Origin: Candidatus Aenigmatarchaeota archaeon
GTDB taxonomy: Archaea > Aenigmatarchaeota > Aenigmatarchaeia > Aenigmatarchaeales > JACQIB01
Reading direction: 5' to 3'
Assembly (NCBI GenBank): GCA_016198755.1
Contig: JACQIB010000005.1
Span: 112,931 to 176,930, forward strand
Length of the DNA: 64,000 bases
Position 1 is the stretch's first letter; every line of letters starts with the position of its first letter. Under the pieces are notes generated by a model, which made no database searches, was not told the origin of the DNA, and was given only the letters and a program-made list of their open reading frames with translations. Below are positions 1 through 64,000 of this stretch, in pieces. The translations under genes were made by a program, and so were the position numbers.

Positions 1-857
1 GGCAGAGCCTTGCCTCTTCCAGTCTTGCATATTTCAGGAAAGTTGTACCTTATCCAATCGCATAAAAATTTGCTATTAATTTCTAATAGGAATGCCTCAG
101 CTTCTTTTAACTTAACTATTCTGCTATTTACATTAAACAGTTTTTTTGCAATTTGTGCATATTTTTTCAAAACATCTTTTCTGGAGTCTTTAAACCTGAT
201 ACACCTCTCGTGCACATGTCCGTCTCCAACTAAATAACCTAAGAACTGCAAAAGATCTTCACTGGTGGTTTCAGGCAATATAATATCTTTTCCGTGTATA
301 GAGTAAACTACTAAAAACCTTTCAGGCTGTATGGAACATATTTGAGATAATTTTATCATAAAACTCTCTTCAAAATTTCTATCCATGCTACAGAAGTGAT
401 CTAAAACAGACCTGCTTAAGCCTGCAATAGTTGCAAATTTATCTATTGTAAGATTATTTTGCCTTAAATAAGACTTGAAGAGCTCTACAACATCTTTATC
501 ATATTTGTAATATCTCTTTAGTGGAACCGTACTTAGATGTTGCGTTTTCCCCTCTATAGTTATTCTAGATGGGCATATTAAAATATCTCCGGTGGATAAC
601 TCACTTACATGCTTTACAGAAATTTTGCCACTATTTGCAACAAACATCCTGTGCTCTCCAGTACAGACTAAAGTATTTGCTGGGGTTTTTATCTCAAAAA
701 GCTCATGAGGACTTTCGTGTCTCATTGCATAACAGCTTCTGGTTTTAAGCTTTAGAGTGTCAAAATCTAATGTCATAACTTCTTTATAATCCATTATATC
801 TTCTATTTTGCAGACTGTACCGTCGGCCAGCTGTATATAACTGTTAGGATGTAAGCA
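1..857 (-). mobile_element. Intein (partial) in GlmS with LAGLIDADG-type motif
   Basis: Cys1 at 855-857 after ...GKIAFAH (normal GlmS continues HTRWATHG); block B-like TGEHRMF; LAGLIDADG-like LQFLGYLVGDGH; C-terminal splice junction outside window. Confidence 0.9.
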
Positions 858-1070
858 GTGGGCAAATGCAATCTTTCCCTCAAACTTCTGGGCATCAAAG
901 CCTGAAAAAACCTGATTTACCTTCCCAACATCCTTGTGAACAAGAACTCCGGAACCGTTTACAATAGCTACCCCAGCAGAGTCATACCCCCTGTATTCCA
1001 GCTTTTTTATTCCATCCAAAACTATTTCCGTCCCGTTTCTCTCCCCAAAATATCCTATTATTCCGCACAT
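1..1070 (-). CDS. glmS: Glutamine--fructose-6-phosphate aminotransferase (GlmS), N-terminal part interrupted by an intein; truncated by window edge
   Basis: Own reverse-strand translation from ATG at 1070: MCGIIGYFGERNGTEIVLDGIKKLEYRGYDSAGVAIVNGSGVLVHKDVGKVNQVFSGFDAQKFEGKIAFAH, then intein CLHPNSYIQLADGTV...; open to position 1. Not in ORF track because it has no stop in the window. Confidence 0.93.
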   Translation of the reverse strand, partial: MCGIIGYFGERNGTEIVLDGIKKLEYRGYDSAGVAIVNGSGVLVHKDVGKVNQVFSGFDAQKFEGKIAFAHCLHPNSYIQLADGTVCKIEDIMDYKEVMTLDFDTLKLKTRSCYAMRHESPHELFEIKTPANTLVCTGEHRMFVANSGKISVKHVSELSTGDILICPSRITIEGKTQHLSTVPLKRYYKYDKDVVELFKSYLRQNNLTIDKFATIAGLSRSVLDHFCSMDRNFEESFMIKLSQICSIQPERFLVVYSIHGKDIILPETTSEDLLQFLGYLVGDGHVHERCIRFKDSRKDVLKKYAQIAKKLFNVNSRIVKLKEAEAFLLEINSKFLCDWIRYNFPEICKTGRGKAL

Positions 1071-1209
1071 GCTTCTCCCTTAATCCCCTTTATTTAAACC
1101 CTTACTGAATCATAGGTACAAAAGAGACTTTATCTTTTAGATAAGTAAGCTATTTAAAGCCCTATTAAAAATATTATAATAGCACTAAAAGATAGTTTGT
1201 AGTGGTTGT

Positions 1210-2121
1210 ATGGCAAGGATTTTTGAGACAGTGAAGGGTGAAACGCTTGGTCAGAGCGCTAAGTTACTGCAGCCCAGCCAAATAAAGCCTGCTTTATCCC
1301 AGCTTTCTTGGAAAATTTTGAAAAGCTTGGCTGAAAGGAGTTCATATCCAAAAGCTGTTGCAAGATCTCTGGGGGAGAATGAACAGAAAGTATATTACCA
1401 TATACGCAGGCTGGAAAAAGCTGGCTTAATCAGGATTGAAAGCAGGATAGAGAGGGGTGGTGGTGTAGCAAAAATATACTCTATAACAGCGCCTGCGTTT
1501 GCTTTGATTCTAAAACCGCTTGAACCTGTCTCAGCCGGAATAAAGGAAACTCCTGAAGTCTTGGAGCCTTTTGTGCAGAATGAAAAACTAAACTGCAAAA
1601 TTATTGTAGCCAGCCCTGAGCCTCATGGGTATACTGGAGGGAGGGGGAAGGACGCGCCTGTTTCAACAGAGCTTGGATTATTCTTGGGGCAGTTTGTCAA
1701 TAGCTTTCCACCGCGCTCTGTTTTATTTGATGCTGAAGCGCATGAAAATATTTTAAAACAAAATATTATTGTTATTGCAGGGCCTGGAGTTAACTCTGTT
1801 ACTTTTAAGGCAAACAAAAAGCTTCCAATAAGGTTTGAGGGAAAGGGGGAATTTTTCACATCCCTGTTTTCAACTGCAACAGGGAAAAAGTACGCAGATG
1901 AAAGCTGCGGAGTTGTTTTGAAAATAAAAAATCCTTTCAATCCTGCAGCAGAGCTTATTCTTTTAGCTGGACGCAGAGCAGCTGGAACGCGCGCTGCGAT
2001 TGTTGCCTTTACTCAGAAGCTGGAGTATATTTCTGGTGGAAAAAAGCACTGGGCACATGTTGTTAAAGGATTTGATACAAACAGGGATGGTTTTGTGGAT
2101 GATGTGAAAGTGCTGGAGTAA
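1210..2121 (+). CDS. Winged-helix transcriptional regulator with C-terminal S-layer-like domain
   Basis: N-terminal wHTH (LSWKILKSLAERSSYPKAVARSLGENEQKVYYHIRRLEKAGLI); C-terminal IIVIAGPGVNSVT...GFDTNRDGFVDDVKVLE. Confidence 0.7.
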   Translation: MARIFETVKGETLGQSAKLLQPSQIKPALSQLSWKILKSLAERSSYPKAVARSLGENEQKVYYHIRRLEKAGLIRIESRIERGGGVAKIYSITAPAFALILKPLEPVSAGIKETPEVLEPFVQNEKLNCKIIVASPEPHGYTGGRGKDAPVSTELGLFLGQFVNSFPPRSVLFDAEAHENILKQNIIVIAGPGVNSVTFKANKKLPIRFEGKGEFFTSLFSTATGKKYADESCGVVLKIKNPFNPAAELILLAGRRAAGTRAAIVAFTQKLEYISGGKKHWAHVVKGFDTNRDGFVDDVKVLE

Positions 2122-2128
2122 AACTGCT

Positions 2129-2269
2129 TTATGTTGAAAAATTTGCAGCGTAAGCTCCCGAATAAGGATCAAAATACTCCGCATAGCCGGCTTTCCTCAT
2201 AAAATATCTCTGCATGTCTTTCCTTGTTTCCTCTATCTCTTTTTCTGTTTTTACTCTGTCATCTTCCAT
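2129..2269 (-). CDS. Small hypothetical protein (46 aa)
   Basis: Own translation MEDDRVKTEKEIEETRKDMQRYFMRKAGYAEYFDPYSGAYAANFST; overlaps end of upstream wHTH ORF by 11 nt. Confidence 0.5.
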   Translation of the reverse strand: MEDDRVKTEKEIEETRKDMQRYFMRKAGYAEYFDPYSGAYAANFST

Positions 2270-2534
2270 TTTTCTCACCCCCATTTTTCAAAACCCTTCC
2301 AAACTCTGTTACTCTCAGAAAAACTGAGCCGTTCCCATACTCCAGAAAACCAAGCCTCCTGAACTTCCTCATGCTGTGCCAGACTGAAGTCTCTGAGAAA
2401 CCATGCTTTTCAGACACTGTCCTTACAAAACTGGAAGCTGTAACAGACCTGTCAAAAACAAAAGCCTCCTGCAAAACCAGCAGTTGCCTCCTGCTTAAAG
2501 CAGCCCTAGCTAATGCGGAAACCTGCTCTTTCAC
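2259..2534 (-). CDS. Winged-helix DNA-binding protein
   Basis: 91 aa, helix pattern SVTASSFVRTVSEKHGFSETSVWHSMRKFRRLGFLEYGNGSVFLRVTEFG. Confidence 0.65.
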   Translation of the reverse strand: MKEQVSALARAALSRRQLLVLQEAFVFDRSVTASSFVRTVSEKHGFSETSVWHSMRKFRRLGFLEYGNGSVFLRVTEFGRVLKNGGEKNGR

Positions 2535-2716
2535 CCTGTTAGTTGGTAGATACCAATCCCCATGAGAATCACCATTTTAGAAAGCTTATGGGAGACTTTA
2601 CAGTATAAGAATCAGGATTTTGCCTGAGTTTAAAGTCTCTGCTTTCATTTTCAAAACCTTTTAATCATTGGAAGGTAGAAATATTTAAAGCATATCTACT
2701 AAAGTTTTAGGGCATA

Positions 2717-3052
2717 TTACTCTATTAATTTATAGATAATATGTCTTATTTTATTAAAAGTTTCTATTTTAATTTCTCCAATTTTTAACTTAATAAGAGA
2801 TTTGCTTATGCTGAAAATTCTGTCAACCTTAACTTTGCTATCTGTGATTAGCCTGCCAGTTTCTAGGTCTTTATTTGTTATTAAAAGTGTGTGTTCCCTT
2901 ATTTGTATATTTGTTGTCATGGGGACTACTATTATATCATCAAATTTTGAATTGTAATTGTTATTCGAGAGTACTATAACAGGCCTTACCTTAGAGGTTT
3001 TCATATCAGAAAATGGAAAAGATAATAATACTATATCCCTTTGCGAGACCAC
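2717..3052 (-). CDS. MazF/PemK-like toxin
   Basis: QRDIVLLSFPFSDMKTSKVRPVIVLSNNNYNSKFDDIIVVPMTTN motif of the PemK/MazF family. Confidence 0.85.
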   Translation of the reverse strand: MVSQRDIVLLSFPFSDMKTSKVRPVIVLSNNNYNSKFDDIIVVPMTTNIQIREHTLLITNKDLETGRLITDSKVKVDRIFSISKSLIKLKIGEIKIETFNKIRHIIYKLIE

Positions 3053-3327
3053 TTCTTACCACCTTTTAAGTAGAGATTCCATATTTCATCCTCTTTGTTG
3101 TTCCACAACGCCTTGACAGATAGTTCGGCAGCCTTTTGTATATCCTCAAAAGTATCTATTTTCCTAATTGCTATTTCTGGTTTTTCTAATATAATATTTT
3201 TATCTTTACTTATCAATAAAAGCTCATCGCCTTTTTTAATTCCAAACTCTCTCTGTATTATTTTAGGTAGAGTTATCTGGCCTTTAGATGATACTTTAAT
3301 CGAACTTATTGTAGGCAACCTTTTCAT
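3031..3327 (-). CDS. AbrB/SpoVT (SpoVT-AbrB) domain antitoxin
   Basis: SSIKVSSKGQITLPKIIQREFGIKKGDELLLISKDKNIILEK; overlaps toxin start by 22 nt. Confidence 0.88.
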   Translation of the reverse strand: MKRLPTISSIKVSSKGQITLPKIIQREFGIKKGDELLLISKDKNIILEKPEIAIRKIDTFEDIQKAAELSVKALWNNKEDEIWNLYLKGGKKWSRKGI

Positions 3328-3382
3328 AATTAGAGTAAGAATTTTCTTACATATAAAGCTTTAGTACATGATAATAGTAGTA

Positions 3383-4822
3383 TTACTTATTTAACTCCTC
3401 TTCCAGCACAGTCTTCACAACAGCACCATCTATTTTTCCTCTTGCCTCTTTCATTACCTCGCCCATCAGCGCGGGGAACTTCTTTTCTCCAACTAAAGCA
3501 GGCCATTTTTGGAAAACTTTCTTTACTAATTTTCTTAAATCCTCTTCTGAGAACTGCTGCATTGGGAGAGTGGAAAGCGGCATTTCAGGGTTGCGGGAAA
3601 GCTTTTCCAGAAGCTGCGGAACAGCTTCCTTTGCAATTTTCTTTAACTCAAGAGCAGAAAGCAGCTCGCGTAGCTGGGAATCCTGTATACTTTCAACAGG
3701 TATTCCTTTCCTTCTCAAGTCTTTTATGGTATTTGTTAGAACGCTTGCTATAAGCACATGCTCTGGGCTGCGCTCAAAGCTCTCGAAAATATCCAAATAG
3801 TCAGACTTCAGAACCTGTTCTGCTAAATCTTTGGGAAGGATTGACTGAAAACGGGCAAGTTTCCTTTCAAAAGTTTCCGGTGTTTGTATTGAAGCCAAAA
3901 AGTTTGGAAGCAGTGATATCGGGGGCACATCTGTTTCAGGATACATTCTTTCCCCACCTGGAAGAGGTCTTGAAAAAACTGTTGTGCCATCAGGCTGTGC
4001 AACTCTTGTTTCCTCCTCACTCTTCCCTATTTTCATAAGCTCAACCTGCCTTAGAACTTCTTTCTCTATAAGAGTTTCCATTAGATCCAGCTCTTGCACT
4101 CCTTTAACTTCAACCCTCTTTCCTCCCTTTACTGAAAGATTAATATCCTGCCTTGTAACACCAATTCCCCGCTGGCTTTTCCCTGTACTTCTAACAATCA
4201 TTCCAAGCTTTTCAGAAACCTCCCTCGCGTGCGCAGCGCTTTTTACTTCTGGGAAAGTGCTAATCTCTATTAGTGGTATTCCTAACCTGTCAAGCCTGTA
4301 AACAACTCTATCTTCCTTTTGTTCCACAATTCCTGCAGACTCCTCTTCAATGGAAATTGCCTGTATCCTCACTGGTCCAAGGGAAGTGGATATTATTCCT
4401 CCTGTAGCAATCAGGGCTGTCCTTTGGAAAGAAGTTGTATTAGAACCGTCAATAATCGTTTTTCTCATTACATGAACTTCATCCACAATTCTGCTTCCCA
4501 AAAGCTTGCAAACCTGTATTGCAACAGTTAAAGCTTCCATATTTAATGGATGCGGAGGCTCCTCGTCCCTTTCCACTTCGCATGTTATATTTGGAAAACA
4601 CTGGTAATGGAAAGTGCGATCCCTTAAAAACTCATAGGAAGCTGCAACATCCACCCTTCCCATTTCCCCTGCAACAGGTCTCAGCCTTCTTGTTATTGTA
4701 AAGTTTGGCTTTTCTGCCGAGAGCTTTGGAATACAAGAACAGAATAGTTTCTCGTGGGTAGAAAGCCTGTTGTGGATTTCTATCCCGCATTTGAACCCAA
4801 CAGCTTCGTAATCAACCACCAT
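3383..4822 (-). CDS. gatE: Glu-tRNA(Gln) amidotransferase subunit E, lacking the GAD insertion domain
   Basis: VGFKCGIEIHNRL...RRLRPVAGEMG...DEEPPHPLN...VDEVHVMRKTIIDGSNTTSFQRTALIATGG...PLPGGERMYPETDVPP. Confidence 0.93.
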   Translation of the reverse strand: MVVDYEAVGFKCGIEIHNRLSTHEKLFCSCIPKLSAEKPNFTITRRLRPVAGEMGRVDVAASYEFLRDRTFHYQCFPNITCEVERDEEPPHPLNMEALTVAIQVCKLLGSRIVDEVHVMRKTIIDGSNTTSFQRTALIATGGIISTSLGPVRIQAISIEEESAGIVEQKEDRVVYRLDRLGIPLIEISTFPEVKSAAHAREVSEKLGMIVRSTGKSQRGIGVTRQDINLSVKGGKRVEVKGVQELDLMETLIEKEVLRQVELMKIGKSEEETRVAQPDGTTVFSRPLPGGERMYPETDVPPISLLPNFLASIQTPETFERKLARFQSILPKDLAEQVLKSDYLDIFESFERSPEHVLIASVLTNTIKDLRRKGIPVESIQDSQLRELLSALELKKIAKEAVPQLLEKLSRNPEMPLSTLPMQQFSEEDLRKLVKKVFQKWPALVGEKKFPALMGEVMKEARGKIDGAVVKTVLEEELNK

Positions 4823-5273
4823 ACAGCTCCCTCCATGCTTCCTTTATCAGCGCCACATTCTTTTTTGTTTCTTCTGTTCCAACAACCCGCAGGCTGGGAT
4901 CCTCTATTTTTTCATACCATTCCCCGCTCTCGTCCTTGGTTCTGGGTATTATATGCCAGTGTAAGTGGGGGATAGATTGTCCTGCAATTTCTCCTTCCTG
5001 CAGAGCTATGTTAAAACCCTCTGCATTGTATGTGTGTACGACTGCTTTTGTTGCCATGTGAAGTATTCTGGACATCTCTTCCACCTCATTCTCACCCATC
5101 TCTAGGAAGCTTGGGATATGTTTTTTGGGGGATAAAAGGATGTGGCCCATAAAAACAGGTTTTAGGTTGTAAAACAAAATAAACTTTTCATTTTCAAAAA
5201 TTATTTGGGCTCTGGCAACAAACCCTTTCCCTACTATATCCTTCTCCTCTATGGTACAAAATGGGCAGCTCAT
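4812..5273 (-). CDS. HIT family hydrolase
   Basis: Zinc-like CPFC N-terminus and IPHLHWHIIPR histidine triad. Confidence 0.92.
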   Translation of the reverse strand: MSCPFCTIEEKDIVGKGFVARAQIIFENEKFILFYNLKPVFMGHILLSPKKHIPSFLEMGENEVEEMSRILHMATKAVVHTYNAEGFNIALQEGEIAGQSIPHLHWHIIPRTKDESGEWYEKIEDPSLRVVGTEETKKNVALIKEAWRELYGG

Positions 5274-6637
5274 ACAAAAAACACCTCTGTTCTGTCAGAG
5301 AGCTCGCCGCGCAGGTTTTTGCCAAACAACTCTTTTGCTTCCTTTGGATAGTTGCTGAGTAACCAAGAAAGCTTTATGTAAGATGTATCTGTTGTCATGT
5401 CTGAAAAGTTGCCTAAAATACCTATGCTTTGCAAAGCCCGCTGGTTTTCATAAACGTTAAGATTAAGCCTGCCGTAGATTGCCAGTGGGCTGAGAGCCAC
5501 AACAGTTCCGCCCTTAACAAGCTCTTCTAGGGATTTTAAAATTTTCGTATGTTCTTTTGTAAATTCATCTATCTCTGAAGTTGGAAGGTTTCCTAAACCT
5601 GATGTTTCAACTATTAACCCGTCATAGTCCTTGTAAAACAAAAATTCTGAAGCAAACATGTTTACCCTGAATCTCAAGATACCCACTTTTATTTTTTCAT
5701 TGAATAGCTTGAGCCTGAAGGGGCCTGGGGTTTTGGTGGGTTTTGAAACCCAGTCTATTTTCCTTGTTCTGTAGTCTACAAAAGCATATGGATAGGAATT
5801 TACAGGGCGAAAAGCATCCCTGCGAGAAGAATGGAGTTTTCTGCACTTGCAGGCTGGCAAAATCCAGCAACGATCATCGGAGCTGGAGGAATGCATACAA
5901 ACACCGACGGCTGGAAAGTCTGCTGTGGCTGCGAAAAACACAGCGTTTATCAGGTTCATTGCAGCATCCGAACTCCCCCTGTCAGAACTTCTTTGAGAGC
6001 CAGCTAAAATAACTGGAACAGAAAGATTTTCAAGAGCAAATGAAAGAGCTGCTGAAGTTATGTGCAAAGTATCTGTGCCATGAGTTATAACAATGCCGCG
6101 CGCGCCTGCGCGGATTTCCTTTTCTATTTCCTTAGCAAGTATATTGTAGTGGGGAAAACGCATGTCCTGCGACCACATATTCCTTACTAATCTTGATTTA
6201 ATGTTTGCAAACTCTGCTATCTCAGGGAACATTCCTATAATGTCCTCGGGGGTAAAGGAGGAGGCTACACCACCGGTTTTGTAGTCTACCTTGCTTGCTA
6301 CAGTACCGCCTGTGTGCAGGATTGCTATCGTAGGCTTAGAAGAATCTGTTTTAAACTTGGGTTTTTCATGCACTCCGGACTCAGAAACTGGAACCTTCGG
6401 GACTGCAGGCTCTTTTGTATGGGAAAGCTCTATGGAAACTCCCTTCACAAACTTTATACCTATATTGTAGCCGGAATCCATTTTTAGTACAATGCAGTCT
6501 GGAGAGCCCTGCGATATTCTGGGCATTAGTATTCCTTCATAAACAGCTGTACCCTTGGAAACCTGTACTCTGTTCCCTAACTTAGCCTTTGCAATCTTTA
6601 TTGCAGCCTGCACAGCTGCAGAGTAGTTCTCTAGCAT
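5270..6637 (-). CDS. gatD: Glu-tRNA(Gln) amidotransferase subunit D
   Basis: Asparaginase-like ILHTGGTVASKVDYKTGGV, VITHGTDTLHITSAALSF, LAGSQRSSDRGSSDAAMNL; start trimmed to MLENYS to avoid overlap with upstream gene. Confidence 0.93.
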   Translation of the reverse strand: MLENYSAAVQAAIKIAKAKLGNRVQVSKGTAVYEGILMPRISQGSPDCIVLKMDSGYNIGIKFVKGVSIELSHTKEPAVPKVPVSESGVHEKPKFKTDSSKPTIAILHTGGTVASKVDYKTGGVASSFTPEDIIGMFPEIAEFANIKSRLVRNMWSQDMRFPHYNILAKEIEKEIRAGARGIVITHGTDTLHITSAALSFALENLSVPVILAGSQRSSDRGSSDAAMNLINAVFFAATADFPAVGVCMHSSSSDDRCWILPACKCRKLHSSRRDAFRPVNSYPYAFVDYRTRKIDWVSKPTKTPGPFRLKLFNEKIKVGILRFRVNMFASEFLFYKDYDGLIVETSGLGNLPTSEIDEFTKEHTKILKSLEELVKGGTVVALSPLAIYGRLNLNVYENQRALQSIGILGNFSDMTTDTSYIKLSWLLSNYPKEAKELFGKNLRGELSDRTEVFFV

Positions 6638-6662
6638 AGAAAGAATTCTGCCGCGCCCGTAT

Positions 6663-7511
6663 TTAAGTTTCTGCTGACGCAACTTTTCTGGCAAAGATGT
6701 GGCTATATTGGCTGGTTGCCCTTATATCCTCTTCAACAACTAAGCCAATAGCTGGAGAGCCTTCAATTTTCTCTCTTACAAAAGTATCCCATGTAAGCTC
6801 TGCTGCCTTTTCCTCGGATAGGAAGGGGGGAACATAGAACGCATAATCATTTATGTTGTCATCTACTACAACAATGCCCCTGCTGGTTGTGTTTTTCGCC
6901 ATGTTACTAAGGGCAGCTACAACATTTCCATCAGCTAACTCTTTATCGTGATTAAAGAAGTGGGTCAAAACGTTCAGGCAGATACACAAGTCAAATTGCC
7001 CGTATTTTGAAAGTCCCTTGGTAGCGATATTGCCCCGAACCAGTTTTACTTCACCTTCTCTAAGCTTCCTCCTGAAGGATTCTGGTATTTTGGCTTTTGT
7101 GGAAGCTGGTTTCTTTTGTTGGCCTGTATCATCCAAATACTGGTTCCATATACCAATAGATTCCTGTGTTGGATGTGTGTTAGTTACAGAGTGCTTTCGT
7201 TCCAATGCCCTAAGATTGTGCGGGTTTATGTCAAGAACAACCATCCTATAGTCTTTTGAAAGCCCTTCAAGAGCACCAGCAACTTCAAATGGCTCTGATA
7301 TGCTATACCCTGCATCTCTGCTGTCTGCACCAACACCAACCAGTAGAACATTTGGATCCTGTGGAAGGGCTGCAATATACCTTCTCAGCGGTGCATACAA
7401 AAGAGGATACCTGCCGAAGTATGTTTTGTTTATAGGACTGGAAGAAGGTACACGGGTTTTGAGACCTGTAGACAGAGACATTAATCTGGCTGAAACCGCG
7501 GATTCTGGCAC
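6663..7511 (-). CDS. SAM-dependent methyltransferase-like protein
   Basis: NVLLVGVGADSRDAGYSISEPFEVAGALEGLSKDYRMVVLDINPHNLRAL...FDLCICLNVLTHFF. Confidence 0.6.
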   Translation of the reverse strand: MPESAVSARLMSLSTGLKTRVPSSSPINKTYFGRYPLLYAPLRRYIAALPQDPNVLLVGVGADSRDAGYSISEPFEVAGALEGLSKDYRMVVLDINPHNLRALERKHSVTNTHPTQESIGIWNQYLDDTGQQKKPASTKAKIPESFRRKLREGEVKLVRGNIATKGLSKYGQFDLCICLNVLTHFFNHDKELADGNVVAALSNMAKNTTSRGIVVVDDNINDYAFYVPPFLSEEKAAELTWDTFVREKIEGSPAIGLVVEEDIRATSQYSHIFARKVASAET

Positions 7512-7551
7512 AATATAATATACACAAAAAACAATTTAAAGATATTAAATC

Positions 7552-7755
7552 CTAAAATTTTGTGAGCGGCTTGGAGCTTTCTAGCAGGGGGGTTACTTTT
7601 GGTTTTCCCCTTTCTTTTTCTATAAGCTTTGCGTATTTGCATTTTGGGCAGGTTAGCCAGCTTGTAAGTGTTCCTGGGATTGTTAAAAGGTCTGCGCTGC
7701 AGCGGGGGCACTGGGTGCTTGCTTCAGTTATCTTAAGTTGCTTCACTACCACCAC
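7552..7755 (-). CDS. Small zinc-ribbon protein
   Basis: CPRCSADLL...LTCPKCKYAKLI; overlaps upstream ORF by 10 nt. Confidence 0.65.
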   Translation of the reverse strand: MVVVKQLKITEASTQCPRCSADLLTIPGTLTSWLTCPKCKYAKLIEKERGKPKVTPLLESSKPLTKF

Positions 7756-8123
7756 TCTCCTCTTCCCTGCTTTATCTGCACTTCATGGAAAATTCTGGAG
7801 TGTTTATCCTGCAATTCTTCCGGTGAAAGTATGCTTTCAGCTTTGTTTACAAATATCATTTCAAGATCACCCATCTTGTTCTCAAAATTTCCTGTAAGGC
7901 TGAAGCGCACTCCTTTCTTCAGCATCAGTTTACAGAAGGGTTGTTTTGACTGGAAAAGCCTGTCCACACCAACATCTTCCAGAAAGCCTACAATAATATA
8001 GTTTGTCTGCTCTACAGCAACAAGTTTTTTCAGCAGCTTTCTGGCCTTTTCCTTTGATTTTTCTATAGAGCTGAAATATCCGCGGGGTATCAGCTCTGCC
8101 TCTTCCCTTGTTCTTGCTAACAT
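7746..8123 (-). CDS. Hypothetical protein
   Basis: 125 aa ORF with clean start, immediately upstream of the zinc-ribbon gene. Confidence 0.6.
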   Translation of the reverse strand: MLARTREEAELIPRGYFSSIEKSKEKARKLLKKLVAVEQTNYIIVGFLEDVGVDRLFQSKQPFCKLMLKKGVRFSLTGNFENKMGDLEMIFVNKAESILSPEELQDKHSRIFHEVQIKQGRGEWW

Positions 8124-8237
8124 TTTATCACTGCCTATAATTTAGGCAAAAACCTATTTAAGGGAGTATGTGCTCACAGGCAAGTGATTGATTTTCAGCA
8201 AAAATAGTTATTTAAAGGTTGTTTATGTATAATTGCC

Positions 8238-8540
8238 ATGCGAGAAAGGGATGGAGCTGCATTGGACAATTGGAGACCTGATGCTTTGGGATTTGTTTTA
8301 GTTAGTGCTGCAATACGTGAAGAGAGGAATGTATACAGAAGCTTATGCGATCTAAAGGAAAGGGCAGGAATACATGCTAGGCCAGTTTATGTTGAATCAT
8401 TGTTACCTGGTGTTTGTGATGCTATAGTGAAAATAGAGGGGGAAGATTATCAGGCGATGGGAGACTATGTATCTAATGTTATTCGGGTTTTACCTGGTGT
8501 TGTAGATATAAAAACTCTTACAGTAACTAAACCCGAATAA
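8238..8540 (+). CDS. Stand-alone Lrp/AsnC ligand-binding (RAM-like) domain protein
   Basis: GFVLVSAAIREERNVYRSL...PVYVESLLPGVCDAIVKIEGEDYQAMGDYVSNVIRVLPGVVDIKTLTV resembles the RAM fold; no HTH. Confidence 0.6.
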   Translation: MRERDGAALDNWRPDALGFVLVSAAIREERNVYRSLCDLKERAGIHARPVYVESLLPGVCDAIVKIEGEDYQAMGDYVSNVIRVLPGVVDIKTLTVTKPE

Positions 8541-9359
8541 TCAGGCATGGATTTCCAGTATATCTTTATCAGCCAGCTTATGCTCTAATCCAACTTTTTC
8601 CCCTACATGTTTTACAGATTTGCCCCAAACTTTTGCAAATTTGAAAAAGCGCAGGAAGTCTTTATGCACATGGGAAGCAGCATCCTTTACATTAGAGCCC
8701 CGTTTAAGTACCAGAGCCCTTTTTTCAGGCTGTTTTCCGGGTTCTTTTGTGTAAATATGGATTAGTTTCACGGAAGACCAGACTTTCTCGAAAATACCAG
8801 TTGGGTTCCTTGAATCTATGTAAACAAAGGGTGTACGAATCCTGAAACGCTCAATCAATCCTATCAAAGATTCCTTCTGCTCTTCTATGCTTCTTGTAGA
8901 GTCTATTACCAGAACAATACAGTCTGAACTTGCTGCAATACTCATCCACTGGGGAATAAAGGTTGATGGAATTTCCACAAACTGCATTTTAACACCCTCC
9001 CATTCTGCAACACCCATTTCAGGCTTTACTGTTGTATAGGAACGGTTGGAAATCTCTACCTTTGAGCCTGTCAAAGCTTTGAGAAGAGTTGACTTACCTG
9101 TTTGTGTTAATCCAAGCAGACAAACCTGTAAATCCCCCTCCTTCTGTATCTTGAAAGAGCTGCGCGTCCCTTTCTTTTCTGTTTGAGAGAGGAGTTTGCT
9201 TAATTTTGCCTTTAAATCAGCCTGCACATGGCTGGTTCCTTTGTGTTTTGGTATAGTAGAAATCATTTCCCTGAGCGCAGCTATTTTTTCATCCTTTGTT
9301 CTGGCATTTATGTACTTCTCATGCGCCTGTGCATACTCTACTGTAACATTTGTTGGCAT
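8541..9359 (-). CDS. DRG/Obg-like GTPase with C-terminal TGS domain
   Basis: VCLLGLTQTGKSTLLKALTGSKVEISNRSYTTVKPEMG; C-terminal KVWGKSVKHVGEKVGLEHKLADKDILEIHA. Confidence 0.88.
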   Translation of the reverse strand: MPTNVTVEYAQAHEKYINARTKDEKIAALREMISTIPKHKGTSHVQADLKAKLSKLLSQTEKKGTRSSFKIQKEGDLQVCLLGLTQTGKSTLLKALTGSKVEISNRSYTTVKPEMGVAEWEGVKMQFVEIPSTFIPQWMSIAASSDCIVLVIDSTRSIEEQKESLIGLIERFRIRTPFVYIDSRNPTGIFEKVWSSVKLIHIYTKEPGKQPEKRALVLKRGSNVKDAASHVHKDFLRFFKFAKVWGKSVKHVGEKVGLEHKLADKDILEIHA

Positions 9360-9368
9360 TGAACCACG

Positions 9369-11675
9369 TTAGTAATACTCGCTTCTGTAAGTGTCTTCTT
9401 TTTCGGGTAAAAAGACTGTTTCCTCGCTTTTCTTTTCCTCTTTCTTCTCTGCAGGTTTGTGTTTCCTGAACTTAAGGAAGTAAACAAGGGCAGCTATAAC
9501 AGCCAAGACAATAACTAAAATAAAGAGTTCTGTGTACGGGAAAGAAGGTTGGGGGGGAGGTTTTTGCAGCTCTGATTTTAGCTGTTCTAACTGAGATTCC
9601 GCGGTTTCTAAGTTTGAAAGGGCTGCTTCTATATCCCCTTCAGCCAGCTTTGATTCTGCTGAAGATATTGTATTGTTTACATTTTCATAGAGATTTGTTA
9701 AGCCTTTTGAGGAGGCTGTAAGCCTAAGTGTTTCGAGCTCTGATAAGAGAGATGTTATGTTCTCTGAAAGGTCCTGCACCTCGAAAACAGCAGATAATAT
9801 GGCCGTGCCAATATTAGAACTGATTTCTATATCCCCTCTATATACTCCGGATTTCAGCTTTGTACCATCAACTGAAAGTTTTATAATGGAAGAGTTCTTG
9901 CCTAAAATATAGTTTGGAACCTGAACCACAGAAACAATTCCCTCCAAATCCCCTTTGGATTTAACTGAAATTTCCCCCAAAATCAAAGGAGCTCTATTTT
10001 TTAACACAAATGTTTTTGTAAGCGGCTCTTTTGTGGATATTGGGCTTTTCCATTCCTTGGGCTCTATATCAATCCATGTGCCTGTTATATTCCACAAGCT
10101 TAGAGTAACTGGAATTGTTCTGGAAAACTGGTCTGCTGTAAACCCTAAATCAGCATAATAATCCCCTTCTTCAAGTTTTGTGCTGTTTAAAGTTACTGTA
10201 AATGAACCGGTTTCCTTGGGAAGGATTTCGCGCGGAGGCAGGCTAAAGCTTATCCTGCTTGATAGGAAACCGGAAACAGTCAAATTAAGGTTTGTTATTG
10301 ATTTGTTTCCTGTGTTTTTGACTGTAAAAGTCTGGGTTGAAACTGTGCCAGACCTGAGCGGTATTATCCATTCTGTAGGTCCTATGGAGTAATCCTTATC
10401 TGTGAGTGGGGAAATCATTGTTATTTTCTTATAATCCCCGCCTGTTTCTGTATTGTTCAGGGCTGTTACTTCGAGATAAACATCCCCATATTGTTTAAGC
10501 TCATATTCACTCCTGTAAAGGCTGTTATAATAGGCAAGCCTTCCGCTCCCTACCTGAGTCAGGTTCTCTAATAAAATTCTATAGGAAAGCTCTGCTGGTA
10601 ACGAGCTGTTTGCAGAAATTGATATTGAACCTGCTTTATAGGAGTTTGTTAAAATATCGACTTTAATATTTCCAACAGTAACATTGTAAAGATAGTTTGT
10701 GTCGCCTGCTGTTATGTTCAGGGTTTCGTTCTTTGAAAGCTTTACACCCTTTAACACCCAGCCGCCTATTATATTATCATAACTTAGCAGAGTTTCTGTT
10801 CCGCCTAATGGAAGGGAGAATTTTCCAGCTTTCACATCTTTTCCAAACCTGTCTTTTACATTTAACAGCAGCCAAAACTCTTTCCCTGCTGTTGGATGGG
10901 AAGGGAATGTTGAAGTTTCGATCTTCAAAAGATGGTCATTCATTGTATAAACTACAGCCCTGTCAAAAATCCCCCATGTTGAATTTGTATACAAACTTGT
11001 TTCATCAAGCCCCCAAAAAAGAAGCTTTCCTTTGGCTGTGATTTTGCTTGAAACAATATCATAAAAGGATACTGGTATATCTGCGGAGGAGCATTCTGCT
11101 GTAAGCCAGGAAATATCCGGCTGGGCCGTGGACAAAGCTATTCTTACCCGCCCCTCCTTTGTGTATACATCAGTAACCTTTCCTAAATCTTTTGTAACAT
11201 ATCCATCTGTCTCTACTTTTACAGACTTTTTAAGGCAGCTGTTGGATTTGTGCGGATAAGAGGAATAGTCAATAAAACATCCTTCTATTCCAGCTGTTCT
11301 GTTAACAGTAGCTGAGCCCATTGTAAGGAAAGCTGGCTTTTTCTGGGAGGTTATATTGTTGCAGAAAAAGTTTCTTTGTGCTTTTGAGGAGTTTGAGAGG
11401 TCTATCGAGGTTGTGCCTACAAAAACCATATCTGCTGCAGAGATGTAGCTATTTGCAGTACTTGTACCCGCAACAACCTGCTGCTCATTCAGGACTGTAA
11501 CCGTATAATTAAGGCCTGATAACCTGCTGCAAAAATCCTTGTCAACGCCCTTTAAAGCAGAACAGGGGCTTTCGGTGTCTGCAGCTGTTATATAGACTAT
11601 CATTTTTCCTTCTGCAGCTACAGGAATATACAGCAATGCCAGTATAAACAAAGCTGCAAGAATGGGTTTGTGCAT
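9369..11675 (-). CDS. Large membrane-anchored secreted/surface protein
   Basis: N-terminal signal peptide (ILAALFILALLYIPVAA), repeated IEPKEW.../SIGPTEW beta domains, C-terminal TM FPYTELFILVIVLAVIAALVYFLKF and charged tail. Confidence 0.75.
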   Translation of the reverse strand: MHKPILAALFILALLYIPVAAEGKMIVYITAADTESPCSALKGVDKDFCSRLSGLNYTVTVLNEQQVVAGTSTANSYISAADMVFVGTTSIDLSNSSKAQRNFFCNNITSQKKPAFLTMGSATVNRTAGIEGCFIDYSSYPHKSNSCLKKSVKVETDGYVTKDLGKVTDVYTKEGRVRIALSTAQPDISWLTAECSSADIPVSFYDIVSSKITAKGKLLFWGLDETSLYTNSTWGIFDRAVVYTMNDHLLKIETSTFPSHPTAGKEFWLLLNVKDRFGKDVKAGKFSLPLGGTETLLSYDNIIGGWVLKGVKLSKNETLNITAGDTNYLYNVTVGNIKVDILTNSYKAGSISISANSSLPAELSYRILLENLTQVGSGRLAYYNSLYRSEYELKQYGDVYLEVTALNNTETGGDYKKITMISPLTDKDYSIGPTEWIIPLRSGTVSTQTFTVKNTGNKSITNLNLTVSGFLSSRISFSLPPREILPKETGSFTVTLNSTKLEEGDYYADLGFTADQFSRTIPVTLSLWNITGTWIDIEPKEWKSPISTKEPLTKTFVLKNRAPLILGEISVKSKGDLEGIVSVVQVPNYILGKNSSIIKLSVDGTKLKSGVYRGDIEISSNIGTAILSAVFEVQDLSENITSLLSELETLRLTASSKGLTNLYENVNNTISSAESKLAEGDIEAALSNLETAESQLEQLKSELQKPPPQPSFPYTELFILVIVLAVIAALVYFLKFRKHKPAEKKEEKKSEETVFLPEKEDTYRSEYY

Positions 11676-11706
11676 GTAAATAACTTTCCCTCTGCAAATA
11701 AAAACC

Positions 11707-12282
11707 CTATTGGCTGGCTTCCAGAAGGAGTATTTTCTCGAAAAACAGGCTTTCCTCAGCTACACTCTTGGTTTTGAACCCCTCCTGCCTGAAAGCCTGT
11801 AAAACCTTTTCCAAACCTGTAAGGCTGCTGATTAAAAGCAAAACTCTTCCATTTGGAAACAAATGGATTTTGCAGTTTTCAATGAATTTCAAAATCAATT
11901 CTGAGCCTTCGCCAGCGCTCCATTCTTTCTCTTCATCAACAGGCAAATATGGGGAATTAAAAAGAATAATGTCAAATTTGCCCTGAACAAAGGAAAAAAG
12001 GTCTGATTGGAAAGCTTTTATTTTGCACCCGTTCTTTTCAGCGTTTTGTAGAGTGCATTCTACAGCTTTTTCATTTATGTCTACAGCTGTAACTTCAGCC
12101 TTCCCTTTGCTGCAGAGTATTGAAAGCAATCCTGAACCACAGCCTATCTCCAAAATCTTCTTTCCCTTTAAATCAAGATTCTCAAGAAAGTGTGCAAACA
12201 GGAAAGAATCCTCGCGGGGCTCATAAACCTCCTCTGTTTCCAGTACAATGCTGCGGAAAAACACCTTTCCCATTTTTATCAC
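11707..12282 (-). CDS. HemK/Mtq2-like N5-glutamine methyltransferase family protein
   Basis: YEPREDSFLFAHFL, ILEIGCGSGLLSIL, VTAVDINEKAV, FNSPYLP (variant of NPPY). Confidence 0.85.
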   Translation of the reverse strand: MIKMGKVFFRSIVLETEEVYEPREDSFLFAHFLENLDLKGKKILEIGCGSGLLSILCSKGKAEVTAVDINEKAVECTLQNAEKNGCKIKAFQSDLFSFVQGKFDIILFNSPYLPVDEEKEWSAGEGSELILKFIENCKIHLFPNGRVLLLISSLTGLEKVLQAFRQEGFKTKSVAEESLFFEKILLLEASQ

Positions 12283-12321
12283 AGGTGTTGTTTTAAATAT
12301 AAAGCTGCAAAAACTCTAGGA

Positions 12322-12903
12322 ATGGCATTTGGTTTGGGATGGATAGATAAAGCAGTTGGATGGGATAGAACACTGCTTCAATCTATAAACAACTTATCCG
12401 GAAATCCACTACTGGATTTATTATTTATATTTATAACTAATGTTGGTTTTTATGCTGTATGGGCTCTACTGGCTGCTATTCTGCTCTGGAAAAGAGAGAA
12501 AAAAGCCGGCCTGACTTTGCTTTTTGGGCTTGCAGTGGATATTGTTACTATAGTTGTACTGAAAACTGCATTCCACCGCCCGCGTCCCTTTGAGGTTTTC
12601 GAGCTCCGCCTGCCAGCGGGGGGAGAAATTGGCTCCTCTTTTCCTTCGGGTCATACACAAACTGCTTTTATGGCTGCAACCATTTTGGGCAGCTTTTATA
12701 GGAAAGCGCGCTGGCCCCTGTTTGCTCTGTCTATTTTAATCGGCTTCAGCAGGCTTTACTTGGGTGTTCATTATCCGCTGGATGTGCTGGCAGGAGCCCT
12801 GACAGGAGCTTCTATTGGATTGTTTATGCTGAATATTTTTCCAATTCAAAAATTGCAGGATAAGCTGCAGGGTTTTTGGAATAGAATGAAAGGTGACAAA
12901 TAA
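12322..12903 (+). CDS. PAP2-family phosphatase, membrane
   Basis: KTAFHRPRPFE, SSFPSGHTQTAF, SRLYLGVHYPLDVLAG; start trimmed to ATG 12322. Confidence 0.93.
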   Translation: MAFGLGWIDKAVGWDRTLLQSINNLSGNPLLDLLFIFITNVGFYAVWALLAAILLWKREKKAGLTLLFGLAVDIVTIVVLKTAFHRPRPFEVFELRLPAGGEIGSSFPSGHTQTAFMAATILGSFYRKARWPLFALSILIGFSRLYLGVHYPLDVLAGALTGASIGLFMLNIFPIQKLQDKLQGFWNRMKGDK

Positions 12904-12958
12904 TAGATTAAATAGACATATGGATCTGTTTTATATAATTTATGTACGAATTTGTTAT

Positions 12959-13558
12959 ATGGCAGGAAAAGGTACTGGAAATGAAATATTGATAATGCCT
13001 GTTCGGTTTTCTACTTTTACGCATGAGTATTCTTTTCCACCTCCGTTAAGTTTTCTTGTTCCGTTAGAATACGCAGAAATTACAAGAGCCCCGCAGAAAC
13101 ATGTTAGAATCGTCGGTGCTCATAGCGAAACTCCACGTGTTGTTGCCAATTATAAAACAGCTGGTACACCATCAGATAGATTAAAGGATTATATGAAGGA
13201 AACAAGCGGAGCAGACAGATATACTTCTAAAGATAATTCTGTAACATTATGGTTTCCAAGAAATCTGCAGGATGTTGTCATTTTTGGACACGATACTGTA
13301 CCTGAGACTGCAACAATTTCATCGGCTTTTGTTTGCTTTTCAAATGAAATAAAAGAAGATAATTTTAAAGATAATTCAGTTAGAGTTTTGTATAATACGA
13401 GAAAACCGCCTGGACATGTGTCAGGCATGGATTATTCAGTTGATTACAGCAGGGTAAAAGAACCTGTTAGGAGCATTGTGGAAGCTGTGCTGGAATCAAG
13501 GGGTATTATAAAACATGATATTCATGTTAATAGAACCGAAGCTGTTGCAGCAGCTTAA
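12959..13558 (+). CDS. Hypothetical protein
   Basis: Long open frame; start chosen at MAGKGTG. Confidence 0.55.
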   Translation: MAGKGTGNEILIMPVRFSTFTHEYSFPPPLSFLVPLEYAEITRAPQKHVRIVGAHSETPRVVANYKTAGTPSDRLKDYMKETSGADRYTSKDNSVTLWFPRNLQDVVIFGHDTVPETATISSAFVCFSNEIKEDNFKDNSVRVLYNTRKPPGHVSGMDYSVDYSRVKEPVRSIVEAVLESRGIIKHDIHVNRTEAVAAA

Positions 13559-13677
13559 AATTCAAACCCGCAGTTAATGCAAGTATAATTCTTTCTTGGG
13601 TTTTCTGTATCCAGAGAAGGAAGTGAACGGTCAGACTGAACTGTGGGTGAGTTGCAGCGTCTGCACAGGATTGTCAT
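13555..13677 (-). CDS. Small zinc-ribbon protein (40 aa)
   Basis: Own translation MTILCRRCNSPTVQSDRSLPSLDTENPRKNYTCINCGFEF; two CxxC pairs; not in ORF track. Confidence 0.6.
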   Translation of the reverse strand: MTILCRRCNSPTVQSDRSLPSLDTENPRKNYTCINCGFEF

Positions 13678-13808
13678 GTAAAAGTTTACGTATCATAACT
13701 ATTTAAAAACTGTGTTAGGCAAATTTAACTCGCAGTACCGAGTAAATTTATTTGAGCTTTTTGTTTTCCAGCTGATTTAAAAGCTGCGCAGGCAAATTAG
13801 GTTGGAAT

Positions 13809-14810
13809 GTGAGAAGAATGTTGGCAATAGAAATGAAGGGTGTTGGAAAGCAATATGAACAGAATATTGTAGAGCCTGGCATAGCTGGGGCTGTAAAGTG
13901 GTATTTGCATAGAAAAATAAAAACTGTACAGGCTCTGAAAGGGTTTTCCCTGTCTGTGAAAGAAGGTGAGATGATGGGGGTTATTGGACCAAATGGAGCA
14001 GGAAAAAGCACTGCAATAAAAATAATGACGGGTATATTGAGGTCTGATTCCGGAAGCGTCAGGGTTTTAGGGAAGGATCCGTTTGAACAGAGGCAGGATC
14101 TTGCAAAGGATATTGGAGTTGTTTTTGGGCAAAGAACTCAGTTGTGGTGGGATTTACCCCCAAGGGATACTTTTGATTTGCTGCATGCAATCTATAATAT
14201 TCCTGATAAAACTTTCAGTAAAAACCTTGAGATGTTTACAGAAATTTTGGATCTGGGGCCTTTGTTAGGAAAGCCTGTTAGGAAACTCTCGCTAGGAGAG
14301 AGGATGAGATGTGAGATAGCAGCTGCCCTTTTGCATAATCCGAAATTAGTTTTTTTGGATGAGCCAACTATAGGGTTAGACTTGATAGCAAAGGAAAACG
14401 TAAGGGATTTTTTAATAAAAATAAACAGGGAAAATAAAACAACCATAATACTTACAACACATGATATGGGAGATATAGAAGAACTGTGCGATAGGGTTGC
14501 GATTGTAGATATTGGAAAAAAGGTTTATGATGGGAAGCTGGAAAAGATAAGAAAATTGTTTGGAAAGGAAAAGGAAGTTTCAGTTGAGTTCCATTCACAG
14601 CCCTCTGCACAGGAATTAAGAAAGCTTGGGATGAAGATTGTAAAGAGAGAAGGGGAAAGGTATTGGTTTTCTGTTCATGGGAATATTTCTTCTGCTGTTA
14701 AAAAGCTTGTGAACAGGTTTAACCTCCATGATATTGAAATAGAAGAACCTGAGATAGAAGAGATTATAAAGAAAGTTTATAGGGAAGGTGTGAGGAATGC
14801 CAAATACTAG
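13809..14810 (+). CDS. ABC-2 type transporter ATP-binding protein
   Basis: Walker A GPNGAGKST, LSLGERMRCEIAAALL, Walker B LVFLDEPTIGLD. Confidence 0.95.
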   Translation: MRRMLAIEMKGVGKQYEQNIVEPGIAGAVKWYLHRKIKTVQALKGFSLSVKEGEMMGVIGPNGAGKSTAIKIMTGILRSDSGSVRVLGKDPFEQRQDLAKDIGVVFGQRTQLWWDLPPRDTFDLLHAIYNIPDKTFSKNLEMFTEILDLGPLLGKPVRKLSLGERMRCEIAAALLHNPKLVFLDEPTIGLDLIAKENVRDFLIKINRENKTTIILTTHDMGDIEELCDRVAIVDIGKKVYDGKLEKIRKLFGKEKEVSVEFHSQPSAQELRKLGMKIVKREGERYWFSVHGNISSAVKKLVNRFNLHDIEIEEPEIEEIIKKVYREGVRNAKY

Positions 14811-15603
14811 GGGATTGTTAGCTCTATCTAAAACTGCGTTTAAAAATTACACGGCTTACAGGGCCGAACTGCTTGTAGGTTCTGTTACAGTTTTTGTTTC
14901 TGTCACAATATCAGTGCTTTTCTGGGCTGCTGTATACGGATGGGATTACCAAAGAATAATTGCAGGGTTTACACTGGCACAGATTGTAACATATTCTGCA
15001 CTTTCCCTTTTCATAGCAAGGATAGCTGATACTGGGATAGAGTATGAGATGGAGGAGCTGGTTAAAACAGGAAATTTGCTTACATGGTTAGTAAAGCCTT
15101 TCACATACCTGCAGCAGATATTTTTCGGGGGCATTGGATACAGTATATTCTCAACCCTTACAAGGGTTGTGCCTGCTTTTATTCTATCTGTTGTATTATA
15201 CAAAATATTTTTCCCATCCTTCTATACTTTTCTATTTTTTATAGTGTCTCTGGCTTTTTCCTACCTTACAGTATTTTTACTCTCTTTCATGTTCGGACTC
15301 TATGCTTTTTGGAGCAGGGGAAGTATCTTTGCAATAAGAAGGGTCAGGCAGACCGCTACTAACCTGCTTTCAGGCTCTGTTATCCCTCTCGCCTTCTTTC
15401 CAGCATGGTTTGTTTCAGCAATCTCCTTCCTTCCCTTCCTTTCAGTTTATCACATACCACTCTCAGTTTACCTTGAAAAAATATCAGGACCAGAGATTTT
15501 CTTTGCTTTTGGACAGCAGATTATTTGGATAATTATCCTTTTGGGGCTTTCGAAATTCCTCTGGAAACGCGCAACAAAAAAGTTTGAGGCTTTGGGTGGG
15601 TAA
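14797..15603 (+). CDS. ABC-2 type transporter permease
   Basis: Polytopic membrane protein, overlaps ATPase gene by 14 nt. Confidence 0.85.
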   Translation: MPNTRGLLALSKTAFKNYTAYRAELLVGSVTVFVSVTISVLFWAAVYGWDYQRIIAGFTLAQIVTYSALSLFIARIADTGIEYEMEELVKTGNLLTWLVKPFTYLQQIFFGGIGYSIFSTLTRVVPAFILSVVLYKIFFPSFYTFLFFIVSLAFSYLTVFLLSFMFGLYAFWSRGSIFAIRRVRQTATNLLSGSVIPLAFFPAWFVSAISFLPFLSVYHIPLSVYLEKISGPEIFFAFGQQIIWIIILLGLSKFLWKRATKKFEALGG

Positions 15604-16389
15604 ATGAGAGCAATAGAATTAACAAAAGCCTATTTGCGCATAAATGTTTTGGAGTGGATGGAATACAAATGGGATTTCCTTATTGGGGTTCTTTCCATGC
15701 TATTTATGGAAATAACTCCTGCTATTTTTATCTGGGCGCTTTTCAGCAGGATTCAGGCAGTTAATGGCTGGAGCTTTGGGCAGATACTGTTTATTATTGG
15801 ACTGGCTGGAATGGCTACTGCTATATGGAGGGTTTTCTTTACTGGATTCTGGAACTTTGACAGGTTTATCAGAATGGGTGGGCTGGACAGGACACTTCTT
15901 TACCCTATCAATCCTTTGCTGCACATAAATGCTGTAAGTGTCTGGGCTGATGGGTTGGGAAATGTTATCGCATCTGCAATTATTCTTTCCTATGCTTCTG
16001 CCGCTGCAGGCATACACTGGACAGCTCTAAGCCTGCTCCTCTTTTTCATTGTTTCTGTATCAGCTTCGCTTATACTAATGGCTCTAACAGTTATTCCTGC
16101 ACTAGCAGCCTTCTGGACAATGCGTTCTGCTGTTTTTGCTGAGATTATCTGGCATTTTAAGAAGTTTTTGGATTATCCACTGGACATTTACGGCACAGCA
16201 ATAACATTTTTCATGACATTTATACTTCCACTCGGTTTCGTAAACTTCTATCCAGCCCAAATATTTTTAGGCACAGGAAAGTATATGGAACTTGCCTTTC
16301 TTTCCCCGCTTGTAGCCCTTATTCTTATCGGCCTCACTATTTTGGTCTGGAAACAGGGATTGAAAGTTTACGCAAGCACTGGAAGTTAG
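15604..16389 (+). CDS. ABC-2 type transporter permease (second subunit)
   Basis: Polytopic membrane protein directly abutting preceding permease. Confidence 0.85.
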   Translation: MRAIELTKAYLRINVLEWMEYKWDFLIGVLSMLFMEITPAIFIWALFSRIQAVNGWSFGQILFIIGLAGMATAIWRVFFTGFWNFDRFIRMGGLDRTLLYPINPLLHINAVSVWADGLGNVIASAIILSYASAAAGIHWTALSLLLFFIVSVSASLILMALTVIPALAAFWTMRSAVFAEIIWHFKKFLDYPLDIYGTAITFFMTFILPLGFVNFYPAQIFLGTGKYMELAFLSPLVALILIGLTILVWKQGLKVYASTGS

Positions 16390-18128
16390 AGAAAGTATTT
16401 CCCTGAAGAACGCTGATCCTGGTCTAATTGGGAACCTGGTTTGTTTGCCCTCGGTCTTCCAGTCTGGGGGTCTTTTCTGAAAGTTACTCCAACTTGCTGT
16501 AAAAATTTATTCATCCCCTCACCTAGCTTGCAGGGCTCTGCTTTCCCCTCCTTTCCTTGGGAACCTGTGAACAAAATCCCCGAATCAGCTAAATAGGATA
16601 AAAAAAGCAGATCATGATCTATTACCATTGCAGAAGCTTCGCGCACTTCGCAGACTTTCCTTATTGCTTTTGCAACAGCAATCCTTTGCTCTGAGTCTAA
16701 AAAAGCAGAAGGCTCGTCCAGCAAAAACAGCTTAACTGGCCTGCTTAAACAGAGAGCTATTGCAACTCTCTGCAACTCCCCTCCGGAAAGGGTTTTAACT
16801 TCTCTTTGCATTAGCCACTCTAATCCCAACGGGCCTATTAACTGGGAACGAAATTCCTCCCCGTAAGGATTTGTTACTGTTGACAAAAGCTCTTCCACAG
16901 TCCCTGCTGTTGCTGACAAATATTGAGGTTTGTATGAAATTTTCTCTTTTGCACTTATTGTTCCTTCTGCTTCAAGTTCCCCCGCCAGAATGCGCGCGAA
17001 AGTTGTTTTTCCCAGCCCATTTGCACCGAAAATACCAACAACTTCACCCTTTAGCAATTTCCCATCTCCTACCTGCAAAGAGAATGAACCCTGTTTTATC
17101 TTTAGGTCTGCCCATTCCAAAATCGGGGTTTGTTTAAAGCTGGGAGCGCTTTTTTGTAGAGAAAAGTTCAACGCCTCAGTACGGAAACGCATGTTTTCAT
17201 CTTTCAAATAACCATCTAAGAAAGCGTTTATTCCGACCCTTACGGAGTAGGGAGCAGAAACAATGCCATATACAGCTGGAACCCCATAGAAAATATGGAT
17301 TCTGTCAGCAACCATATCCAGAGTTGCTAAATCATGTTCCACAACAAGGACAGCTGCTGTTTTTGCAAGCTCCCTTAACAATTTAGCCATCCGCAGCCTT
17401 TGATAAACGTCCAGATAGGAAGAAGGCTCATCAAAATAGTAAACATCAGCCTTTCTTTCAGCTGCAACAGCAATTGCCAATCTTTGTAGTTCGCCTCCGG
17501 AAAGTTGTTTTGGAATCCTGTTTAAAAGTTCTTTCAGTCCAAGCATTTCTTCAACAGTCTTGCGCATGTTTGTTTCATTATACTTTTCCAAAATCTCATC
17601 AACAGTTCCTTTAATCTCAGATAAAAATTCAATATTCTGCGGCTTTGTTACTGTTTTAACTGTTCCTTTTTCAAGATTTTCCAGATAAGATTGCAGCTCT
17701 GTGCCGCGGAACATTTTTATTAATTCCCTCTTATCAACTTCCTTCTCTGTCCCAAAGTTTGGCTTTATTTCCCCTGTCAAAATCCTGAGAGCAGTTGTCT
17801 TACCCATGCCGTTTGGGCCTAACAACCCTACAACTTCTCCCTTCATTGGATATGGTAATCTGAAAAGAGCAAAGCTGTTAACACCGAAACGCTGCATTGG
17901 CTTTTCTTTTAGCTGTTCGGGAGTTCTGACAATTTCTATTGCATGGAAGGGACAAGCTTTTATACATAATCCGCAATCAATGCACAAATCCTCAGAAATA
18001 TTAGACTTACCATTCTCCCCTATCCAAATACACTTATCACCTGCTCTGTTTATAGGGCAGACTGATATACATTCCAAGTGGCACTTCTTCGGCTGGCATG
18101 TTTCCCTTTGTACAACTGCTACTCGCAT
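16386..18128 (-). CDS. abce1: ABCE1/Rli1 ribosome recycling ATPase
   Basis: N-terminal Fe-S ferredoxin motifs (CIDCGLCIKACPF), twin ABC domains with GPNGMGKTT / GANGLGKTT and LSGGELQR twice. Confidence 0.97.
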   Translation of the reverse strand: MRVAVVQRETCQPKKCHLECISVCPINRAGDKCIWIGENGKSNISEDLCIDCGLCIKACPFHAIEIVRTPEQLKEKPMQRFGVNSFALFRLPYPMKGEVVGLLGPNGMGKTTALRILTGEIKPNFGTEKEVDKRELIKMFRGTELQSYLENLEKGTVKTVTKPQNIEFLSEIKGTVDEILEKYNETNMRKTVEEMLGLKELLNRIPKQLSGGELQRLAIAVAAERKADVYYFDEPSSYLDVYQRLRMAKLLRELAKTAAVLVVEHDLATLDMVADRIHIFYGVPAVYGIVSAPYSVRVGINAFLDGYLKDENMRFRTEALNFSLQKSAPSFKQTPILEWADLKIKQGSFSLQVGDGKLLKGEVVGIFGANGLGKTTFARILAGELEAEGTISAKEKISYKPQYLSATAGTVEELLSTVTNPYGEEFRSQLIGPLGLEWLMQREVKTLSGGELQRVAIALCLSRPVKLFLLDEPSAFLDSEQRIAVAKAIRKVCEVREASAMVIDHDLLFLSYLADSGILFTGSQGKEGKAEPCKLGEGMNKFLQQVGVTFRKDPQTGRPRANKPGSQLDQDQRSSGKYFL

Positions 18129-18137
18129 TCAAGTTTG

Positions 18138-18653
18138 TTATGCTGGGGCTTTTAAATCCTTTCCTTCTGGCCCGGAATCCTTTTCTTTTGGTCTGGTTAA
18201 AAGGTCCAAAGCTGCAAGATGTGCAGCTACTTGCATAGAAAGCCTGCTGGCAGCATACGTATGTCTTGCCCATGTAACAAAATAATCTGGAACCTGTACC
18301 TTTTCTGGGCCGTAAACAATCTCTCGCGGTCCAGCTGGCTTGAGAGATTTTCTGAATTCTGAATAAGCTTTATCTGCTTTAGGCCAAACAGCTAGTTCAG
18401 ATGTTAGAGACTCTGGAGAAGCTTGAAGTATTAACACTCTGCTAAGGTCGTTAATTGGCTTAGGAGATCTTAGGAACAGCCTCCTTTCAACATACAGAAC
18501 TACACCCTCAATTTGGACGCCTATATCTGCAACATAAAGTACTTTGCTTTTGCCTGAACCATGTGTTTCAGCACCATGGACAACTCCGCTTTGCCTATAC
18601 CTTAGAAACTGCGCATCCAGCATACCAGGAACTTCAGCTCTGCCTTTAACCAT
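18138..18653 (-). CDS. Orphan protein, member 1 of a tandem paralogue run
   Basis: 171 aa; shared motif AYSEFRKSLKP...VQVPDYFV. Confidence 0.6.
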   Translation of the reverse strand: MVKGRAEVPGMLDAQFLRYRQSGVVHGAETHGSGKSKVLYVADIGVQIEGVVLYVERRLFLRSPKPINDLSRVLILQASPESLTSELAVWPKADKAYSEFRKSLKPAGPREIVYGPEKVQVPDYFVTWARHTYAASRLSMQVAAHLAALDLLTRPKEKDSGPEGKDLKAPA

Positions 18654-18697
18654 TCAATGTTCTTTGGAGGAAAGGGATTTAAACTCCACGTAGAACT

Positions 18698-19222
18698 CTA
18701 AGCAACTCGTGCAACTTCAACTCCTCTTTCAAAGGGACGTGTACTTGTTTCTATACGTGGCAGGGAATCCACGAGACTTGAAATATAGGGTGGAAACTGA
18801 TCTTTGAGCAACCTTCCAGGTCTGGAAAGTGCGGCTATAACATCTGCAGGCACTTGAACATTCTCGCTGGATGGCTTGGTTTTAAACCTCCTTAAAAATT
18901 CAGTATATTCAATGTCTGCACCATCCCTAGCACCCAGAACATTAAGTGCAACCTCATGCCTGGGCACTTGAACATATTCTTTTCTTCCAAGACTTCCTTT
19001 TGCAAGAGCTAGGCCAACAGACACTGCTGTGCTAGTGTCTGTTTGAGCAAAAGTCCCATGCGGAGCATACAGAGCAATTTCTTGCCATCTATAATTCCTA
19101 TCAGGCCCGAATCCACTGCCAAGCATCAATCCTTCAAGATTGTATCTAACAATAAATCCATCAAAAGTATCTTCCGCAGGAGTTCTGGTACCCCGTTTTC
19201 CGCTCTTTCCTTCGCTGTGCAT
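18698..19222 (-). CDS. Orphan protein, member 2 of a tandem paralogue run
   Basis: 174 aa; shared motif EYTEFLRRFKTKP...VQVPADVI. Confidence 0.6.
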   Translation of the reverse strand: MHSEGKSGKRGTRTPAEDTFDGFIVRYNLEGLMLGSGFGPDRNYRWQEIALYAPHGTFAQTDTSTAVSVGLALAKGSLGRKEYVQVPRHEVALNVLGARDGADIEYTEFLRRFKTKPSSENVQVPADVIAALSRPGRLLKDQFPPYISSLVDSLPRIETSTRPFERGVEVARVA

Positions 19223-19258
19223 AATTAAATAGATTGCACGAAAGGATTTAAATGCAAT

Positions 19259-19690
19259 TCAGCCTGTTTTTATTAGTCTTGGAATAGCTTTTTTCAGACG
19301 GGCTTCTGCAATCGCAGGAGAAGCCACATGATACATATCATTTACAACATCTATGGGTAGGTGCAATTCTCTCCTTGTTATTTTACGTGGGGGTTTGTAG
19401 TCTCTTGGCTCTAGTAAGAATGTTTTATAAACGGCTTCTGCATCAGATCCGGCAAAACAACTCATGGACGGCTTGCCAGGCCTGACAAGGTTGTTGGCAT
19501 CTGTATTTATGGCAGAACATCTAAGGGCAAGAGACTCTCCTGTCGGTCCTTTTGGAACATAAATTAATGTTTGAATATTATCTACGGGAACCATTCCTTG
19601 TCCATGATAAATTGCTACGCTAGTATACTCTATAATCTCTGCTCTAACACTATCTGTATGTGGAGAACTGGATTGTTTGCCTCGGGGCAT
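19259..19690 (-). CDS. Orphan protein, member 3 of a tandem paralogue run
   Basis: 143 aa; shared motif VYKTFLLEPRDYKPP...LHLPIDVV. Confidence 0.6.
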   Translation of the reverse strand: MPRGKQSSSPHTDSVRAEIIEYTSVAIYHGQGMVPVDNIQTLIYVPKGPTGESLALRCSAINTDANNLVRPGKPSMSCFAGSDAEAVYKTFLLEPRDYKPPRKITRRELHLPIDVVNDMYHVASPAIAEARLKKAIPRLIKTG

Positions 19691-19727
19691 GATACAAATA
19701 GAACAGCAAAAGTATTTATAGCTTAAC

Positions 19728-20225
19728 TTAAGGTTCTGTGAGAAGCTCTGCGCGCTTCCCGAAAAGGGTTTGTGCTACATTGGAAAATGTTTCAGAAGAT
19801 AACGGGGGCTTTCCTTTTGTGGTTTTTATTCTAACTCTTAAAATTTCGCCTGTAGGTGTATAAAGTTTATTTATTCCAACAACAGCAGCAGGTGTTAACA
19901 AACTCTGAAGAAAAGAATTAAAATCCCCCTCTTCTAAAACCCTTATTGGTTTTCCAAACTGCTTTGCAAGAGCTTTTACAACAGCTCCTCCTTTTCCAAC
20001 TAATTTCGAGCCATGTCCTTTCCCTGCTACCAAAAGCAAAATGTCAGAATCAACAGCCCTCTTCAATTGGGCATCAGAAAGGTTAGTATGCTTTTCAGCT
20101 AAATTATGTAAAAATCTGGAAATTTCAACTTCTTTCTGTGTTAAAGCGCCTGTGGAAAGCTTGTTGTTGCAGCCTGCACACAGCATATCTGAGCTTAAAC
20201 ATACTGAACATAACGGGAAATCCAT
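19728..20225 (-). CDS. NusA-like KH-domain protein with N-terminal zinc-binding motif
   Basis: CSVCLSSDMLCAGC; DILLLVAGKGHGSKLVGKGGAVVKALAKQFGKPIRVLEE (KH GxxG). Confidence 0.75.
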   Translation of the reverse strand: MDFPLCSVCLSSDMLCAGCNNKLSTGALTQKEVEISRFLHNLAEKHTNLSDAQLKRAVDSDILLLVAGKGHGSKLVGKGGAVVKALAKQFGKPIRVLEEGDFNSFLQSLLTPAAVVGINKLYTPTGEILRVRIKTTKGKPPLSSETFSNVAQTLFGKRAELLTEP

Positions 20226-20320
20226 GGGATTTATTGTAAACGCTAATTTATATAAACATTGCTAAGCTGTGAAAGGGACGGCAGCAAACCAATTTAAGCA
20301 CATGCAGACAACTGCTTCGC

Positions 20321-21517
20321 ATGCTAATTGGTCTGGTTGGGGCTCCGAGCAAGGGGAAAAGTAGCTTTTTCAAAGCAGCTACCATGGCTGATGTTGCTAT
20401 CGCTTCCTACCCGTTTACAACAATTTCACCGAACCATGGAGTTGGTTTTGTAAGGGTTGAATGTGTTGAGAGAGAACTGAAAGTAAAGTGTAACCCCAGA
20501 GTTGGGGTTTGCAGGGGAGGAATAAGGTTTGTTCCTGTGGATTTGATAGATGTGGCTGGATTGGTTCCGGGTGCGCATGAGGGGAAGGGGCTGGGAAACC
20601 AATTCCTTTCAGATTTGAATCAGGCTGATGTTCTTATACAGATTATAGACTGTTCCGGAACAACTGACGAAAAGGGTGAATCCGCAACAGGGTATGATCC
20701 TGCAAAGGAAATTAAGTTTTTGGAGGAGGAGATTGAGCTGTGGTTTGCAGGTATTTTGAGGAAGGGATGGGAGAAATTTGCGCGTGTGGTACAGGGAAAG
20801 GGAGAGGAAATAGAAGTTGCATTAGCTAAACAATTGTCTGCGTTAAAAGTTACTGAAAATCTTGTAGCAGAGGGTATAAGAGAACTTAAGTTGGATAGGG
20901 AAAGGCCTGAGGGTTGGACTGGGGAGCAGTTAATAGAATTAGCAAGGATTTTCAGGAAGGCAACAAAACCTATTGTTATTGCCTGCAACAAAATAGACCT
21001 TCCGGGAGCTGCTGATAATTTTAAGCTGTTAAAAGAACAGTTTCCTGGTAGGATTCTTGTAGCATGCTCAGCGCAGGCGGAAATAGCGCTGAAAGAAGCT
21101 GATAAAAAAGGGTTAATAGATTATAGGGCTGGGGACAAAAGCTTTGAGGTAAAGCAGCCTGAAAAGATTAGCAGGATACAAATGCAGGGACTGGACTTTA
21201 TACGCAGGAATGTGTTGGAAGTTTTCGGCTCAACTGGAATACAGGAGTGCTTAGATAAGGCCGTGTTTGAACTGTTAAAATATTCTGCGGTTTTTCCCGG
21301 AGGTATTTCTAAACTGGCTGATTCTCAGGGAAGAGTTCTGCCGGATTGCTTTCTTTTTTCTCCGGGTTCCAATGCTCTGGATTTTGCAAATAAAATACAC
21401 GGGGATCTGGCAAAACACTTTTTGTATGCTATGAATGTTAAAATAAGGCAGAGAGTTGGAAAGGACTATATTCTCAGGAACAGGGATGTTATAGAGATTG
21501 TTTCAGCTGCAAAATAA
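20321..21517 (+). CDS. YchF/Ygr210-type Obg-like GTPase
   Basis: MLIGLVGAPSKGKSSFFKAATMADVAIASYPFTTISPN; C-terminal TGS region. Confidence 0.93.
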   Translation: MLIGLVGAPSKGKSSFFKAATMADVAIASYPFTTISPNHGVGFVRVECVERELKVKCNPRVGVCRGGIRFVPVDLIDVAGLVPGAHEGKGLGNQFLSDLNQADVLIQIIDCSGTTDEKGESATGYDPAKEIKFLEEEIELWFAGILRKGWEKFARVVQGKGEEIEVALAKQLSALKVTENLVAEGIRELKLDRERPEGWTGEQLIELARIFRKATKPIVIACNKIDLPGAADNFKLLKEQFPGRILVACSAQAEIALKEADKKGLIDYRAGDKSFEVKQPEKISRIQMQGLDFIRRNVLEVFGSTGIQECLDKAVFELLKYSAVFPGGISKLADSQGRVLPDCFLFSPGSNALDFANKIHGDLAKHFLYAMNVKIRQRVGKDYILRNRDVIEIVSAAK

Positions 21518-21525
21518 TTCCAGGG

Positions 21526-22929
21526 CTAGGTTTTTCTTAATATAACTTCCCTGACAAATTTTTTGTTCCAGCAGTTCAGGCAGTGACCTGCATACTGGAC
21601 TTCCCTATAAACACCGCGGGCAGGGTAGACTGCAACTGCTTTCAGGAACAGGTCTGAAACATGATTTTCCTGCCTTGTTCTCAGCTCCTTAAGGGAATGT
21701 ATGAAAAGTGCAGAGAAAGAACCGCGCAGGATAAAGGAAATTAAAAGCATGATTTGAAAGCCTGTAAAAATAAGGAAAATTTGGGAGGAAAAGAAGTCTA
21801 ACAGAAAACCGCCGGCTACAGGACCAATAAAAAGAGATAGGGAAGTAAAAAACCTGAAGTTGGAAATGTAAACGGGTCTTTTTGCCTGAGGCGTGGAATC
21901 TAGAAGATAATTAAAGGTTGAGAGGTCAAAGCCTGCCCAGCCAAAGCCGGAAAGTATTCCTGCAATTATCATTTGTATTATAACCACAGCTAAAGAACCG
22001 CCTATAAACATCCATATAAAGGGGACGAGAGTTATCAGGATAGAAGTTATTCCCAATGTTGTCCTGTCTCCGAATCTGTCAGAAAATTTACCCCAGTATT
22101 TAAGGGAAAGGACGCTTGAAAGCACTTCAACAGCAGTCACAACTGCATACCATTCATACCCAATTTTCAGTGTCTGGAGCATGTAAACTGCGAAAAAAGG
22201 AGATACAAAGAAAACAGCAAACTGCAGGAGTGTAAGATAGCTCACAAATTTTGAAAAGTTCCTGTTCTTTTTGAACTCTTCCCTGAACTCTGAGAGAAGG
22301 AAATGTGTTCTTTCATGTTTCACATGGACAGGCTGGGGATATTTGGGTTCTGGTATCTTAGATAGGAAATATCTGCCTAAGAGTCCGCTTACAATTGCTA
22401 TCAAGAACACTATAGCAAATCCCAATCCGGTTTTGTAAGCGCCTAAAAACCAGCCCACAATAAGAGTTGAGAAGAAAGTAACCAACCCTATATAAAAATT
22501 CCTTGTGCCAAAGAAAATGCCGCGCAGTTTTGATGGAACTAAATCACCAAACCAGCTTATCCAGGCTGTGCTTACAATGCTGTAGGAAACCTGAGAGACT
22601 GAAAGCAAAATTATTAAAGGTATAAGGAAGTTTCCTGAAAAGAGAAAGGGGAGCATCAAAATACCCAGCCAGGGAAAGGTTTTCAGAAAAATATGATCTT
22701 TGCAGACCTTTTTCCTTGAACCTGATTTTTCTATTAAATGGCCTGCAAAAGGCTGCAGAAAGCTCTGCGCAAGCCTTGGTATACCTGTTATTAACCCTAT
22801 AGAGGAGTTGGAAGCCCCGAGAAATATGGCAAAGGGTACAAGGTAAGTTGAAGTTATGCTGTCGAAAATAGATGCAAACGAGCCATCAATTATAGAGCGT
22901 TTCTCTATACTCTTCGAGAATTTCTGCAT
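21526..22929 (-). CDS. Major facilitator superfamily transporter
   Basis: About 12 hydrophobic segments; short C-terminal cysteine-containing tail. Confidence 0.85.
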   Translation of the reverse strand: MQKFSKSIEKRSIIDGSFASIFDSITSTYLVPFAIFLGASNSSIGLITGIPRLAQSFLQPFAGHLIEKSGSRKKVCKDHIFLKTFPWLGILMLPFLFSGNFLIPLIILLSVSQVSYSIVSTAWISWFGDLVPSKLRGIFFGTRNFYIGLVTFFSTLIVGWFLGAYKTGLGFAIVFLIAIVSGLLGRYFLSKIPEPKYPQPVHVKHERTHFLLSEFREEFKKNRNFSKFVSYLTLLQFAVFFVSPFFAVYMLQTLKIGYEWYAVVTAVEVLSSVLSLKYWGKFSDRFGDRTTLGITSILITLVPFIWMFIGGSLAVVIIQMIIAGILSGFGWAGFDLSTFNYLLDSTPQAKRPVYISNFRFFTSLSLFIGPVAGGFLLDFFSSQIFLIFTGFQIMLLISFILRGSFSALFIHSLKELRTRQENHVSDLFLKAVAVYPARGVYREVQYAGHCLNCWNKKFVREVILRKT

Positions 22930-22970
22930 TCATAGAATTTCATATAGTCTACTTAAAAGTCTTCCTATTA

Positions 22971-23201
22971 TTACTTCCTTCCGCCTTTCAATTCCTCAGA
23001 TTCTATCCAAATCAGCAAAAGCCCTAAAAGAACTAATCCAAGCGGAACTATACCTTTGATTATTGTCCATAAATCCCTCCAGAGAGCAAACTTTGGGCCT
23101 GGCAAAAAAGCAAGCCAACTTGCTGGAAGGATAAGCCAAAGGCCAGCTAGAATAATAATAATTCCAACTATCATTTTTACAAGGGCTGATGCTGAACTCA
23201 T
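22971..23201 (-). CDS. Small two-TM membrane protein
   Basis: 76 aa, two hydrophobic stretches. Confidence 0.55.
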   Translation of the reverse strand: MSSASALVKMIVGIIIILAGLWLILPASWLAFLPGPKFALWRDLWTIIKGIVPLGLVLLGLLLIWIESEELKGGRK

Positions 23202-23352
23202 ACTTAATCTATCTGCATAGTTGATTTAAATATGTTACTGAATATGACACCTTAAAGGAAAAAATAGCTGACGTGTAAATATTTTTTCTACGGCAGAAAG
23301 CATATTCTGGGCAACATAAATGAATATATGCTTGCGCCTGTCTATTTTCCGC

Positions 23353-23922
23353 ATGCGAGATTACTCCCATTATATGGAAGTTATATCAGGTCCTATGTTT
23401 TCCGGAAAAACAACAGAACTTTTAAGGCAGTATGAAATATTCAAGAAGTGTATTTTCCCAATACAGGTTTTCAGGTGGGTTGAAGATGGAAGGTATGGAG
23501 ATGGTGTTAAAACACATGCTGGCCACAGCTTTAACAAGGATGATATTTTTCTTGCAAAAACATCTGAGGATATAAGGACATTGCTAAAGCCAGATACAAA
23601 GGTTGTAATGGTTGATGAGGGGCAATTTTTTGATTCTGGTTTGCCTTCCCTTCTAGAGGAGCTTTCTAACAGGGGTGTTATAGTTATCGCAACAGTTCTC
23701 CCAACAGACTATAGGGGGGAACCTTTTGGTATTTCACCCCAGCTTCTTGCTCGGGCAGATCATGTGGTTTCCCTGAACGCGCGCTGTATGTACCCAGAGA
23801 ATGGGAAGCTTTGTTTAAGGCCTGCAACAAAATCCTCAAGGATAGTAAATATTCCGGGGCAAGTTCTGGTTGGTGGTTCTGAGTATTATGAGCCGCGCTG
23901 CAGGCAGCACCACACAAAATAA
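23353..23922 (+). CDS. tdk: Thymidine kinase (TK1 type)
   Basis: MEVISGPMFSGKTTELLRQ, VVMVDEGQFFD; start could be 23353 or 23374. Confidence 0.95.
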   Translation: MRDYSHYMEVISGPMFSGKTTELLRQYEIFKKCIFPIQVFRWVEDGRYGDGVKTHAGHSFNKDDIFLAKTSEDIRTLLKPDTKVVMVDEGQFFDSGLPSLLEELSNRGVIVIATVLPTDYRGEPFGISPQLLARADHVVSLNARCMYPENGKLCLRPATKSSRIVNIPGQVLVGGSEYYEPRCRQHHTK

Positions 23923-24657
23923 TCAGGCTTCTTCCCCGTTTGTTTCAGTTCCCTCGAAAGCGCTCACAACCATTTTCCCTGAGTCTGTAACTTCAGCAAA
24001 TATTTTTCCGGATTTGAATGTGGTTTTCAGAAAACCCATGTCAGCAAGCTTTTTCAGGTAATAATTAACTTTTGATCTGTTAGTGCTTTTTAGAAAAGGT
24101 TTTGTTCTGTCCACCAGCTCTGTTATTGATATTGAATTGACAGCTGCTATTATTTTCAATAGTTTCAGCTCAACCTTTAGCAAATAGGATATAGGCAGCA
24201 ACGGAACATCCACAACTTCCCTTCCGCCATAGGAAATAAAACGGTCTTCCTTTTTGAAAATTTCATCGTACTTTTCCGGTATAACATAGTAGGCTTTTGC
24301 TCTGGTTAAAGAGGCTGCGAAAATTGCTGCTGAAGTTACAATATGGGAGCCTGAAGAAATGTTTAGGTAAATAGAATTTCCTTTTGCCTGTTCCTCTTTT
24401 ATTGTTTTCAATATTCCTCTGAAACAGTCAAAATAATCCTCGTATACAACCTCTATTTTTTTGAAATCAAAATATTTTGAGAACTCCTTTATTATTTTTT
24501 CCCCCACAGATTTTGTTTTAATGTTCCACCAGTCCTCTATTGAACCTGCTTTGGCTTTTCCTGGAACAACAAGATAAACTTTGTCTGCCCCAAGCTTCAT
24601 GCAGCCGTATATGCTTCTTTCAGAATCCCAGCCTAAAGTTAGAATGTGTACCTTCAT
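23923..24657 (-). CDS. CARF-wHTH transcriptional regulator (Csa3 / HFX_2341 / DUF6293-like)
   Basis: Rossmann-like N-terminus MKVHILTLGWDSERSIYG, central YLNISSGSHIVTSAAIFAASL (CARF-type), C-terminal wHTH SITELVDRTKPFLKSTNRSKVNYYLKKLADMGFLKT. Confidence 0.78.
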   Translation of the reverse strand: MKVHILTLGWDSERSIYGCMKLGADKVYLVVPGKAKAGSIEDWWNIKTKSVGEKIIKEFSKYFDFKKIEVVYEDYFDCFRGILKTIKEEQAKGNSIYLNISSGSHIVTSAAIFAASLTRAKAYYVIPEKYDEIFKKEDRFISYGGREVVDVPLLPISYLLKVELKLLKIIAAVNSISITELVDRTKPFLKSTNRSKVNYYLKKLADMGFLKTTFKSGKIFAEVTDSGKMVVSAFEGTETNGEEA

Positions 24658-24661
24658 TTTC

Positions 24662-24679
24662 CCACAGACTAGTTTGTGG
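24662..24679. promoter_or_regulatory. Near-perfect 18-bp palindrome (CCACAGACTAGTTTGTGG), candidate operator of the CARF-wHTH gene
   Basis: 8 of 9 base pairs symmetrical; lies 4 bp upstream of start codon and about 25 bp from TATA-like ATTTAAAA. Confidence 0.5.
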
Positions 24680-24720
24680 TTCAGGGTTTTAAATAGAAGT
24701 TGGCTGCATTGGAAAATTTA

Positions 24721-24732
24721 TTTACATGTAAA
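24721..24732. promoter_or_regulatory. Perfect 12-bp palindrome TTTACATGTAAA upstream of thyA
   Basis: Perfect dyad in the regulator/thyA intergenic region. Confidence 0.35.
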
Positions 24733-24785
24733 ATTTTTATTGTTTTTAATTTAAGCTTTTAAGACTGTGCTGTGAGTTGTTTTTA

Positions 24786-26216
24786 ATGCAGTGGCCTATT
24801 TTCTATGGAGATGAATTGAAACTGGGAAACCCTGAAAGCCCTGTCGGGGTCTGCACATTATGGACAAAGCGAGATGTTATATATAAAAATCTTCCTGAGG
24901 GAAAGTTTGCTGTATGTGGAAACCTGTATACTGTGCAGGGCATAAACCCTATGCTAAAGAATGTTTTGGCTAACCCGAAAATAAGGTATATTGTTATTTG
25001 TGGTGCAGATTTAATGAAAAGCGGAGAGGCGCTGATTAACTTCCTGAAAAATGGGATTGGGGATGATAGGAAAATAATTGGATCTTCGGGCTATATTGAT
25101 TCAAATGTGGATACTGAGCTTGTTAATAAATTTAGGGAAAATGTGAAGATAATTGATTTGAGGGGGAGGGAAGCTGATGTGCCAGCTGTTTTAGAGTCTA
25201 TAAAGGAAGAGGCAAAGCCCTTTATGGAGCCTGTCTGGATAACAGAGCTGGATAAGTCATCTGCCCCACTGAAAACAGAAGATGTGGTTTTCAAAGTCCG
25301 CGGGCCCTCAATACCATGGGTCTGGCTGAGGGCTCTAAATAATGTGATGAAGTTTGGGGAAGAGAAGGATACAGATTATAAAATCAGGCAGAAGGAGATA
25401 CTGGATTTGGTCTCTGTTATAGATGGGGATGAACCAGCACTCCCGGCATGGCTGCCAATAACAGAAAGGGATTTGGAAAACTACTATGAAACATTCTTTT
25501 CAAAGGAAAGGCCTCTAGGAGTTGAGTATACATATGGAGAGAGGCTTTTCAACTACCAGCTCTCACATGTGCCTGATAAATTTTTAGAGGAATTTGGAGA
25601 AGCGCAGGATCAGATAGGAGCTGTTGTAAGAATCTTAAAGGAGAGACCGCACACGCGCAGGGCTGTTGCTTTTACACTGAAAGAGGGAGATTCAGGTTCT
25701 AAAAACCCACCTTGCTTAACCCAAATAGTATGGAGTATTAGAGCAGGAAAGCTGGTACAGACTGCAAATTTCAGATCCCATGATATTTTTGGGGCTTGGT
25801 TGTTGAACGCATTTGCTCTCAGAAGGCTGCAGAGGCAGATAGCTGAACGGGTTGGAATTGGGCTGGGAAAGCTTGTTATTTTATCAAATTCAGCGCATGT
25901 TTATGAAAACAACTGGAAGGAAGCTGAGAAAATACTGGAAAAGAGCTTTGCAGGCAGGGTTCTCCCGCTGGTTGAGGATGAACATGGCTATTTTATTGTA
26001 AAAGTAGAACAGGGGATTTTTGTTGAACACTATACAAAGGAAGGACTGCCTTCAGGATTTGTTTTCCATGGGAAGGATGCCCAAATACTGTATAGGAAAA
26101 TACTGCACGAGGGGTTGGTCTCCCTTATGGATCATGCAGCCTATCTTGGCCATCAGTTGGCAAAGGCTGAATACTGCCTGAAAACAGGGGAAAAATTTGT
26201 GCAGGATAAAGCATAG
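24786..26216 (+). CDS. thyA: Thymidylate synthase, archaeal form with N-terminal DUF4346/MtrA-like domain
   Basis: N-terminal SPVGVCTLWTKRDVI...; catalytic KNPPCLTQIVW and DIFGAWLLNAFALRRLQRQIA; start ATG 24786 (TTG 24777 alternative). Confidence 0.88.
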   Translation: MQWPIFYGDELKLGNPESPVGVCTLWTKRDVIYKNLPEGKFAVCGNLYTVQGINPMLKNVLANPKIRYIVICGADLMKSGEALINFLKNGIGDDRKIIGSSGYIDSNVDTELVNKFRENVKIIDLRGREADVPAVLESIKEEAKPFMEPVWITELDKSSAPLKTEDVVFKVRGPSIPWVWLRALNNVMKFGEEKDTDYKIRQKEILDLVSVIDGDEPALPAWLPITERDLENYYETFFSKERPLGVEYTYGERLFNYQLSHVPDKFLEEFGEAQDQIGAVVRILKERPHTRRAVAFTLKEGDSGSKNPPCLTQIVWSIRAGKLVQTANFRSHDIFGAWLLNAFALRRLQRQIAERVGIGLGKLVILSNSAHVYENNWKEAEKILEKSFAGRVLPLVEDEHGYFIVKVEQGIFVEHYTKEGLPSGFVFHGKDAQILYRKILHEGLVSLMDHAAYLGHQLAKAEYCLKTGEKFVQDKA

Positions 26217-26284
26217 GTTCTTAAACTTTTTCCTTTCCTCTCTGGTAGAGATGTGCTTAAATAATTTACACACAGAATTGTAGA

Positions 26285-27253
26285 ATGCGTGTGGGGGTTG
26301 AAAGAACGGGTAGCAGCAGGCCTCAGAAACCTGTTTTGAAAGTTTTGGGGGACTTTGATTTAACACTTGGTCCATATTGTCAGGGATCTATTTTTAGGCA
26401 TTTTAAAGTGAATGAAGCTGATTTCTGGAGAGAAAAGGAAGAACTTCTTCAAACATGGAGACAGGAACAGGGATATGAAGGACCAGGAGAGCTTGCATAC
26501 CTTGCACTCATGATAAACTATGCAAGACCGGGGGGAAAGATGGCTGGACTAAATAACAGACTTATACATGACCTTGGAAAAGAATTGGAATTTTATCCTG
26601 GAGTTCCGGATTTTATACCTGCTGTAAAAGCTGCTGTTGAGGAAGATCCAAGATGTAAAGATCATGGATTGAAGGTTGATTTTCATGTTGTTACAACAGG
26701 TCTGGATGAGATAATACGCGGAAGTCCATTAGCTCAGCACATAGTAAGTGTACATGGAAGTGGGTTTATAGAACAGGATGGTGTTATAGCAGTGCCGCGT
26801 TTGCTTTCCCCATATGGAAAGGGAGAGTATCTGTTTACGCTAACAAAAGGGCGCCAGGATTTGCTGAATGTGGAAATGTCTGATGAAGCAAGAGTTGCTC
26901 TTAAGAGCGATGTATTTGCCTTGGGAGATGGACCATCTGACATAGCAATGTTCAGGCTCGTAAAGAAAAATGGAGGCATAGCTATGGGAGTATACGACCC
27001 CAAAAGTAATAAGTCGAGATCACAGAATATGACTATGCTTAGGGAAGGAAGGATAGACCTATCTGGCCCCACAGATTATAGTGAAGGGAGTCATACACGC
27101 ATACAGATAGAAGAAGGGCTTTTGCACATGGCTTATAGGGTTATAGATGATATTGAAGCCAGGAGCCGTGGGGGTGTGGGCGCTGATGTTGGACACTTGA
27201 ATGCCCCAAGGGTTGTTGCTGGACCTGCACACAGACCGGAAAGAAAAACCTAA
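26285..27253 (+). CDS. HAD-superfamily phosphatase (paralogue A)
   Basis: GDFDLTLG, STGL-like VTTGLDE, LGDGPSDIAMF. Confidence 0.8.
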   Translation: MRVGVERTGSSRPQKPVLKVLGDFDLTLGPYCQGSIFRHFKVNEADFWREKEELLQTWRQEQGYEGPGELAYLALMINYARPGGKMAGLNNRLIHDLGKELEFYPGVPDFIPAVKAAVEEDPRCKDHGLKVDFHVVTTGLDEIIRGSPLAQHIVSVHGSGFIEQDGVIAVPRLLSPYGKGEYLFTLTKGRQDLLNVEMSDEARVALKSDVFALGDGPSDIAMFRLVKKNGGIAMGVYDPKSNKSRSQNMTMLREGRIDLSGPTDYSEGSHTRIQIEEGLLHMAYRVIDDIEARSRGGVGADVGHLNAPRVVAGPAHRPERKT

Positions 27254-27326
27254 AGTTTATTTTGAAATACTTTTATATTTTTTTCATTATACATGTCTTT
27301 AAATGTTTTTCTGACACAATTAAAAT

Positions 27327-28334
27327 ATGCCTGATAAAAGGAAGTGGGAAGAGCCTGCTACACCAGCTATACCGGGAAAACCTGTATATTTAGAAGTTTT
27401 TATGGATTTTGATAAAACTCTAGGAGAGTATTGTGAGCATCCTTTATTTAGGCGTTGTGGAGTAGATCCTGTAAAATTCTGGGTTAGAAACAACGAGTGG
27501 ACAGAACAGCTTAAAGCTGGTGGATATAATGTTGGCACTGGGGAAATAGGATATATGACACTTATGATTAGATGTGCCAGAGGACTAGAACCTGAATTCA
27601 GAGGTATGAAGGGACTGAACAATAGAATGCTGCGAGAATCAGGTGAAGAACTTGAAACTTATCCTGGTGTTCCAACTTTTATAGACAATTTAAAAAGTTG
27701 TTTGGAAGGCAGAGAAGAATGGAGAAATTATAATATAAGATTAGGTTTCCATGTTGCATCAACAGGCTTGACAGAAGTTATATTGGGAAATGAATTGGCT
27801 AAACACCTTTCGACTGTAACTGGCCATGAAAACCGGCAAATTCAAAGTGTACATGGATCTCAGTTTATTGAAGAGGATGGTGTAATAGCGCATCCTATAT
27901 TGCTGGATCCATATTCAAAAGGTAGAGTAATATATCAAATAGCAAAGGGTGGTCTAGACCTTTTGAATGTTGATGTTCCAATAGAAAAAAGGAGATCTTT
28001 GAAGCGTAATTTTCTTGTTTTGGGCGATGGTCCATCTGATAAGGCTGCTTTCTCTGTGGCTCATCGTTACGGGGGAAGGGGAATAGGTGTATTTGATCCT
28101 GCTAATAAAAATTCTATAATGCAAGTTCATAGACTCCATGAAGAAGGTGTGATTAACCATATGTGTCCAGCAGATTTTACTCCAGGAGGTGCTACATTAC
28201 TGACAATGGAAGCAACGCTTATGGGAATGGCAGAAAGAGTAATTGAAGAATTATCCCAACAGTCAGTTTATGCAATGCACTCTGCACCAACTTATCTTGA
28301 AGCCCCAGTTCCTAAGAAAGTAGGAAAAGCATAA
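27327..28334 (+). CDS. HAD-superfamily phosphatase (paralogue B)
   Basis: MDFDKTLG, ASTGLTE, LGDGPSDKAAF; collinear with paralogue A. Confidence 0.8.
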   Translation: MPDKRKWEEPATPAIPGKPVYLEVFMDFDKTLGEYCEHPLFRRCGVDPVKFWVRNNEWTEQLKAGGYNVGTGEIGYMTLMIRCARGLEPEFRGMKGLNNRMLRESGEELETYPGVPTFIDNLKSCLEGREEWRNYNIRLGFHVASTGLTEVILGNELAKHLSTVTGHENRQIQSVHGSQFIEEDGVIAHPILLDPYSKGRVIYQIAKGGLDLLNVDVPIEKRRSLKRNFLVLGDGPSDKAAFSVAHRYGGRGIGVFDPANKNSIMQVHRLHEEGVINHMCPADFTPGGATLLTMEATLMGMAERVIEELSQQSVYAMHSAPTYLEAPVPKKVGKA

Positions 28335-28412
28335 CAAAATAAATTTTACGCGTCAAACTCAGCAAAGGAGCCTATTTATTCTTTCTCTGGCATTAGTTTT
28401 TGGTTGGATTTT

Positions 28413-29024
28413 ATGGGCGGAAGAGAAATGAAGGTGAATTTTGTGCGGGTATCAGATCCAATGTTTCTTACTACAGATCATGGATACCATGTCTGGGTGG
28501 ATTCACTTAAGCCCTTTGTGAAATTAACTGGAGTAGTCGAGGGTAAAACAGTATATCCAAGGGAAGTGCGGGGAGGGTATGCTACAGATCCAAAGCTGGG
28601 AAGGTCTGCCTCTGGATTGGATAGGGTAGATAGAAGAGCAATGGATATTTTTAAGGAAATATTGCTAGCCGAAAGGGTTAGATATGTTGAGGATGATATG
28701 GAGCCTCATGTAGAGGGTATAGACATTAAAAGTTTGGCTGGAAAGTTTAATTTTTCTCATGGGGGAACAGAATACAAAGCTGTGCCCAGATGGTTTTTGC
28801 TTGGGTATTCTCCGGATCATGCTCTTTCTTTAACTCTGGCTCCGGGTACTCCTGATAGATTACGTCTAACAACTGTCTACCAATATAGCAACAAGGGTGT
28901 TGAAGACAGAAGTCAGTTTAATAGAGCTGTTAGAAAAGTTGTTCCTGCTGATGTACATTTCGGTGTTGTACCATTTCCAAAGGGCAAAGCCACTGTTGTT
29001 CCGCCTCCATTTATTATTCACTAA
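28413..29024 (+). CDS. Hypothetical protein
   Basis: Open frame about 200 aa; start uncertain (28413 or 28431). Confidence 0.5.
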   Translation: MGGREMKVNFVRVSDPMFLTTDHGYHVWVDSLKPFVKLTGVVEGKTVYPREVRGGYATDPKLGRSASGLDRVDRRAMDIFKEILLAERVRYVEDDMEPHVEGIDIKSLAGKFNFSHGGTEYKAVPRWFLLGYSPDHALSLTLAPGTPDRLRLTTVYQYSNKGVEDRSQFNRAVRKVVPADVHFGVVPFPKGKATVVPPPFIIH

Positions 29025-29105
29025 ACCGGAAGCTGCAGGAAAGGTTTATAAACGTTCTCTGATATTAGAGTGCAGCTTGAAAGCCATTGGGCTGATGTGA
29101 GAAAT

Positions 29106-29609
29106 ATGGGGTTTACAAAGTATTTGAGGCAGAATTGGGGCTCTGAAGAGCAGAAAGAGCTAATGAGAGGGAGGCTTATTTCTTGGAGAAAGGAAGGGAC
29201 TGTTAAGAGGATTGAAAGGCCAACAAGGCTGGACAGGGCTCATTCTTTGGGATGGAAAGCTAAGCAGGGATTTTTTATTGTAAGGGTTAAGATTGGAAAG
29301 GGAACTAGCAAGAGAGAGAAACCAGCTGGTGGAAGGAAGCCTTCGAAAGCTGGAATGACTTCCATGAACCCTAAAAGAAGTTTGCAGGCTATTGCTGAAG
29401 GGAGAGCCAGCAGAAAGTTTCCGAATGCTGAAGTTTTGAACAGCTATTATATGGCTGAGGATGGAAAGCAAAAATGGTTTGAAGTTATTCTTGTAGACAG
29501 ATCTCATCCAGCTATTATTTCAGACAGAACAGTAGGATGGATTGCTAATGTAAGGGGAAGGAGTGAGAGAGGATTGACTTCTGCAGGTAAAAAAAGCAGG
29601 GATTTGTAA
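29106..29609 (+). CDS. rpl15e: 50S ribosomal protein L15e
   Basis: MGFTKYLRQNW...PTRLDRAHSLGWKAKQGFFIVRVKIGKG. Confidence 0.95.
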   Translation: MGFTKYLRQNWGSEEQKELMRGRLISWRKEGTVKRIERPTRLDRAHSLGWKAKQGFFIVRVKIGKGTSKREKPAGGRKPSKAGMTSMNPKRSLQAIAEGRASRKFPNAEVLNSYYMAEDGKQKWFEVILVDRSHPAIISDRTVGWIANVRGRSERGLTSAGKKSRDL

Positions 29610-29661
29610 ATATTTTGAAGCATACAAATTATTATAAATAAGTTTGCAGCTATATTTGAGG

Positions 29662-30126
29662 ATGGTTAATGGTATTCTAAGGGAAGGTATAAAACCGTTA
29701 GCGATTGCTGGATGGATGAATGTTGGTGTAAGAGAAGTAGACAGAAGAGTGGGTGTTGGGGTATACGAGAGGGTGGAGCTTGAACATGGACCGCCCGCTG
29801 TTCCTACTGCACGGTGCAGTGTTTCACCAGCTCCACTAACTTCTCTTGGAAGTATGAGCCCATATTTGGTTTTTCTTGCCGAACATCATGCCAGGGATAG
29901 TGAATTGAGAATAGGATTGTATGTTCCGCCTGCAAAATATACAAGCTTGGCTGGGTTTACAGTAGACACGCCTCTGCAAATATTGTTTGATGGGAATAGG
30001 TTAAGGGTGGAACATTCTGAAAGGGGGTTCGAGCATGTGGGAGAAGGTGTCATAAAGAGGTCCTGTATACCAGAGAGTATCATTGGAGTGGAAACTGAAG
30101 CAGCAGAACCTGTTGCAGGTGCCTAG
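29662..30126 (+). CDS. Hypothetical protein
   Basis: Open frame; ATG at 29662; between L15e and RNase P genes. Confidence 0.5.
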   Translation: MVNGILREGIKPLAIAGWMNVGVREVDRRVGVGVYERVELEHGPPAVPTARCSVSPAPLTSLGSMSPYLVFLAEHHARDSELRIGLYVPPAKYTSLAGFTVDTPLQILFDGNRLRVEHSERGFEHVGEGVIKRSCIPESIIGVETEAAEPVAGA

Positions 30127-30166
30127 TTTCAGGTGGGTTTTTATTCTTGCCTGAGAAAGCTTTTGT

Positions 30167-30895
30167 ATGGCACAGTTTTATGACTTGTGTGTTAGAAGCC
30201 CGTTTTCAGGCGGGCAGAGCTCGCTGGCTGAGATAGTAAAGGCTGGGGAGAAGTTTGGGTTTTCAGGGATTTGTATAGTGGATAATTTTAGGGATTTGGC
30301 TGGGTTAGGGGAACTGAAAGCTGCAGTTGAAAAAGCAAGAGCTGGAACAAAGCTGGATATTGCTATAGGCGCTGAGATAAGGGTTGATTCTGTGCAGGAG
30401 CTAAAGAAAGTTGTGGAACAGGTAAGGGAAAGAGTGGAAGTTCTTATTGTTAGTGGGGGGGATTACAATATTAATCGCGCGGCGTGCGAGGATTCGAGAG
30501 TGGATATTCTTTTACATCCGGAAGCCGGAAGGATTGACTCTGGGTTGGATGAGACTTGTGCAGAAGCTGCACAAAAAAACAGCGTTGCAATGGGATTTAG
30601 TTTTAAAGAACTTTTGAACAGCTTCAGAAAACAACGGGCTAAAATACTGGAAAGTATTGGAACAAATGCGCAGCTTTTGGAAAAAACAAAGGGGTTGGGG
30701 GTTGCTGTTTCCTCTGCTTCTTCTGTCTGGGAAATGAGGGAACCGCGCCAGCTGGCTTCTGTACTGACTGCACTGGGATTTGAGCTTTCCGCGGCTCTTA
30801 GAATGGTGTCTGAAAATCCTGTATGGATACTTGAAAAGAACAGGAAGGTTTTGGCTGGGAAAAGAATAACAGAGGGGGTTGAGATAGTTGGCTGA
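30167..30895 (+). CDS. rnp3: Ribonuclease P protein component 3 (Rpp30)
   Basis: TIM-barrel protein with YDLCVRSPFSGGQSSLAEIVKAGEKFGFSGICIVDN, followed directly by Pop5. Confidence 0.88.
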   Translation: MAQFYDLCVRSPFSGGQSSLAEIVKAGEKFGFSGICIVDNFRDLAGLGELKAAVEKARAGTKLDIAIGAEIRVDSVQELKKVVEQVRERVEVLIVSGGDYNINRAACEDSRVDILLHPEAGRIDSGLDETCAEAAQKNSVAMGFSFKELLNSFRKQRAKILESIGTNAQLLEKTKGLGVAVSSASSVWEMREPRQLASVLTALGFELSAALRMVSENPVWILEKNRKVLAGKRITEGVEIVG

Positions 30896-31358
30896 TTTTC
30901 CTGAAAAAACAGAACCGAGACCAAACAGGCTTTCCCCAACTCTTAGGGATAAGAAAAGGTATCTTGCATTTTATGTGGAAAGGGGCGGGGATGTACAGTT
31001 TATGGATTTGCTGAATGCTATCTGGCAGGGTATACTTGGATTTTTAGGGGAGCTGGGAACTGCAAAGGCTGGGATTTGGATTTTAAAAACTACATGGGAT
31101 GAACAGAGAAGAATGGGACTGATAAAGTGTAATAACACTTCTGTGGAAGAGGTAAGGGCTGCGCTTTCTGTTGTAAACAGGGTTGGGGATGTTCCTGTTA
31201 CTGTAACTGTTGTTGGGGTTTCAGGAACTATTAAGGGTGCGAAGAAGAAGTTTTTCGGTGAGAGAGATTTAATGAGCTTTGCTGGAACTGCTCCTGTGCA
31301 GACTGCAGAGATAGAAGAAGAGGAGGGGGGAGAAGAGGAGGAAGGAGAACTTTTCTGA
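30888..31358 (+). CDS. rnp2: Ribonuclease P protein component 2 (Pop5)
   Basis: LSPTLRDKKRYLAFYV...GTAKAGIWILKTTWDEQRRMGLIKC; overlaps Rpp30; acidic tail. Confidence 0.88.
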   Translation: MADFPEKTEPRPNRLSPTLRDKKRYLAFYVERGGDVQFMDLLNAIWQGILGFLGELGTAKAGIWILKTTWDEQRRMGLIKCNNTSVEEVRAALSVVNRVGDVPVTVTVVGVSGTIKGAKKKFFGERDLMSFAGTAPVQTAEIEEEEGGEEEEGELF

Positions 31359-31367
31359 GGTGGAAAA

Positions 31368-31976
31368 ATGGAACCTGATATTATTGCTGTTGTTGTTCAC
31401 AGGGGATTTGTTTATGCTGATACTTTCATGAGCATTTGGGACATGAAAAAGCCTGGAAAATTCAGGTTAGCTTCTGTTAAAGGGGGCATGCTGGATACTG
31501 CTAGGAACAGGGCAGTGCAGGAATTTTTAAGGGATACAAAAGCTACACATCTGTTTTTTGTGGATTCTGATATGGTTTTGCCAGCTGATGGGCTGGTAAA
31601 GCTTTTAGCACATGGAAAGAGTATTGTTTCTGGTATTTATTTCAAAAAAGAAAATCCATATTACCCTGTTATTTGCAGGGAAGCTGGGAAAGGGTATGAG
31701 CCTGTTGAGGACTATACTGAAGGGTTGATAGAAATAGATGGGTGTGGGGCTGGCTGTTTGTTGATTTCAAGGGAAGCTGCTGAAACTATATTGAAAATTG
31801 TGGGGGAGGAAAATGGCTTTCCAGCGTTCTTTAGTTTTGCGCATGGGATTAGCGAGGATTTTTGGTTTTGTGAGAAAGCAAAGGAAGCTGGTTTAAAGAT
31901 TTTCTGTGATACAACCGTTAAGTGCGGGCATTTAACAGAAAATGCTGTTACTGAAAGGGACTGGAAGGGAAAATAA
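31368..31976 (+). CDS. Glycosyltransferase-like protein
   Basis: ATHLFFVDSDMVLPADGLVKLL DxD-type motif, FSFAHGISEDFWFCEKAKEAGLKIFCD. Confidence 0.75.
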   Translation: MEPDIIAVVVHRGFVYADTFMSIWDMKKPGKFRLASVKGGMLDTARNRAVQEFLRDTKATHLFFVDSDMVLPADGLVKLLAHGKSIVSGIYFKKENPYYPVICREAGKGYEPVEDYTEGLIEIDGCGAGCLLISREAAETILKIVGEENGFPAFFSFAHGISEDFWFCEKAKEAGLKIFCDTTVKCGHLTENAVTERDWKGK

Positions 31977-32029
31977 GACATTGTATAAAGCTTTATAAAC
32001 TTCCTGCTATATAGGAATTCAAGGTTCTT

Positions 32030-32743
32030 ATGGAAGCAATGCCAGAATTCATGGGATATGATAGAGCTATAGTAACCTTTTCCCCTGATGGGAGGCTCTT
32101 TCAGGTAGAGTATGCAAGAGAGGCTGTTAAGAGGGGAACAACTTCTTTGGGTCTTATTTACAGGGATGGAGTTGTTTTTGCTGCTATGAGGCCTTTAGAG
32201 GAACTTGCTATACCAAATACTGGTTCTGATAAGATACACCAGATAGATGATAATTTAGGAACTGCTATATCGGGATTTTTGGCAGATGGCAGGGTTTTGG
32301 TGGATGCTGCAAGGGTAAAGGCACAGGTTTATCGTTTAACTTATGATGAAGTTTTGAATGTTACAGGAGTTGTAAAAGATATTTCTGACAGGATGCAGTT
32401 GTTTACACAATATGGAGGAGTAAGGCCTTTTGGAGTGGCTTTGTTGGTGGGAGGTGTGGATGAGAAGGGACCGCAGTTGTTTGAAGTTGATCCTTCCTCA
32501 GCATTCTACAGCTGGAAAGCACAGGCTATTGGAAAGGGATTTGCAGAGGCTATAAAAATTCTGAAAAAGGAATGGAAGGAAGGGTTGGGAGAGGAGGAGG
32601 CAATAAAGATTGCTCTCACTGCCCTAAAGGCTGGGGAGAAGGGAATAAAACCAATGGAAATTGAGCTTTCTGTTATAGATGGAAAAGGATTTAGAAAGTA
32701 TGCTGGAGAAGAAGGAGTAAAGTTTATCAAGAAATATATGTAA
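32030..32743 (+). CDS. psmA: Proteasome alpha subunit
   Basis: YDRAIVTFSPDGRLFQVEYAREAVKRGTTSLG. Confidence 0.97.
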   Translation: MEAMPEFMGYDRAIVTFSPDGRLFQVEYAREAVKRGTTSLGLIYRDGVVFAAMRPLEELAIPNTGSDKIHQIDDNLGTAISGFLADGRVLVDAARVKAQVYRLTYDEVLNVTGVVKDISDRMQLFTQYGGVRPFGVALLVGGVDEKGPQLFEVDPSSAFYSWKAQAIGKGFAEAIKILKKEWKEGLGEEEAIKIALTALKAGEKGIKPMEIELSVIDGKGFRKYAGEEGVKFIKKYM

Positions 32744-32784
32744 TTTTTCTGGGCTATAAATAGTTTTTCTAAGAAAGGTTTTGA

Positions 32785-33393
32785 ATGCTACCTAAGCTTG
32801 CACTTGATTTGGATGGAACTTTAGCTGATTTGCATTCTGTTATTTTGCCGGAAGTTTCAGCTGAAACAGGGAAGGTTATTACAGCCAATATGATAACCAG
32901 CTGGAAAGCGCTGGCTAGGTACACTGGTAAGTCTTCAGAGGGTTGGAGATATGAGCAGGTATGGGACAAGTATAAGGATAGAGTAGAAGTTATACAGCCG
33001 TATGAACGCGGGCTGGATAGATTAACAGAAAGATTAGGAAAAGTTGCGGAAGTGGATATTGTAACAGCTCATGAGGAAGGTTCGAGGGAGCCTATCAGTG
33101 AATGGCTGGGACTGTATGGAGTAAAATATAGGGAACTTGTTATAGTTCCTTTAAAATCTAATAAAGAGGAGTTGTGTAGACATGGGATTTTTGTGGATGA
33201 TAGTGACAGCCTTGCAAGAAGGATTCAGGAAAAGCAGAGAGTAAGAAGAGTTACGGGAGATCAGGAAAGGCTGTTGGAATGTTTTCTGTATGATCAGCCT
33301 TACAATAGGGGAATTGAAAATGGGAACGGGGTTTCAAGAGTTAGAAGCCTTTTGGAAGTTGTTGAGATTTTAGAAGGAAGGGCTGAGGCATAA
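32785..33393 (+). CDS. HAD-like 5'(3')-nucleotidase family protein
   Basis: LALDLDGTLADLHSVI; GIFVDDSDSLARRI. Confidence 0.75.
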   Translation: MLPKLALDLDGTLADLHSVILPEVSAETGKVITANMITSWKALARYTGKSSEGWRYEQVWDKYKDRVEVIQPYERGLDRLTERLGKVAEVDIVTAHEEGSREPISEWLGLYGVKYRELVIVPLKSNKEELCRHGIFVDDSDSLARRIQEKQRVRRVTGDQERLLECFLYDQPYNRGIENGNGVSRVRSLLEVVEILEGRAEA

Positions 33394-33426
33394 ACCTATT
33401 TTAACCTGTGCGCACAAATTGCCCGC

Positions 33427-34125
33427 ATGGTTTCAGTGGATAAGGCTGTTATTGCAAGGATAAACAAAGCTGGAAAAAAGTATGAGGTTCTTGTGGATCC
33501 TGAGCTGGCTTTAGCTTTCAGAGGAGGGAAAGCTGTTGAAGCTGGAAGTTTGCTTGCAGTGGAGGAGGTTTTTGAGGATGTTGGGAAGGGAACCAGAGCT
33601 GCTGCTGCTGATTTAACAAAAGCTTTTGGAACTGGAAATGCAAAGGATGTGTGCCTGAAAATTGTAAAGGAAGGGGAGGTTCAGTTAACAACTGAACAGA
33701 GAAGGAAAATGCAGGAAGAGAGGGAGAGGGCTGTTGCAGCTATTATTTCAAAGCAGGGAGTTAATCCGCAGACAGGAGCTCCGCACCCTATAGACAGGGT
33801 TCTGAGGGCAATGGAACAGGCAAAAGCCAGAGTTAGTATAGAGCGCTCAGCAGAAGAGCAGGTGGAAGCTGTGTTAAAAATTGTACAAACTGTTATACCA
33901 GTTAAAATAGAGAAAGTGCAGGTTGCGATAAAAATACCTGCTCAGTATTCTGGAAGAGGTGCAGGGATTGTAAGGGAGTTTGGATACCCTCAGAGGGAGG
34001 AATATTCTGGAGATGGATCCTATTTGTGTGTTTTAGAGCTTTCAGCTGGAATGCAGCAGGATCTTTTCAGCAAATTAAATTCTCTTACACACGGGGATGT
34101 TCAGATAAAGCCAATTAAAAAGTAA
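33427..34125 (+). CDS. sdo1: Ribosome maturation protein SBDS
   Basis: Three-domain SBDS pattern; ...EGEVQLTTEQRRKMQEE...INPQTGAPHPIDRV-like motif. Confidence 0.95.
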   Translation: MVSVDKAVIARINKAGKKYEVLVDPELALAFRGGKAVEAGSLLAVEEVFEDVGKGTRAAAADLTKAFGTGNAKDVCLKIVKEGEVQLTTEQRRKMQEERERAVAAIISKQGVNPQTGAPHPIDRVLRAMEQAKARVSIERSAEEQVEAVLKIVQTVIPVKIEKVQVAIKIPAQYSGRGAGIVREFGYPQREEYSGDGSYLCVLELSAGMQQDLFSKLNSLTHGDVQIKPIKK

Positions 34126-34181
34126 GGCATTTGCCGATGTATAAATTTTGTTTATAAGCCTTATAGTTAGTAGTTTATTTT

Positions 34182-34553
34182 ATGGGTGGATTGGATCCGG
34201 AAACAAAAGCTGCTGCAGATAGATTAGTAGATAAGTTCTTTGGAACTCCTGGATTTGTTTATTTGGACTTAGCTGAAATTGGTAAAAGACTTGGTAACGA
34301 TGGAGCTGCATATGCATGTGCTCGCATAGGAGATGGTATAAAAAAACAAGTTGTTGCTGGAAAAGCACGAGAAACACGCGGAAGTCCAGCTGATGATGGA
34401 AGCAGCATGCTGCCTGGTTCAACATTTATGTTAGCTTATGATAATACAAAAGAAACTGGAGATCCATGGTATCATTGGGAACAGGATATGAGTGATCCAT
34501 GGGCTGTTTCTAGAATGACGCGGATTGGAAGTGAACCAGTTACTTTACATTAG
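34182..34553 (+). CDS. Hypothetical protein inserted in exosome operon region
   Basis: 123 aa open frame with upstream TATA-like sequence. Confidence 0.5.
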   Translation: MGGLDPETKAAADRLVDKFFGTPGFVYLDLAEIGKRLGNDGAAYACARIGDGIKKQVVAGKARETRGSPADDGSSMLPGSTFMLAYDNTKETGDPWYHWEQDMSDPWAVSRMTRIGSEPVTLH

Positions 34554-34693
34554 ACTTGAATGTATTATAGTTCAATATTTTTTGGAGAGCGGTAGCTTTA
34601 AATAGTTCTCAGGGGAAGAAGTGAGCAGTAAATTGGTTGGGCTGAATGGTACAGTTTGTTCTTCGGTCCTGCCTTTTGAAGGAAGGGAAAAAC

Positions 34694-35464
34694 ATGGTTG
34701 AGCTAAAAACTGTGAAATCAGAATTGGTAGCAAAAGAGAGAGATATAGTTTCACCTGGGGATTTGCTTGCACGCGGGTTAGATTTTCTGCCTGGTTCCGG
34801 AGCTTATAGAGCCGGACAGGAAATAAAGAGCAAATATTTGGGTTTGGTTAAGACAAAAGACAGGCTTGTTATTGTTGTGCCTTTGTCCGGAGTTTATATT
34901 CCAAAGTCCGGAGATGGGGTAATAGCTTTTATAGAGGATATGCAGCCTACTTTCTGGATAACAAACATAAACAGTCCATATGATGCAATTTTGCAGGTTG
35001 GAGAAGCTGTGAGTGAGTATGTGGAACAGGGAGCTGATATTTCTGTATATTATGATATTGGGGAAGTGATATACGCAAAAGTTCTGGATGTTACAAGAGG
35101 GAAGCAAGTTAGATTAACAATGAATGATTATAAGGCCAAAAAATTAGTTGGTGGTAGATTGTTAACAATAACCCCATCAAAGGTTCCAAGGGTTATTGGA
35201 AAAGAGGGTTCTATGATTGAGGTTATTAGAAGCAAGACTGGAACTATGCTTACTGTTGGGCAGAATGGGCTTGTTTGGCTTAAGGGAGGATATGAGGGGC
35301 TGGCTACAAAAGCTGTTTTAATGATTGAAAAGGAAGCTCACACTGAAGGGTTGACTGACAGGGTAACGGAGTTCCTTGAGAATGAGCTGGCTGCTGCCGG
35401 ATTAAAGCCGCCTGCAGCGGAAGTTAAAATGATAAAGAAAGTTAGAGGGGAAGAAAATGAGTAA
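34694..35464 (+). CDS. rrp4: Exosome subunit Rrp4
   Basis: IVSPGDLLARG...; S1 region; KH domain KVPRVIGKEGSMIEVI. Confidence 0.94.
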   Translation: MVELKTVKSELVAKERDIVSPGDLLARGLDFLPGSGAYRAGQEIKSKYLGLVKTKDRLVIVVPLSGVYIPKSGDGVIAFIEDMQPTFWITNINSPYDAILQVGEAVSEYVEQGADISVYYDIGEVIYAKVLDVTRGKQVRLTMNDYKAKKLVGGRLLTITPSKVPRVIGKEGSMIEVIRSKTGTMLTVGQNGLVWLKGGYEGLATKAVLMIEKEAHTEGLTDRVTEFLENELAAAGLKPPAAEVKMIKKVRGEENE

Positions 35465-36185
35465 GATTGGAGCTCCTGAAAAGCTTATTGTAAACGGGAA
35501 AAGGCTGGATGGAAGGGAATTGAAAGATTTCAGGCCTATAGTTTTGGAGTCTGGAAACCTGAAAAGAGCCCTTGGTTCAGGACTTTTCAATTTTGGATCA
35601 ACGCATGCTATTGCTGCTGTTTATGGTCCGCGCAACCTCCATCCCAAATGGATGCAGGATCCTTCAAGGGCTGTATTGAGATGCACCTATACTATGGCAC
35701 CATTTTCAACAACAGAAAGGAGCAGGCCTGGCCATTCAAGGAGGAGCACTGAAATTTCAAAAGTTGTTAAAGAGGCGCTCTCGCAGGTTATTTTCTTTGA
35801 GGAATTCCCGAAAGCTGTTATAGATATTTTCATAGAAATTGTACAGGCTAATGCAAGCACGCGCTGTGCAGGGTTGAATGCTGCTGCAATTGCTTTGGCT
35901 GATGCAGGAATACCAATGAGGGATTTGGTTAGCTGCTGTTCAGTAGGAAAGATAGATGGAAAGATTGCTCTGGATATGGCCGGACTGGAGGATAATTTTG
36001 GGGATGTGGATATTGCTGTTGCAACAGTTGGGGGAACTGATAAGGTTGTATTGCTTCAGCTGGATGGAATTTTGAGCAAGGAAGAGTTTTTTGAAGCAAT
36101 TGATTTGGCTGTGGATGGATGCGCAAAAATAAATGATATGCAGAAGAAAGTTTTAGTTGAAAAATACAGAGGGGAAGAAAAATGA
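35457..36185 (+). CDS. rrp41: Exosome subunit Rrp41 (RNase PH-like)
   Basis: RLDGRELKDFRPI...AVYGPRNLHPKW...RSRPGHSRRSTEIS. Confidence 0.96.
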   Translation: MSKIGAPEKLIVNGKRLDGRELKDFRPIVLESGNLKRALGSGLFNFGSTHAIAAVYGPRNLHPKWMQDPSRAVLRCTYTMAPFSTTERSRPGHSRRSTEISKVVKEALSQVIFFEEFPKAVIDIFIEIVQANASTRCAGLNAAAIALADAGIPMRDLVSCCSVGKIDGKIALDMAGLEDNFGDVDIAVATVGGTDKVVLLQLDGILSKEEFFEAIDLAVDGCAKINDMQKKVLVEKYRGEEK

Positions 36186-36952
36186 TAAACAAGAATGAAA
36201 GTTATGTGCGCAAGCTTATAGAAGATGGGACTAGGGAAGATGGAAGAGGATTGACTGATTTCAGGGAAATTTCTGTTAAAACAGGTGTTATAGAGACTGC
36301 TGAAGGATCTGCTGAAGTAAAGATTGGAAACACAATGGTTTTGGTTGGAGTTAAAATGGAAGTTAAAGAACCATATCCTGATTCTCCAAATGAGGGGGGA
36401 TTTGTTGTGGATGCAGAGTTTGTTCCTTTGGCTTCACCTGATTTTGAAAATGGGCCTCCTGGGGAAGAAGCTGTTGAGCTGGCTAGAGTAGTTGATAGAG
36501 GGATAAGGGAGAGCCATGCTGTTGATATGGAAAAGCTTTGTATTAAGGAAAAGGAAGCTGCATGGACCGTGCATATAGATATACATGTGCTTGATCATGA
36601 TGGGAATTTGATTGATGCTGCTTCTATTGGAGCAATGGCTGCATTGCTTGATACAAAAATGCCGAAATGGGATGCAGATAACAAGAAAATTATAAGGGAG
36701 CTTAAAGGGAAGCTTCCTGTTTCTGATAAGCCTGTGGAAATCACTGTTATAAAAATAGGAAACAAGCTTTTGGTTGACCCGACAGCAGAAGAGGAATCTG
36801 CATTGGATGCAAGGCTGACAGTTGCTACATTGGAAAACGGGGAGTTATGCGCAATGCAAAAGGGCGGGGATGGATACTTTACTGTTCCTGAAATACAGCA
36901 GGCTGTTGAGCTTGCGATAGATAAGGGCAAGGAACTGAGAAAGCTGTTATAG
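36182..36952 (+). CDS. rrp42: Exosome subunit Rrp42
   Basis: REDGRGLTDFREISVKTGVIETAEGSAEVKIGNT... Confidence 0.96.
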   Translation: MINKNESYVRKLIEDGTREDGRGLTDFREISVKTGVIETAEGSAEVKIGNTMVLVGVKMEVKEPYPDSPNEGGFVVDAEFVPLASPDFENGPPGEEAVELARVVDRGIRESHAVDMEKLCIKEKEAAWTVHIDIHVLDHDGNLIDAASIGAMAALLDTKMPKWDADNKKIIRELKGKLPVSDKPVEITVIKIGNKLLVDPTAEEESALDARLTVATLENGELCAMQKGGDGYFTVPEIQQAVELAIDKGKELRKLL

Positions 36953-36960
36953 GGGATTTA

Positions 36961-37236
36961 ATGGCTACAAAAAAGGTTGGATCAACAGGAAGATTTGGGC
37001 CGAGATATGGAACAAGGACAAAAAAGATAGTTGCAATAATGGAAAGCACCCAGAAAAAACCGCAGCAGTGCCCATACTGCGAGCGCATGGCACTGAAAAG
37101 GGTTGCTGCAGGCATTTGGGAGTGCAATAAATGCGGGAAGAAATTTGCTGGAGGAGCTTATTTCCCTTCGAGCGCAGTTGGTTCAGAAATGCTTAAAAGG
37201 ATGGAAGTTGAAAAGATGGAAGAGACAAGTGAATGA
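36961..37236 (+). CDS. rpl37ae: 50S ribosomal protein L37Ae
   Basis: KVGSTGRFGPRYGTRTKK...CPYCERMALKRVAAGIWECNKCGKKFAGGAY. Confidence 0.97.
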   Translation: MATKKVGSTGRFGPRYGTRTKKIVAIMESTQKKPQQCPYCERMALKRVAAGIWECNKCGKKFAGGAYFPSSAVGSEMLKRMEVEKMEETSE

Positions 37237-37237
37237 T

Positions 37238-37372
37238 ATGTACAAGTGCGTTAGTTGCATGAAAAGCATAGAATTTGATAATTTAAAGGAAAAGATACGC
37301 TGCCCTTACTGCGGGTACAGGATTATTGTAAAGGAAAGGCCGAAAACCGTAAGGAAAGTTCTTGCACGGTGA
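37238..37372 (+). CDS. rpoP: RNA polymerase subunit P (Rpb12)
   Basis: MYKCVSCMKSIEFDNLKEKIRCPYCGYRIIVKERPKTVRKVLAR. Confidence 0.92.
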   Translation: MYKCVSCMKSIEFDNLKEKIRCPYCGYRIIVKERPKTVRKVLAR

Positions 37373-37598
37373 GCAATTGAAAGCTGATATTGAAATAGAC
37401 TGCAAGGATTCTGAGATTGTTTTGAAATCTATTGAACCTGATATGGAACAGACAAAAAAGTTTTCTGTTTCTTTGAAAGCCGGAAAGGGAAAAGTTCTGC
37501 TTTCTGTCAGCTCTGAAACAATAGCAGGATTAATGGCTGGGGTTTCCAATTACCTAAAGCTTATAAGGGCTGCTGCAGAAACAGTAGAGAGGATTTAA
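37362..37598 (+). CDS. pcc1: KEOPS subunit Pcc1
   Basis: Location between rpoP and prefoldin beta; pattern DIEIDCKDSEIVLKSIEPDMEQ... Confidence 0.78.
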   Translation: MHGEQLKADIEIDCKDSEIVLKSIEPDMEQTKKFSVSLKAGKGKVLLSVSSETIAGLMAGVSNYLKLIRAAAETVERI

Positions 37599-37967
37599 AT
37601 GCCAGAAACAATATCGCTTCCGCCTGCAGCACAGCAACTTTTCATGCAGTTGCAGACTTTCCAGCAGCAGTATCAGGCTATTGTTTTGCAGAAGGAGACT
37701 ATGGGAATGCAAAAAATAGAGACTGAGAAAGCTCTCGAAGAACTGGCAAAAGTTGGAGATAAGGAAGAGGTTTACAAGGCTGTTGGACCGATTTTGGTTA
37801 AAAGCACTAAATCAGTGTTGGTTTCTGAGCTAAAGGAAAAGAAAGAGACTGGAGATTTAAGGGCTAAGTCTCTGGAAACACAGGAAAAGAAACTCAAGGA
37901 AAAGCTGGAAGAGATTCAGGGAAAACTTCAGTCTCTTTTAGTTTCACAGCAGAAAAAAGCTGCTTAA
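37599..37967 (+). CDS. pfdB: Prefoldin beta subunit
   Basis: Coiled-coil; LQTFQQQYQAIVLQKETMGMQKIETEKALEELAKV..VYKAVGPILVKS. Confidence 0.94.
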   Translation: MPETISLPPAAQQLFMQLQTFQQQYQAIVLQKETMGMQKIETEKALEELAKVGDKEEVYKAVGPILVKSTKSVLVSELKEKKETGDLRAKSLETQEKKLKEKLEEIQGKLQSLLVSQQKKAA

Positions 37968-38377
37968 GGTTTGACTGCTTCTTTCAAAACCAAATCAACG
38001 CCCGGAGGCAATCCAGCTCTCCTTCTGTCAAACACACGACCACCGGTTGTAGGTAGGGGTTTTGCACCATATGCTGGAGTTGTTGCACCATAAGCATTTC
38101 CCTTACCCATTTGTGCAATATAATCTGCAACAGCCCTATTCGTATCATCTGCAACCTTTGCTAAAACAGCTGCACCGCCACCAACAATTCTGCCTTCTCC
38201 ATTTGTTGGAAGCATAGCCACATATCCATTAATAGGATGCCTTATATCGAGATATTTATTAAATGCATCTGGATCTATAGCTGGATGTTCTTCTACCAAT
38301 ACCCTAACAGCTGCAACCCTTTTTTCATGTAAAATCTCTGAAGCAGTTCTCCCATCCAAAGTTACTGTAACTACCAT
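37964..38377 (-). CDS. Hypothetical protein
   Basis: 137 aa open frame. Confidence 0.5.
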   Translation of the reverse strand: MVVTVTLDGRTASEILHEKRVAAVRVLVEEHPAIDPDAFNKYLDIRHPINGYVAMLPTNGEGRIVGGGAAVLAKVADDTNRAVADYIAQMGKGNAYGATTPAYGAKPLPTTGGRVFDRRRAGLPPGVDLVLKEAVKP

Positions 38378-38489
38378 AGTTTCACTACTGTTAAATATAT
38401 ATTTAAACCTGCTGTTTTTACCCGCGGAAGCGAGTTATAATTCTGCAATCAGCGATGTTGGGAAGCTTTTAAAAGTTAACTGTAGAAGA

Positions 38490-39461
38490 GTGGATATGGA
38501 AGAGCTTGTGAAAGCTGTTGGGAAGCTGAAAGGGAAGGGACTTTTGCTTACGCATCATAATGCTGATTTGGATGCTGTTAGCTCTGCACTTGGATTAAAA
38601 TATGGGCTGGGAAAACTTGGGCTGGAGATGGATATAGGAGTTGCAGAGTCTGTTTCAAGGGCTGGGAAAAAGCTGCTGGGGAGTGAAGAGATTATAGTGG
38701 ATCCTGACTGTAAAAACTATGAATGGGTTTTTTTGGTGGAAACTTCAGTTCCAGAACAATTAGCTTCAGTTAAAAATCTTAGGGTAGATTTGATTTTAGA
38801 CCATCATCCAGCTGGTCCGCTGGTTAAGGGAGCTAAAGCTGTTTGGATAGATGAAAAGGAAAAAGCTGCTGCATTAATGGTTTTTAGGCTTTTGAAAGTT
38901 CTTGGAGTGGAAATAACAGCAGAAATTGCAAAGATTCTGCTTGCTGGTATTGTAGCTGATACAGCGCACTTAAGGCTGGCTGAGAGGGGGGAATTTTTGG
39001 TTGTTGCAGAGCTGCTGGGAACAGGGGTTAAGTTTTCTGATGTGCTGAACACAATTGAGGGGGAGGTTGATTTTTCAGAAAGGGTTGCTGTTTTAAGAGC
39101 GCTGGGAAGGATAGAGGTTTACAGGCTGGGGGAGCTTTTGGTTTGCTTTACAGAGATTGGTAGTTTTGAATCACAGACTGCAAGAGCTTTGGTAAAAGCT
39201 GGGGCTGATATTGCTGTTGTTTTTGACAGGAAAAAAGAAGAACTGAGAGTTTCTAGCAGAGCTAAAAAAACTATAGAGGACAGGGGGATTGATTTGAGCA
39301 TATTGTTTATAGAAGTGGGAAAAATAATCGGTGGGACCGGCGGAGGCCACCCTACAGCTGGATCTGCTAACGGGAGGAAGGTTAAGGCTATTCCTGAGGT
39401 TATTGAATTTTTGCTTGGAGAACTTGAGAAAGTATATGGAAAGGCAGAAAGGCTGGAATGA
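38490..39461 (+). CDS. DHH/DHHA1-family phosphoesterase
   Basis: LLLTHHNADLDAVSSALGL; DLILDHHPAG; GGTGGGHPTAGSA. Confidence 0.92.
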   Translation: MDMEELVKAVGKLKGKGLLLTHHNADLDAVSSALGLKYGLGKLGLEMDIGVAESVSRAGKKLLGSEEIIVDPDCKNYEWVFLVETSVPEQLASVKNLRVDLILDHHPAGPLVKGAKAVWIDEKEKAAALMVFRLLKVLGVEITAEIAKILLAGIVADTAHLRLAERGEFLVVAELLGTGVKFSDVLNTIEGEVDFSERVAVLRALGRIEVYRLGELLVCFTEIGSFESQTARALVKAGADIAVVFDRKKEELRVSSRAKKTIEDRGIDLSILFIEVGKIIGGTGGGHPTAGSANGRKVKAIPEVIEFLLGELEKVYGKAERLE

Positions 39462-39472
39462 ACTTTAAGTTG

Positions 39473-39907
39473 TTACAAACCATGACCTGGAGCCACGCGC
39501 CTGGCCACTTGAACAGGTCTTTCTGGGGCCATACTCCTTACAAAATAATCATAATCTCTTGTGGATAGACTATAACGTGCTAAGGCTTCATCAATATGCC
39601 CTGCACCCATAACTATCATGTCACCAAGACAGACAGATCTTTTCATTTGCTGTTCAAAACCATGGAAACCATTTGGTCCATCATTACCTTTGATTAAGAC
39701 TCCATTCATGAGTTCTACGTTAGCGTGGTTTACTTCACACCCGCTTCCAGTGTAAACTCTTTCTAACTTTCCCATATACGCATTTGAACTCCAAACTCTA
39801 TCACGGACTCTATCACGGGGCCGGATAAGAACATAACCATGCTCTCCTTGGAGGGGACTGAGCATTTCTTTCCAAGTTTGTATGTCATTTATTATAATAA
39901 CTGCCAT
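39473..39907 (-). CDS. Hypothetical protein
   Basis: 144 aa open frame. Confidence 0.5.
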   Translation of the reverse strand: MAVIIINDIQTWKEMLSPLQGEHGYVLIRPRDRVRDRVWSSNAYMGKLERVYTGSGCEVNHANVELMNGVLIKGNDGPNGFHGFEQQMKRSVCLGDMIVMGAGHIDEALARYSLSTRDYDYFVRSMAPERPVQVARRVAPGHGL

Positions 39908-39988
39908 TGAAAAAATAGAGCTGCAAAGGCTTAAATAGCTCGCTTTACAGTAAGCTCTTAGAGGGTTGAATAATGGGGGTTGTGATTC

Positions 39989-40240
39989 ATGTTCGAGCAG
40001 ATAATTCCTTTACTACAGCAGATAGCAGAAGACAGAACAGTTCCGAGGAACATAAGAACAAAGTGTGAGGACTGTATAAAGAACCTGAATTCTGGGACTG
40101 AGGAAATGAGCATAAGGGTTAATACTGTTATTTCATGCTTGGATGAGGTTGCAAATGACCCTAATTTACCTATGTATACTAGGACACAGGTATGGAATAT
40201 TGTAACCGCTTTGGAAGCTGAAGCTAAGGGGGAGAAATAG
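39989..40240 (+). CDS. UPF0147 family protein
   Basis: LQQIAEDRTVPRNIRTKCEDCIKNLNSGTEEMSIRVNTVISCLDEVANDPNLPMYTRTQVWNIVTALE. Confidence 0.92.
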   Translation: MFEQIIPLLQQIAEDRTVPRNIRTKCEDCIKNLNSGTEEMSIRVNTVISCLDEVANDPNLPMYTRTQVWNIVTALEAEAKGEK

Positions 40241-40305
40241 GGAAAAAGGGAGATATTTATATATGCTAATCGACTATAATTAACATAAAATATGGAGGCG
40301 ATAAA

Positions 40306-40641
40306 ATGGTTCTAGAAAAGCTGTTTGGAAAGAGTGTTGGTGGAGAAGAGAGTTATATTGAGTTAGATACTAGCGCAGCTGGAGCTGAGGGAGGAAAAGT
40401 TCCTATATTTGTTGATAAACTGGTGGATTTTGCTGATTCTGACAGAATACAAAAGTCCCTGAGAAATGGCTCTATTGTTTTGGTTAAAATAAAGCCATTG
40501 AAAGAAAAGGATATGAGCGAGCTAAAAAGGGCAATAGAAAAGCTCAGAAAGACATGTGTTGCACTGAACGGAGATATTGCAGGTATAGATGAGGATTGGA
40601 TTATACTCTGCCCCTCGTTTGCGCGTATTGCAAGAGACTAG
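40306..40641 (+). CDS. sepF: Archaeal SepF-like cell division protein
   Basis: DUF552-type KVPIFVDKLVDFADSDRIQKSLRNGSIVLVKIKPL; SD-like ggagg upstream. Confidence 0.85.
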   Translation: MVLEKLFGKSVGGEESYIELDTSAAGAEGGKVPIFVDKLVDFADSDRIQKSLRNGSIVLVKIKPLKEKDMSELKRAIEKLRKTCVALNGDIAGIDEDWIILCPSFARIARD

Positions 40642-42570
40642 TTAACCTACCCGTTCTCCGGGTTTTACCTTTTTCTCTGGTACAACTAAAGCCAGCTTTC
40701 CCTCATTTGTTCCAACAGCTAAAAGCATTGCCTCGCTTGTTAGCCCGAACTTTTTGTATTCGCGTGGAGCAAGGTTTTTCAGCAAAATTACCTGCTTTCC
40801 TATTAGTTCTTCTGGACTGTAAGATTGAGCTATGCCTGCAACAATTGTTTTCTTTTCTCCTGAATTAACTGTAAGTTTCAGCAGCTTGTCTGCTCCTTCT
40901 ATCTTTTCTGCTGACAAAATTTCAGCTGAAACAATCTCCAGCTTTTCAAAGTCAGACCAGCTTGCCTGTATACCTGTTTCCACCGTTTTCTGCTGTGCAG
41001 GAGGTTCATACTTTTTGAACAATATCTCCTTCTTTCCAAGCTTTCCTGCTTTTAGAACACCGAATTTATCTATCTGCTTTCTGTTAAATTCTGGAAGCAG
41101 ACCAAGCTGTGAGTAGATTTTTTCAGCTGTAGCTGGCAGGAAAGGGGATAAAAGAGCAGCGGAGAATCTTATGCCTTCTAAAAGAGTATAAATTATTTCT
41201 GCAAGCTTGTTTTTGTCTTGGACTTTCCAGGGCTCGGTTTCGTTAATATAGTTATTTAGAGTAGAAGTAAAAGAGAAGATTTCCCCCAGTGCTAAATGCA
41301 GCTTAAAGTTTTCAATATTTTTCTCCACCTTTTCTCTCGTTTCCAGAGCTATGAGAGCTATTTTCTCATTGGACTTTGCTTTTGGAATGCCTGAAAAATA
41401 CTTTTCAGCTAAAGTTAGAGATCTGTTTAATAAGTTTCCTAAATTATCTGCTAAATCCTTGTTATACCGCTCTATGAAAATTGTGCGGGAAAAGTTCCCG
41501 TCCTCGTCAGAGGGGATTTCCCTGAGCAAATAGTGCCTTAACGCTTCTGCCCCGAATTCTTTTATGTAGTCTACAGGGTCTATAACATTTCCTATTGTTT
41601 TGCTCATTTTTTGTCCTTCAATTGTAACAAAGCCATGTGTCAAAATCTTCTTTAAAGTAGGAAGACCGGCAGAAAGGAGCATTGCTTCCCACAAAATAGC
41701 ATGGAAACGGAGGATATCCTTTCCTAAAATCTGCAAATCCTGAGGCCAGCACTGCGCAAACAGTTTTTTGTCTGAGCTAAAGCCTATTCCTGAAAGGTAG
41801 TTTGTAAGGGCATCGCACCATACATACATTACTTGTCCTTTATCCCCGGGTACTGGCACACCCCACGTTAAAGTTTTTGTGGAGCGGGAAAAGCTAACAT
41901 CTTCCAGTCCCTCTTTCAAAAAAGAGAGCATTTCACTCTTTTTGCCCTCTGGCAGGATTTCCAGCTCTCCGGATTCTATCAACCTTATTATTTTGCCTGT
42001 ATATTTGGATAAAAAGAAAAACCAGTTTTCCTCTTCTATCTCATCTGGCTTTTTGTTATGAAGTGGACAGATACCATCTACCAAGTCGCGGAGATTCTTG
42101 AAGGATTCGCAGCCTGTACAGTAAAGCCCGCTATATTTTTTCTTGTACAAATCCTTGCTTTTTTTCAGCCTTTTCCAGATTTCCTGAGCTGTTGGATAGT
42201 GTCTTTCTTTGTCAGTAGTGCGGATAAAATCATTATTGGAAAGGTTTAGTTCCTTTGCAAGTAACGCAACTTTTGAAACGTTTTCATCCACAAATTGTTC
42301 CACAGGCTTTCCGGCCTTTTCTGCAGCCTGCTGGTTTTTCAGCCCATGCTCGTCAGTTCCAATAAGAAAAAACACCTTCTTTCCCAGCAATCTATTCCAG
42401 CGGGCATAAACATCGCCTTCTGTAAACTCAAGTGCATGCCCAATATGTGGCTTTGCGTTTGTATAGGGAATTGAAGTTGCAATATAGAAGAATTTTTTAG
42501 ACGATTTAGTTGTAGAAAAACGTTTACTTTTGCCCTTAACCTTTGGTTTGCGTGTGCGTAGTTTTCTCAC
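40642..42570 (-). CDS. metG: Methionyl-tRNA synthetase with fused C-terminal tRNA-binding domain
   Basis: PYTNAKPHIGHALEFTEGDVYARW, YCTGCESF, KMSKTIGNVIDP, C-terminal EMAP/Trbp-like domain. Confidence 0.96.
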   Translation of the reverse strand: MRKLRTRKPKVKGKSKRFSTTKSSKKFFYIATSIPYTNAKPHIGHALEFTEGDVYARWNRLLGKKVFFLIGTDEHGLKNQQAAEKAGKPVEQFVDENVSKVALLAKELNLSNNDFIRTTDKERHYPTAQEIWKRLKKSKDLYKKKYSGLYCTGCESFKNLRDLVDGICPLHNKKPDEIEEENWFFFLSKYTGKIIRLIESGELEILPEGKKSEMLSFLKEGLEDVSFSRSTKTLTWGVPVPGDKGQVMYVWCDALTNYLSGIGFSSDKKLFAQCWPQDLQILGKDILRFHAILWEAMLLSAGLPTLKKILTHGFVTIEGQKMSKTIGNVIDPVDYIKEFGAEALRHYLLREIPSDEDGNFSRTIFIERYNKDLADNLGNLLNRSLTLAEKYFSGIPKAKSNEKIALIALETREKVEKNIENFKLHLALGEIFSFTSTLNNYINETEPWKVQDKNKLAEIIYTLLEGIRFSAALLSPFLPATAEKIYSQLGLLPEFNRKQIDKFGVLKAGKLGKKEILFKKYEPPAQQKTVETGIQASWSDFEKLEIVSAEILSAEKIEGADKLLKLTVNSGEKKTIVAGIAQSYSPEELIGKQVILLKNLAPREYKKFGLTSEAMLLAVGTNEGKLALVVPEKKVKPGERVG

Positions 42571-42671
42571 CTTTTCCTATATGTATAATTTGTTATTAAA
42601 CCTATTTAATTAAATGTTTTAACCATTTCTATGTACTATAGATAAATAAGTTTAAATACTACAAATACAAC

Positions 42672-42911
42672 ATGTTTAACATGGGAACGCAGATTACAAT
42701 AAGAGATGTGGATACGAAAACATTTAGGGAGTTTAAGGCTGCATCTGTGTCTAGGGGATTGAAATTGGGAACTGCAGTAACTTTGGCCATGGAAAAATTC
42801 AAGTCAGAAATAGAGGGAAAGGAAAAATTTGCAGCGCTAAAACCCATTAAATGGGGGAAAGGAACGGAACGAGTAAGCGAAGATGTTGACAAAATACTTT
42901 ATGGCGAGTGA
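42672..42911 (+). CDS. Putative antitoxin (VapB-like)
   Basis: 79 aa, TQITIRDVDTKTFREFKAASVSRGLKLGTAVTLAMEKF; overlaps PIN gene by 4 nt. Confidence 0.75.
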   Translation: MFNMGTQITIRDVDTKTFREFKAASVSRGLKLGTAVTLAMEKFKSEIEGKEKFAALKPIKWGKGTERVSEDVDKILYGE

Positions 42912-43306
42912 AAATGATCTTTATAGATGCCAGTTTTTTTCTGGCTTATGATAACGAAAATGATGTGCACCACAGCAGAGCTTTGGCTATTTTGGATGAT
43001 ATAGAAAAATATGGTCCTGTATTTACATCTGATTATATTCTAAATGAAGTTGTAGGAGTTGGCCTTAGAAAACTGGGAAAGGAGAGAGCCGTTACTTTGG
43101 GACAGCACATACTAAAAACAACTTTCATTATTAATGTAGATGAACATATTTTTTCTGAGAGTTGGGGAGCATTTTCAAAGACCGATCTTAATTTAAGTCT
43201 TGTTGACTGCACGACATTGGTTATTATGAAGCTTGCGAATGCTGGCAAAATTGCAACCTTTGATAAAGAATTCAGAAAAATAAATTATTTGGATGTTTTG
43301 GAGTAA
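42908..43306 (+). CDS. PIN-domain toxin (VapC-like)
   Basis: MIFIDASFFLAYDNENDVHHSRAL...SLVDCTTLVIMKLANAGKIATFDKEF. Confidence 0.88.
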   Translation: MKMIFIDASFFLAYDNENDVHHSRALAILDDIEKYGPVFTSDYILNEVVGVGLRKLGKERAVTLGQHILKTTFIINVDEHIFSESWGAFSKTDLNLSLVDCTTLVIMKLANAGKIATFDKEFRKINYLDVLE

Positions 43307-43400
43307 AGATATTTTAAGCTTCCTACTCGCTTAATGGAAAGCCTTTTAAAGCTGCCTTTCCCCTAGGAAGGTTTTTGTTTCAAAAAAGCAATAATTTGGT

Positions 43401-43886
43401 ATGGCGCCTCCGCATGTTTACATCGAAGAAAAGAATGTCAGGGATCATAATAGACGGGGGCGTTTAGTTGCACTTATTAGATCTGATCCTGGAGTTAATT
43501 TTTCTGGGTTAAGGGAGTATATGGGAGAAAGGGGAACAGATGGGAGTGTAAAGCCGCTGCCGCAGGGAAGCCTGACTTATCATTTGGATATATTGGAAGA
43601 ATTTGGACTGGTAAAGAGCGTTTATAGAGGCAGGGAAAGGCTTCTCTATCCAACAGGTTTCAAAGTACCTAGAAACCATCTGAGAACTGAAGAGGATAAT
43701 AGAATATTGGATATTTTGAGAGGAGTACCGGAAGTAACCCAGAGCAGGCTGGCAGAGCTTGCTGAAGTTGCGCAGAGCACAATGAGCTATAGGCTGAGAA
43801 GGCTTGCTGATTATATAAAAGTGGAAAGGGTTGGGAAAGAAAATAGGTTGTTTGCAAAGGATGTGGAAGATGATAAGGTTATTTAA
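43401..43886 (+). CDS. Dual winged-helix transcriptional regulator
   Basis: Two wHTH segments: RLVALIRSDPGVNFSGLREYM... and RILDILRGVPEVTQSRLAELAEVAQSTMSYRLRRLADYI. Confidence 0.8.
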   Translation: MAPPHVYIEEKNVRDHNRRGRLVALIRSDPGVNFSGLREYMGERGTDGSVKPLPQGSLTYHLDILEEFGLVKSVYRGRERLLYPTGFKVPRNHLRTEEDNRILDILRGVPEVTQSRLAELAEVAQSTMSYRLRRLADYIKVERVGKENRLFAKDVEDDKVI

Positions 43887-43916
43887 GTTTTGATTATCGA
43901 GTTTTAACTGGATAAT

Positions 43917-44696
43917 ATGGTAACAACAAACAGGGATATAATAGATAATTTAGCTCCTCTGCTGGATTCCCCTAAATACAATGAACAGGGGATTGGAGCT
44001 CCACTAAGGTTTGTGAATGGTTCTGTTGATGGGCAACTGGACTGGAAAAAGAAAGGTTACCTATCCAGATTAACATGGTCTGAGGCAAGGAGAGTTGCTG
44101 GATTAAGGGGGGAGAAATTGTGCTCCCTTCCAGGAGCGATTGCAAACCTTAGCTTTATTCCTGATGGGTATGGGGTTCATTTGGCTGGACCTGTTTTTTA
44201 TAGACCCGAACCTGTTGGGACTGCAAAACCTGCTGCTGAAGGGATAAGGGTTGAGAGGGTTTATATGCTAAAGGAACCTGCGGTAACCCTTAGTGGAGAG
44301 CAGGTTGTGCTGGATGGAGTGAATGTAAAAAATGGTTCATTGGTATGCAAAGATTTTATAGATGCTGAGCTGGCATTTGAGGATTATAGATTGAGAGCTG
44401 TTGGAATGGATGATTTTATTGGGCTTGCTGAAAGAAATGGGCTGTTTAGGAGGGGTGAACTGGAGGCTGTTAGTATAAGGGATTTGGAGGAACAGCCGAA
44501 AGCTGAAGAAAGGGTTGTTCTTGACAAAAAAGTGCATTTCCAGTTTGGTGGGGGGAGATGGGCTCTTCCAAAATTAAGTTCTTTGGGTAATAGGGTTACA
44601 GAAGAGGGGAATAATGTTGCTTTGCTTTATGTTGAGTTTGTGCCAGCAACTGAAGCTGATGGATTTACTCTAGTAATGCCGGAAAGAAAGATTTAA
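43917..44696 (+). CDS. Hypothetical protein
   Basis: 259 aa open frame. Confidence 0.55.
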   Translation: MVTTNRDIIDNLAPLLDSPKYNEQGIGAPLRFVNGSVDGQLDWKKKGYLSRLTWSEARRVAGLRGEKLCSLPGAIANLSFIPDGYGVHLAGPVFYRPEPVGTAKPAAEGIRVERVYMLKEPAVTLSGEQVVLDGVNVKNGSLVCKDFIDAELAFEDYRLRAVGMDDFIGLAERNGLFRRGELEAVSIRDLEEQPKAEERVVLDKKVHFQFGGGRWALPKLSSLGNRVTEEGNNVALLYVEFVPATEADGFTLVMPERKI

Positions 44697-44880
44697 AATG
44701 ACCGTCAGGTGCAAGGGGCCGAAGCCCCAAGCCTGCGGTTGCTCTTGCTCTTTGGGTTTGTGAAAACCTTTGGCACTCACCTCTCAAATTAAATTGCTGC
44801 CGGCGGGGTTTTCATCCGCAGCAGCTGAAAAGAGTTACCGGCCCTCACAGGAGGTATCTGTAAGAGCCCACCGCGCTGAC
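44695..44880 (-). ncRNA. Candidate structured non-coding RNA
   Basis: Non-coding on both strands; minus-strand TATA at about 44898-44904; hairpin GGGGC-UUCG-GCCCC at the 3' end, long-range pairing GCGGU/ACCGC and GCUC/GAGC, terminal GUCAG/CUGAC. Confidence 0.4.
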
Positions 44881-44892
44881 CAGAACTATGGG

Positions 44893-44908
44893 GGAGTATA
44901 TAAACTCC
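44893..44908. promoter_or_regulatory. TATA-like promoter embedded in an inverted repeat (GGAGT-ATATAA-ACTCC)
   Basis: Perfect 5-bp arms around an AT-rich TATA core, about 20 bp upstream of the candidate RNA. Confidence 0.45.
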
Positions 44909-44945
44909 TTATGAAGAGGTAATAGGGACTTTAGGTTCAGCTTTT

Positions 44946-45743
44946 TCAGGGCTTTTGGAAAGCTAGGAAAACCCCTTCTATATCGTCTCCATTAATTCCG
45001 GAAGAATGGACTCTCTCGTTTCCTGCTTTTGAAAACCCTTCAGAAAGCATAGCAGCCTGTGTCATATCTCTATACTCGTCAAAAATAGGTATACTCAGCC
45101 TGTCATAGATTATTACCATACCATGTGGCATAACCCAAGAAGATACTAAAGGAGCTACTCTCCTTCTTAAAAATGCTGCAGATTCTGGGTTGGAAAGTCT
45201 GGTATTATGGGCTTCAGTAATGGTAGCCACTATATTTGTTAAAACAACTGCATCGTATTTTTTGTCAGGTTTGTAAGTTAAAACGTCCTGCACAGAAAAG
45301 CTTGCATTGGCTGCAGAATATTTGGCTTTTCTCGTTTCTGCAACCTGTATTGATTCATCCACCATATCAATTCCGTGCACTGTTGATTCTGGGTTTTGCA
45401 AAGCATACCAGACAGTTTTCAGTCCTGTAAAGCAGCCTGCATCAAGTATAGCTTTTCTTCCTTTTAGTTTCCTGTTTACCTTTTCTGTTATTGTTAGATT
45501 CTCTCCGTATTTAGCTGATTCAAAAAGATGGTCTACACCATTACTTGCCTGGAAGGCATAAGCTGAAAAATCAGCACTGCTTGGACGCTGCGCGTTCCCA
45601 AGAAGACGAAACAGTTCTCTGGCCTTATCTATGCCGAGTATGGAAATCTCTTCTTCTACTAGCTGAGAGTCACTGATTCTTCTCACGCCTTCTGCTGCTA
45701 AATAGGCTGGCAGGCTAAGAACCATTAGAAACCCCCAGTGCAA
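44946..45743 (-). CDS. Class I SAM-dependent methyltransferase
   Basis: GRKAILDAGCFTGLKTVWYAL...VHGIDMVDESIQVAETRKAKY...YDAVVLTNIVAT. Confidence 0.78.
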   Translation of the reverse strand: MHWGFLMVLSLPAYLAAEGVRRISDSQLVEEEISILGIDKARELFRLLGNAQRPSSADFSAYAFQASNGVDHLFESAKYGENLTITEKVNRKLKGRKAILDAGCFTGLKTVWYALQNPESTVHGIDMVDESIQVAETRKAKYSAANASFSVQDVLTYKPDKKYDAVVLTNIVATITEAHNTRLSNPESAAFLRRRVAPLVSSWVMPHGMVIIYDRLSIPIFDEYRDMTQAAMLSEGFSKAGNERVHSSGINGDDIEGVFLAFQKP

Positions 45744-45775
45744 AAAGCTTTTAAAGGTTTGGTGGGAAGGATGAA

Positions 45776-46423
45776 TTGGTAATAATGGCTATAGAAGGGT
45801 TTTTACTCCCGGTCAGGTTTTACGGATATGACTCTGTAATCTACTTAGTTTCAGCGCTAATAGGGCTGGCAATAGCCTATAAGGCTTACAAGCTTTATTC
45901 AGTTTCAGAAAAAAACCAGCACTATAACCTGTTTGTAGGGTTTTCTATACTGGCTGTTGGATTATTAACAATTTCCTTAACAAGTGCCTATTCCTATCTG
46001 AAGTTTTTTGAGCAGAAGGAACTGCTTTTGTTTAACGGGTATTTTGATGTGGCTGATGTAGGTTACTGGATTTACTTTGGTGCAAGCTTTTTGGCATACT
46101 GGTTTTTGATAAACATGTATGCTCCTGATAAAAAGGGTGTTTTCCTTTTGAGCCTTCCAATGACATTTAACTATTATTCCTATCTGAATGTTGGATTGTT
46201 CTTTTTTGCTCTTTATCTGGCTTTCAGGAGCGCTGTAAGCTATTTCTCGAACAAAAACCAGAATGGATTCTGGGTTATGGGAGCATTTGTGTTAATGGCT
46301 GTTTATCATGCGGTTTTGCTTTTTACGCCTTTCTTTAAAGGGTTCTATATTTTGGCGCATGTTTCTTTGATTTTGAGCTTTGCTTTCCTGCTCTATATGC
46401 TCATAAGGGTGAATAGAGAGTGA
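45776..46423 (+). CDS. Polytopic membrane protein
   Basis: About 6-7 hydrophobic helices; overlaps following wHTH gene by 4 nt. Confidence 0.7.
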   Translation: MVIMAIEGFLLPVRFYGYDSVIYLVSALIGLAIAYKAYKLYSVSEKNQHYNLFVGFSILAVGLLTISLTSAYSYLKFFEQKELLLFNGYFDVADVGYWIYFGASFLAYWFLINMYAPDKKGVFLLSLPMTFNYYSYLNVGLFFFALYLAFRSAVSYFSNKNQNGFWVMGAFVLMAVYHAVLLFTPFFKGFYILAHVSLILSFAFLLYMLIRVNRE

Positions 46424-46734
46424 TACAGCAGGTTAAAAATAAATGGGAGGAAGAGGATGATAGCAGAAGGTCTAAAATAGGAATTTTAGTGGATATTTTA
46501 AGGCTTATACAAAAGAAAGGCGGGGTTGCAAAGCCAACACATATTCTTTATGGTGCTAATCTTAGTCATGTCAGATTAAACAAATATATGGATGTTTTAA
46601 TGGATAAGCAGTTTGTAGAAACAGTAAATGCCGGGGGGAGGGGAGTTTACAGGATTACTGATAAGGGAATGGAATTTGTAAGGGAGTTTAGGAAAGTGGA
46701 GCAGTTTTCTGAAGCTTTTGGAGTGCCAATCTAG
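46420..46734 (+). CDS. Winged-helix protein (HTH_45-like)
   Basis: SKIGILVDILRLIQKKGGVAKPTHILYGANLSHVRLNKYMDVLMDKQFVE...YRITDKGMEFV. Confidence 0.8.
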   Translation: MIQQVKNKWEEEDDSRRSKIGILVDILRLIQKKGGVAKPTHILYGANLSHVRLNKYMDVLMDKQFVETVNAGGRGVYRITDKGMEFVREFRKVEQFSEAFGVPI

Positions 46735-47105
46735 GCTTTCTTGAAAAAGCAGTAATCAACAAGTTTTTCGGGACTTACAGTACCTGATATAAGTGCCTGT
46801 GCAGAAAAATCTTCTATTGTTTCTGAAGAGATTATTGGTTTGTTTTTTGCATAGCTGTAGGCTATTTCCAGTGCAACTGTTTTGCCTATATAGCCATCCT
46901 TTGAGTATATGTAAACAAAATCTATATTATCTATTTCTTTGAAAGCGCGCAACAATGCTGACTTTTCGCTTTCAAGAGTGTCCTGCTGGGAGCTGTCCCA
47001 TTCTCCTGCGGTTTTTGCATTTATTCCTTTGGACTTTAACAGCTGGAGAAGTTTAACTATTTCCAGATAAAACTTCCTGCTACCTGCGATAAAAACAGAT
47101 TTCAT
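46731..47105 (-). CDS. Nucleoside 2-deoxyribosyltransferase-like protein
   Basis: MKSVFIAGSRKFYLEIVKLL...NIDFVYIYSKDGYIGKTVALEIAYSYAKNKPI. Confidence 0.55.
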   Translation of the reverse strand: MKSVFIAGSRKFYLEIVKLLQLLKSKGINAKTAGEWDSSQQDTLESEKSALLRAFKEIDNIDFVYIYSKDGYIGKTVALEIAYSYAKNKPIISSETIEDFSAQALISGTVSPEKLVDYCFFKKA

Positions 47106-47136
47106 AAGCCTTATTTAATATCTCTTTATTTAAGCC

Positions 47137-49659
47137 TTAAGCAGACAGACCAGCCTCTTTTCTTAACAAAGCTGCCATGTCTGTGCGCTCCCAGGTAAAG
47201 TCTGGGTCGTTCCTTCCAAAATGGCCGAAAGCTGAGGTTTTTTTGTAGATTGGCCTGCGAAGATTGAGATGGCTTATTATTGAGGCTGGGCGGAAGTCAA
47301 ACTGTTTCTTTACAAGTTCTTCAATTTTTTCCTCTGGGAGCTTGTTTGTTCCAAAGGTGTTTACTGTGATTGAAACTGGGTGGGCAACACCTATAGCATA
47401 GGCAACCTGTATTTCACATTTGTCTGCTAAGCCTGCTGCTACAACATTTTTAGCAACATAACGGGCCATGTAAGCCGCTGAACGGTCAACTTTTGTCGGG
47501 TCCTTTCCTGAGTTATGCACCACAAAACCGTTTGCTGTGAAAGCATGGGTTACAGGAATGTTGAGGTCATATGTACGATTGAAAGAAGGGATTTTGCGGG
47601 AAGCTTTTGTATAGTAATGCTTCATGAAAAAGAGCTGTTTTAGGTAATCGAACTCCGGATCGCTTTTTAGGAAGCTTTCATAAGCGTTCAAAAAGTCTTT
47701 TAACTTTTCATATGTAAGTTCTTTTGTTGCTTTGCCTTCAAATTTCCTTGTAAAGCGACTTATTTGAGCAATATCACTTCTCTGCTCCAGAACCGGAAGT
47801 TTTTTGAAAAGGCGTTTTATCCTCTGCCTCTGGTTTGGTATAACAGAACGGTCTGTTTTGTTTTCCAGCGATACTCTGTTCAATATTGCTTGTTTTCTTG
47901 GAAGTTGAAAACCCACTTCATTTTTGAAAATTCTAATGCTATCTGTGCCTTTTATTATCACATTATAAAGTGCATGCTGGCTTGTTATTTTTCTTCCCCT
48001 GATTTCAGAGACTTTTCCAGGTTCAGTTTTGCATATGTGGGATATTATTCCGAAATTTAAAAGCAGGAGCTGAACATCTTCTGCAAGCTGCTTACTTGTT
48101 GTTGCTAAATGTGCTCTGGGAGAGGTTTTGTTTCTGCCGTCAATTCTAACAGATCCATCTGTGTCAAAAAGGCCGCGCAGAAAAGCGGCAACATTTGATT
48201 TTGTACCATTCCATATAGCCTCCGGTACAGTTTTATCAAAGGAACGCAGCCTTTTCAAGCCTATGAACTCAAGATATGCACGCAGTTCTACTCCACCCAT
48301 ATACGCCCAGTGACCGTATGCCTTACCCTTATCTCCAAAGAGGCGAAGGAAAAGCTCTTGCACATTTCTTTTTTGTTCTTCTTCACAGATACAAATTCTT
48401 ATGCATCCTTCATCTGTACAATCCCCATCACCTACAAGCAGACCAAGCAAATAGGCATAATCATCTGTAAGCTTGTCTGGAAAGCTGTATTTTTTCTTTC
48501 GTCCTTCTGCTGTACCTTCTTTGTAAGAAAACTTGAATTTTCCAATATCCCCATTCCCAAATAACCTGTCTTTTTTCTGTATAGGCAATATATCCCCGGG
48601 CATTATTTCACTCATGGATTTCCATATATAATTTCCTTCTGAATCGAGAACTCTTATCTGGTGGTTGGGTGTGGCTTCCAGACTATATCCATCTGAAGTT
48701 AACAAAAGCATTGTTTCTTTTGTTCCATTGTCCCACCACTCTCCTGCAGGCATAGGGTGCACATCTGTTTTTACCAGTGTTCCAACTAGGGGTTTGCACT
48801 CCTCTATTTTTCTTGTTCCTTTGTCTGTATTTATTCTGCTATGCCCAGCAAGGCAGAATGCACCTCCTCCATGCCTGCCCATTCCACCGTAAGTGTCCAT
48901 TATTATTTTTCTTCCTGTAACTCCAGAATCTCCTGGAGGGCCTCCTATAATAAATTTTCCGGTAGAGTTTATGTGGAACTGTGTTTCAGAATCTATCCAT
49001 TTCCCGCATACAGGTTTTATCACTTTTTCAATAACATCACTTTTCAGCTTCTCATAAGTAACATCTGGAGAGTGCTGGATTGCTATAACAATTGTTGTTA
49101 CTCTTTTAGGAACACTGCCCTCATACTCTACTGTTACTTGAGACTTCCCGTCTGGCCTTGCCCATGAAAGTTCACCTGAGCGGCGGGCTTCTGAAAGTTT
49201 CTGTGTTAATCTGTGAGCCAGAATAATTGGTAGTGGCATTAATTCTGGGGTTTCATTGGAAGCGTAACCAAACATTAAACCTTGGTCTCCTGCACCCTGT
49301 TCCCTCGCTTCAGTTGCTGTAACTCCCTGTGATATGTCTGGACTCTGCTCATGCAAAGCAACTAAAACAGCACAACTGTCTGCATCAAATCCATACTCAG
49401 GCTTGTCATATCCAACCTGCCTTATTGTATTGCGGACAACGCCCTGAACATCAATATAACCTTTTGTTGTAACCTCCCCTGCAACAACAATTAAACCTGT
49501 TGTGGTCAGGGTTTCTACAGCCACGCGGGAAAAGGGATCCTGCTTGAAAAGTGCATCCAGTACTGAGTCTGATATTTGGTCACAAATTTTGTCCGGATGA
49601 CCTTCTGTTACCGACTCTGATGTAAACAAAGATGTTTTGCCCATTAAATCACCTTTCAC
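47137..49659 (-). CDS. metK: S-adenosylmethionine synthetase (bacterial-type MetK) containing an intein
   Basis: [54 protein letters not shown]; split GGGAF // [14 protein letters not shown]. Confidence 0.96.
47512..48855 (-). mobile_element. Intein (448 aa) with LAGLIDADG endonuclease domain in MetK
   Basis: Begins [13 protein letters not shown], block [20 protein letters not shown] motifs [11 protein letters not shown] and [11 protein letters not shown], ends [10 protein letters not shown], +1 Ser. Confidence 0.95.
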
Positions 49660-49741
49660 TTTCCTAGGGCAGAAAGTATAAAAAGCTTACTGTAGATTTG
49701 ATTCTTATAAGAATAAATATATGCTTATATGAATATTTTAT

Positions 49742-50305
49742 ATGATTCAGGAGCTGTCTGAGATAAAGAAAAGGAGGAAAGCGGCTGGGCTTACGCAGGA
49801 TTCGCTTTCAAAACTATCGGGTGTTAGTCAGGCTGCTATAGCAAAAATTGAGGCTGGAAAAATTGACCCTGGATACAGTTCTGTGAAAGCTATTTTCGGG
49901 GCTTTGGAAAAGGTTGGGAAGGGGAGGGCTGGAGTTGCAGGGGATATAGCAAATAAAAGGGTTTTGTTTGTGGGTGGGGGGGAAAGTGTGGGGAATGTTA
50001 TAAAGCTGCTGAAAAGGAGGGGAATTTCCCAGATACCTGTTATTGAACAGGGTAAGGTTTTGGGGAGTATTTCAGAAAAAACAATACTGGATGAAATTGC
50101 AAAGGGAAAGAACATGGAAGAACTGTCAAAGGATAGGGTAGAAAAAATAATGGACTCTCAGTTTCCTATAGTAGACAGAAAAACAGGTATAGGAATTGTG
50201 GAGGGGCTGTTAAGAGAAAATAATGCGGTTTTGGTAAGTGAGAGGGGTAGGATTTTTGGTATTATAACAAAATCTGATTTATTGAAGCTTGTTAGGAAGG
50301 TTTAG
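49742..50305 (+). CDS. XRE-family HTH regulator with tandem CBS domains
   Basis: LSEIKKRRKAAGLTQDSLSKLSGVSQAAIAKIEAGKIDPGYSSVKAI; two CBS-like segments. Confidence 0.88.
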   Translation: MIQELSEIKKRRKAAGLTQDSLSKLSGVSQAAIAKIEAGKIDPGYSSVKAIFGALEKVGKGRAGVAGDIANKRVLFVGGGESVGNVIKLLKRRGISQIPVIEQGKVLGSISEKTILDEIAKGKNMEELSKDRVEKIMDSQFPIVDRKTGIGIVEGLLRENNAVLVSERGRIFGIITKSDLLKLVRKV

Positions 50306-51478
50306 GGAACGTAGGGCAGACATGTAAGATGAATGATCATATTTCCAGCTCATGTTTTTTGGATCAAAATGTTCATGATACTTAAAGCGTAAATCATCTT
50401 GTGTTTTCCAGAATTTGTTTTTGGATTCCTCATAACTCTGCCAAATATAGTGGTTATGGCCATCTAGTTTTATGGAATCTGATATTACGTTCATAAATAT
50501 TCTTGTTATGTTTTTTTGGTTGGTGAGTATATAGAAAACTGCGTGCCTACTGTTGTCACGTGAGGGATATACTATTGTTTTTACAGCATATTTGCTTATT
50601 TTCCTTGTTAATTCACTAAGATTCACATTGGGCTTAAGATCTAACATTAAGTGAAGTGTTATGTTCTCACCTGAATACAGGGGATCGTATATTATTTTCA
50701 TCTGCTGGAAAAGTTCATCGAAATTCTGCTCAAATGAATGTAATCCCTCTTTTATTTTGCCGGAAGTTATTCCTGTTGGATTATAATGGACAGCTGACTT
50801 TCCGAGATTTTTCCTAAGGGATCTGGAAAGGTTTGAAATGGAATTAAAATTCCTGTTCATTTCAAATGCAAGGGGTAGCAAAATAGGGTTTTTCTTTATG
50901 TGGGGGTGGATGGATGCTGAGTATTCCTTTTTCATTGACTTTTCCAGAAGTTCGAAAGGATGTTCACCATGCTCAAAGTCTGCATCAACAAAATTCCCGT
51001 CATTGTCAAGTATTTTGTGGAGAGGGGAATATATGTTTACAGAAGCGTTTGGCATATGTATATCATAGTTGTCTATTAGCTTGGATTTTTTTGCCTGTTC
51101 CCAGAAGGTTTTGAAAGAGGATAAATGGCCATCTGGTATTGTATAGAATATTATATTGCACTTGCTGTTATTGTTGAATTCAAACCCTTCAGCTATGTAA
51201 GATCTGTACGGGAGTATGCTTAGCAGGGCATTATTCTTCACATTCCATGCTGTTAGTATAACAAGATTCAGACCAAAGCTTTCGTACCTTGGATATGGAT
51301 AATATTGAAAACCATGCCTTCTAAGAGAGTTTAGCCAGCGGCGCACAGTCCTCTCAGTAACATTGTTTCCCTGCGAGTTCAGCATTTCAGTCATTTCCTT
51401 TGGCTGAAGCAATTTTTTGCTGTGGGAAAGAAGGTATGCAAATTCTAAAAGTTTTTTATTGAAAGCGTGCTTTACCAT
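50279..51478 (-). CDS. Large HTH protein of unknown function (Lrp-like N-terminal HTH)
   Basis: FNKKLLEFAYLLSHSKKLLQPKEMTEMLNSQGNNVTERTVRRWLNSLRRHGF; long uncharacterised C-terminus. Confidence 0.6.
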   Translation of the reverse strand: MVKHAFNKKLLEFAYLLSHSKKLLQPKEMTEMLNSQGNNVTERTVRRWLNSLRRHGFQYYPYPRYESFGLNLVILTAWNVKNNALLSILPYRSYIAEGFEFNNNSKCNIIFYTIPDGHLSSFKTFWEQAKKSKLIDNYDIHMPNASVNIYSPLHKILDNDGNFVDADFEHGEHPFELLEKSMKKEYSASIHPHIKKNPILLPLAFEMNRNFNSISNLSRSLRKNLGKSAVHYNPTGITSGKIKEGLHSFEQNFDELFQQMKIIYDPLYSGENITLHLMLDLKPNVNLSELTRKISKYAVKTIVYPSRDNSRHAVFYILTNQKNITRIFMNVISDSIKLDGHNHYIWQSYEESKNKFWKTQDDLRFKYHEHFDPKNMSWKYDHSSYMSALRSLNLPNKLQ

Positions 51479-51599
51479 ACTCTCTATATTGGACAGAATA
51501 TTAATATAAACAAGTATTATTGTCAGTAGATTTAAAAACTTTGTCTTAACTTTATATATCCGTTGCAAGTTTATAAGTCTGTACTATGATAGTTTTAGT

Positions 51600-52805
51600 A
51601 TGGCTGTAAAGGCTGGATGGGTTGTTTTTATAATATTGTTGGCTGTACCAACTATGTTGATTGCTGCCCAGTTTGGGAATATACTTGATAGTTCTACTGT
51701 ACTTCCGTTTTCAAACTCATTTGCACTGTTTAATCTAAAAGCGAGCGTGGAAAACCCTTCTGCATGTTCTTCAGATAAGCCTGGAAACTGTTTTACAAGT
51801 TCACTCTGCTCACAAGCCGGATTGCAGTGGTGCGGATCTAGTTTTATGTCAGGGTATTGTTCAGCAAGCTGCGGAACCTGCTCTTCAACAACGCCTTCGA
51901 GCTGTTTTTCTGCACAGTCATGTACTGGAGCAGGGGCAAACTGGTGTAGGACTGCTATAAACGGGGATGGTTCTGTCTCCGGATATTGTTCATCCGGTAG
52001 TTGCCGTGTATGCTCTTCATCAGATTTTGGGTCGTGTATTGATTCTGCAAGCTGCTTTTCTGTGGGTGGAGCATGGTATCCAATGCCCAGCAACTGGGCT
52101 ACTTATGGACCAACTGGATGGTGTGGTGCCCCAGGATACACACAACCTGTATGCAGCTCTGCAATGCCAGATATATGTAGTACAGAGAATTCCTGTTTGG
52201 GAACTGGGGGAAAATGGTGCACTGTATCTGCCCCATCAGGAACTTTAGGATTTTGTAAGTCCACGGCCTGCCCAACAGAACAAACAACAGAAGTTTTGAG
52301 AACATTTGTTTTTGATAAAAGCGGGATAGCCGTAATACCATTGGATGATACAAAGAATATTTACTTCCCATTAACTGGAACTGGGTATATAGAAGTGCCT
52401 TTGCTGGATGGAACTATATACAGATATTCTGCTAATCCTGCTGATCCGCCACAACCATTGCCATTTCCGGATTTTACTGGGAACATAAAGATAGAGAATT
52501 CTGTTATAATACATGGGTATGGGCAGAAAAGGACAATAATTGTTCCAAACAATCCGCTTGGTCCTGTGCTTGTGCCAATGGAAGGGGGTGGAGGATTTTT
52601 AGTGGCTCTTAAGGACTCTATATCAGGCAGGGTTTCAGGGTATTATAGTATGAAGGGAACTGTAACTATGGGAGAAGGAAATATGATATACTCTTACAAG
52701 AATAACTGTATAGTTTCAACCACAAAGAAGTTCTCAGCATATTGGAAAGATTTTGGATCACAGCTTGATAGCTTCATAAACATCAAGTGTCCGGCAATGC
52801 CTTAA
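51600..52805 (+). CDS. Secreted/surface protein with Cys-rich tandem repeats
   Basis: Signal/TM segment WVVFIILLAVPTMLIAA; four CSSxxP..C....SC...G..WC...GYC...C repeats. Confidence 0.8.
   Translation: MAVKAGWVVFIILLAVPTMLIAAQFGNILDSSTVLPFSNSFALFNLKASVENPSACSSDKPGNCFTSSLCSQAGLQWCGSSFMSGYCSASCGTCSSTTPSSCFSAQSCTGAGANWCRTAINGDGSVSGYCSSGSCRVCSSSDFGSCIDSASCFSVGGAWYPMPSNWATYGPTGWCGAPGYTQPVCSSAMPDICSTENSCLGTGGKWCTVSAPSGTLGFCKSTACPTEQTTEVLRTFVFDKSGIAVIPLDDTKNIYFPLTGTGYIEVPLLDGTIYRYSANPADPPQPLPFPDFTGNIKIENSVIIHGYGQKRTIIVPNNPLGPVLVPMEGGGGFLVALKDSISGRVSGYYSMKGTVTMGEGNMIYSYKNNCIVSTTKKFSAYWKDFGSQLDSFINIKCPAMP
51765..52277 (+). repeat. Four tandem Cys-rich protein repeats (38-47 aa each)
   Basis: Residues 56-226 of the ORF align as four units. 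Confidence 0.75.
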
Positions 52806-52881
52806 TTGGAATATTTCTGTATACTACTTCAAAGTGGGAGTGACATTTTATATGTAATAGCTGTCAATAGTTTATTGACAA

Positions 52882-53652
52882 GTGGGGAGAAAAATTGTCA
52901 GTGGGAAAATGGATTGGAAAATCGTAATTCCGATAGTGCTTGTAGCAGCTGTCTTAGTTTTAGGTATAGCTTCTGGAGGGATGGGAACAGGAGGTTTCAA
53001 TATAGCTTCTGCTGAAGCTGCAAAAGAACAGGGTGTAAAAGCTTCGCCTGCTGCTTTGCAGTTTGAAGAAAACAGCTTCAAAAGCAAGATAAACTTTCTT
53101 GGAAAGGATCAGTATAATTTTAAGAAGTTTCTGGGAGAGGGAGAGACTGGACCTGTTTTAATATACTATAGAAGCTTCAGGGGAGGGTTTGAATGGAAGA
53201 TTACACTTTCTTCAGGATCCGGGAAGTTCTTGGTTTACAAAGAGTATAAGAGTGTGGTTCCGCTGAAAGCAGAAAAAAACAGCATACTTGGTGGAAAAGA
53301 GCTGTTGCCTGCTGGAACTGCGTTTGAAAAGTTTGCGGGAAAAAGAGATTTCTTGGATTCCATAGAAGCTGCTGAAAAAGCAAAACAAATAGAAGAGGTT
53401 GCTGGAGCTACCGGAAGTTTTGGAGCTGATGAGTATTCTATGATTTTTGTTGGGAAAGAGCTTGGGGTTGCAAATCCTTATGGGGTTTCAGAGGATATTT
53501 GGACTGTTCTGTTCTTTGATAAGGCTGGAAAACTATGGGGAATAGTGGATCTTTCTGCTGGGGATGGCAGTGTATTAGGATATTATATAGGCGAGGAAGC
53601 TGCTAAAAACTTGGAAAAAAGAGCTCTGATAAAGGACGTTATAGCCAGGTAA
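52882..53652 (+). CDS. Membrane-anchored/secreted hypothetical protein
   Basis: N-terminal TM WKIVIPIVLVAAVLVLGIASGG; start may be 52909. Confidence 0.6.
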   Translation: MGRKIVSGKMDWKIVIPIVLVAAVLVLGIASGGMGTGGFNIASAEAAKEQGVKASPAALQFEENSFKSKINFLGKDQYNFKKFLGEGETGPVLIYYRSFRGGFEWKITLSSGSGKFLVYKEYKSVVPLKAEKNSILGGKELLPAGTAFEKFAGKRDFLDSIEAAEKAKQIEEVAGATGSFGADEYSMIFVGKELGVANPYGVSEDIWTVLFFDKAGKLWGIVDLSAGDGSVLGYYIGEEAAKNLEKRALIKDVIAR

Positions 53653-54619
53653 CATTAACTTCATCTGCTCTCCAAAATCTGTTTATTTTACTTTCTTGCA
53701 GCTTTGTTTCACCTGAACCCTTCCAGACTAAAAGCCCTGTCCATGCTATGTTTGCACCGCAGTCTGTTGCATACTCAATTGGAACCAGGAAAGTTTTTGC
53801 ACTGCGCTCTTCTGCCATTATATCCAGCATTTTCCTGAACCTTTTATTAGCTGCTACTCCGCCTACAAGTAAAATTTCTTTTTTCCCTGCATGGGCTAAA
53901 GCCCTTTCTGTAACTTCTGTTAGCATAGAGAAACAGGTTTCCTGCATGCTAAAAGCCAAATCCTCTTTTTTTGCCCCATTTTTCAAAAGCCTTACTGCTT
54001 CAGCAAGTATTCCTGAAAAAGAAACATCCATCCCCTTTACCACATATGGAAGCTCTATCCATTTGCCTTTGCTTGCCAATTCTTCAATTTTTGGGCCTCC
54101 TGGGTGAGGTATTCCAAGCTCCCGCGCAAATTGATCTAAACAGTTTCCAAGGGCAATATCCTGTGTTTCCCCAAGAATCCTGTAACTTCCCTCGATACAG
54201 GCTAGAATCTGCGTATTTCCTCCTGAAACATATAAAACCAAAGGATCAATGCAGCCTGTTGCCAGTTTTCCAATTTCTACATGTGCAACAGCATGGTTTA
54301 CTCCAACCAAGGGTTTTTTCAGTTTCAGGGATAAGGCTCTTGCCACAGCAGCCCCAATTCTCAGGCACTGCGGTATTCCTGGTCCCTGGGAAAAGGCTAC
54401 AATATCTATATCTTTTGCTGAAAGTTTTGCTTCTTTCAATGCGCTCTCTATTAAACCTGCAGCAAGGGAAGAATGGTGTTCGCCTGCTTCAGAAGGCTTT
54501 ATTCCGCCTTTTTCAGGTTTGTACATATCGCGGGAATTTGCGAGAATTTTCCCTTCTGAGTTTGCTATTCCTACAGAAAAGGTATGTGCTGTAGCCTCAA
54601 TACCCAAACAGATTACCAT
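53639..54619 (-). CDS. kae1: tRNA threonylcarbamoyladenosine synthase Kae1
   Basis: LGIEATAHTFSVGIA, GVNHAVAHVEIG, YVSGGNTQILA, LLVGGVAANKRFR. Confidence 0.97.
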   Translation of the reverse strand: MVICLGIEATAHTFSVGIANSEGKILANSRDMYKPEKGGIKPSEAGEHHSSLAAGLIESALKEAKLSAKDIDIVAFSQGPGIPQCLRIGAAVARALSLKLKKPLVGVNHAVAHVEIGKLATGCIDPLVLYVSGGNTQILACIEGSYRILGETQDIALGNCLDQFARELGIPHPGGPKIEELASKGKWIELPYVVKGMDVSFSGILAEAVRLLKNGAKKEDLAFSMQETCFSMLTEVTERALAHAGKKEILLVGGVAANKRFRKMLDIMAEERSAKTFLVPIEYATDCGANIAWTGLLVWKGSGETKLQESKINRFWRADEVNVTWL

Positions 54620-54656
54620 GGGAAAGGTTTGTAATCAAGAGAATAAATTTCTATCA

Positions 54657-56420
54657 TTATTTGGATTGGCTGGCTGGTGCATAGCTGCTTAGCTTTTCTA
54701 TAACTGTGACCTCTTTGTTTAAAGTGTTGTCACCAATAGCATTTGTTTCTGCTTTAAAATAAATAAAGAATTCACTTATTAGCGCTTTATAATTATCGGA
54801 AACTTTCAGGGGAATAGATTGACGTTCCTTGTCTCCAAGATATTGGGAACCGCAGCGGGGAATAAGTCCGGAAGATGAGGAACCGCAGCGGGGAATAAGT
54901 ATTCCGGTTTCCCTAGTTATTGTTGTTTTGTTTTGGCGCTCATCACTGATCCAATTTTTCATTAAATCTGCATACCTTGCCAAGAGTATGCCTTTTCGTA
55001 TTCCTGTATTCTGGAAGAAATCTGATTGTTTTTCTTCTAGATTAACTGCAACATCATTTCCATCTTTATTTCCTAATCTGTCTTCGTATGACACGGTAAG
55101 CTTCAGGTTAGTATCATTGGATAATTTTTTCAGCTTCAGTAAAACCAGACCGCCCCTGGTTTCTGCCCCCTCTTTTTTTGATGGGAAGAGTGTATTTATT
55201 TTCATAATGGTGCCCGTTGCCTCATTTGCTTCTGGGGAACCATAAACTTTTATTATCTCATATCCTTTTGCGTCCAGATTTAGTATTAAATTGAATATAA
55301 GAGGTGTTACCATAAATTCAAATTCGTTGTCCATTCTTTTCTTGAATTCTGGAGACGAGTGAACAGAATAATAATTGGCCCCTCTGATTTTTGTTATTGC
55401 TTCCACCAATTCTGTATTGAAGTCAACACCTATGCCAATGAATGTAGTGTATATTTTATTATCTGCATTTTTCTTTGTTATATTAAATAAACCTTCCTCG
55501 CTAGTTTCCCCTATATTTGGCATAGCATCTGTCAGGAAAATTATCCTGTTCTCATATTCTGACTGGTCAGAACCTTCATATTCCTTAAACAGGTTTGCAC
55601 CCATTTTCATGCCAGATTCCATATATGTGCCGCCCTGTGGCCCTATATCGTTAAGTATATGCTGCTTTATTCTTTCTATGTCTGTATTTTCTACAAGATT
55701 CATGGGTTTTGCCAAATAAGCTTTGTCATCGAAGACAACCATTCCAAATCTATCGTCTTTTTTTAGGTGGTCGAGAAGTGATGATATAGCTTTCTTGGCT
55801 ATCTCCATTTTGCTTTTTCCAGAGTCCTCGTCAGTTTTATTTGAACCCTCAACAGGCACTCTTCCCCCGAACCTATCATAATAATATTCGTTGAATGCGG
55901 AGCCCATTGATCCGGAAATGTCCAAAACAATAATAAGATTCAGTTTTTTCCTGTGAAAGTCACTTTCTTTTATATTGGAATTCAAGCCTACTGACATATA
56001 ATATTCATCCTTTTTTGAAAAGGGATCCCTTGAGATTGAATAGGTATAGGAGGGGCAGAATAATTTTGTGCATTCCTGCTTTTCACTTGTATCGAAATAA
56101 TAGTCGTAAAAAAGGCCTTCATATGTTATATCTGTAGATAACGGTGTGTAGTTGTTTTTTATGTTTTCCCTGAAGTTATTGATATCCTTTGCACCACCAA
56201 CAGAATAGCCAATTGATTCGGGAGATGCTGCGAAAGGCGATACAGACTGAGTGGGACTCAAAAGAGGTGATGAAATCTGTTTCAATAGAGGTATTTCAAA
56301 TATAGAGGGTGAAAATTGCCAGTCGTCCGTTTTTCCAGTTAACCCTGATTTTGGTATTAGAAAATATCCTGCAATAATAGCTATAACTATAATAGCAATT
56401 ATCAGAGGTCGCTTTTCCAT
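54657..56420 (-). CDS. Membrane-anchored VWA-domain protein
   Basis: N-terminal TM; MIDAS IIVLDISGSMG; VEGSNKTDEDSGKSKMEIAKKAISSLLDHL. Confidence 0.88.
   Translation of the reverse strand: MEKRPLIIAIIVIAIIAGYFLIPKSGLTGKTDDWQFSPSIFEIPLLKQISSPLLSPTQSVSPFAASPESIGYSVGGAKDINNFRENIKNNYTPLSTDITYEGLFYDYYFDTSEKQECTKLFCPSYTYSISRDPFSKKDEYYMSVGLNSNIKESDFHRKKLNLIIVLDISGSMGSAFNEYYYDRFGGRVPVEGSNKTDEDSGKSKMEIAKKAISSLLDHLKKDDRFGMVVFDDKAYLAKPMNLVENTDIERIKQHILNDIGPQGGTYMESGMKMGANLFKEYEGSDQSEYENRIIFLTDAMPNIGETSEEGLFNITKKNADNKIYTTFIGIGVDFNTELVEAITKIRGANYYSVHSSPEFKKRMDNEFEFMVTPLIFNLILNLDAKGYEIIKVYGSPEANEATGTIMKINTLFPSKKEGAETRGGLVLLKLKKLSNDTNLKLTVSYEDRLGNKDGNDVAVNLEEKQSDFFQNTGIRKGILLARYADLMKNWISDERQNKTTITRETGILIPRCGSSSSGLIPRCGSQYLGDKERQSIPLKVSDNYKALISEFFIYFKAETNAIGDNTLNKEVTVIEKLSSYAPASQSK
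54846..54900. repeat. 22-bp direct repeat GGAACCGCAGCGGGGAATAAGT, two copies 33 bp apart
   Basis: Identical copies at 54846-54867 and 54879-54900, encoding repeated LIPRCGS. Confidence 0.9.
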
Positions 56421-56454
56421 ATAAGACTATTGTTTTGGCGATATATAAATCGTC

Positions 56455-56637
56455 TTACTTCTTTATTTCAGAATAATGACATTTCCCACAATGGGTCCTG
56501 TTCTTATGTTCAGCCATAAAGGTTCCTGCGCCGCAGCGTGGGCAGAACTTTCCTGTCCTTTTCCCGCCTGAATATTTTTTCCATAACTGCACTATCTTGT
56601 GCTTGGATTTGCTGTGTGGTTTTTTTCCTTCTGCCAT
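56455..56637 (-). CDS. rps27ae: 30S ribosomal protein S27ae
   Basis: [27 protein letters not shown]. Confidence 0.92.
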
Positions 56638-56649
56638 TTTTATTCACCT

Positions 56650-56922
56650 TTATTGTGCTGCTGGAGCTGGTGCAGCTTTCTTTTTCTTCTCGGGTGGTTT
56701 TTCATCCCAAACCCTTACAGATGCCCTGCCCATAGAACGTCCAAAATCAGTAATTAATGTCCTTATCTCCACATTTTCAGCGGGGACGGATAAGGTTTTT
56801 GCAAGCTCGTCTGAAACTGCTTTTTTAGAGGGAGTTGCAGCACCCTCATAATCCAATTTAAGTGTAAGTTCCTTTCTTTTCAGAAGCGGATTTTCCTTTT
56901 GTTCAACTGTTTCAATCTTCAT
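56650..56922 (-). CDS. rps24e: 30S ribosomal protein S24e
   Basis: NPLLKRKELTLKLDYEGAATPSKKAVSDELAKTL; synteny with S27ae. Confidence 0.93.
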   Translation of the reverse strand: MKIETVEQKENPLLKRKELTLKLDYEGAATPSKKAVSDELAKTLSVPAENVEIRTLITDFGRSMGRASVRVWDEKPPEKKKKAAPAPAAQ

Positions 56923-56926
56923 CTTA

Positions 56927-57109
56927 TCACTTTATTTTTATTGCGAACTTGCCTGGAGAGGTTAAACCTGCTTCCTTTGCAAGCTCAGAGTCAGGGTTAA
57001 TTACCATTAGAGTTCCTTTCCATGAACGTGTCAGGTCAGAGCTTTTGCATATTGGACAGACATTCCCTTTAACAAGCCTTTTGCATGTTTTACAGGCTTT
57101 CTCTGGCAT
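56927..57109 (-). CDS. spt4: Transcription elongation factor Spt4 (RpoE'')
   Basis: ACKTCKRLVKGNVCPICKSSDLTRSWKGTLMVINPDSELAK. Confidence 0.94.
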   Translation of the reverse strand: MPEKACKTCKRLVKGNVCPICKSSDLTRSWKGTLMVINPDSELAKEAGLTSPGKFAIKIK

Positions 57110-57180
57110 TATAAAAACCTCTTTATATTTTTGTTTTGAGAGGTTTTTGGAATGTTAAAAATCCCTAAGATTTTTCCCAT

Positions 57181-57771
57181 TTATTTCCCCTCCTTTTTCT
57201 TTTCCTTCTTTTCAGCCTGTTTTTCCTCTTTCTTTTCTTCTTTTGCTTTTTCCTCCACCCATTTTAAGTTTCCAAGGAAAGGCTGGCGCATTGTTAAGCC
57301 TACTTTGCTCTGCTCTTTAAGGCTGATAGAAATTATTCTTGCCCTTACTTTATCGCCTACTTTCAAAATCCTCTTGCTGGCTCTTCCAACAAGTTGTGCG
57401 TTTTTTTCGTCAAAGCTTACGAAATCATCCATAACCTGAGATATATGTGTCAGGGCATCCACAGGACCAATCCTTACAAAAGCCCCCCATTCTGTTATAT
57501 CGACAATTTCCCCTTCAACAACTTCATGCTCGCGCGGCATCCATGTTAACATTGTAAATTTAGTTGGGTAGTGAACTGAAGGATCGCCGGGAAGGATTTT
57601 CCCTTCACCCACATCCTCAATTGAAACAACTGACAGGTATATTCCAAAATCGTTGTCTATTTTTCCCTGAAACTTCTCTGAAATACTGTCTTTTATGGCT
57701 TTTTCAGCCTCCATAGAAAACTTCAATGGAGCGACTGTTATTGTATCTTCTGCTTCAACTAATTGGTACAT
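57181..57771 (-). CDS. rpoE: RNA polymerase subunit E' (Rpb7)
   Basis: MYQLVEAEDTITVAPLKF...GEGKILPGDPSVHYPTKFTMLTWMPREHEVVEGEIVDITEWGAFVRIGPVD. Confidence 0.94.
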   Translation of the reverse strand: MYQLVEAEDTITVAPLKFSMEAEKAIKDSISEKFQGKIDNDFGIYLSVVSIEDVGEGKILPGDPSVHYPTKFTMLTWMPREHEVVEGEIVDITEWGAFVRIGPVDALTHISQVMDDFVSFDEKNAQLVGRASKRILKVGDKVRARIISISLKEQSKVGLTMRQPFLGNLKWVEEKAKEEKKEEKQAEKKEKKKEGK

Positions 57772-57775
57772 TTTA

Positions 57776-58300
57776 TCACTTCTTTTTCTTTGCAAGGGCA
57801 ACAGAATCTAAAATTGCTTTTTTTGCTGCTGCTGCTCCTTCCCATCCTTTTACTTTAACCCATTTTCCTGGTTCTAACTGTTTCATTGTTTCGAAAAAAT
57901 GTGATATTTCCTTCGGTATATGCGCTGGTAAGTCCTTCAGGTCTTTTATCTCATCAAATCTCGGGTCCTTTATAGGTACGGCAACAATCTTATCATCCAT
58001 TCCTTTTTCATCTTCCATTCTCATTACAGCCACTGGCCTTGCAGGAACCAGAGTTCCGGAAGGAATTGACAAAGTGCAGAGCACAACAACGTCCATTGGA
58101 TCTCCGTCATCGCAAAGGGTTTGCGGAATAAAACCGTATGAACCTGGGTAATGTTCTGAAGTATACAAAACCCTGTCAAGCATCATTACACCCAAATTTT
58201 TGTCAAATTCCAGCTTGTTCTGGGAACCTTTTTCATTCTCTACAAAAACATAAATCTCATCAGGAACCTTTTTGCCAACTGGTATTTTGTTTATATCCAT
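57776..58300 (-). CDS. ppa: Inorganic pyrophosphatase
   Basis: YPGSYGFIPQTLCDDGDPMDVVVL. Confidence 0.96.
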   Translation of the reverse strand: MDINKIPVGKKVPDEIYVFVENEKGSQNKLEFDKNLGVMMLDRVLYTSEHYPGSYGFIPQTLCDDGDPMDVVVLCTLSIPSGTLVPARPVAVMRMEDEKGMDDKIVAVPIKDPRFDEIKDLKDLPAHIPKEISHFFETMKQLEPGKWVKVKGWEGAAAAKKAILDSVALAKKKK

Positions 58301-58657
58301 TCACTCCACCTCTATATACTTTTTCTGCCTTATCATTATAGTTTTGCCGCCTGCTTTCCTTATCCTCCCCCTCAATTCCCTGTCCTGAGTTGCTACCGCA
58401 TAGCCTGAAAGGGAAAGAGAAAGCAAAGCAGTGTCAGCTGTACCTTTTGCATTTAGTGTTTTTAAGCCTTTGCTTTTTGCAATTTTCATGGATATTCGTG
58501 CTGTAGAGGCTGTTTTTCCAGCCCCCTTTGAAAGCATTGTAAGCTCGCTTACAACAGGAGTTGAAAGGAAAAGTTCGTGCCCTGCCAGCTCTGAGAACAA
58601 ATCTATCTTATAGTTCACTGTTGCTATAAGGAAATTTGTATCCAGCAGTATTTTCAT
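58301..58657 (-). CDS. PIN-domain protein (Fcf1/VapC9-like archaeal family)
   Basis: MKILLDTNFLIATVNYKIDLFSEL...AVATQDRELRGRIRKAGGKTIMIRQKKYIEV; start trimmed to M24. Confidence 0.85.
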   Translation of the reverse strand: MKILLDTNFLIATVNYKIDLFSELAGHELFLSTPVVSELTMLSKGAGKTASTARISMKIAKSKGLKTLNAKGTADTALLSLSLSGYAVATQDRELRGRIRKAGGKTIMIRQKKYIEVE

Positions 58658-58708
58658 GCACCTCTTTCGCAAGGCAAGCTTTAAAACCTTGCTCTGCACA
58701 GTTTTCCC

Positions 58709-58798
58709 ATGCGAATGGTAGGTCAAAGGAAAGCTCAGATGAAGTATTCACGGCAGAAAAAGAAGATGAAAAAGCCGCACTGGAACAGGTATTTCTAG
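58709..58798 (+). CDS. Very small basic protein (27-29 aa)
   Basis: Own translation MRMVGQRKAQMKYSRQKKKMKKPHWNRYF; TATA-like CTTTAAAA about 25 bp upstream of ATG. Confidence 0.4.
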   Translation: MRMVGQRKAQMKYSRQKKKMKKPHWNRYF

Positions 58799-58808
58799 CG
58801 GTGAGTTT

Positions 58809-59585
58809 CTGATAGATTCCCACTGCCATCTGGAGTGGACAGATTTTGATAAGGACTTGAACGAAGTTGTCAAAGAGCTGAAAAAAGAACTGAAAGCTGT
58901 TGTAACTGTAGCAACAGAACCAAAGTTTTTTGAGCGTGGGCTTGAGATTGCTGAGAAGTATAGGAGCTTTGCCTTCCTTTCTGCTGGCATCCATCCGGAG
59001 TTTGTAAAGGAGATTTCTCAGGAGCAAATAGAGAAAGCTTTTGAGTGGTTAAAAGAAAATGAGAAAAGTTTGGTGGGTATAGGGGAAAGTGGTTTAGATT
59101 ATTTCTGGGTTAAAGAACCAGAATGGAGAGAAAAACAGAAAGGGCTTTTTGAGAAGTCAATTGCGCTTGCAAAAGAGCTGGACAAGGTTCTTGTTGTGCA
59201 TACGCGGGAAGCACACGAACAGGTTATAGAAATACTTGAAAAGAACAGAGCTGAAAAGGTGCAGTTGCATATGTGGGGAGGGAACAGCTTTGTGAAAACT
59301 ATATTAGATCATGGATGGTTTGTTTCTGTTGGACCTGTTGTTAAAACCTCTAAAAAACACCAGAAAGTTGTGCGCGATCTTCCTTTAGAGCTTTTGCTGT
59401 TGGAGACTGATTCCCCGTGGTTCGGATTGAAAGATTCTGAAGGAAAACCATTGAGAGGCCTGCCAACAAACATAAAAATCCCAGCGGAGGAAATTGCGAA
59501 AATAAAGGACCTGGAATTTAAGGAAGTTTGGGAAGAATGTGGAAAGAATGCTGTTAAATTGTTTAAGCTGCCCATTAGGATTTAG
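58809..59585 (+). CDS. TatD-family DNase, likely CTG start
   Basis: In-frame N-terminal extension gives (M)IDSHCHLEWTDFDKDL..., the canonical TatD start; ORF track begins internally at 58857. Confidence 0.82.
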   Translation: MIDSHCHLEWTDFDKDLNEVVKELKKELKAVVTVATEPKFFERGLEIAEKYRSFAFLSAGIHPEFVKEISQEQIEKAFEWLKENEKSLVGIGESGLDYFWVKEPEWREKQKGLFEKSIALAKELDKVLVVHTREAHEQVIEILEKNRAEKVQLHMWGGNSFVKTILDHGWFVSVGPVVKTSKKHQKVVRDLPLELLLLETDSPWFGLKDSEGKPLRGLPTNIKIPAEEIAKIKDLEFKEVWEECGKNAVKLFKLPIRI

Positions 59586-60346
59586 CTGGATTGACCTACT
59601 TTCTCTATATTAAGAACACTTCTAAACCCGCTCAAAATAGAGGCAAATTCATTAAGCATCTGCCCTCTATCGCCCTTTACATCGTGCAATTCAGGATCTG
59701 GTAACAAATGTTCTGCTCTTGCAAAACTGGGATGTGGAGAGCTTAGAAGCAATAATCCCAGCGCCTCTCCACATACAAAAGAGTCTGGATCTTCTCTGCC
59801 ATTTGAAGGAGTTGTGTTTGCAGCCAAAACCTCATATATTTCAGGATAGGCATAGAGAGCATGGCCAAAAAAATCCTTCTGTTCTTTTAAATAACCGTTG
59901 TTTGGCAGCACGCTCAGTGCTTCAGAAGCTATGGTTCTGCTCATTTTTGCTTCGCCAATTGTTCTAAGTGCAGGGTAAATGCCATCTGGTATCTGGCCGC
60001 GTTCTATGATAATAGGTACTGCTTCTTCGTTCCCGGCAAGCCTTTTTAGCCCTGCAGCATCTCTTCTGGCCCAGTTCAAAACCCTGCAAATATACTTGGC
60101 ATGGAGAGTTTTGCCATCATATTTTCCAGCTGTTTGGAATGCAACATGAACTGGAGTTTCTCCTCTGTTCAACTGCCTTGTATCTACTCCTATACTCCTA
60201 AAATAGTCGGCTACCTGCGGTATGCCGCGATAATCTCCTAAAACAGTTATTTTATCGAAAATATTGCCTAAAACCCCTCTTGCAGTTTCGAAAACTCTGG
60301 GTGTTGCATCCCCAAGAGCGCATGTGGTTGTTACGAGAGATGGCAT
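59582..60346 (-). CDS. Hypothetical protein with ankyrin-like segment
   Basis: GIPQVADYFRSIGVDTRQLNRGETPVHVAFQTAGKYDGKTLHAKYI; start uncertain. Confidence 0.5.
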   Translation of the reverse strand: MPSLVTTTCALGDATPRVFETARGVLGNIFDKITVLGDYRGIPQVADYFRSIGVDTRQLNRGETPVHVAFQTAGKYDGKTLHAKYICRVLNWARRDAAGLKRLAGNEEAVPIIIERGQIPDGIYPALRTIGEAKMSRTIASEALSVLPNNGYLKEQKDFFGHALYAYPEIYEVLAANTTPSNGREDPDSFVCGEALGLLLLSSPHPSFARAEHLLPDPELHDVKGDRGQMLNEFASILSGFRSVLNIEKVGQSS

Positions 60347-60400
60347 ACCTATAATACTGAGTGTCAAAGTGTATAAAGTTTCTGTCATTGCATAAAGGCT

Positions 60401-60607
60401 TTAAAAGGTATCTCTCGGATGTTCTCCGCCATTCAAATAAGAAATTAATCTTACAACACGCCCTTCATATCTTCTGTTTGTTATTTCCATCTCTATGTGG
60501 CAAACATCTCCAAGGGTGTCCCTAAATGTTTCAAAAGCTGAATAAATTGCTTTATCAGTGGGATTTTGTCTCATCCATAAAACTGAGGGGCTGTCTTCTG
60601 TGTCCAT
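60401..60607 (-). CDS. Small hypothetical protein (68 aa)
   Basis: MDTEDSPSVLWMRQNPTDKAIYSAFETF...; ORF-track start likely too far upstream, overlapping divergent NYN gene. Confidence 0.45.
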   Translation of the reverse strand: MDTEDSPSVLWMRQNPTDKAIYSAFETFRDTLGDVCHIEMEITNRRYEGRVVRLISYLNGGEHPRDTF

Positions 60608-60665
60608 AAGCAGAATATACGCATAGGTATAAAAGCTATTGTTGGGAATAAGGGAGAGTGGTTTA

Positions 60666-61139
60666 ATGGTTTTTGGTATTAGAAAGAAGTTGTTTGGCCC
60701 TGTGCATAATGGAACACCTTCTATTGCTCTGTTTGTGGACGGACCCAACATGATTAGGAAAGAATTTAGCATAGACCTTTCAGAACTGAGGAACAGAGTT
60801 GAAAAGTATGGAAGGATTGTAATTGCAAAGGTTTTTCTGAACCAGTTTGCTTCAGAGAAGCTTATAGAAGCTGTTTCTAATGAGGGGTTTGAGACCGTTA
60901 TTGCTTTGGGGGATCCTGAGCAAAAGACCGATGTGGATGTTCCTGTTACAGTACATGCAATGGAAGCTATTTACAACTCTGATATACAGATTATAGCTTT
61001 GGTTAGCAGGGATGCTGATTTCCTGTCTTTGGTTTTGAAAGCAAAGGAAAGGGGAAAGAAAGTAATTTTAGTTGCAGCGACTTCCGGTCTTGCTACCAGC
61101 CTGAAGAATGCTGCTGATTATGTGGAGATTATGCGCTAA
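60666..61139 (+). CDS. NYN/LabA-type PIN-like nuclease domain protein
   Basis: IALFVDGPNMIRKEF, KTDVDVPVTVHAMEAIYNSDIQIIALVSRDADFLSLVLKAKERGKKVILV. Confidence 0.9.
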   Translation: MVFGIRKKLFGPVHNGTPSIALFVDGPNMIRKEFSIDLSELRNRVEKYGRIVIAKVFLNQFASEKLIEAVSNEGFETVIALGDPEQKTDVDVPVTVHAMEAIYNSDIQIIALVSRDADFLSLVLKAKERGKKVILVAATSGLATSLKNAADYVEIMR

Positions 61140-61142
61140 CTA

Positions 61143-62339
61143 TTACTGCTTATATCTCAGCAAAGCTCCTATTCCGCCTATTGCCAAAAGCTTTTGACCT
61201 TCTGAGGTTTCTGTTGAGATAATTTCCAGCTTTGTACCAAAACTCTTTGCAAGATCCTCGAAAAATTCTATTCCTGGGCGGGAGCCAATCCTTTCTATTT
61301 CCTTCCCGCAGCTTGTGCATTTTCCTTTTGAGTCTGTTTTCAGCAGGGTTTTAAAGCTGTTGCCGCAGGAACAGGCAAATTCTGCTTCATCCCATGAAAA
61401 CCCTTCGGAAATCAGCACTGTATTTGCAGCCCCATCTTCTACTGCTTTTTTCACAGCTTCCAGCCCATAGGAAACCATGCCAGAGTCTTTTCCAAGTTCC
61501 TGAAAGAACTTTTGCAATAAAGCTTTTTCTTTTGCAATAGAAGCTTCTGCTAATGCTTCCTGTGATCTTTGTACAAGCTCTTCCAACCCACTCTCATCAG
61601 TATTTCCCAGATCCTGCATTGTAATTATTTTGTTCCTGAACTCTGTTTTAAAATAGTCTTCTTCATACAGAGTTTGCTTTGCAGGTCCTGGACCGCCCAG
61701 TAAAATGCCTTTGCAATCTGCTGGTATAAGGTCTCGCGCGCGTTCTGCCACAATTTTGTACCAGTCATTTATCAGCCCCTGTCTAACCCTTTCAAACCTT
61801 GCTTGGGACTGCCCGCCTTTTCCAACCTTGGAGGGTACAATAGAATCAAACCTTTTCAGCACCCGAATGCTTTTTCCTTTCAAAACTCCTACTGTACACT
61901 CTTGATTGTCCATTACCAAAAGACCGTAAACTTCCTTCTCCTCAACCATATTTTCCATGGGCTCTAGCTTGAAAACCTGATCGCACCAATATAGTTTTAC
62001 TTTTACAGGTTCAGGAGGTTCTATTGCCCAGATTTTAATATCTGTTACTCCTTCATGCTCTGAAACATTCCCGCAGAAAACAACCAATCCATTGGGGGGG
62101 TTTTGCTTGTAAAGTTTTAAGTGTTGAACAACTTTTGTTAAGGCTGAAATAACGTTTTTCCTAACCTCTTTGCTCTTTACATTTTGTGTCAGGGAAATCT
62201 CGTTGCTCAGCAAATTCATTGTATCATTTAGGGAAGAGCCTGCTGGAACATAAAGAGAAACAAGCTCTGTATGCCTTCCCCTAAGGGTAGAGAGCTCTTT
62301 CAGCAGAACCCTGAGCTTGTATATTCCCTCATCTACCAT
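61143..62339 (-). CDS. prf1: Peptide chain release factor aRF1
   Basis: GGQ motif VGKGGQSQARFERVR; YWCDQVF; NVKS (variant NIKS); zinc motif CSCG...CTSCGK. Confidence 0.97.
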   Translation of the reverse strand: MVDEGIYKLRVLLKELSTLRGRHTELVSLYVPAGSSLNDTMNLLSNEISLTQNVKSKEVRKNVISALTKVVQHLKLYKQNPPNGLVVFCGNVSEHEGVTDIKIWAIEPPEPVKVKLYWCDQVFKLEPMENMVEEKEVYGLLVMDNQECTVGVLKGKSIRVLKRFDSIVPSKVGKGGQSQARFERVRQGLINDWYKIVAERARDLIPADCKGILLGGPGPAKQTLYEEDYFKTEFRNKIITMQDLGNTDESGLEELVQRSQEALAEASIAKEKALLQKFFQELGKDSGMVSYGLEAVKKAVEDGAANTVLISEGFSWDEAEFACSCGNSFKTLLKTDSKGKCTSCGKEIERIGSRPGIEFFEDLAKSFGTKLEIISTETSEGQKLLAIGGIGALLRYKQ

Positions 62340-62425
62340 ATTCTAACACCTAGAAAAAAGAGTCAATCTGCAGCAGACAATTTTGTTTGCAGCATGGAGA
62401 GAGTTGTTAGAGCGAGTTTAAATAG

Positions 62426-62821
62426 TTATAAAACGCCCACAGATTCCAAATCCTCTTTTGTTCCTTCAACACAGTCGAATTTTACATAATCTCTTGGTAG
62501 TACCCATCTGTATTCTGTATGTTCCTTTGGCTCTATTTTTACCTTGTCTGAATTCACAAAAACAGAAAATGGTATTATTATCCAGTTGCCCCAGCTGTCC
62601 TTACACTCGAAAATCTTTCCAGATTTTTCTATCTTTCCTTCCAGTCCGGTTTCCTCTTTTACCTCCCTTAATACACAATCTTCTGCAGCTTCGCCAGCCT
62701 CTAAAGTACCGGAAACAACTTGCCACTTACCTGGTGAGGTTCTTCTGGAGAGTGTTCTTTTAAGCAGGATTATTTTATCCTTAAATTTTACCACGCCTAT
62801 CACTGCCACATATATTCCCAT
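62426..62821 (-). CDS. NUDIX hydrolase
   Basis: GTLEAGEAAEDCVLREVKEETGLEG. Confidence 0.95.
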   Translation of the reverse strand: MGIYVAVIGVVKFKDKIILLKRTLSRRTSPGKWQVVSGTLEAGEAAEDCVLREVKEETGLEGKIEKSGKIFECKDSWGNWIIIPFSVFVNSDKVKIEPKEHTEYRWVLPRDYVKFDCVEGTKEDLESVGVL

Positions 62822-62851
62822 AATAAAAGATTGACAATGTAGTTTATACTC

Positions 62852-63118
62852 TTATGCCTCACATTCCAGACCTGCAGCTGTTGGATTCTCTTCAATAATT
62901 GTTTGAGGTATTAATGTACGCGCAATCCTGCCGGAAACAGAAATATAGACTATAAGTGTTGGGTTTAGACCATATTGCACAAGGGCTGCATTGCCATACT
63001 CGCCCGGGTCTCCGTCAGAATCGCAAAACCCGCCTGAGTAGCGGGCGCTGTGCAAAAGAGCTGCTGCACTTGGCATTCTTCTTGTTCCAAACCCTATCAT
63101 TGGAGATTCATTGGACAT
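62852..63118 (-). CDS. Hypothetical protein (88 aa)
   Basis: Open frame. Confidence 0.45.
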   Translation of the reverse strand: MSNESPMIGFGTRRMPSAAALLHSARYSGGFCDSDGDPGEYGNAALVQYGLNPTLIVYISVSGRIARTLIPQTIIEENPTAAGLECEA

Positions 63119-63201
63119 ACAGACTGTTGACAGTTTGAGAATAAAATCTGTCCTTAAAAATGTACGGCACTGGGTGGAGGGGAACAGCTTTTAAAAGGTT
63201 T

Positions 63202-63906
63202 CTATAGCAAAAACAAAACTAAAAGGGAAAAAATAAGCATTGAACCTAAATCTGCAACAGATGTTGTTATAGGTATTAGGAAATTATTTGGATCTTCCTG
63301 CGCTCTGTATATTTTCATACCAAGAAAAACTGAAATTCCGAAGATAAGCAGAACCAGTAGAAGGGTTGAGAAGAGGGTTATTGAAGCTATTTTGAGGAAA
63401 AGAGAAGCTGAGAATTCAAACCCCTTTAAAATTGCAAACCCATAAGAAAGGGAGGAGATGTAGATTGCGGAGAGTATTGCTATTACAAGAACTGTCAGGA
63501 AGAGCTCCTTAACATATGGGGAAGTCAGTGGATTGCCTTTGATTTTTCCAAGGTAGAGTGCTGTTGTGAATTTAGAGGAAACTATTGTTCCAAAATCTCC
63601 AATCATGTCATTCAGGGCAGGGAGAAGTATTAGGAGTGGAAGTATTTGGAAGAGGTTTTGTTTTATACCCTGCAAACCTATTCCGCCTATTGTGCTGAAA
63701 AGTGCAGCCAAAACGAGCATTTTAAAGCTCTCCTTTATTATTACAGAACTCACATGGGAGTGGGGGCCATATTCTTTCATATAAAAAACTGTGCCGCGGG
63801 AAACATTGTGTTTTTCCCTAATTTTGTGCTGGAGGATGTGGTAGCGGTGTCTTTTGAGTTTTATAATCTGTTTTCTAAACTTCTGGGATATATGGTGGTG
63901 GCTCAT
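63202..63906 (-). CDS. MgtE/SLC41-type divalent cation transporter domain protein
   Basis: LLILLPALNDMIGDFGTIVSSKFTTALYLG; C-terminal QEDPNNFLIPITTSVADLGSMLIF. Confidence 0.82.
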   Translation of the reverse strand: MSHHHISQKFRKQIIKLKRHRYHILQHKIREKHNVSRGTVFYMKEYGPHSHVSSVIIKESFKMLVLAALFSTIGGIGLQGIKQNLFQILPLLILLPALNDMIGDFGTIVSSKFTTALYLGKIKGNPLTSPYVKELFLTVLVIAILSAIYISSLSYGFAILKGFEFSASLFLKIASITLFSTLLLVLLIFGISVFLGMKIYRAQEDPNNFLIPITTSVADLGSMLIFSLLVLFLL

Positions 63907-64000
63907 ATTATCACCATTGCAAACATAATAGATAGAACGGAAACTATGTCCCCAACTGTTGTGATATAGGGACCCATTACATTGTTGGGGTCATGACCGC
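63903..64000 (-). CDS. Second MgtE/SLC41-type half (C-terminal end only, cut by window edge)
   Basis: Own translation ...GHDPNNVMGPYITTVGDIVSVLSIMFAMVII; ATGA overlap with downstream paralogue. Confidence 0.75.
   Translation of the reverse strand, partial: GHDPNNVMGPYITTVGDIVSVLSIMFAMVII

Follow-up and report, generated by a model that had tools for sequence, protein, structure and literature searches.

A candidate stand-alone structured RNA gene between convergent genes in an aenigmatarchaeal genome

The gap at positions 44697-44945 of the window (the whole 64-kb stretch of DNA that was analysed) probably holds, to judge from its sequence, an orphan folded RNA of about 180 nt that is transcribed on its own. 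The best explanation, to which a probability of roughly 60% is given, is a stand-alone, lineage-restricted noncoding RNA (ncRNA) gene on the minus strand, driven by a TATA promoter, comprising three or more tandem hairpins and most likely acting in trans. A structured ncRNA with its own TATA promoter had been proposed for this strand in a first-pass annotation, and this is the best-supported reading, with GC content, fold, strand bias, non-coding character, promoter spacing and a U-rich tract in agreement; every sequence element named there was located on the minus strand.

Locus, composition and folding signal

The host genome (G000) comprises 0.89 Mb in 6 contigs and is 89% complete. The gap, earlier put at about 250 bp, is exactly 249 bp long and lies between the stop codons of two convergent genes, encoding an orphan protein of 259 aa on the plus strand (43917-44696) and a class I SAM-dependent methyltransferase on the minus strand (44946-45743), the latter being the upstream neighbour on the same strand as the RNA candidate. 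For the orphan protein, Pfam and NCBIfam gave no match and 158 genomes of the class no homologue. In the order, neither of the two flanking genes is conserved, and the proteins they encode led to no syntenic loci. As judged by reading the open reading frames (ORFs), the surroundings are ordinary chromosome, with exosome, eRF1, GatB, MetG and MetK-like genes. When ORFs of at least 75 aa are masked, the gap is the second longest in the window, the longest being an interval of 972 nt with 36% GC (238-1209). Near the RNA, at 42672-43306 (plus strand), a small protein is encoded together with a PIN-domain protein that weakly matches VapC-type toxins in NCBIfam (E 0.00096), a possible toxin-antitoxin pair. 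A bacterial-like S-adenosylmethionine synthetase gene (47137-49659, minus strand) appears to be split by an intein (11 protein letters, not shown, ...VVHNSG).

The GC rise over background reported in the first-pass annotation was borne out: the 174-nt RNA body has 56% GC versus 41% for the window, and none of 6,383 sliding windows has an equal or higher value, while the gap as a whole has 51% GC versus 17-40% in the other gaps listed. In this respect the candidate is close to the genome's own RNase P and SRP RNAs, each with 57% GC. Folding of the minus strand yields -74.7 kcal/mol versus -59.2 ± 4.2 kcal/mol for 500 dinucleotide shuffles (z -3.7; 0.2% as good), the candidate folding better than 499 of the 500. 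When the entire window is scanned by regression on dinucleotide composition, it ranks second to third among 5,108 positions and strands, and comparison of the two strands gives z -3.2 for minus versus z -1.7 for plus. The cUUCGg loop, previously cited as support for the minus orientation, belongs to the only CUUCGG hairpin with at least four pairs in the window, both strands counted. The strongest fold residual of the window (z -4.1) belongs to 2576-2750 (plus strand), an inverted repeat, AGACTTTA...TAAAGTCT, which lies in AT-rich sequence not covered by long ORFs.

Promoter, transcript ends and predicted fold

The TATA element of the first-pass annotation is present on the minus strand as TTTATATA (44904-44897), within the palindrome GGAGTTTATATACTCC (44908-44893), and is correctly spaced, but the match by itself is no rarer than expected by chance, the octamer occurring 10 times in 64 kb. 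On the plus strand, too, it reads as a TATA box; the minus-strand reading is favoured because the purine-rich AAGGAG (44910-44905) stands in front of it. By reading of the sequence, TATA-like boxes stand about 25-27 nt ahead of three known RNA genes of this genome (RNase P, SRP and tRNA-Ile), and the same spacing would place the start of the candidate at 44876-44874, exactly at GCGGU. On the other side, a U-rich, termination-like tract, UUUUAAAUCUUUCUUUCC, occupies 44698-44680, and T-rich tracts also directly follow the 3' ends of the RNase P and SRP genes of this genome. This agrees with termination at U-tracts in archaea (PMC7289017; PMC8716108). We thus infer a transcript of about 175-187 nt (44876-44690, minus strand), which would be initiated from the promoter at 44904-44897 near 44876-44874 and would end at about 44705-44690, in the U-rich tract. 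A similar element, CTTCATAAAGGGTTTATATACTC, was found in a relative near 4964-4987 (G013:C7, locus L071; E 0.003) and in another related genome (G117:C6, locus L073), and may perhaps represent a common promoter type of this phylum.

The predicted RNA has three or more hairpins in tandem, connected by a linker that is A-rich and single-stranded. Local hairpins at 44868-44840, 44839-44772 (core 44825-44796) and 44728-44715 recur as stable elements in every fold or almost every one. The first is a predicted 11-bp helix, GGCUCUUACAG/CUGUGAGGGCC, closed by the 7-nt loop AUACCUC; with -17.0 kcal/mol it is the most stable helix of the RNA, and it appears in every fold made. The CUUACAG/CUGUGAG pairing described earlier lies inside this hairpin, and the GCUC/GAGC extension proposed for the GCGGU/ACCGC pairing is not supported, since it conflicts with this much stronger helix. 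Hairpin 2, GGUA...UGCC, has a strong core (GCUGCUGCGG/CCGCCGGCAGC), which contains the previously noted GCUGC/GCAGC pairing, and a 9-nt bulge, AAUUUAAUU. It is followed by the mostly unpaired A-rich linker AAAGGUUUUCACAAACCCAAAGAGCAAGAGCA (44771-44740) and by hairpin 3, whose GGGGC-UUCG-GCCCC element was found as annotated at 44728-44715 and can be extended to ACCGCAGG...CCUGACGGU (44739-44701), with -21.8 kcal/mol in isolation.

Long-range pairings are a weak point, since helices of 5 bp between distant segments arise often in 180 nt, and the closing pairs are worth a few kcal/mol. In particular, GUCAG (44880-44876) and CUGAC (44708-44704) can pair as the first-pass annotation had it, but GUCAG lies largely upstream of the predicted start at 44876-44874, and the helix is probably not part of the transcript. 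Likewise, GCGGU (44874-44870) can pair with ACCGC (44739-44735), but the latter can instead extend the UUCG hairpin. Forcing ACCGC into the extended hairpin costs about 3.7 of -74.8 kcal/mol with a start at 44880; the minimum-energy form contains the extended hairpin for starts at 44872 and 44869, and GCGGU/ACCGC for starts at 44876 and 44874. Two crossing pairings are also possible, namely an 8-bp pseudoknot (44814-44761) between UGAAAACC in the loop of hairpin 2 (44814-44807) and GGUUUUCA (44768-44761), which has -8.1 kcal/mol and competes with a weak local hairpin, and a 6-bp helix between UACCUC in the loop of hairpin 1 (44856-44851) and GAGGUG (44783-44778). In a shuffle test, crossing helices and pseudoknots showed no excess over chance.

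Known RNA classes and competing readings

The window has no Rfam match at the gathering threshold, so that assignment to a known class, one of the outcomes that would have spoken against the first-pass annotation, was not obtained; at relaxed thresholds (E 10) the best match had E 1.1, to unrelated families, and ARAGORN found no tRNA or tmRNA in the window. The RNase P and SRP RNAs of the genome are encoded elsewhere (RF00373 at G000:C5:70763-71068, 112 bits; RF01857 at G000:C3:212783-213055, 114 bits), and neither identity is supported for the candidate. Archaeal RNase P and SRP RNAs resemble the candidate in being GC-rich, TATA-driven, T-tract-ended products of stand-alone genes, whereas the candidate is shorter, is not conserved in the order and matches neither model. 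A C/D box RNA, sought by RUGAUGA and CUGA boxes and a length of about 50-60 nt, is not supported either, the closest C-like element found by reading being GGAUGAA and the length about 180 nt.

Rfam usually misses individual H/ACA guides, and their sequences are poorly conserved. Such a guide for pseudouridylation, in an atypical multi-hairpin form, is a very unlikely identity for the candidate: its tandem hairpins and size fall within the range of the rare two- or three-hairpin archaeal H/ACA guides (PMC7991803), but it has neither a valid ANA-box pocket nor an rRNA target. With criteria taken from the same study (a hairpin pocket and an ANA box 14-16 nt from the target site), a descriptor scan returned only candidates with weak lower stems that break hairpin 1, in a number reached by 3 of 40 shuffles, and none of 20 possible pockets matched uridines in the genome's own 16S and 23S rRNA. 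Reading by eye only, we saw no clear K-turn or K-loop (L7Ae site) in the candidate. Cas12f occurs in DPANN archaea, and TnpB guide RNAs occur in archaea (PMC12558985). A guide or tracr-like RNA of TnpB, Cas12f or a related nuclease would fit the compact size of the candidate, its hairpins and its possible pseudoknot; this is extremely improbable here, as the zinc ribbon of these proteins (PF07282) has no match in the genome (about 89% complete), and neither a TnpB/Cas12f-type gene nor a repeat array lies beside the RNA.

Two further readings dispense with an RNA gene. The position between convergent stop codons, with hairpin 3 and the U-tract just beyond the plus-strand stop, is what would be expected if the locus were a structured 3' untranslated or termination region common to both genes, the UUCG hairpin acting on mRNA ends. 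This is possible but unlikely: at 249 nt the gap would be a long one of its kind, its composition differs from that of the other gaps listed in the window, archaeal terminators do not need hairpins (PMC7289017; PMC8716108), and the RNA is separated from the methyltransferase stop by a TATA box with the spacing found at other RNA genes. A small protein gene in place of an RNA gene is highly improbable; a 50-codon ORF starting with TTG (44770-44922, plus strand) has a weakly positive codon score of 0.094, yet scores averaged over the gap lie below zero in each of the six frames (-0.13 to -0.32, versus +0.15 to +0.33 for five genes), and both GC content and folding indicate RNA.

Related genomes and possible function

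One point against reading the locus as an ncRNA gene is the lack of homologues, and with it of covariation and of any sign of selection. Searches of 158 genomes of the phylum, the nearest of which belong to other families of the order, yielded no credible homologue of the candidate, and BLAST of the region against 146 relatives returned only short chance matches and the promoter resemblance described above. Searches of the order and the phylum with a single-sequence covariance model (R1) gave two matches that were rejected, one (E 0.0015) being a collapsed 78-nt alignment within the coding frame of RNA polymerase A' and the other (E 0.087) lying within the coding frame of a HAD-family protein; run without filters over 29 loci, the model found nothing above noise. 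Phages and plasmids gave no match either, and a 21-mer had no exact counterpart in viral contigs. As a control, which serves as a guide only, since it consisted of BLAST and nhmmer runs on loci already in hand, the RNase P RNA of the same genome found 12 of 13 relatives of the order (local BLAST, E 1e-5 or better) and the SRP RNA 9 of 11 (nhmmer, E 2e-4 or better). Because these RNAs are detected at the same distance and the candidate is not, the latter is less conserved than RNase P or SRP RNA. An RNA that evolves fast or is confined to one family would give the same picture, the nearest genomes being from other families.

The next minus-strand gene downstream, MetG, is 2.1 kb away across plus-strand genes. 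With nothing on the minus strand that could be controlled in cis for 2 kb, a leader or riboswitch is unlikely, and the RNA would act in trans. Five nucleotides of the hairpin 1 loop AUACCUC, namely ACCUC, recur in the 16S rRNA tail GGAUCACCUCC (anti-Shine-Dalgarno), a match noticed after the fact; the 16S 3' end, GGATCACCTCC, is present in the same genome. In the window, Shine-Dalgarno-like motifs occur near the starts of 18 of 71 genes versus 8.6 in controls, or about twofold. The ACCUC loop could thus pair with the ribosome-binding sites of some mRNAs, and GAGGUG of hairpin 2 could occupy it, providing an internal switch. Such gated pairing is the most likely mechanism, though a speculative one that we hold with low confidence, and no strong target for the loop was identified in the window. 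Less likely still is the broader proposal of a new lineage-restricted class of archaeal ncRNA, defined by an internally gated anti-Shine-Dalgarno loop and an 8-bp pseudoknot between the hairpin 2 loop and the linker.

The candidate shares with trans-acting archaeal regulatory small RNAs a predicted promoter of its own, its length, an exposed loop and linker and a loop complementary to the Shine-Dalgarno motif, and differs from them in matching no known family and in having a regulatory role that is only proposed. It probably belongs among the stand-alone small RNAs of archaea, though it is a modest candidate and not an established finding. The ncRNAs of small-genome archaea that lack a cultured representative are almost uncharted, and in the literature searched the few papers that connect noncoding RNA, small RNA and DPANN offer, by their titles and abstract openings, no catalogue of such genes. 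A well-delimited orphan RNA gene with a predicted promoter, ends and fold can be sought directly in metatranscriptomes; general concepts would be unchanged unless the gated anti-Shine-Dalgarno reading proved true.

Both large rRNA genes of the genome carry large insertions. The match to the 23S rRNA gene (G000:C5:27827-32081, locus L080) spans 4,255 nt versus the 2,987 positions of the model, and the 16S rRNA gene (G000:C2, locus L081) extends over about 3,470 nt from CCGGTTGATCC to GGATCACCTCC. Within these genes, frames of 311, 224 and 278 aa resemble intron-encoded homing endonucleases.
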